Below are positions 1 through 64,000 of a stretch of 64,000 nt of DNA, piece after piece; position 1 is the first letter of the stretch; each line of letters opens with the position of its first letter. This stretch comes from Antennarius striatus. Its lineage: Eukaryota > Chordata > Actinopteri > Lophiiformes > Antennariidae. Below the pieces are notes generated by a model. The model had not been told where the DNA came from, did no database searches, and was given only the letters and a program-made list of their open reading frames with translations. The translations under genes and the position numbers were made by a program. The DNA lies in NCBI RefSeq assembly GCF_040054535.1, contig NC_090787.1:14267001-14331000 (forward strand), given 5' to 3'.

Positions 1-280
1 TTCACATTTTAATCTACCTACGTAAATCCACCTGTCTGTGTGTCATTAATAGCAAGCTTGACAAAGGCTAACAACGTGAGTTGATTTACAGGAATTTATC
101 CCTTTGTTTTCTAAAGACGAGGTGAAGCTTATCTGTGCCTTTTGCTTCACAGATAATAAGCCAGACTGGACAAAATGGAAACAAAAGGACAGAATGTACA
201 GTCTAAAACAAACAAAAAACAAACACACTCAAACCAGAAAGAGGGGCTTTGTAACACTTTAGTTACAGAGGCGACATTAC

Positions 281-3200
281 CTTTGACAAAACGGGTTTTC
301 CCCCTTCAAAGTGGATCTCAACATAATCTGAAGACAGCAAGTCACTGTGAATAAATAGATTTTACTTGGTTAGGGTGGATACATGTGATGCAGTGAACAA
401 AATACACACAAAAGAGTCTGTTTTTCTGCTTTCTGACTCATCTGGGTTCTAACCAGCGGTGAGTGCTGCTCAGTCCAACCTTCACACGAGAAGACTCGTC
501 ACAAGTGAGCAAAACAATCCCAAAGCGTACCTGAAAATGGAGTCCACTTATTAAATATGACCTTCCCTCAGGAAGCAGCTAGATGTACAAGTAATCCGTT
601 ATCACAGACAGAATGTGTCTGAACATGACAGGAATTTTCTAACGTGGGATTTAAATTTTAAACTATAGAATCTATTAAATCATCCAAAATTACACTCTGC
701 ATGGATCTGAAAAAGCACAAATAACAGGAACGGCGACGAATAACTTGTTACGTGATAAACAATTTCAAGGACGTGGTTTCACCTTGAACTCAACAGTCCT
801 CTGGCCAGTTCCTGCTGCTTGAGTCAGCATCCTTCACCAATCTGTTAGCTGATAGCCGACTTCAAGAGACTGACATATCGGCCACTATGGCGCTTTTTTT
901 TTTTTTCCAGAGTACTGTAACCTTGTAAATAGCAAACATCCTCTTCTCAGTGGGAATTTAGTGGCGCCGCCGCCGCCGCCCAAGATAAAGGGATGTACGT
1001 CATGGATCGGTGAGAGGGACGACATTTCTGAAAGATGCTCCGTGGCATGTAAGCAGGAAGCAAAGCATTATTAGTAGAATCGAGACATGAGCGGCGTCTG
1101 TGAGAGATTCCTGAGTGAGGGGCTATATATAGCTTGACAGATGAGGCAGGGTGGGGAGAGTGGGCTCCGGCTGAGTGCATTGGTGTTTGTATGAGCATGT
1201 GTGAGAGTGGTGGACAGCATGGAGGGGCAGGATGGAGTAAGCAATGCGCGAAATGTATGTGTAGTTTGAAGTGCATGTGTGTTTCAGTATCTGTAAGAGT
1301 ATGTGTGAACCATGAATCCTCTCTGATTGTCACAATGCAGCATTAGTAGCAGGGAGAAGTGAGACAGAGGAAAGACCAGACCCTGCAGGAGGTCCCACGT
1401 CTGGCGCCAGATCAGAAGTCTTGTAGCAGCATGTGGCTTAACTCCAACACGTGGGAACAATATGCCCTTAGTCTAAATAAAGTGTTACTCTGATGATAGG
1501 CCAGTAATATATCTGGCAATATAAGATTTAAATCAGTTGTGAGAGGAAGAAATACGACTTCCTTGCTTTGCAGTCCAAGTTTCAGTGAGAGTCGAGCTCA
1601 CAAAAGCGGCACCCATTGGCAGGTTGCACACTTATCTATATTTAGATCTGTATCGTCACAGCGACGACACCAAGAAGAGCTCAAACCCTACTTCTCAGAC
1701 ACTAATAAATCAGAAATAACCAGCAGCACACAAACATCGATATTAAGTTTACATCAGAGCCATTTCTTTTCGCCTTCTTGTTGTGTTCGACAGGGAACAA
1801 AATGACATCTGTTCAGCATGATGGACTGTGTGTTGGTCTAGCGTGGGCTAGGAGTGATGGGACGAGAGGTTTGTGGTTCATGCTACATAAAGAGCCACAG
1901 ACAATATGTGCACATTTACACAACATACATGACAATAAACCCTGCTAAGTTTCCCACATTGAAGATATGAAATGCGATGGAAGCACTGGAGACAGATAAC
2001 ACACTTGCACTAGCTTTACTGGTTCCCCAAACAACATTGAGCTCATATAAAATTAATAATTGTACTGCTTGTATTACTTGATCTTGTATATTTGTACATG
2101 ACACATAGTAGTTGTTGCAAATAACTGACAAAATCTGTAATTGGAAAATTTCTCTGATGATATTTGATGCGACCGCTATAGAGAAAGAAGAACATCAGTA
2201 TTATTATAGTGTGTTAGCTCGTTGCGTTCGTCAGAAAAGCAGATAACAATGTCCTCAACAGACATGATTAAACTTTCAATTTTGAAAGTGGTGAAATTAA
2301 TGAAAAGTATGACAGTAACATGGATGGTGGTATTTCAGGAGTAAAAAAGCGAGTATGAAACTAACTATGGTTAATGACAGCGACTTTCATAATAAGGAGG
2401 AGCAGAAGGCTGCTAAAGCATAGACTGAATATGGAATAAAAATATAACCACAGGAATAATCGAGTCAAAACGTCTAAGAGCACCCCGCCATGACGATAAC
2501 AATGTTGCTGTATTTCAAGACATATTCCAGGTTTGAATCATATTAAGGGAAGCTGGAATTCAATTAGCATCTCAAAGTCCTTGTTCACATGTGCATTAAG
2601 CCTCTGCATGCGTGGACCTGCTATGTGAAAGGAGTGAATCGATACCATTGAGTGTCCGAAGCCCCTCGCCTCAGGAGGAGACAGCGACCACAGTCCGTGG
2701 AACAACTTTCTCAATAAAGATTACTTTACTGAGTCCAGTCGCCAGCGAAGGCTTCACTTTCTCGTAAACCAACCACTGAATGATGTGAAAGCTAAAGTCA
2801 TGTTCGCTCAGCATCTGCCCAACTTGAGCTTTGTGTTGAGCCAACACCACATTGTCTGTCAATGCAGCATAGCTATTATACTGTTTCGGAGTCTCACACT
2901 GATTGTGTTTGTGATGTTTGATGCGTTTTCAGTATTATAATATCAGATGTCAGCAGCTGTGACCACAGGTTTGCTCAACAACCACATCTTTTGTGCTTTT
3001 CTCCAACCCATTGTTCACTGTCGTTCTTGCCAACCTCAAGTTTTTCCTACAAAATACGTCTTACGACACAGATTTACAGTAGCTTACGCCAGCCCTGCTT
3101 TTAAACTGCTAAAATTAAACACACCTGCAATGAGAAATATAATACCCTTTTAATAATACTCATCAGAGTGGAAGTGTTAAAGCAAAATTTTTTCGCACAA

Positions 3201-5075
3201 GGTCTACATCACCTCTCATTCACCTCAGAATCAATAAGGACAGTCTGCTGACGTTCTGTGATTTTCAACCATCTGCATATTTCTGTCAGAATGACCTTGA
3301 CAGCAGACACAGCTTTGTGAGACACAAATTACTCTCACAAGAAACCACAAGGAAATTCTGGTTTAGGTCTATATTTCCCCTAAGGGTGTGTGTGGTGACT
3401 CCATGGGTTCTACTCACTTCATGTATTTGATGACAGTCACCAAGCTAGCTGCATCAGAATCCTGACACTTTCAGAATAAGCGCAATTTTTTTTTACCTGA
3501 ATCCTTTTACAGTCACATCTTTGAGTCAAACTAAAAGAAAATACAAGACATAGTCCCCAGTAGTCCCTTGCATAGAGAGCTACACATATTGTATTTTTCT
3601 TTAATGGTCACAGTGGCTGACTATAAAAGATGTTTTTCCAGCTAAACTAAATTACTGTCTGATTAGATGAGCCAGACTTACTTATTCAATGCTAGATCCA
3701 GGACAAATCTGGAGCCAAATGCCTCCAACTGGAAACTGGCTTGGGCTAGATGGACTGCCTGCGAGGGAGAAAAGAGCTGTCACTGCAGATGATGATAACT
3801 TCACAGCATCCACGTCACAGTGCACAAAAAGCAGATGTGGTGGACAAACAGCAGATGGTAATGTACAGGAACTGTCCTGGATGAAAGGCCTCTGTCAGCA
3901 TCACTGCTCTGGCATCGCTCCAGCTAATAAACACCAGGGCTTATCTGTGAATGTACCATAATGGGGATCTTATCTTTGACTTGCCTGACATTGTGCAGAA
4001 AAATTACATAAAGGATATGGGTGGTAATAAAAGCCTAATTGTGGACTTAAAACACAGAATTGATCAAACAGTAGGTTACTAAGTAACCAAACACTCTTTA
4101 TATTGAGGAAAATCATATTTCTAAGAACTACCTTCTTACAGCACCCGTGTCATATTCCCTTAATTTCCACCTCAGGCTTACCTTGCCCTCTGGAGCTTGG
4201 TTCTTTGCCCGGGTGTCCAGGTCATGGTAGGTACTCTCCAAGTCCTCATTTAGGTAGTAGATCAGCCGTGAGGGGTAGGTGATCACATGCTCTGCTGCAT
4301 GGTGTGTTCTGTTGTCTGTAGCAGGTGCTGCAGTCGCCTGTTGCTTCGGCAGGGCTGGCACTGCGTCCCTCTCAATCTTGTCCTCTACTTCTTGAGAAGC
4401 TACGAGAGAAGATCCACCGCACAGACATGAAAAACCCGACCGGTCCTCTTGTGCACACAAAGAAGTCAGCTGTCATCCTTTATTCATGACACACATTGAT
4501 AATCCTGAAGCAAGTGAAGAGGGATTCATTGTAATTCTCCAGCTGAATAAGGCTGGGTACATTCTGTAGTACACTGACAACCACAAATGGATGTTAAGCT
4601 GTTTTAGAATAAATAATACATGCATTGCTTTATTTGGTTAAGGGTACTTTTGATGTCCTTATGACCAAAGTGAAAAACAGATGACAGATAAACATAGCGT
4701 GTAATAGGACACTGATGTACAAAGCTTCAAACAGCACCCAACATCAGGTGAATAGACTTTACATTTAAGCGCGGTGCGTAAAATAAAGAGCTTTATTTTG
4801 AACCCAAGAGGCGCTGGAAGCTGCCCCATACACCCTCACGTTATAGACGTCGCATCTTCATACGTTCGATCCAGGAAACAGCGATGCTGTGCACTGACAG
4901 CACATCGTCAAATATCATTTTTGGCCAAATGCAGAAAAGTAAAATGTAAAATTGAATGTGGTTAAAGTCAAAGGAACAGGCTCTTCTTACAATACGTACC
5001 GAATGACGCTAGTGATGAAAGAAGCCGAGGCGAAAGGATGCTGACGAACACAGTGGCCAGAAATATCACATACAT
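281..5075 (-). CDS. adam23: ADAM23 (disintegrin/metalloprotease-like), first four coding exons, partial
   Basis: Coding exons on the minus strand are 5000-5075, 4182-4399, 3682-3758 and 281-344. Phases join exactly (76, 218, 77 and 64 nt; 145 codons), and the rest lies beyond the left edge. Exon 1 starts with a hydrophobic signal peptide (MYVIFLATVFVSILS...). Exon 2 gives the prodomain stretch YPSRLIYYLNEDLESTYHDL. Exon 3 gives AVHLAQASFQLEAFGSRF and exon 4 gives DLLSSDYVEIHFEGGKP. These match the N-terminal prodomain of vertebrate ADAM23, a brain-enriched, catalytically inactive membrane ADAM that binds LGI proteins and integrins. Those functions are family knowledge; the metalloprotease-like and disintegrin domains are outside the window. 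The start was chosen because it gives a signal peptide and the phase needed by exon 2. Introns are 600, 423 and 3337 bp. ADAM22 and ADAM11 are relatives, but the prodomain wording fits ADAM23 best. Which teleost duplicate this is cannot be told. Confidence 0.88.
345..3681 (-). other. adam23: adam23 intron 3, no gene seen
   Basis: This is the intron between the third and fourth adam23 coding exons. It holds a T-run near 895-906, a short GCC-rich patch near 963-980, and otherwise AT-rich sequence with short unsupported ORFs. None of those ORFs has splice sites or family resemblance. I see no RNA gene. Confidence 0.6.
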
Positions 5076-5400
5076 GATTCATATTTGATAGCTGAAATAT
5101 CCCAATATCAACACATCAACACGATCCATAGCTTCCGGCCCATCGTGGCGTGGAGGTGGCGCCGCGCGCAGTGGGATGTATTCATGAATGCTGGAGGTAC
5201 CGGGATGCTGCTGATGCTGATGATGCTGCTGCTGCTGCTGCTGCTGCTGCAGTAGCGGCTGTGGAGGAGAAAGTGGATGGAGGGGGAGAAGGGTAGGGAG
5301 GTGCGGAGGGAGCAGAAAGAAGGCGGTGGCCAGGCAGCTAATGGAAGTCACCCAGCAGATTCCTTCTCGGTGCGCACAAACAGGATGTCCTTCCTCCCTC
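5076..5400 (-). promoter_or_regulatory. adam23: adam23 5' leader with in-frame polyQ upstream ORF
   Basis: Upstream of the adam23 start, the minus strand is open from an ATG at 5351 to a TGA at 5081-5079 (90 codons). The frame is Leu/Pro-rich, then has a glutamine run coded by a pure (CAG)9 tract at 5224-5250, followed by His/Gln-rich residues. The main ATG (5075-5073) is in the same frame, one codon after that stop. I treat this as leader sequence. The transcription start is not visible, so the right boundary is approximate. Confidence 0.45.
5224..5250. repeat. (CTG/CAG)9 trinucleotide microsatellite
   Basis: There are nine uninterrupted CTG units on the plus strand, reading CAG on the adam23 sense strand. 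The tract lies inside the upstream open frame in the adam23 leader, and related CAT/CAG triplets continue on its 3' side (sense strand). Confidence 0.9.
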
Positions 5401-5886
5401 CTGGGCTACATTGAGGCCTGGCAGGTGACCTGAGAAGCACATAATCTCATCACCTACTGAAAAACAGGACATGACCCCCTCACACTGACGGGAGTGTGGG
5501 TTCAGTCAATATACTGTAGATCATTTCATTAATCCAGCATGTAGTCACACCTGCCTTGTTTTTGTGAGTAGTCCTACACAGTTTTCTGGATACAGCTGAT
5601 AGGTCTTCATCTTCAAATGAACACCCAATTCTGAACTGAACACAAACTTAGAAGAAAAGAGTCAAAGATTGGTGCTGGGATAGGGGTGCATAAGAATGGC
5701 ATGTCCAGTAATGAGCCCCTCATTATTACCCCTCAATAACCCATGGGGTTGGTTGATGGACCACTCATTAGCCTCTTCATCAATCCAGAGGACCAGCTAC
5801 TGACTGTGTGAAATGTTTTGTACTCCAGGCACAGCACCTGAACAGTTGAAGTTGTGTCTCCTGTCCATAGATCAAAGCTAGTGCAT

Positions 5887-6075
5887 AGGTAGATCAAAGC
5901 AATAGCTTTGATCTATGGTCTTACACTGGCCTTCTCCCTCGTCTTACTATCTTATTCGGTTCCTGAGTGTACAAAAATTGAAATTGTCAAGGTCATCATC
6001 TCATTTTCATCCCCTTTGCCGCCTTAGTAATCTGATTTTTGTTTCATCTTTCTATCTCACCTGCCATTATAAAAG
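5887..6075 (+). repeat. Dispersed repeat copy A, opposite orientation to copy at 13,725-13,960
   Basis: The sequence starting CTTTGATCTATGGTCTTAC, followed by CACTGGCCTTCTCCCTC and later TCATCCCCTTTGCCGCCT and CATCTTTCTATCTC, matches the reverse complement of 13,790-13,915 in the same order with small indels. Two copies in one window mean an interspersed element. The family is not identified, and no coding capacity is seen. Confidence 0.6.
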
Positions 6076-6689
6076 AAAAAAAAAGAAAACGGAAGAAATA
6101 AATTGAACGGTTATATTTATCCAGTGATGTGTATTATAAAGTTATTTTCCATTTAACGTCACCAATTATAGATTATTTTCACATTTACCGCTGAAATATT
6201 GAGAAGATACTTGCGGTGAGGCAGCAGCCAGCCGAGCCTCACCATGGATTGCGCAATGACTCGGCTAGCTGTGCTGTAGCAGAGCAGTGAGACCATAATG
6301 CTATCCCTCTATATGTCGCTGTTAAAATGTTCAAACACGATTGCCATATTAACAAAATTTCCATGGTTTAGCTAATGTATATAATGTAATGTTTTTTGTC
6401 AACAACTGTATGTGTGTAAAGTCTTTCTTGAGTCAAGCGATTCTAAAACAGCTCTGAAGAGGCACTAAGTGAGGTACACAGTTCTCCTGCCTCATGGTAG
6501 GGGGTGCTGATGACCCCAGGAATTCTCCCTGGGGTCCTTGACCGCAGAAGAAGTAACAGAAATCTACTATCCATAGTCAGCAAGTCAGGGGCAGCCATTC
6601 ATTTGTTTTACATTCGCCTTGCCTCACTATAAAAATGGAGAATTACATATCTCAACTGAAAATTTTTTTTATTAAAATTTGGGGGGACA

Positions 6690-6905
6690 GGATGCAGGCT
6701 GGGGCCAGGGTGCGGAGACAGGAACAGGCTGAGGCCTGGACTTTGGAACAAACTGGGACTAGGACTCAGGAACAGGTTGGGGCTCGGATTCAAGAACAGG
6801 CTTGGGCTCGGACTCAGGAACAGGCTTGGAAGCCGGCGCTGAAACAGGCGTGGAAACCAGTACTGGAACAGGCTCTGGGACTGGTGCTGGAACAGGCTTG
6901 GAAGC
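6690..6905. repeat. Degenerate GC-rich minisatellite
   Basis: Imperfect 18-30 bp units built on GGAACAGGCTTGGGCTCGG recur about eight times. They keep both strands open: plus reads ...TQEQAWARTQEQAW..., minus reads a Pro/Val/Glu repeat such as PVPAPVPEPVPV. Open frames on both strands of a tandem repeat with a unit length divisible by three are expected, so I do not call a gene. The block to about 7330 may be part of the same mobile element, but I cannot name it. Confidence 0.55.
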
Positions 6906-8299
6906 CACCGTGGTAGGCTTCCACAGCCGTATCCGGTTGAACGCCGAGTCCGGATCCTGCATTATGCTTACAGTCCGAGCAATCAATGCCCGAAGAAAAC
7001 CAGGGTCTACTGGTTCCCTTTTGGTTCTGTGCCAGATTTTACTGTCAGTATCAGGAACAGGATCAGGACACAAACGCAGGACACCGGCAGAGAAGTTTTC
7101 CTCCATATTTTATTCAGGCAAATCAAAAATCAAGGAAACACAACAAGACTCACAACAAGAATACCACTAAAACTAGACACAAGAATGTCAGTACAAAACA
7201 ATCAGGCACCAAACCAAAGGAGAACCTGGCTTAAGAAGTCCAAGTCCAGGTGTTGACATGAGGGACAGGTGTGGAGACGAGACGCCGCCCAAAAGTTCAG
7301 CCTCTCCTCCTGCCACACCCCAGCGCAGCAGAGCAACAGAGCAAACAGCAAATCGTGACAAAACAAGGTAATCCAACTGTTTTTCTTTTTGTGCATCATT
7401 AAAAAAATCTTTCGCACAGTTGTCACAGTGATTTCACTGCTCACCTTCTTTGTGGTTTATTTGCAGGTTTAACAAAAAAAGATTTTTGATAACAGTTATG
7501 AGCTTGTTTCAAATTACTGTTAAATCTGTCACCTGATTGGAAACCTCATAATCTATCTATAGCTTTTAAGCAGTGCATAGGCTTAAATACTTATATAACC
7601 GTGGTAACATGCAGCATATGCATGAAGAGCTGTTAAAACTGCTGTGCTTAAAAATTGTAAGGCAGTGATCCTGGTTTACAGCGTAGCACTAATGTTTATC
7701 ATCATTTATTCATGTTTGAGAAATAACTTGTCTTGCAGCTACTTTAAACATTTTTAATCGACCACAGACATGCTCTTAGTGGAATGCATGAATGATAAAT
7801 AAGACAATTACAGATTGTGGGCAACTTTTTTTTTATAAACTAGTAATATCTAATATAACATTTGTACCATATTTTACCACAAATAGATGAAATGTTAAAC
7901 TTGTTCAGCATCTTATTACTGTCACTCTGACATTAAGACACCAGGCCAGAGCAAATCAAAGTTGAAGAATGAGCCCCATTTAAATGGGTATAGCAGCGCC
8001 CCTGGTTGTCCTAAGTTACCAAACAGTTTCACATCAGTAAGAAACAGTTTCAGTCTTACCATGATTTAGTTCTCTTTTAATGAGTAATAATCACTGAGTT
8101 CCATGAGTTGTAAAGAAAAGCAGAAGTAAAAGGGAAGAATGCACCACCCAAAAATAACTTCTATTGGCCCAACGCACTGGCAGCAACTATTTGTGGATTT
8201 AAGGATTGAAGAAAATGTCAAATATTTGCATCATTCCAACTTTTCCGTTTATTCAGTGTTTGGGCTGCGGGTTTAGCTCTCTGATATGAAAAGCAGCCG

Positions 8300-8546
8300 C
8301 AGACCCACTGAATGGGAGCATTCTTCATGTTGACGAGTCACTTCCCTGCGCGCTGCGGTCCCGGGTGGGATTCGTCAGCCGGACGCGCCCACAACACTTT
8401 CAGTTCTTCTGCGCGCAGTCCGTTGGATGGTCCCACGGAAAGACGGCACATGCTGCAGAAAACACTTTTGGGTTTAGGAGGATCACATTTATCCGGGAAC
8501 TGCCGGCGTTTGCAGCGCGATTAAAAGAGAACGCTTCGTTTTTGAG
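8300..8546 (+). other. cmklr2: Probable 5' UTR exon of cmklr2
   Basis: This is a CpG-rich island in AT-rich surroundings, and it ends at a consensus donor (TTTGAG followed by gtaagt at 8547). The next good acceptor on this strand is the one directly before the cmklr2 start codon (TTTTTGCAG, ending 9594). This is the usual GPCR arrangement of a non-coding first exon and a single coding exon. The left boundary is a guess. Confidence 0.5.
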
Positions 8547-8590
8547 GTAAGTGATGAACGAACAGCAGGCTTGTGTCGTCAGGGAGCGAA

Positions 8591-8626
<36 letters not shown>

Positions 8627-9594
8627 CACCCAGTCTGGCTTTCAACAAGCTTTTTGGTTGTTGTGTTAACAATGTCTCTGCATAGTGTTCTTTTCTGAGA
8701 CTTGTGTCATTACGTAGTCGTTAATTCTACATTTTTGTCTGTTGCACTAATTCAGCTTTCAGTACATCGGCCACTTTATCTGATTATTCATGATAATGTG
8801 ATCTGTACCTTTTCTCTTTAAGATAAAGGAAAATATTTTTAATCCTATTATTGTACAGCGAGATATATTTTTTAAAAAGTTTCTATTTTCTTTGTAGAAA
8901 TTTTAATCCGCTGTAACTTTGAAAGTATTTTGCTTTCACGATGTCCAAGCAGTCCTAGTTCTTTTCAACACTTTTTAATGATCCATTTTATTTATCTCCA
9001 TGACTTATATTTGAAAGTCATGTTTATTGTTTGCTCAAATGTTGTTGTTTTTTAAAAAAAAAATCAGCCACATAAGAATATATTTGCATTATGCAGTAAA
9101 ACATAGGTATCAGCAGTCTGGTCTCCATGATGACACAAATACCGGTGACTTGAAAGTTTACAAATCTAGCTGCTTGGCACCTTGGAAAAGATGGACGTCG
9201 TGTAACAGTACGGTATGTTCCAGTGTATCCGTGTTCACCAGCAGAAAAAAACCCCCCAAAATGATTCATGCTTCCAAAACAAAGGCTCTGTCTGCTTCAT
9301 CTGTGGGACATCCTTCTGTCATCGTTGTTGATCCAGATGCATGTTGCCTTTATGTCCCAGGGCTAGTCCAGACACACCCAGCCTTCACTTCAACTCAGGA
9401 ACTGGTTGGTTGGAAAGAGGGACAACACAAACAACCGGATTCTTTTAGGAGGACAGTCCAGAGCAACCGAATAGAGCGTAAGGTGAGGACAGTCGCTAAT
9501 GACAGTGTATGTTTTTCACTGTGACTTTGTGTCTATGGATCATTTTAAAGGAATAGTTCATATCAATTTCACTGATATCTTGCAATTTTTGCAG
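8547..9594 (+). other. cmklr2: Probable cmklr2 intron in the 5' UTR, with (GT)16 microsatellite
   Basis: The interval is bounded by gtaagt at 8547 and TTTTTGCAG ending 9594. A pure (GT)16 tract lies at 8593-8624. A 165-codon open frame at 9027-9524 has no family resemblance and lies wholly inside the inferred intron. Confidence 0.5.
8593..8624. repeat. (GT)16 microsatellite
   Basis: Sixteen uninterrupted GT units lie about 45 bp after the inferred cmklr2 first-exon donor. Confidence 0.95.
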
Positions 9595-9596
9595 CA

Positions 9597-10676
9597 ATGG
9601 AGGACCTCAGCGAGGAATATGGAAATTACACCTATGAATACTACCTGGATTATGAAAACTTTGGGGAACTTAAGGACAAACACGGGCAGCAGGAAGCTAT
9701 GCACATTATTTCAGTGGTGATCTATGTTATTTGCTTTGTGCTTGGTCTGATCGGAAATGGGATTGTGATTTGGGTGACGGCATTTAAAAGTAAGAAGACT
9801 GTAAACAGAACCTGGTTGCTTAATCTTGCCATCGCAGACTTTGTATTTGTGCTTTTTTTGCCTTTGTACATTGATTATATCCTTCGTGATTTCCACTGGG
9901 ACTTTGGTGTGGTCATGTGTAAGCTTAACTCCTTTGTTTTAGTGATGAACATGTATGCCAGTGTTCTCTTTCTCACAGTGCTCAGCATAGACAGATACGT
10001 GTCTCTGGTTCACCTCAACTGGTCTCGCAGATATCGAACTGTAGCGAGAGCGTGGCTAGTATGCGGTTGTGTATGGTTGGTAGCTGCCGCCATGAGCTGT
10101 CCTGCACTCATTTTTCGTGACACTATGCGCTTACACGACAAGATTGTTTGCTTTAACAACTTTGATGCGCACGATGGACACACAATGGCCATGAGACACA
10201 TTACAATAGTGGCAATTCGCACCACTGTGGGATTCCTTTTGCCTTTTACTGCTATATGTGTGACAGGCATTCTTCTGATTGTCAAATTGAAGCAATCAGG
10301 GGGCTCTGTTCGTTTATCAAGCTTCACCAAAACTGTTTCTGCAGTAATTCTGGCCTTCTTTTTATGCTGGGCACCTTTTCATGCTTTTAGCTTAATGGAA
10401 CTATCCCTATATTCCTCATCACCCCTACACAACATACTGAGAGCTGGCTTTCCTCTGGCCAACAGCTTAGGCTTCTTTAACAGCTGCATTAACCCTCTGC
10501 TTTACATGCTTGTAGGCAAAAAGATGCGTCGTATTCTGAAGCGTGCGTGCTTTAACTTCACCAAGAGTTCACTGAGAGAACTCAGCCACTCACTGTCTGC
10601 CACTGAAGTAGAGTCTGTGCCAGGAGTTCACCAGGAAAATGTCCCGGATGAGCCTGTTGAGTCATCAACTCTTTGA
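9597..10676 (+). CDS. cmklr2: Chemerin-type G-protein-coupled receptor (GPR1/CMKLR2)
   Basis: A single uninterrupted coding exon gives 359 aa of a rhodopsin-class (class A) GPCR with seven hydrophobic segments. The N-terminus is acidic and tyrosine-rich (possible sulfation) with an N-glycosylation sequon at N10. Visible hallmarks are GN at 53-54 (TM1), LAIAD ending at D81 (TM2), the C108-C185 disulfide pair, D132-R133-Y134, CWAP at 257-260 and N299-P300-x-x-Y303. FRDT and CFNNF in ECL2 are shared by the chemerin receptors CMKLR1 and GPR1. Human GPR1 has DHY instead of DRY; here DRY is intact. The neighbours adam23 and ndufs1 are those of human GPR1, so I favour cmklr2 over cmklr1. The acceptor just upstream (ending 9594) implies a non-coding first exon. 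The family binds chemerin at the cell surface, and the C-terminal tail is Ser/Thr-rich. Confidence 0.87.
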   Translation: MEDLSEEYGNYTYEYYLDYENFGELKDKHGQQEAMHIISVVIYVICFVLGLIGNGIVIWVTAFKSKKTVNRTWLLNLAIADFVFVLFLPLYIDYILRDFHWDFGVVMCKLNSFVLVMNMYASVLFLTVLSIDRYVSLVHLNWSRRYRTVARAWLVCGCVWLVAAAMSCPALIFRDTMRLHDKIVCFNNFDAHDGHTMAMRHITIVAIRTTVGFLLPFTAICVTGILLIVKLKQSGGSVRLSSFTKTVSAVILAFFLCWAPFHAFSLMELSLYSSSPLHNILRAGFPLANSLGFFNSCINPLLYMLVGKKMRRILKRACFNFTKSSLRELSHSLSATEVESVPGVHQENVPDEPVESSTL

Positions 10677-11390
10677 CTGCAGCTCTGCAGTCGCTCTCCT
10701 TTAAGAGCCTGAAAGTAAGACTTAGCTAAATGCAGGGGATTACCATAGCTGCTCCCTCCAGCTGTAGTGTTAAGATTTTCCTATTTTGCTTCATTTGCAC
10801 AGTGCAATTACTCTCAGTGGAAAGGCTGAGCAGAGCGGTGTTTAACTTGCACTTGAAGTGTCTTTCCATTTAAGTTTCATTTGTGCAACCCAGAGAAGGA
10901 GGCAAAATAAAATAATAAGGTGAAAAAAGCTGATTCAGAAAGCAATACAAAACATTTTCAGAATCAGTTATTGTTTGTCTTTTAGTCTTGGTAAACAATC
11001 TGTATTAAATTGTGATGTTCTGCTGATTGAAACTTGTCTTATGTGATGTAAACTGAATGTCTTTTATAAGGACATATCTTACTACCTTTTGTAGTTTTAT
11101 AGATGAATAGAAGTATTGCCAGATTATTTAGTCATTTATAACTAGCTGCTATAATATATGTATGTATTTACTGATTGCTGTCATTGGAAGCACAACTATG
11201 AACTACTGGTTCAGAGAGATATATTCCATATTTGTATTTGTCGTCTAATATTTTTTTATATCGTTTTATATTGAATGCTTTCTTGTGTGAGTATATTGAG
11301 ATTTTTATAGTAGTTAAAGAAATATTTTAATATTTATTCTAATATATTCAAAATAACATATATCTTAATAAATCCCTTCCTATGAATACC
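10677..11390 (+). other. cmklr2: cmklr2 3' UTR
   Basis: AT-rich sequence follows the TGA stop up to a canonical AATAAA at 11,367-11,372. No open frame of note is present. Confidence 0.6.
11367..11372 (+). terminator. cmklr2: Polyadenylation signal AATAAA, cmklr2
   Basis: A canonical hexamer lies about 690 bp after the cmklr2 stop, followed by TG/T-containing sequence. Confidence 0.5.
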
Positions 11391-12292
11391 TGTGGCTACT
11401 GTCCTTAGTTCAAATAGCGTTTATGTAGAGTATTCTTTGACCTTACTTCAAAAGAGAAATTGCCTTTGTTTTCTGTATATAGTCTAAACTCCCGAGTGGA
11501 TTCAGCCCGGCCTGGATCAAGTCTGATGTAAACCCAGATGTGATTACATTTTAATTTCCTGACAGTCAAATTCAGTCATTTCCTGTTGTTTTGTTATGGT
11601 AACCAACTTTTAGGAATTACATCACTATTAGTTACCATTGTGTGGCTCAGGATCATTGCTGGTCCAATTGCAGCAGGGTGTGTGTGCAATTACTAAGTCA
11701 TACTCTAGTTTTAACAAGCTCCTATACTTGGCGGTGGATAGACTGAGATAATAATTGCAAAAAAATATACAATAAATTGTAATCCTCTTTATCAAAGCAA
11801 AGCCACAAATCCGAAGCAGTTTCATACCGAAATGGTGTTTATTCATTGCTGCTTAAGTTGAATCTTGTTTTATTTACAAATGCAGGCTATGGCATTTACT
11901 CCGTATAACCGATAACATGTTCACCACACAAACTAAAATAAATGTTTTTAGAGCATTTGAATATCTCTGCTATATCTATCTTTAGGGTTGTCATCATCCG
12001 ATGTCTCACATTCTTAAGCATGACATTTTACCATGCATTTTTGTGTTTTTCCACAACATATATGACAATAAACAAAATAAATAATATAGAAGTACTGCTC
12101 GTCCATTGTTACTTTAGACTCAGCTCCACTCCTTGATCCCTGGACTCTCTTATGACCAGTTTGTTTGTCACACATCTTGCAGGTTGTTATCAAATCGCTG
12201 CATCCATAAAAAAAGTGACAAAGGATTTTAGTGCCATTAAAAAAAAATCAGCCCTCCATCCATCCCAGAGACCAGATGCAGCCTGTCCTCTT

Positions 12293-12330
12293 GGTGTGTG
12301 TGTGCGTATGTGTGTGTGTGTGTGTGTGTG
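12293..12330. repeat. (GT)n microsatellite, interrupted
   Basis: GT units with CG and AT interruptions, about 38 bp, about 95 bp before SINE copy 1. Confidence 0.9.
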
Positions 12331-12422
12331 TTTTTCCTAGAGTGTGACTGCCTTTGTGACCGTGGTTTTAACTGTTGTGTCAAAATGACCTAAGGACAAT
12401 CTTAGTTCTCTATACAGCAGCA

Positions 12423-12796
12423 GGGGCAGCAGTGGCTCAGTGGTAGAGTGGGCGGTTGAGCGGGTCGTCCAATGTTCCAAGATCAGCGGTTCAATTCCCG
12501 CTCCAGCCCAAAAACACCCGGAGTGTGAGCTGACAGTGGGAGGTGTCAGCTCATCCCCGGAGCACTGCTGAGGCACCCTTGAGCAAGTCGCCGTCCCCCT
12601 TACAAGCCGCTCCACAAAGGGACTGCCCACCACTCTACCTCCCAATGCATGCTTACAGGCCCCCTTGTGTGTGTTTGTGTGTATAACAGTGGCCTGTACA
12701 CACTACCTGTAATATGCATGCGCGTGATTGATTGATGATTAACATATTAGAGTGTGCGTTCTTAATTTCCCTTCAGGGATCACAACAGTATATAAA
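12423..12796 (+). mobile_element. tRNA-derived SINE, copy 1, near full length
   Basis: The head has Pol III promoter boxes: an A-box-like GTGGCTCAGTGGTAGAGT near 12,432 and a B box GGTTCAATTCC at 12,488-12,498. A body section follows (GTGAGCTGACAGTGGGAGG...CTTGAGCAAG). The 3' tail carries AATTTCCCTTCAGGGATCA, the sort of tail shared with a partner LINE. Two further copies occur in this window on the minus strand (37,105-37,394 and 48,901-49,270). The family name is not assigned. Confidence 0.82.
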
Positions 12797-13149
12797 ATTT
12801 AAAAAAATTAAAGCAACCACAGAAACATGAATGACTCCTTCACATTTACTGGTAGCTGTCCCAGTATTAGCAGCAGCCACTGCGTGGCAGTAGCAGCTGA
12901 TGCAGTGCAGCGTGTGGAGCGTTTCACACACGGCGGGCATTCAAGAACAACACTGTGAGCAGTGGGGGCCCGTGCCCCGGTGCAGCTGTGTGTAGAGCTG
13001 CGCCCCTGCTGCGACTGCAAGTTACTGGACAACCGAGCGGCTTGCTGCCGTTCTAGCACATCATCACAACCTGCCACGGACTAGATTAGATGAGTTAATT
13101 GTCTGCAAGGGGGACCGTTTATAATACATCATTGTTTGGGCTGCTACTG

Positions 13150-13269
13150 AATCGCAACATGTTTGCATAAATCGGGATTAAGTGTTACTTAAGTCGTGAC
13201 GCAACGCTTTCAAGAGACGGTGCGCAGCCCTACGTCGTCGGAAATCTCATGAGGACAAACACTGACAAG
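13150..13269 (+). other. ndufs1: Probable ndufs1 non-coding first exon
   Basis: CpG-containing sequence ends at a strong donor (GACAAG followed by gtaagtgaag at 13,270). The next exon starts at 14,186, one base before the ndufs1 ATG. The transcription start is not visible, so the left edge is approximate. Confidence 0.45.
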
Positions 13270-13724
13270 GTAAGTGAAGTGGTCAAAATGCAGTTCAGAA
13301 AATTTAATCCAGTAGAATGACAATTTATTATCCGAGTAAGAAAGTGTAACGAACATTAGAAACAGCTTCTTCATGTTTAATGAGTTGGTTGGCTGTGTTG
13401 TGTTAGCTTGTTTGTAGCATGCTAAGCTACGTTCAAGGGTGCAGGTGTTGAGTTAGGTTGTCAACAGTAGCTGCGTCAGAATAACATGACAGTGTGGTGA
13501 GGTTACAAAGCTAATGTACCATTAGCCGTTTGCTAACGTTTCCTCGTCATATTATTCGGTTAGTTTGGCTACAGTTTGTTTGATATTGCGCTTTCGCCAA
13601 AGTGCCAACGATACACGGGTTGATTTAAAACGACTTAGAATTTAATGCATATTAAATTACCGTGAATAGTGAAGATTTTACATAATTTTACGAGACTGCT
13701 TCAAAGCGGTGATGTATTGTAACT

Positions 13725-13960
13725 GTCAGTGTTCGTGTGTTCGTCCGTCCGTTCGTATGTCCACCAAATATCTTCGCAACCTGCAGATAGAAAGACGGAA
13801 CAAAAAGCACATGACGCAGGCAGCAAAGGGGATGGAAAGGAGATAAGATAGAAAGATGAGGGAGAAGACCAGTGTGAGTAAGACCATAGATCAAAGTTAG
13901 TGCTTTGATCTACATATGCTTGATCTATGGTCTTACTCACACTGGCCTTCTCTATATGCA
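13725..13960 (-). repeat. Dispersed repeat copy B with a 33-bp inverted repeat
   Basis: The element lies in ndufs1 intron 1. Part of it is the reverse complement of the copy at 5887-6075. Its right side forms an inverted repeat: arms 13,862-13,894 and 13,920-13,952 match at 32 of 33 positions around a 25-nt loop. CGTCCGTCCGTTCGTATG-type sequence at about 13,740 belongs to the same element. Confidence 0.65.
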
Positions 13961-14186
13961 CTAGTCTACGCACTAGTCAGGTGCTACTTCCAGGTTACCC
14001 TGACCTACTGCCTTGTTGTGCTTCTAACTGGCTTCTGATAACATGTGATTTTGTTTCGGTGGCTGCATTAAGGTTTTACATTCTCCGATTTGGAACCCCT
14101 CATCAAATTATATTATTAGCCTGATCAACACGTGCAAAAGTCCAAAATTAGACATCCACTTGATGTCCTTCTGTCTGTCCTTCAGC

Positions 14187-19021
<4,835 letters not shown>

Positions 19022-19385
19022 ATCAAAGTGAATGACCACACTGTCACTGGAAAAGACACGCATACCGTTCATATATGCACAACTCTGCCATTTGCACAAT
19101 CACAGAAGCTTATTTGTATTTTTTTCAAAACTTAAGTATATCCTGCTATTATAGTACATATTATGGTACTAACCTCCTTTATTGTCCTGCTGAAAATGTA
19201 TGTGCAACTTGCATAGAAAATATGTAACATTAAGTTTATCTTCACCCCTAAGTTTTTTCCAAGACCATCAAAATCCTTCAGATTTACATCCAGTTTCCAG
19301 TCTTCCTGTAAAATTGTCAACACCAATAATATTTATATTTTCGTAAAGAGTATATACTATCAGTGTAGCCATGTGTGTTGTAAAT

Positions 19386-19391
19386 AATAAA
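19386..19391 (+). terminator. ndufs1: Polyadenylation signal AATAAA, ndufs1
   Basis: A canonical hexamer lies 365 bp after the ndufs1 stop codon, giving a short 3' UTR. Confidence 0.6.
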
Positions 19392-19410
19392 GCAGTGTTC
19401 TGCATGAAAC

Positions 19411-20128
19411 CTTATTTTTTTCCCGAATATCCTATTTAGGTTTGTGAAGATTAACTAATATTCAAAACATCATATGTGCTGGTCCCATCTATTTATAATG
19501 TTCTGTTGTGATGCGATAGATGAGAATGGATGAGAACTTTCACGGTCCTGAGCTGCTGTATCTGCGGACACGTGGTCCTCCATCAGTGAGCAGCTCACAA
19601 CAGTGTGGCACCAGGGTTCTTAACTCGTTCATGTGGAAGACGATAGCCGTGGTCCAGGTGGATTTAACACCAACTTGTCTATACATCTCAGTCAATATAC
19701 TCTAAATCACTTGGTCTAAATATGAGATGTAAATGTCACGGTGCCTCACACAAAATCATTCCTTTGACAAATATATTTGCACGATACTAAAACACTAGTT
19801 CTTTTAACAAAGTTGAATTTCCAATATGGTAGGAGAGGTTGTTGTTGTTGAGCGGATTGTTGTCATGTCCCCGCAGTGCCTGTAGTGGTGCTGTGAGGAG
19901 TCTGCTGTGGATCCAACAAATATCCCCGGCAGCCTACCTACTGCTTGTAATTTGCTCTGGATAGCGTATATTTTTATGCAACTATATTCCAAGAAAAACC
20001 GAACTCGGTGAAGATCGCTGTTACCATCCTAACGCGAATTTCGATGCCCGGGTAGCCTAGCTGATTCTAATAGACATTTCGGCCGTCTATCTGGAGTGAA
20101 TACCTCACACAGCCCAAACCAATTCAAG
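19411..20128 (+). other. ino80d: ndufs1-ino80d spacer and probable ino80d 5' UTR exon (to 20,128)
   Basis: Nothing coding was recognised at 19,411-19,990. Before 20,128, sequence richer in CpG ends with AATTCAAG and a consensus donor (gtaagcgc), which would be the non-coding first exon of ino80d. The next acceptor used is at 21,567. The start of the exon is unknown. Confidence 0.4.
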
Positions 20129-21471
20129 GTAAGCGCAATCTATTGAAGCCTCGATCTCGATTTCTGAGCGTACAGTGTAGCACGAGCTTCCACCGCGGAG
20201 GCACTCAACCGGATACCGATGTGTGATCGAAGCTAAGAGGCCTCTCGTCAATGATTTGTGTACTGTATGACTTCAGATATTTTAAATTACAGTTTGGCTA
20301 TACGTGTTACTGTAGAACATTCCATTATCTAAAATGCAAATCTTATAGCTCTTGATTTTCCCGTTATGTAACGATAGTGTCTATAATTACCATCGATTAA
20401 AACAGGCCTTCGGAGACAGGCCTTAAGCCTCGTACGTAAAACCCTTTGTCTTTGGAGATAAATGCAGTATGTTTATAAACATTAAAACATCATATTTTAG
20501 GGTAATACACTTACTTATTTATTACAATCGGGTGTTTATTTTCGAAATAAAACTATACCCAAAGTAGACCTTTATAGTGTTGCCATTTGCTGATGTTTCC
20601 GTTTCCTGGTTGGCTACCGCCTACTAATTTGTGTTTTTAGCTTTTATAGCTTGTTAGCTAACTACCAAAAAATTTCGTTACACATTCTGGTCATTTTTTA
20701 ATTTATATGTTATACCTGAGGATGGATACTATTGTAACTTGTTTACTAACTCTAGGATTAGACAACTGTGTATGTTACGCACATATACGTATAAAATTAT
20801 TTTAAATTTGCTCAGCTAATGCTGTTAAGCTAAGCTAGTTCCCAGGACTTGGATCGTAGTTACGCTGGTGTTACCGCTTACTTTCTATATTTAATTAATA
20901 TTGCTAATGTCAGGACAAAAATGTGTAAACTGAAATCAAAAACATTTTTTTCTTGTATTCTAAATGTAGTTTTGATCATAGAAACGTAATGCTTTCAAAT
21001 CCAACTTGGAAAAACCAGTTAAAGTTGGAAGCTAGCGGTAAGCTCCTAAGTTATCGAAGTTCGAGCCGCTGATGTTAAATTATTACTGTGTTAAATTATA
21101 TATTTCTATCATCAACGTGAATACATGTTTTTCACGGAGCCCACCAGTGAAAAAGCGGTATTACGCGTTCAACCGAGAGAGAATAATTTACCTTGTTATT
21201 AATCATTCATACCGATGTCATGCAATATGTTGCTTTTACGTCCCAATATCTCGTAATTAAATGTTACCAAAAAAAAAAAAGAATTGACGTAACTTTTCTC
21301 CATTATCATTTGTTTCGATGAAATATGTTAGCAGAACATTCATTGCCAGCCAAAGGCGTATTTTATCTCAAAAAATTTCAATTGCATGAAATTTTAGTAC
21401 ATTTATTTATTGATCCCACCATACGTTCACCTGTTGTAGCAGTGACTATTTACTTTTCTCTTAAACCTGCA

Positions 21472-21504
<33 letters not shown>

Positions 21505-21567
21505 TCACTTTCATTACGATCTGTTAGTAATATAATTCTTGGGCTTTCCTCAACTTTATTCCATCAG
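20129..21567 (+). other. ino80d: ino80d intron 1 with (GT)15
   Basis: This is an AT-rich intron. A (GT)15 tract at 21,474-21,503 lies about 65 nt before the acceptor TTCCATCAG. The short ORFs have no support. Confidence 0.45.
21474..21503. repeat. (TG)15 microsatellite
   Basis: Fifteen dinucleotide units in ino80d intron 1. Confidence 0.95.
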
Positions 21568-21596
21568 CTGATGTTGTCAACAACAAGAGTCACGTG

Positions 21597-24500
21597 ATGT
21601 ATGAAGGCAAACACATACACTTCTCAGAGGTGGACAATAAGCCGTTGTGCTCATACAGTCCAAAGCTCTGCAAGCAGCGCAGACTAAATGGCTATGCTTT
21701 CTGTATCCGGCACGTCCTGGAGGATAAGACGGCGCCCTTCAAGCAGTGTGAATATGTGGCCAAATACAACAGCCAGCGGTGCACTAACCCCATCCCCAAG
21801 TCCGAGGACCGCAGGTATGGATATTTGTTGGTTCTTTGGTTTATTTCATTGTTGTATAGAACATATTAAGGGTTACAGATATGCTTAGTATGCCAAGTTT
21901 TCTTGTTTTTGCAGATACTGTAACAGTCACCTGCAGGTTCTCGGCTTTATCCCCAAGAAGGAACGGAAGAAAAAACACGATACCGTGGAGGAAATGCGCT
22001 CACGGGCTCACCTAGAATCAGTGGCTCTCAACATTACTGTGCCCTCTCTAGCTCTGAAATCTTCCAATGGTCTTGACGAACTACCGCCGTCTCCCCCATG
22101 TACACGCTTGTTACCCCTCCCTGATGGGGAACTCCTAGACCCTTTTGCCTTTTATGAGGATGACACGGATGTAGAGGAGGTGGGCACTCCTCGGAAGGGC
22201 AGCGCCATCAAGAAGAAACTCCAGAGTCGCCTTGTTCTCAACCAGAAACTCTGCCATGACACTGACCTCTTTCAGACACCTCCAGAGCACTTTAGTCCCT
22301 CCCCTGTCCACCACGTTCATCCCTCATCACCGCTCCACACACACCTCCCAAGACAGCAGTCAGGCCCTCTTCAGCCACCCCAGAATTCGAGCGTGACACC
22401 TTTTATCTTCCCCGGACAGCAGCAGGGTTTATTATGCAATCCACCTCCACCTCAGACGGTCAACTTTTTGCCTCCAGGGATGCCCGCTAATGCAGTACCC
22501 AGTCCTGTGCAACCCTCTGGGCCATCACTCAGCAGGAAAATGCCTTTCACTGCCTCTCACTTGCCGGTCAGTTGCAAGGATAGTAGCAGTAACAATCAGC
22601 GGCATGTGCTTCTCATGCGTCCTGCTGCCTTCTCACCCTCTACCAGCTGCTTGGCCAGGCTGCAACATCTGGTGCAGGTCTGTGCCAAGAGACACCGAGA
22701 GCACGGAGACCTCTTTCCTCACCTAGGTGCTTCATTTTGAACTCTGTGTTTCTCATAAATCCATGATCAATATTTAAGATCTGTGGAAGATGCCTCAGAT
22801 ATAGTGTAGCAATAGAGAAATGAGCCTGCTGAGACAGATGGGCTGCTCTAACAACTTCTCTTCCAGGATTGGACTGGTCTGAAGACAGTGCTGATGATGG
22901 TGATGAAGAGGAGGAGGCTGAGACCTTTATTCCTTTGCAGAGCTCATGGAGACCTCAGAATGGGTAAATATAGTTGTAATCTATTATAATGAGTATAAAC
23001 CTCCCCTAGTGCTTTTCCTCATGGTTATAAATTTTTTTCTAAACAGGTTGGAAGATGACTACGGTTCCTCAAGGAGAACACGTCTACTTAGACTCTGCTC
23101 GTACCTCCGAGAAAAATATAATCACATGTGCAGGCAGGAGAGGGCGAGTATCCGCCAGAAGAGATATCGCTATGCCTTCCGCAAAGCCTTGCTGCACGCC
23201 GCAAACAGTAACCCCAACTGTGCTGGGCAGCTGATCCAGGAGTTACACGGGGTCTCTCAGAGTTCATTAAGGTATTCTCATAAGTGTTATTTGAAGTCGG
23301 TTTTGTTTACCTCTCAGAATGATTAATGTGAAAACAGTTGGATCAAGCTCTCGATTGGTCCATGAGGTGTCAGCAGTTGTAACACAAATGTTCCATCACC
23401 TACTTGCAAATTACAAAATAAGTCTATTTTGGTTTTCGGAATACATTAAGTTTCATAAAAAAATGTTTTAATTTTTTTTTGTCAGTCTAGTCATGGGTTA
23501 TCTGCTTTAGGGCTTACTTGTGGGTCTTCAAATTTTTTAATTTGCATCTACTAATTTGATATGCTCACAATATTTGCTCAGTCTAGAGTCTGACTGTCTC
23601 TACAGTACGGCTCCAGCTAGGCAGCAGAACTCGGATGTGGGGACCTGCACAGGCAGCACAAAGGGCCTCTCCTGCAGCAACAGGGCTCTGCCCTTCACCC
23701 AGCACTGCTTTCAGCGTATCCTTTCCACCATTTCACTGATGGGCCAGCTGACGGCGGTTAAGGTCATAGGTTAATCGTTGTGTCAAAAGTTAACACGTGA
23801 CCTTAATGACATTAAAGTGACCTAAACTTTTTAGAGACCTCATTACAGTTTAAACATCTCTACTCCACATCATTCAGAACTGAAGTAGTTTCTTGGATGA
23901 AATGCTTCCAAACCCGGCCATTACTTCAGATTCAACTTTCAAGGATTAGCATGAGCCCTTTTTTATAATATAATTACCATCAACTTGTTCTATTTTGTTA
24001 TTTCCTTCACTGTACTCTGTAGACATTCTGTTGAATCGTTCCCAACAGCTCTTTGCTAGTTGCACAGCCAAATTTGCAGATGGTCAGCAGTGTTCCATCC
24101 CTGTGTTCGACATCACGCACCAGACACCACTTTGTGAAGAGCATGCCAAAAAAATGGTGAGTTCAGTGGTTCAAAGGAAAGTTCACAAAATTGTCAAGCC
24201 TTTCCTTCACTGATTGTTTAATGGACTCTGACTGCCTTCCTCAATGTCTTACGGACAAACGTTATGACGTGTCAATGCTCTTTCCTGCATTCCACAAAGG
24301 ATAACTTCCTGCGAGGGGACGGAAACCGAAGAATGCAGCACCAGCAGCAGCAACAGCGAAAGCCACGTAAAAAGACCAAACCGCCGGCACTCACCAAAAA
24401 ACACAAGAAGAAGAGGAGGAGAGGGCCGTGGAGGCCTCAGAAACCCATACCTCCTGCGTTGCCGCAGGGAAACCTGGGAATGCCCTCTACGAGCCTAGCA

Positions 24501-26202
24501 ATGCCCTCACAGGCCAGCATCAGGTCTGCTGCACGTTTCTACCCTGTTGTTAAACATTCAGTGTGCAGCAGCTTCTATTTCAGGGAGAGTACAGAATTTT
24601 CTGCACTATAAGGCGCACTGGACTATAAGGCGCACCTTCAATGAATGGCCTATTCTAAAACGTTTTCCATATATAAGGCGCATCTGATTGTAAGGTGTAT
24701 CTGATTATAAGGCACACCTTCAATGAATGGCATATTCTAAAAACAGTTTTCATATATAAGGCGCACTGGATTATAAAGCGCACTGTCACTTTTTGAGAAA
24801 ATGAAAGGCTTTTGGGTGCGCCTTATAGTGCAGAAAATACTGTAATCGCTTGTCACACATGTTCTTCACTGAATACAACGTCTTGTGTTGACTCGAAGCG
24901 TTTTAATGTCACCTTATGTCCAGCCCTTCAACTCCAGACCTGAGTGCAGAGGAGCTTCCTGATGACATCACCAATGAAATTGCAGACATTCCAAATGACC
25001 TTGAGCTAAACCAGGAGGATTTTTCTGATGTGCTACCGAGACTTCCCGATGACCTACAGGACTTTGACTTATTTGAAGGTTCTTACAGCCCTTTTTAGTG
25101 CGGCGCTTGTTTGACGCCGACCAATTCCTCCTTGGTGTGACGTTGTGATGACTGTTTGTGTGTCTGTGCAGGTAAGAATGGGGAGTTACTGCCCACCACA
25201 GAGGAGGCAGAGGAGCTTGTGCGTGCTCTGCAGGCCATGGGGTCCTACCCAGATTCTTTGGTGTGCTTGAGCTCCATGGGGGACCTGGCCCCCTCTGAAG
25301 GAGTGGACCACCGAGGTATGACTGTGTTCCCCAGCGGGGTCCAGCCGGGGGGTATGGGGGACCTCCTCAACAGTCGCATCCCCACAGAGAACTTCACCAG
25401 CCTCGAGCTGGAGGACAATCTCTTGCAATCCACAGACGGTCACTTTCCCCCCTCACCTCCATCTCAGCCAGCTAACCAGCCCCCGGCACCCACCTCCAAC
25501 CTGACGTCATCTTCTTCTACAGTACCCCCCACCAACACTCCGCTCCTCACTCAGAGCTCCGTAACCGAGCGAACGTTCTCAAGAACACACACTTCCCACG
25601 TTTTGGCGAAGTCTGATGCACCCACGTCGTCTCCCCAAGGCAGCCACTACGGCAGTGAGCATGTTCCCTCCCCCTACAGCGACCACATATCCTCCCCCCA
25701 CACCAGCTCCTTCCAGACAGATGCACCTCTACTGCTGGAAGTCCCTTTGAGCGGGGTACCCGGACCCCCACGTTCTTCATGGAACAATCTTCCACTCCCC
25801 CTCAGCGACCCCACGCAATTCAGCAATCTCATAGGTTCAGAAAGTCATCTCATATCCACCTCTCTGTCCACCCCCCCGGCCACCACCCTCTCTGTGACAC
25901 TGCAGCCCATGGCTGCACTCTCAGCGATGCCTCAGAGTGGCTTGACAGGTTTAACCACCCCCCCTGCCCCTTCGCCCTCCGTTTCTTCCTCCTCACACGA
26001 TCTTCTGACCTCCACGCAGCCCAAGCAGCAGCTCCCTCAGTTCAGTGCGGCCTTCGGCCATCAGTTGGCCTCCCACAGCGGCATCCCAAAAGACGTGCAG
26101 CCCAGCCACAGTTCCACAGCACCCCCCGCTGGCTTTTCTATAGTTGGTGCCACCGCTGCAAGTGCCAACAGCATCACACCACCCTTCAAACAAAGTAAAT
26201 GA
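21597..26202 (+). CDS. ino80d: INO80 complex subunit D, complete
   Basis: There are nine coding exons: 21597-21814, 21915-22726, 22867-22963, 23047-23271, 23582-23715, 24023-24156, 24300-24523, 24924-25078 and 25172-26202. They sum to 3030 nt, or 1009 aa (human about 1027). INO80D is a regulatory subunit of the INO80 ATP-dependent chromatin remodeller in the nucleus. Two Cys/His-rich zf-C3Hc3H-type modules are visible. One is N-terminal (CSYSPKLCKQRR...CIRH...CEYVAKYNSQRC...YCNSH). The other is central (CTGSTKGLSC...QHCF...CTAKFADGQQCSIP...CEEH). They are followed by a basic, nuclear-localisation-like region (KPRKKTKPPALTKKHKKKRR) and an acidic segment (LELNQEDFSDVLPRLPDD). The C-terminus is Ser/Pro/Thr-rich and less conserved, ending with GFSIVGATAASANS. 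The first in-frame ATG of the exon (21,597) matches the family start MYEGKHIHFSEVDNK. Intron 7 hosts a MITE. Confidence 0.95.
24590..24844. mobile_element. MITE with 27-bp terminal inverted repeats and TA flanks
   Basis: The left terminus CAGAATTTTCTGCACTATAA (then GGCGCAC) and the right terminus (reverse complement CAGTATTTTCTGCACTATAA, then GGCGCAC) differ by one base. Each end abuts TA (24,590-24,591 and 24,843-24,844), as expected for a Tc1/mariner-type TA duplication. The interior is built of repeated TATAAGGCGCA and CTTCAATGAATGGC units. There is no transposase. It sits in ino80d intron 7. Confidence 0.82.
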
Positions 26203-29110
26203 GAGCATTGCCTGATGGTCCGTGGACTCGCAAATAGTTAAAATCCAGTTGACTGGCGATTCTTTTCTTTTTTTTCTCGATTGACCACACCTCTTCATCT
26301 GCTACACATGTGCAATGTGGTAATAGTGCACTATTTGATAATGAATTTGCACAACCTCAGATCTTCATTATTTTCAGTTTTCACGACAGTCTCTGGTATC
26401 TCAAGTCGGTGCGAGTCCACCCGTTTGATGCCTTGTGGGTTTGTTAGCGGGCACAACAGTCAGATTTTGTGCTGAAATAAACGGGTGAAATTTGACTGGA
26501 GGACCTTGGCGGAGATCGTGCGTCGCAGTGCTCAGGCTTCACTGGGTCGGAAGCCTCAATCAGTGGTTGTTTTATCTGCTTTGCCAGCTAAAGGCAATTT
26601 TTTAAAGGATCGACTGGACTCTGCCTTGCTCAGATGGCCATTGCATTTTTATTATTTCCACCCGTTTCATATCATACACTGCTTCGCTCACCCTCTAAAA
26701 AGAAGAGTACAGGTTGTGATATTTGTGATCCATTTTGTTTCAAGCTATTTAACTGTTCATGATATAGAATTTTATTCAGATGTCATAAATTGTCCAAAAT
26801 ACTTTTAAACAGCTGTTTTTATATTGTGTATACTGTATATGTGCTCATTTATCGGTTTGCTCAGACGTCAAAATCTCTTCTTTTGGTTGTGGGACTCTGA
26901 GAGGCCTTGTAGACACTTGAAGGTAAATATAGTTTCTTAAAGCAATAAACACATTAACATAACTTGAACATTGTTAGGTATGTTATTGGTCTTATTACAT
27001 GTAGCTTCACCTGCTGAATCCAGGCTTGATCAGGAATAAATGTTGGTCTCTAACTGTTGTAAAGTTCTTTATTTTACAGCAGCTTCACTCAGAACCAGAA
27101 CCCGTACAGACCAGTGATCAGGTCAGCCTAACTTTTTCTCTTGGCTCATACTGAGTGGATTTTGAAGGCCATTAAATGAGTTTCACTTATAATGATGAGC
27201 TAACGATGGCATAATCCAGGGACTTTTAAGTGTCTACTCTTCAAGGTGCTCTTTGGTCCACATAAAAATGGTCACGTTTGACACTTGTGTCTCATAAATT
27301 CATTTTTAGGTCTCCTAATATAATATGGCTGTGTTCAAAATGCATACAAAAGTAGTTCAATTCAGATCTCTTTTTTTGCTCATTTTTGGGTGGTTTTAAC
27401 GTAAGAACTGAACAAATCACACAGAATCTTTGTCAGGAGCATATTTCCTTCCTGCTGAGATAGTGTGGCCACTGGGGTCAGTTGTGTAGTATTTTATCCG
27501 CAGCTCCTTTGCGTCACTGTTTTGTCAGCAATGTCGTACAAAGTCAAACATGGAATGATCACATTAGCTGCAAATAGACATGAGTTTGCAAATTGAATTG
27601 AGTAAATCAATTATTTGGCATTCTTACTCTGAGCTTGAAAACCAGACAGATCGTCACCACAGCAAGCAGGTCATTCATTCTGAAAATGAAGCCAGCATAC
27701 GGATGGATACTTCTGTTGCTGAGGTGAGATGAAGGTCGCAGTTTAAGGTCAAACAATTGTTCCACTTTGAGCTGCAGGATGAACACAGCCTATATTAAAG
27801 AAAACCCATGTCTGAGGCAAATCGTGCTTTACTTCATAAAATCAGTTGTAAAGGGATTTCAGCTACATGATGCAAACCTGGGATTTGATTTGAATTAAAA
27901 AAAAACAGGGCGCTCCTCCAGTCTGGTAGAAGCTCCTGTGGCAGTACAACCATGGCTATTGATAGCTTTTATATTAGACATATGACAGATTGTCAGACAT
28001 TATTGAGTACTAGGTATATAGCAGTCTCTATCTTGGGGTTTGTCGGTGAATTATTCAGTAGTGATGGATTGAAGTTGTCACTTGCAATGTATTCAGTGGA
28101 ACACTGTCTTGTAGAGTCTTCTTTTAATGGCTATCAAAATGGTTTTGAGTTCTATTTGAAGTTGGAGGGATCAGTGTACGCTGTGTTGTTTTTAATACCC
28201 TAATGAAGACTTTTGATAACCATTAAACTCCAGGAAGAAGCCTGAGATTGCATGGGACAGCATCCTTTAGTGTGAAAGTATTATAACAGTAGTAGGTTAT
28301 GGTCACTGGCTTGATTGTAGGCAGTATGAAACATAGGAATATATGCATTGATTGATATACAGTAAGTTGTTTTTCGACATGTATTTGCACAGGAGTGGAT
28401 GCGGCCGGTGGTGGTTCACATGTCCCGTGTCTGTCATGCCTTTATTTTTAGTTTTTTGTTTCTTTGGACGCTCATTAAACGAACACCTCCCATCATTACC
28501 AGCTCTGAGCCTCCACCAGAACCCCCCCCCCAGTTCCAGCTGTGAGAAGACCCCATTCTGTCTCTCACTTCCAAAGAAAAAGAAAACACCAAGTGTAAAC
28601 CTGTAGCTCTACCAGAGACAAACTGGGCTCCTCAGTTAAGGCAGTGGTGCAAAGTTCACAAAGAAAAGGAAAAAAAATTCAGGTTGGATGAAACTGCAAG
28701 GCATTACTGCTCGGTTCCCCTAGCATGTGATTAGTCACCGCACCAATTTACTCCTCACCGCTTTCCCAGAAAAATAAAAAATAATCACAGAACAAAATGA
28801 ACAGGGCTCATAGGCACATTTAACTGCTTGAATTCAGAAATGGCTGACAAATTCCTATACTCATTGAATGTACTGTATTACTGTTTTTAAAGATAGGATG
28901 AGCTAATCTAGTCACCTTTTGTTATTGGTCCTTGTTTAATTTGTCTAAGGTATTTTTTGTATACAAAGGTTTACATTTTTATGTATATTTTTCTTGTGTA
29001 CAAATTATGTAAGATGTGTACAAATGCTGTATGTAATATCTGTATATAGTGTGAGAAATTTGATCATTTGTTTTTGGATGTATAAATAAATCTTGCTGTG
29101 AGGTATTGCA
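26203..29110 (+). other. ino80d: ino80d 3' UTR (long), with several candidate poly(A) signals
   Basis: No separate gene was recognised after the stop. AATAAA hexamers occur at 26,476-26,481, 26,943-26,948 and 29,085-29,090. The last lies in AT-rich sequence with TGTA motifs (29,000-29,060) and is the likely distal end. Mammalian INO80D also has a very long 3' UTR, which supports assigning this stretch to it. Confidence 0.5.
29085..29090 (+). terminator. ino80d: Distal polyadenylation signal AATAAA, ino80d
   Basis: A canonical AATAAA is followed by TGTG-rich sequence (TCTTGCTGTGAGG), typical of a cleavage region. Confidence 0.5.
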
Positions 29111-29610
29111 GTTCTCAATGGTCACTTGGGAGTACTTTCCATTCCAGTTGTGTCGTGTACAAGAAAATGGACACGGATGGATCTAAATGAAGCCTGTCAT
29201 AAAGCAACTAACAATCAAAAACATTTTCAAAAGGTGTGGGTTCATGTTGATTGTTCTAAATCACAGGACACATGGTGCAGACAAGCAAATTTCCAACTGA
29301 TTGACAACTATTACCCGACTCGGTCAAGCAATAACAGAAATACTCAAATTTGTACTGAATTTTTATTTTTTGCAATCAGACAGCTTTAAACGAACCCAAC
29401 TATCCTGAATTAGCAAATATGTGTGATGTACTAGAAACTCAGCAAAGTCACCAAGAATGGCTATTTTTCAGGAATTACTATCCAGGCTTGTACTGAAACT
29501 TGAACACTTCACAGAACCAAAGTTTGCCCCTCTATGACATAATACTGCTCCTTTGGGTTATAAAAATAGTTTAGTAGCATATATGCCTGCTTGTGCTAAG
29601 AAATGACTCC
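29111..29610. other. Convergent spacer between ino80d and stk24
   Basis: About 0.5 kb lies between the inferred 3' ends of ino80d (plus) and stk24 (minus). No recognisable gene or repeat is present. An ORF at 29,126-29,389 has no resemblance to known families. Confidence 0.45.
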
Positions 29611-29625
29611 TGGTAACCACACAGC

Positions 29626-29631
29626 TTTATT
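29626..29631 (-). terminator. stk24: Polyadenylation signal (AATAAA on minus), stk24
   Basis: TTTATT on the plus strand is the first good minus-strand signal after the stk24 stop. It implies a 3' UTR of about 2.6 kb. An A24-26 run lies nearby at about 29,684-29,708. Confidence 0.4.
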
Positions 29632-32223
29632 GCCATACAACACACAATTTGTACCATTAAAAACAATAAATCCGCAAAGTGCAAATCAAAAAAAAAAAAA
29701 AAAAAAAAGGTAAAAGTCATAACTGACCATGTAAAAGGTGCAAATTGATTTGAATAGGTCTCGGTTTGGAATGGAGGTCTTACATGGCACATTTCACATG
29801 ACAAGTCTGAATGAAGAGTGAAGTGATCTATAACAGACGAGCAGAAAACAAAAGGAACAGCAGGAATTAAGAGTTAAGTCTGGTACCTTTTCGAGTTAGT
29901 CAACTGGGTTTTGATTTTTATTCATTTAATCATTTGACTAATACTCAGTTCAAAAGTCCTGCCTAAAATCTGGGGGGAAAAAATCATTTCAAAGAACAGG
30001 TTTACATTTTGGGAAACATACATAGCAAAGAGTTACTTTTTCCAGCGAAGCAAGTTTAATTCAGCTAAGGCGGTTCACAAAAAACAAACAAAACAGCTAC
30101 CCTGGGTCTGCCAGCAGAAAGCAAATCCTGCTACACTCCGTGGTACAAATGAAAAAAACAAACATGAAATGTGTAATTTGTTGATCTTTGCAGGCTCTGG
30201 CAGGCAGATTTACATTACGGCAGAGATAAGCTAACTGTTTCAAGATATAATCTTTGTGCTAAGCTAACAGAATGGCAGATGTAGCATTCTGTTTACAAAT
30301 ACAGAGAAGGTTGGGCTTATTATCCAACCCTAACCCATCACAGACAAGGAATGATTGTACTTCCCAAAAACACTGGTCTCTTGATTGGTGTACTGAGTAT
30401 AACCCAGAGGCAAAACTAATGCGTCATCTGACTCGAGTACATTTCGTCAAAAAGAAGAAATGTCCGCTTGTTTGTGCATGTTAGTCAAGGAATGAAAGTC
30501 ATTATTAATCTTCAACATTGTCTATAAAGTTCTGCATAATTCCAAAGGGAAAAAGAAATCACATCAAAAACATTTGATCTAACATTTTAAAGCTGATACT
30601 ATTCATCCCATTCACCGCAAATAAGGCTGATTCAACTCAGCTCCGAACTCAACATTCCTCTGGTCCTTTAGCAGCGTGCTACAACACATACTGCCGGGGC
30701 CACCCAGCAGGCTTCATACCGTTTTTCTATCATGCACATTCCTTTAAACAACTGTCAGAAACTGTAGCAGTGCCCCTGGTCTCTGAACACTTACTGGCTC
30801 TGTTAATATGTACATGTAAGACCAGTGTCCTCTACGATGTGAGAAGTTTTGTTTTTATGAATTTACTGTACAACTAAAAAATCGTCTCACAAAGCCAAAG
30901 GGAAAGATGCAGCCAAGCAAATATTACACTGCACAACCAACACCTGAGGCCAAGATGTTAGACATCAGGTTGAGTTTTTTGTTCCACACAGCTTAACTGT
31001 AAAATACTGCAAGCTCTGTGCTACTGTTTTATGGCTACGTTGCTTATATGTCAAAGGCATTTATACTTGAAGTGCAAAATTTAAAGCCGTAGATACGCTG
31101 AGCAGGTGGCGTACTACAGCAGCTCCAAGGAAGACTAACGGAGTCTACTGATACTTAAACTAGAAGATGGCACTGCCCTGTTACTGGAATGACTCGACTA
31201 AACTTTCATTCATCAAATAAAACAAAAGCACCCCAAAAATAAGAGATGAGGCAGAATCCAACAAACCAACACAACCTGAGGCCTCGCTGAATTGGAGCTA
31301 GTATTGGAGCGTCCAGTGCATCAAACTGAGGCTTCAGCAGTCCAGCTGTTTTCACATTCTCCAACATTACAACAGCTACAGCATAGAGTGAAACCAAAAA
31401 GATACAGAGCTAAGAAATACATGAATCAAAAGTAAACATGATGGAGGGTAACCATTGTCATTCACTGGGTGAGTAATGAAAACAGCTGGAGAAATCAACT
31501 GATATACAAAAGAAGTAGAAAAGCAAGGCCGTCTCGTATAGCCAGTTTAGTCTCTGAAAATATTTACCTCACGACCATTATCTACAGTTTGCATTTGGCC
31601 ATTTGTACACTGTGGTTTCATTACAAACACATTCACTATTGTTTCATTGATCAGTAGAAATTAGCTTATTTACAAGTCTGTACAACCACCCTATAGAGCT
31701 CTCTCAATCTCCCAGATGACCCAGTACACATAAAGCAGGATACCTGAGTTTTCAATAAAACGCTTCAACCCACTCAACACTCTTAACCACATAATTCACA
31801 GCAGGAAATTTCACTCAGCCACACACACATGAATACAATTAACTAGGCAAAGTGCTTTCTCAAAAGGGTGCCGAGTGTAGATTTTTGTAAGGAAGCCATT
31901 AACTCACCAAAACCAATAACTCAAAAGAGTTCTTGCGAACGTTAAACAAAAAACACCCTCAAAACAAAAACAGTTGTGAAGGAGGTATTGAGATGGGACA
32001 TCTTACAGCAGGTTGGCAGTCATGATAGCAGGTGAGTGGCTGGCCACTGACTATCCTGAATAGGACCCCCTGGTTGTGTAGTAGCGTATAAACAGACATT
32101 AAGTAGGCCATGATTTGCTTCAGGTGACTGAGCGATGGGGAGACTTCATTGCAGCTGTGGCGGCCAGAGGGAAAGAGCTAACTGCTGCCGCCGAGGTGGA
32201 AAAACAGAGTTGAACGTTGCTTC
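29632..32223 (-). other. stk24: stk24 3' UTR
   Basis: AT-rich sequence without open frames of note lies between the stk24 stop (32,224-32,226) and the candidate poly(A) signal. Confidence 0.5.
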
Positions 32224-40982
<8,759 letters not shown>

Positions 40983-41430
40983 GGCGTCTAATTGGCAAAG
41001 ATGACGCCTTTTAGTTGTCTTTTCGTGCTGGTCTTTTCAGAGGCGTGACGTTGGTTTCCTGGTCGGTTGTTTTTGGCTGACCAGCAAACTCCGGGTGATC
41101 AACGTGTCAACCAAAGAGTCTCCTGATATTTAAAACATACCGGTGTGTACTTCCAGCTGCCTCCCAGCTTTCTTGTCAGTTGCCTTCCGCAGTTAGCAAA
41201 CGCGAGGCACGCTAGCTACTTCAGTGGCTACCGGTAGTTAACGAACAGGTGGAAATTTGTAGCGGCGCAGACCAGCGTGGTGTCCGGGTACAAGTTCAGC
41301 AGTCTCCCGGCGATATTACACACGTTTGCTTTGAAATAGTCGAACCGGGTAAATAACTGCTCACTGTTAAACAGTTGTTTCTGTTGTTGTTCTGTCCTCA
41401 CTTTTTTGTGTCGTCCAGCGCCATCTTGAG
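40983..41430 (-). promoter_or_regulatory. stk24: stk24 5' UTR/promoter region with YY1-like element
   Basis: This GC-rich stretch with CpGs lies directly upstream of the stk24 ATG. On the plus strand GCCATCTTG at 41,420-41,428 (minus CAAGATGGC) matches the YY1 consensus, often found at the start sites of housekeeping promoters. No TATA box was noted. The transcription start and any additional leader exons are unknown. Confidence 0.4.
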
Positions 41431-42824
41431 TAACGTTAGAGTCATTTTGTGGAGGACCAATCAGCGTGAAGGATATTTTATCGTCACTCGGAGAGCGTCA
41501 CGGAGGAGGAAGCGCGTTCGCGTGCCAGATCAGGCACGCGCCTGCCGGAAGCAGGAAGTAGGAATATTACATATTAATTCAACCAATTAAAAGTTTCAAG
41601 AGACATTTCTCTTACTGTGGTAATTCTTCATAACACAGTCCCCAGCATTTAAAGGTTCTGGGAAATCAAAACGTAAAAGGAAAAAGCCAGTGACGGAAAT
41701 CATGATGCCACATTGTAGCCAAAATGCATGCAAACACTTTAAGAGATAACCAAGTTTCTTTTATTCCAAAGCTCTGGATCCATGTCTCCTCCAAAGATTG
41801 AATTCATCATATAATGGATGCCACTTTCTCTTCCTCGATATTGTGTGAGGTAAGAGAGAATATTTCATGTAGTTTTTCATTCTGTGTAGCTTTGTGTGCT
41901 TCAAGGTTGCAAGTTGTTATGGCAGCTTCTTCAGGTTGCTTGCTCTTGATCAAATGGCAAAAAGAGGACATTGGGACTCTGGAATGTTGAAGCGAAATCA
42001 TCTGTTTGACACCACCCTGAAGAACCTCTGAGGTTTTGACCCTAGTAGCTTTCGTTCTCTGCCAGCCTGTAGCTTTGTTGATATATTAATAATTTCAGAG
42101 AAATCAAAGTTAAAATTTCACGATAAAATATACATAACATTTACAGTGACATCTCTATATTATTATGTCACTGCATTTCATGGGTCAATGATTCATGTAT
42201 TGAGTTTACTTTATTGATGACTTTGGTAGTTTTGCTCATTCAGGTGTTTCTCAATAATTACTTTCCAAAACATTGAAGTTGATGATGAAAATGCTGATTA
42301 AACACCACCATGAAATTCAAACATTGACTCTGTCCCCTGCAAAATCCTGGGTTAAACCAACCCATGTCAATTAAAACTTTATCTGGTACCATTTTATCTA
42401 TTGTTAACCATGTACTTTCACTCTCAAATGCAAAAATAATATGAATGAAATGAATATTTAGGGAGTACAAAACTCCACTGACGCCCTGTCAGCTAAATGT
42501 ATGTATAGCAAAAACAGCACTCTTCCGTCTTATATGGATGATAGTTTTAATACAAAAGAGGAATTACATTTAATAATATGGGCATGTTAGGAAATAATAC
42601 AATAATAAAACAGTTACAAACTAAAGTAAATTAACACTGAATTTCAATTTTTCCAAATAGAAAAGCTAAATCATCTCACCACAGCTGTACCTATCTTACA
42701 CACATATGCATACAAATACACAAGACAACAACTGAATGTTATATCACTTTAAATCCACCGTCATGAGTACACTATTATTATATATTACTATTGCCTTTTT
42801 TAACTTTTTACATTTTTGAACTAT
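41431..42824 (-). other. slc15a1 3' UTR and spacer to stk24
   Basis: No gene is seen. Minus-strand AATAAA hexamers occur at 42,210-42,215 and 41,760-41,765, either of which could end slc15a1 transcripts. The segment next to stk24 (41,440-41,560) is CpG-richer. Confidence 0.45.
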
Positions 42825-45800
42825 TTACAATTTACTCTCTTTTGGTTTATCTTCCCCCATCTCCCCAGTTAACTCCTTTAGCTGAGTTATGTCATCTTCA
42901 TCTCTGTCATCATCACTAGATTTCCTCTTGAACTGGGCTTCAATTGCTGCTGGGTCAATATAGGTGTAGAAATGGGCCATTATGGAGAAGATAAAGCACA
43001 CCGCCAACAGCAAAGAGGCAAACAAGAGATACTCTGCCCACTTTGAAAAGAAGAAAAACATGATATGAACACGTCATAATGTGTTGATGCTGTCACTCTG
43101 ACACAGAAACAGTTTTCATCTTTCGTTCCTTTAAATGTAGATGTAGTTAGGGAAAACTCCTCATTACCTGCTTGGGAATCTTTGCAAGCTCAGCCACAAT
43201 CAGTACAATGAAGTTGCCAACAGCAACAGTTAACAGCCAACCTGCCTGTAGCACAGCTTTCATGTTATTAGGTGCCTAAGGGACACAAAAGGAAGACATT
43301 AAATAATTAAGTCAAAAACAACCACAATTATATTCATTCATTCAATCATTCATCATGAAACCCGCTTCTTCTGCCGTAGCGGGTAACGGTGTGCTGGTGT
43401 ATATCTCAGCCGACTGAGGGCGTGAAGCAGGGTACACTCTGAGCGTGACGCCAGTGCACCGCGGACCACAATTATAATCGAACTTAAATCAAGTAGCCTT
43501 AGTGATTGCTACTTCATTGTAAATCACTGAAATAATAATAATGTGTGCTGTTTACCTGTGAGTAGGAAAACTCCAGACCAGTAACAGAAAACATCACTTC
43601 ACCAGCAGTAATGAAGAAGTATTGTGGGATCTGGAGAGCAATGTGAACCGAGTTGGGCTTGATGTATTCTATTTCAGTAATAGAGTCCTGACACTAAGGC
43701 AAATGAACAGAGAGAAAAAACAACCACAATGCATTAATTCAACTTCCCAATAATATGTATCAGCCTAAGCCAAAAGATGTAATCCCAAGACATATGTATG
43801 TATATTTAAAATCCACCTACTGCAATTTCATTTGTGGATTGACATGCATGAGTGAATATTTATAATGTCACTGTGTGGGATTGACTCTTAATGAGCTACC
43901 GTGTGTCTGTGTTCATTGTATTGAAGAAATATTCAGAATGGCTCACCACTCTACCTTTAAATGTCTTAAAATGCCAATAGGAATAAGATACATAAGACAA
44001 AAAAACCCCATGACCAATACATAATCAGATCAAAACCTTGATGGTCTTTTTAGGAAATTTGTTCATTTAATCTAACAAGATATTCCAAAGGAAAACCTTT
44101 TACTGATGTTTCTTATTTAGATCCACATTTAAATTGCTTTGAATATAATTACAAATAACATGAAGATAAACAAACCTATAAATGCAGTCTTTTACCATGT
44201 GAAGAATGAGAATGAATCAATGAAAATAAAATTTAATTGGTTGGCTAATGTATTAAATAAGATGTCCTTTTTCACATCTGATCAAGATTTATGATGTTGT
44301 GAGTCTGATGGTGAACTTACACTCGGCCCAAAGACTAATGTGCTTGGGATGAAGACGGAATATGAACTTCCAAATCCAAACTCCCGAATGTATTCACATG
44401 ACTGTGACTCACTCTGTATGATGAAGGTGACCCTGATAATAATGAACAAAAACCACTTTATTAAATCATATTACAAGAGTCTACTTATAAATATAGTGAC
44501 TTACAGAAGGGGAAACAAATTCCTTACTTTCCATTTTTTAATATGGTGTTATTGGAATAACTGAATGCTTCAATTTCTGTAATTTCAGAGGTGAGTATGT
44601 TCAGTGTTTTGTTCATTCCATTTATAAATCTGAAATGGGAATACATTGAGTAAAATTATTACAGCTGTAATATTTTACAATAAAAAGACCAAAATACACA
44701 CAGGGATTGCTTTAGTTTAAAAAGTGGCACTGAAGATGAAGTTTAAAGCTGCAGCTCTGTGATTTCCAAAAAAATATTTGTCACTAAATATAAAAATCAT
44801 TAGTATTACAGTACTGTATTTCAACTGATCAGTTAAGTTGATAATTTTTGATTCAACTCACCGGATTGCATTTCTGCCTTTTTCCGGTTTCACAGTTAAA
44901 TCTTCAGTCTGAGGAAATAAGATGCTGGTTATTTTAATTCTTAAATATCTCTGGTCTGGCCTTTATTTTCATTATTTCTGTGCTTTAACTAACCAGTAGC
45001 CATTCATCAGAAAAGTTTGAAGGGATCAGAAGTGTTCGTCGCTGCCTTTTGGTCATAGAAATAGTTTTCACTACTGTGTCATTGATTGAAATGTTAACAC
45101 TTTCTGTTTCAAATGTGAAGAAGTCATCACTGGCCTTCAAAACAAAAGAAACTGTTAAAATGGTGCAATAATAGACAAGATTGACAGAATCTAATGCAAT
45201 TACTTTTCAGAAATCAAGTTGAGGATGTACTGTACCTTATTTGCAGGAAGTACCAGAGGTTCATTGCCTTCCAGATTAACTGTCACTGGATTACTACCCA
45301 TGTTAAGCAATTTTAACTGTGTTTGGGTGGCTGATGGGAAGACAGGCAATGTTTTCTGAAAGGTAAGAATACAGATGAGCAAGTTATGTGACTTTGTACT
45401 TTTTAAATAAATGATCATAAATGGTGTTTTCTACTTACATCAATTTCCAGCTGCACCAGAGCAGCACAGACAAACGCTATAGCTGCCAGAAACATTCCCA
45501 CCGTCATTCTTTTCAAAGGCCTGTTGAATTAATATTTAGCTCAGTCACTAATATGTAAAAAAAATTACTGTTTTTATGACTGTCATTTTTTTTTTTTTTT
45601 GGTTCACAAGTAACTAGATACTGGTCTCATGTCTGCAGGTTCGATAATTTCCTGTGCAGAATGTCATTTTCAGAATCACATCAGCCTTCATCACTGAGCT
45701 TTTTTCTAACTCTGTTTTCAGTTGCAGCCCTACATGTTGTGAAATTTTCTTATTTGATGTCGCAGATGGATAAACCACTATCACTTGGTCCTTGGATATG

Positions 45801-48578
45801 TCAATCTTTTAGTAAATTTAGTGCAATGAAGGAATTCTGAAGAGGATAGAGATTTTTGTTCCGACAAATAAATAAATATAAGAAATAAAACAAAACTCTG
45901 CATATTCGAAAACGAAATATTATTACCATCAATATACTTGTGAAGGCCTGGCCTGTATGTATATAGACTGGTTGATACTGTATATGGCCTCAGAAGTCAC
46001 AGCAGTACTTACGTGAAGTTCAGACCACATTTTTTAATCAGAGGATAGATGAGACTGTCCATGATGGGCACCAGCGTCAGGATCAGGATGGGATTGACCG
46101 TCTTCAAAACATTAATTACAGTGAAAACACAACACAGAAAAACATTCAGTCAAATGAAACATGATTTTAATTTTTTCACTTACCTGCATTTGATCAGGCT
46201 GGATTACAAGCAGACCCTGCAGATACAAAAACAAAAAAGACATCAAGAAATATTTTCCTTGATTAGGATATATTTATGTTTAATCCAATTATCACACTTA
46301 CAAAGTTCCCATCCATGGTGGTTGCTTGAAGAGTCCACCTTGACCCCTTTAATGGAAATGCAGAGGTTGGTACAGTGCTCTCTTAAAGCATTTTTTTATG
46401 GAAGAGTATGTTGACAGTACCTTTTGGTCAAACAGCGTCCAGAACATTGGAAGTGGGGTGTACAAAAGCAGGACCTTCAGAACCATCTTTATTTGAGCAA
46501 TAAGGAGTTTCTTTAACACAGACACAAAAGCAATGTTGTTATTTGACTGATGAAGTACTTTGATTGCAGTTTAACTCTAGAGAATTAAATAAAGAGAAAA
46601 CTTACATCATACTTTTCCTCAGACCAGTCCATCCAGTGCTCCCTCTTTGGGTACTGACTGCTTCTGTGCCTGAAGCGGTTTTTGAGGGCAAACTGAATGA
46701 GAGACATAAGATGGAAAAATGTTTTAAGAAAAACCCAGAGCAGCTGTTGTTAAAACTTAACGCAGCCTGTGTTGATGAAAAGACTCACCCCTATACATTT
46801 ACACACATCCATCATGATGTTTCCCTGTGGTTCAGCTTTATAGTACATAGGGCTTCCAGCCACAAACACCACTGTCAAAAATCACATCAACATTATCAGC
46901 GTACGGTATGTAATGCAAATATTTACATTAGTAATGCACAGAGTGAAAGCCTCCAAACGGTTTAGACGTACCAAGTGCAACTACCATTAGTGCTGCAGGG
47001 ACACCGAAGGCCAGAGGATAACACTCCTGCTTGGTGTGGATGCCACATTCCTCAGCTGCAAGAAGTAAAGCAGCATCAAATTTCAATTTCATTGTCACTC
47101 ATGCTCAGAGACAATCCCAGTTCATCCTGAGCTTCATTTTACACTCTACCTCTAAGGATTGGAGTGATGATAGTTGACAGGAGACTCCCACCATTGATGC
47201 ACAAGTAGAATACAGAGAAGAACGTTCTCCTCTGTGATTCCTGCACAGACGAAAGAATCAGTGATCATTTATCTTGTGTCACCTGCATGTTTTGCACTGT
47301 CGTATGGGATGTGCCTGATATCACTACTACTTGAGGCTAACATATCCCAAAACAAAGAAGTATGCCCAAGTCTCGCAATTTCTTTATAACTCCACAGACC
47401 AAGATTTTTTAGCATTTTCAAATTTTTAGATTTCCCCTGCAATCAATGCCTTTTTATATGATACCAAATGGGGAAACATGTATGTAGTTTCCCTGATGCC
47501 ACAGGGACTATATACATTAGCCCTAAGACCCGAGACATTGATTTTCAAACTTTTTTTGGTTTTTCTTGTAACATCTCATTTAGCAGCATCATCAGATTAA
47601 AATAAAAAATTGTCCAATACCTGCATTGAGATTAGTGGCACTCTTTTCCTTATGTCTATTTCTAATTCACTAATCTTAACATGCTGATATGTTTAACTGA
47701 GATGAACATGATAAAAATCAAGTCTGAAAAATATCAGTGTGCAAACATTGTTACTGTGATCATATTAGTACACAACAGAGAGCATTTAGGTGAAAGCACT
47801 GGATGGTCAGGTAGGAGTAGAGGGGTAAAGTTCTAACCTGATTGTCACCAAATTGGTCCCCACCAAAGGCGGCAACACAAGGTTTGATGCCCCCAGTGCC
47901 CAGAGCAATGAGGAAGAGACCCACCATGGACAGTGCACTGTGAGGAGAGGACCAGGACCATGAGTACTGAGGAGTGGAATATAAACCGCCTGCAGAGAAC
48001 CCTTTTAGTAGTTTTTGACTCAGTTATTGCAATGCTAATTTTCTACTCATACTGCAAATTTTCAGAATATAAACTCACACATGAAAGGTCATGTTATCAG
48101 GTGTCCCGTCTTTATTCTTGTCTGTGATGTCATTGATTGCACTGACAGACATCGCAACCTGGCCGATTGCGTAGACAATGGACAAGTAGATGATAGTCCT
48201 TTAAAAGAAAGAGGGAAATAGATCATCATCAGAGAAGTTCTTCCTTCCTTTATTCAGTGAAAATCTCAACATTAAAAAAAACAAACTAATATAAGTATTG
48301 GACTTGAGTAAAAATAACGTGTCATCTAAAGTAATTGGAAAAATAAATGAAACAATCAGCATTTGATATTAAAAATTATGAAACATTTCATTATCTAGGA
48401 GGGTTTCAATAAATATCAACAAAAGTAGCCACTCACTTAAACTTTCCCAACCAGGAGTCTGCAACAATGGCCCCAAGGATAGGGGTCAAGTAGCACAGGG
48501 CCACAAAAGTGTGATAGATGGATGTGGCCAAGTCATCGTCCCACTTCAAGAAATACCTAAAATACAGCACCAGGACAG

Positions 48579-48661
<83 letters not shown>

Positions 48662-49876
48662 GGGGGTTGTTAGGGTTTAGGTCATCTAAGTTATTGTAAA
48701 GAATCATCAAAACTGCTTGCGGTGATTGTAGTTCTGGAATGAAATGATCTCACCTCTCATGCCATAGTAGGAAAACCTCTCGCAGAACTCATTCACAACG
48801 ATGAAGAAGATGCTGAGTGGGTAACCAAACACCACACTGCTCTGATGGATTAATGGCAGGGCAGAGGAGAAACGTAATTTTTTGAAAATGTATTTTTCTT
48901 TTGTATACTATATTGATCCCCAAAGGGAAATTAGTTAGTTGCACACTCTGGGTCACGCTGTTAGTTCTTAGTCATGTATATTTAGTGTGTACAGGCCCTG
49001 TAACACACACACAGGGGTCTGAACGCATGCAGTGTGGGGGCAGTCGAGTGACGAGCAGACAAGGCGCTATCCCCTTTACAAGTTGCCCTATTGAGCAACT
49101 TGTAAAGGGGATAGCACCTTTCTCAAGGGCGACTCAGCAGTGCTCAGGAGGTGAGCTGACACCTCCCACTGTCAGCTCACACTCCGAGGTGGCTGGGCGG
49201 GAGCAGGAATGGAACCCCCGATCTTTGGAACATTGGACGACCCACTCTACCGCTGAGTCACTGCCGCCCCAACATCATGAAACGAACGGTAATTTATCAT
49301 TCTTGATTGTTGCATTCCTTATGAAACAATATTGTTAACCTATTCTTTACTATTTTTCATTTTTTGCTATCTAGATACTTCATCCTGCAGTTAAGAAGAC
49401 TGAACAAAATGTTCATTCCTTTCAAACAGCACATTTGTGATATTGTACATACAGTATTATTAGAAATTGTTTATACAGTACCATATAAACCTGCTTTTTC
49501 TCCAGGTAATACAATTATTGTAGTTTATAATTATATCAGTTCTGCTTACTTTAATTAATACGTACCTTTCCCCTTCCCCTGGTTTGATTTGGGTCTTTGA
49601 TTTCTGCACATAAAATGAAACTAGATTAGCTAACCAGCTCTTTCTCACATTTAGAGAACATGAGGTCCTTACAAGCTGCATACTTGTGAATTTATATTCA
49701 GAGCCATTTTAAATATCAGCTACGACTGAAACAGGTTTTCCATAAAAATAAAACAAAAAAATAGTAAATAATAAATCTGCATCTTAAAACTCTGTAATGT
49801 CTACCATGCTGGATTTTGAAAGAACTCATAAATCACACAGACACAAACAGAAATACAGTACGGACTTACCTGTCAT
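42825..49876 (-). CDS. slc15a1: Oligopeptide transporter PEPT1 (SLC15A1), complete
   Basis: There are 23 coding exons (minus): 49870-49876, 49566-49603, 48754-48841, 48437-48578, 48079-48198, 47838-47937, 47150-47240, 46972-47055, 46789-46871, 46606-46692, 46421-46510, 46302-46346, 46184-46216, 46013-46101, 45439-45520, 45236-45355, 44994-45134, 44862-44908, 44528-44629, 44321-44432, 43556-43693, 43168-43275 and 42825-43040. They sum to 2163 nt, or 720 aa (human 708). PEPT1 is the proton-coupled di/tripeptide transporter of the intestinal brush border. Visible features are the ExxER proton motif (E33-F-C-E36-R37), essential His (H67, human H57) in SIYHTF, PTR2 signatures [15 protein letters not shown] and [11 protein letters not shown], the extracellular domain between TM9 and TM10, and C-terminal helices ([16 protein letters not shown]). 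Exon 1 holds only ATGACAG. The start follows from phase: the acceptor at 48,842 (CCATCAG) makes MTEIKDPNQ... read through in frame. The acceptor of coding exon 4 is a CA repeat. Confidence 0.94.
43331..43470. repeat. Dispersed repeat fragment (ATTCATTC...CCGCCGTAG type)
   Basis: An (ATTC)n head is followed by ACCCGCTTCTTCTGCCGTAG and CTCAGCCGACTGAGGGCG. A shorter relative occurs at 57,897-57,950 (TATTCATTCATTCATC... TTCTTCCGCCGTCG). It lies in a slc15a1 intron and is non-coding. The family is not named. Confidence 0.55.
48579..48675 (-). promoter_or_regulatory. slc15a1: slc15a1 coding exon 4 acceptor formed by a (CA)40 tract
   Basis: On the minus strand an uninterrupted (CA)40 (plus-strand GT 48,581-48,660) runs straight into the acceptor CAG before exon base 48,578. 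There is no conventional polypyrimidine tract. The best branch-site match upstream of the repeat is CCCTAAC (minus; plus 48,669-48,675), putting its branch A about 91 nt from the AG. The acceptor is fixed by phase: ...YYGMR at the end of exon 3 joins AVLVLYF here, as in other PEPT1 proteins. Confidence 0.85.
48581..48660. repeat. (GT)40 microsatellite at a slc15a1 splice acceptor
   Basis: Eighty bases of perfect GT repeat, the longest pure tract in the window. It lies two bases from slc15a1 coding exon 4. Confidence 0.97.
48901..49270 (-). mobile_element. tRNA-derived SINE, copy 3, with extra palindrome
   Basis: Reverse orientation in slc15a1 intron 2. The LINE-like tail is at its low-coordinate end (TTGATCCCCAAAGGGAAATT) and the tRNA-like head at the high end (CTCTACCGCTGAGTCACTGC). 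It contains a perfect 21-bp inverted repeat (49,066-49,086 and 49,095-49,115) that the other two copies lack. Confidence 0.8.
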
Positions 49877-49924
49877 GTTTTGAGTTGACTTGTGCACTTT
49901 CTATTGCAGTCTGGTGCTCATTTG

Positions 49925-50235
49925 GATAGACAAAACAGAGAGCAGTTAATTATCCAACCTTAAGTGTTACTTCACTGAGACATGGGGGAGTGTCCCTGTA
50001 ATAAATAAACTCATTAGCTCTTGATCTGTCTTCCACAATGCTGACTGTACTGTTTTTATGACGGGTGAGAACATAAGATATAACACATGGGGAGTCATCT
50101 ATATTCAGCACCTGCTTCATAAAAGGTATTAACTCCCATGATCACCACAATTTTCAGGGCGTAAGCGCATAAATAAACTCCATAAATGCAGACATGAAAC
50201 AAAAGCTCGAGTCCAAGTGAAGGGAAATGAGTTAT
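49925..50235 (-). promoter_or_regulatory. slc15a1: Short dock9-slc15a1 spacer with three CDX-like sites
   Basis: CATAAA motifs occur at 50,118-50,123, 50,168-50,173 and 50,181-50,186, matching the core of CDX-family binding sites. CDX2 is established as a driver of intestinal PEPT1 expression in mammals. The spacer lies between the inferred dock9 poly(A) signal and the slc15a1 first exon, so it is the likely slc15a1 promoter. The transcription start is not visible, and the sites are short enough to arise by chance. Confidence 0.35.
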
Positions 50236-50241
50236 TTTATT
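50236..50241 (-). terminator. dock9: Candidate polyadenylation signal (AATAAA on minus), dock9
   Basis: TTTATT on the plus strand lies about 920 bp beyond the dock9 stop codon. It would make a compact 3' UTR ending about 0.36 kb from the slc15a1 start codon. Confidence 0.4.
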
Positions 50242-51159
50242 TAAAAGAAAAGCATTAAGAACAATCTGTTACAGCAGAACAGTAACTTTGCGTTAAATAA
50301 AACAGCTTCTCAAATATAAAACAATTTCAATAAACACTAGAACGGTAAAAGCTTCATATAACTTCCACAGTAGGTATAGTGTCTGTTTTCACTCTCCCTT
50401 TTGCCGGAAGGTGAACATCATCTTTACAGTGTATGAGCCACACACAGCATGATAATTTGCAAATATTGCACCCTTTTTTTTCTATGAACAGTAATAAACA
50501 ACTTGGGATATACTTTGCTTGCAGTGGCTTTAAATATGTAGAAAAGACTCCCATTCTACATGAAATAAGGTCAAAAGCTAACATGAGTCACAAGAGGCTC
50601 TTTTGCATTTTTGTAGAAATATAACGTCATGTACAAGAGGATGCGTGACAATGAATGCAGCATATGTTGTTCATGAAGACATCAATACAGTGGTTTATAA
50701 AAGTGGAATACTGTACATATAAAAAAACACAGTGTGGAGCATTAATAAAATACACAAAAATGGGCTTTTGGTGGTGCGGTGGGTGTGATGTAATGACATG
50801 CATATTAAGGATCAATACAGGAATGTTTCCATAGAAACCATTACTCAATCTTTTCAGGTAGAAACAGGCTGAAGCAGACAGTATACGTCTTGTCTCACAG
50901 CAGGAACAAAGCTGTCGTTTCTCCAGCTCCAGTATCAGGCTTCACCTTAGGAATTTCATTTGGCCACATCCAACAGTTACCATGCCTTGTGTGTACATTA
51001 AATAAGTCCAGTGCCTTGGTCATAGATGACGGAGAAAGGGAGTCAGAGCTGTCTGTGCTTTGGTAAGTTTCCCTTTAAGCTGAGTGAAGTTTGAGGTTCA
51101 GAAGTAGTATCTCTGGCGTGCCCCCAGACCGCTGAATTCACGGCTAACCCAGGCAACTA
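50242..51159 (-). other. dock9: dock9 3' UTR
   Basis: No open frame of note lies between the dock9 stop and the candidate poly(A) signal. Confidence 0.45.

Positions 51160-64000
<12,841 letters not shown>

Follow-up and report, generated by a model that had tools for sequence, protein, structure and literature searches.

The exon 4 acceptor of slc15a1 in Antennarius striatus is built on a perfect (CA)40 microsatellite and probably works with a distant branch point

Can a vertebrate splice acceptor work when the tract in front of it is a pure dinucleotide repeat? This question is raised by slc15a1 (PEPT1) of Antennarius striatus, the coding span of which runs from start to stop codon over positions 42825..49876 on the minus strand of the window (the whole stretch of 64,000 nucleotides analysed; the features of the gene are given on this strand). 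The gene model comprises 23 coding exons, with coding exon 6 placed at 47937, and gives an uninterrupted coding sequence of 2163 nt with zero internal stops and a product of 720 aa. Residues 1-366 of this product matched the PTR2 domain (4e-100), residues 12-366 aligned without gaps to the SLC15A1 chain 7s8u_A (8.6e-188), and the SLC15A1 chain matches (8.6e-188 and 1e-186) were better than that to SLC15A2 (2.5e-140). Judged by its PTR2/POT domain and its best match to SLC15A1, the window gene is SLC15A1 (PEPT1). Coding exon 3 (48754..48841, 88 nt), the own acceptor of which is set by phase, encodes E33FCER, and coding exon 4 (48437..48578, 142 nt) encodes the residues AVLVLYF...LGKFK including H67, which aligns with position 57 of the solved SLC15A1 chain, a position we take to be the essential histidine of mammalian PEPT1. 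The two exons are separated by intron 3 (48579..48753, 175 nt, donor GTGAGA), and 16 of the 22 introns of the gene are shorter than 250 nt. The codon split between exon 3 (last bases ATGAGAG) and exon 4 (first bases CTGTCC) is GCT (A45), by which the phase of the junction is fixed; from this reading frame and from homology we infer that the acceptor AG of exon 4 is used. The ungapped SLC15A1 match, the intact frame and the presence of this 142-nt exon in two related genes of the genome bear out the gene, junction and phase assigned to exon 4 in a preliminary description of this locus. In the surroundings of the gene, an upstream gene, likewise on the minus strand, has its last exon at 51284-51160, and no known RNA family was found at gathering score within 42000-52500.

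The perfect (CA)40 microsatellite (48580..48659) takes the place of the polypyrimidine tract and has no AG inside; TRF called the tract at 48580-48660, with 40.5 copies and 100% matches. The A of the acceptor AG (48579..48580) is the final letter of the repeat, which is followed by a G and then by exon base 48578, confirming that the (CA)40 stands directly at the minus-strand acceptor and that a polypyrimidine tract is absent, both of which had been claimed at the outset. The 20 nt preceding exon 4 are 50% pyrimidine and contain zero T, and the corresponding values for the remaining 21 slc15a1 acceptors are 45-90% pyrimidine and 30-70% T. For scoring, a leave-one-out position-weight model was trained on slc15a1's own acceptors (21 sites, branch point ignored). 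The exon 4 acceptor received the lowest of the 22 scores (-11.6), followed by exon 9 (-10.4), which lacks any repeat; because the model was trained on 21 sites and exon 9 scored nearly as low, it is not to be pressed. AGs outscoring the true one were found at -107 (-9.0), +22 (-4.9), +35 (7.0) and +120 (7.0) and likewise at -155 (-5.6) and +137 (-5.4). The exonic AGs at +22, +35 and +120 correspond to 48557, 48544 and 48459, respectively.

Across the repeat from the exon lies CCCTAAC (48668..48674), a candidate branch site whose A (48670) lies 91 nt upstream of the acceptor G and 92 nt upstream of the exon. It is the sole yTnAy match in the AG-free zone upstream of the acceptor, which with 105 nt is the longest among the 22 slc15a1 introns (next 87, 77 and 75 nt). 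The preliminary description, which had placed CCCTAAC about 91 nt away on the far side of the repeat, holds in this respect, with no AG in between. For humans, PMC9508853 quotes 29.3 +/- 11.9 nt as the usual branch distance. According to the accessible part of PMC1431707, AG exclusion zones mark human exons with distant branch points, and 838 of 67,334 human introns have a zone of at least 100 nt, one-half to one-fifth of which were estimated to use distant branch points. Intron 3 shows the marks of such introns, namely an AG exclusion zone of at least about 100 nt and a good branch consensus far upstream with none near the AG. Exon 4 resembles the exons described by Gooding et al. 2006 (PMC1431707, accessible part) in its 105-nt AG-free zone, its strong far-upstream branch consensus and its acceptor being the first downstream AG; in those exons, however, a pyrimidine tract usually lies beside the distant branch, whereas in slc15a1 only AACCCCCAA and then pure CA follow a branch candidate that was read from the sequence.

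We consider it likely from these features that the acceptor of exon 4 works, with its branch point far upstream, in a short intron that would be scanned across the AG-free CA repeat. U2 snRNP would most likely assemble on CCCTAAC upstream of (CA)40, and after the first splicing step the spliceosome would pick the first downstream AG, which is that of exon 4 because the CA repeat holds no AG. Scanning of the spliceosome to the first AG past the branch point is well established. The branch point might instead be an A other than that of CCCTAAC, either within the repeat or 5' of it.

A PTR2 family search of the genome gave 15 matches in four places: the window, C24, C12 near 2.3 Mb, and C3. The paralogue set, drawn from this one search and three fetched stretches (L024, L025 and L026) such that further copies may exist, contains a second PEPT1-like gene (L025, on C24; exon 4 87.5% identical over 48 residues), a PEPT2-like gene (L026; exon 4 70.8% identical) and a more distant relative that is SLC15A4-like by our reading (L024). 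In both L025 and L026 exon 4 is 142 nt long at the matching junction, and the introns before it (83 and 198 nt, respectively) have pyrimidine-rich acceptors with no CA repeat, scoring -0.2 and -5.1 in the slc15a1-trained model. As these two acceptors are ordinary and pyrimidine-rich, (CA)40 is most simply explained as having been acquired later by the window gene, and the comparison of the sequences indicates that it is probably derived. It would most likely have expanded between an older branch site and the AG of a once pyrimidine-rich junction, and may have been tolerated because the intron is short, the donor is fair and CA units bring no AG. Teleosts usually have two PepT1-type genes (PMC10475540, PMC6923934, accessible parts), and the earlier designation of slc15a1 as the main dietary peptide transporter is weakened by the second PEPT1-like gene, which lies on another contig and has an ordinary acceptor at the exon 4 junction.

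Dinucleotide repeats at acceptors were also found in other members of the family. The exon 8 acceptor of the second PEPT1-like gene (L025:3986-4031) consists of (GT)17 followed by TGTGGTTTCCAG, and an exon of the SLC15A4-like gene (L024:5392-5463) has an acceptor tract made up of (GT)17 with additional, shorter GT stretches ahead of GATCCCAG. GT-repeat acceptors were thus present in two of the three other SLC15-type genes fetched and CA-repeat acceptors in none of the three, so that dinucleotide acceptors look ordinary in this genome and the view of them as a peculiarity of slc15a1 loses ground. In a sample of 282,902 bp (the window and the fetched stretches, overlaps removed), we counted 53 CA/GT runs of at least 8 units (median 21 units), of which only two, with 62 and 61 units, exceed the 40 units at exon 4; (CA)40 is long but not exceptional. 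The longest run counted, (CA)62, lies together with a (CA)22 upstream of the PEPT2-like gene (L026:1551-1748). (CA)40 is the sole pure CA run among the 53 that was recognisable as a coding acceptor, the others having been judged by eye from open frames. Taking the sampled run density and assuming on the order of 200,000 introns, we roughly estimate that in the absence of selection this 548-Mb genome would have CA runs beside some tens of acceptors. By title, none of the papers found in a literature search that covered few subscription journals dealt with slc15a1 splicing or microsatellites in fish or with microsatellite splice acceptors in zebrafish, although published work on these subjects may exist.

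The consequences of mis-splicing were modelled. Skipping of exon 4 leads to a stop at codon 81, retention of intron 3 to a stop at codon 60, use of the AG at +22 or +35 to a stop at codon 48 each, use of the AG at -107 to a stop at codon 91, and skipping of exons 3 and 4 to a stop at codon 38; only the AG at +120 keeps the frame, giving 680 aa with 40 residues lost from A45 on, including H67. The expectation that skipping the 142-nt exon would shift the frame and lose H67 is therefore correct, but skipping is not the likeliest outcome: since intron 3, at 175 nt, is one of 16 introns below 250 nt among the 22 of the gene, the usual size for intron definition, retention is the likelier failure. 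Pairing across the intron is the mode attributed to short introns (PMC6047831), although the accessible part of that paper connects it with GC-rich ones, and an intron that is half CA and lies in an AT-rich gene need not be of that kind. Failure at the exon 4 acceptor might mainly take the form of intron retention and decay.

Could the tract itself act as a regulator? Variable CA repeats are reportedly bound by hnRNP L, for example in eNOS (Hui et al. 2003). Like that of eNOS, the slc15a1 repeat is intronic and of a variable-type length, but the eNOS repeat reportedly lies inside an intron, whereas the slc15a1 repeat is the acceptor tract itself. The (TG)mTn tract of CFTR exon 9 likewise is said to place a dinucleotide repeat in the acceptor region, though there the TG units are followed by a T tract, whereas exon 4 of slc15a1 has pure CA and no T tract. 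With (CA)40, exon 4 also has the long CA repeat close to an exon that characterises the hnRNP L-regulated class, the high-affinity motifs of hnRNP L being CACA/ACAC (PMC3796306, accessible part). From its known binding to CA, hnRNP L probably coats the tract, and both helping and hindering would be possible. The reading in which the CA tract is an active regulator, bound hnRNP L competing with U2AF such that PEPT1 output tracks repeat length, gains from the early stop in every modelled mis-splice but the one at +120, from the ability of hnRNP L with PTB to block U2AF65 (PMC3796306), and from a preprint on human cortex (PMC13174678) in which fine-mapped splice-altering repeats are enriched at most 100 bp upstream of their exons and binding by hnRNP L varies with the length of AC repeats, as far as the accessible parts of these sources go. 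However, hnRNP L binds the exon and not an intronic CA run in the case treated in the accessible part of PMC3796306, and the second PEPT1-like gene may buffer dosage; on balance we regard this reading as unlikely. An effect of repeat length on slc15a1 dosage is mechanically coherent and, as a fair hypothesis, possible: each CA unit would add 2 nt to the distance between branch and AG, by which length could conceivably tune efficiency. A decidedly doubtful extension is that of a one-sided AC acceptor, in which pure CA would be the whole branch-to-AG spacer, without a pyrimidine tract or GU partner, and a hypervariable allele would set slc15a1 output, buffered by the second PEPT1-like gene.

The length of (CA)40 rests on a single assembly, which might have misrepresented a shorter or imperfect repeat, but the 53 CA/GT runs in the sampled 283 kb show a smooth length spread up to 62 units, and we consider such an artefact very unlikely.

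Fish introns with AC and GT repeats offer another comparison. Lin et al. 2016 (Genome Res) are said to have described U2AF2-independent AC/GT-repeat introns of fish, and Yeo et al. 2004 (PNAS) reportedly described AC/GT-repeat splicing enhancers in fish introns. The slc15a1 acceptor, known here from its sequence, is like the latter in that a short fish intron carries an AC repeat close to a weak splice site. According to the accessible parts of two reviews, U2AF2 is replaced by a hairpin between dinucleotide repeats at opposite intron ends, as reported for zebrafish (PMC9198270) and for fish and lamprey (PMC7404189), and the CA tract of intron 3 could by analogy pair with a GU tract for splicing without U2AF2. 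Intron 3 shares with the U2AF2-independent introns described there its shortness and a long AC tract at the 3' end, (CA)40, but whereas their opposite-end repeats bridge the intron, no GT repeat was found in the first 95 nt of intron 3 and an internal bridge is lacking. The best duplex between the first 60 nt of intron 3 and the repeat reached -3.0 kcal/mol, where a model (GU)17 gave -68.4, and a bridge within intron 3 was rejected for want of a GU tract and of a stable duplex. A fold from exon 3 to exon 4 left nearly the whole repeat unpaired, and 86 of 100 shuffles were at least as stable; an RNA structure joining branch and AG was rejected, the fold being no better than shuffles. The sole GT run of at least 4 units on the transcript strand in 42000-52000, the (GT)5 of intron 2 (49003..49012), could pair with the CA tract (-16.8 kcal/mol), but it lies upstream of exon 3 and not at the opposite end of intron 3. 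Splicing by an AC/GT bridge is accordingly highly improbable. The (GT)5 is carried by a copy of a dispersed element, SINE-like by look, in intron 2 (49270-48998, minus strand); a second copy is located near 12442 (plus strand), and the core of the element is GGTAGAGTGGG, with a TGTGTGTG stretch close to one of its ends.

That splicing makes poor use of the (CA)40 acceptor and the transcript actually made, with a changed protein, mostly runs through the in-frame AG at +120 or others is scarcely credible, for although this AG scores 7.0, keeps the frame and yields 680 aa, it drops 40 residues from A45, with H67, out of the block that aligns gap-free to the solved SLC15A1.

The exon 4 acceptor of slc15a1, repeat-built and probably with a distant branch in a short fish intron, fits a known class of repeat-bearing fish introns. 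CA/GT repeats, unlike GA or CT/AG repeats, may be able to grow between branch point and AG because they bring no AG on the transcript strand. Exon 4 offers a clean natural test case for the range over which the vertebrate spliceosome scans a repeat without a pyrimidine tract, and also for whether an acceptor microsatellite tunes how strongly a gene important for nutrition is expressed. The second PEPT1-like gene, its acceptor at the matching junction being ordinary, serves as a built-in control.
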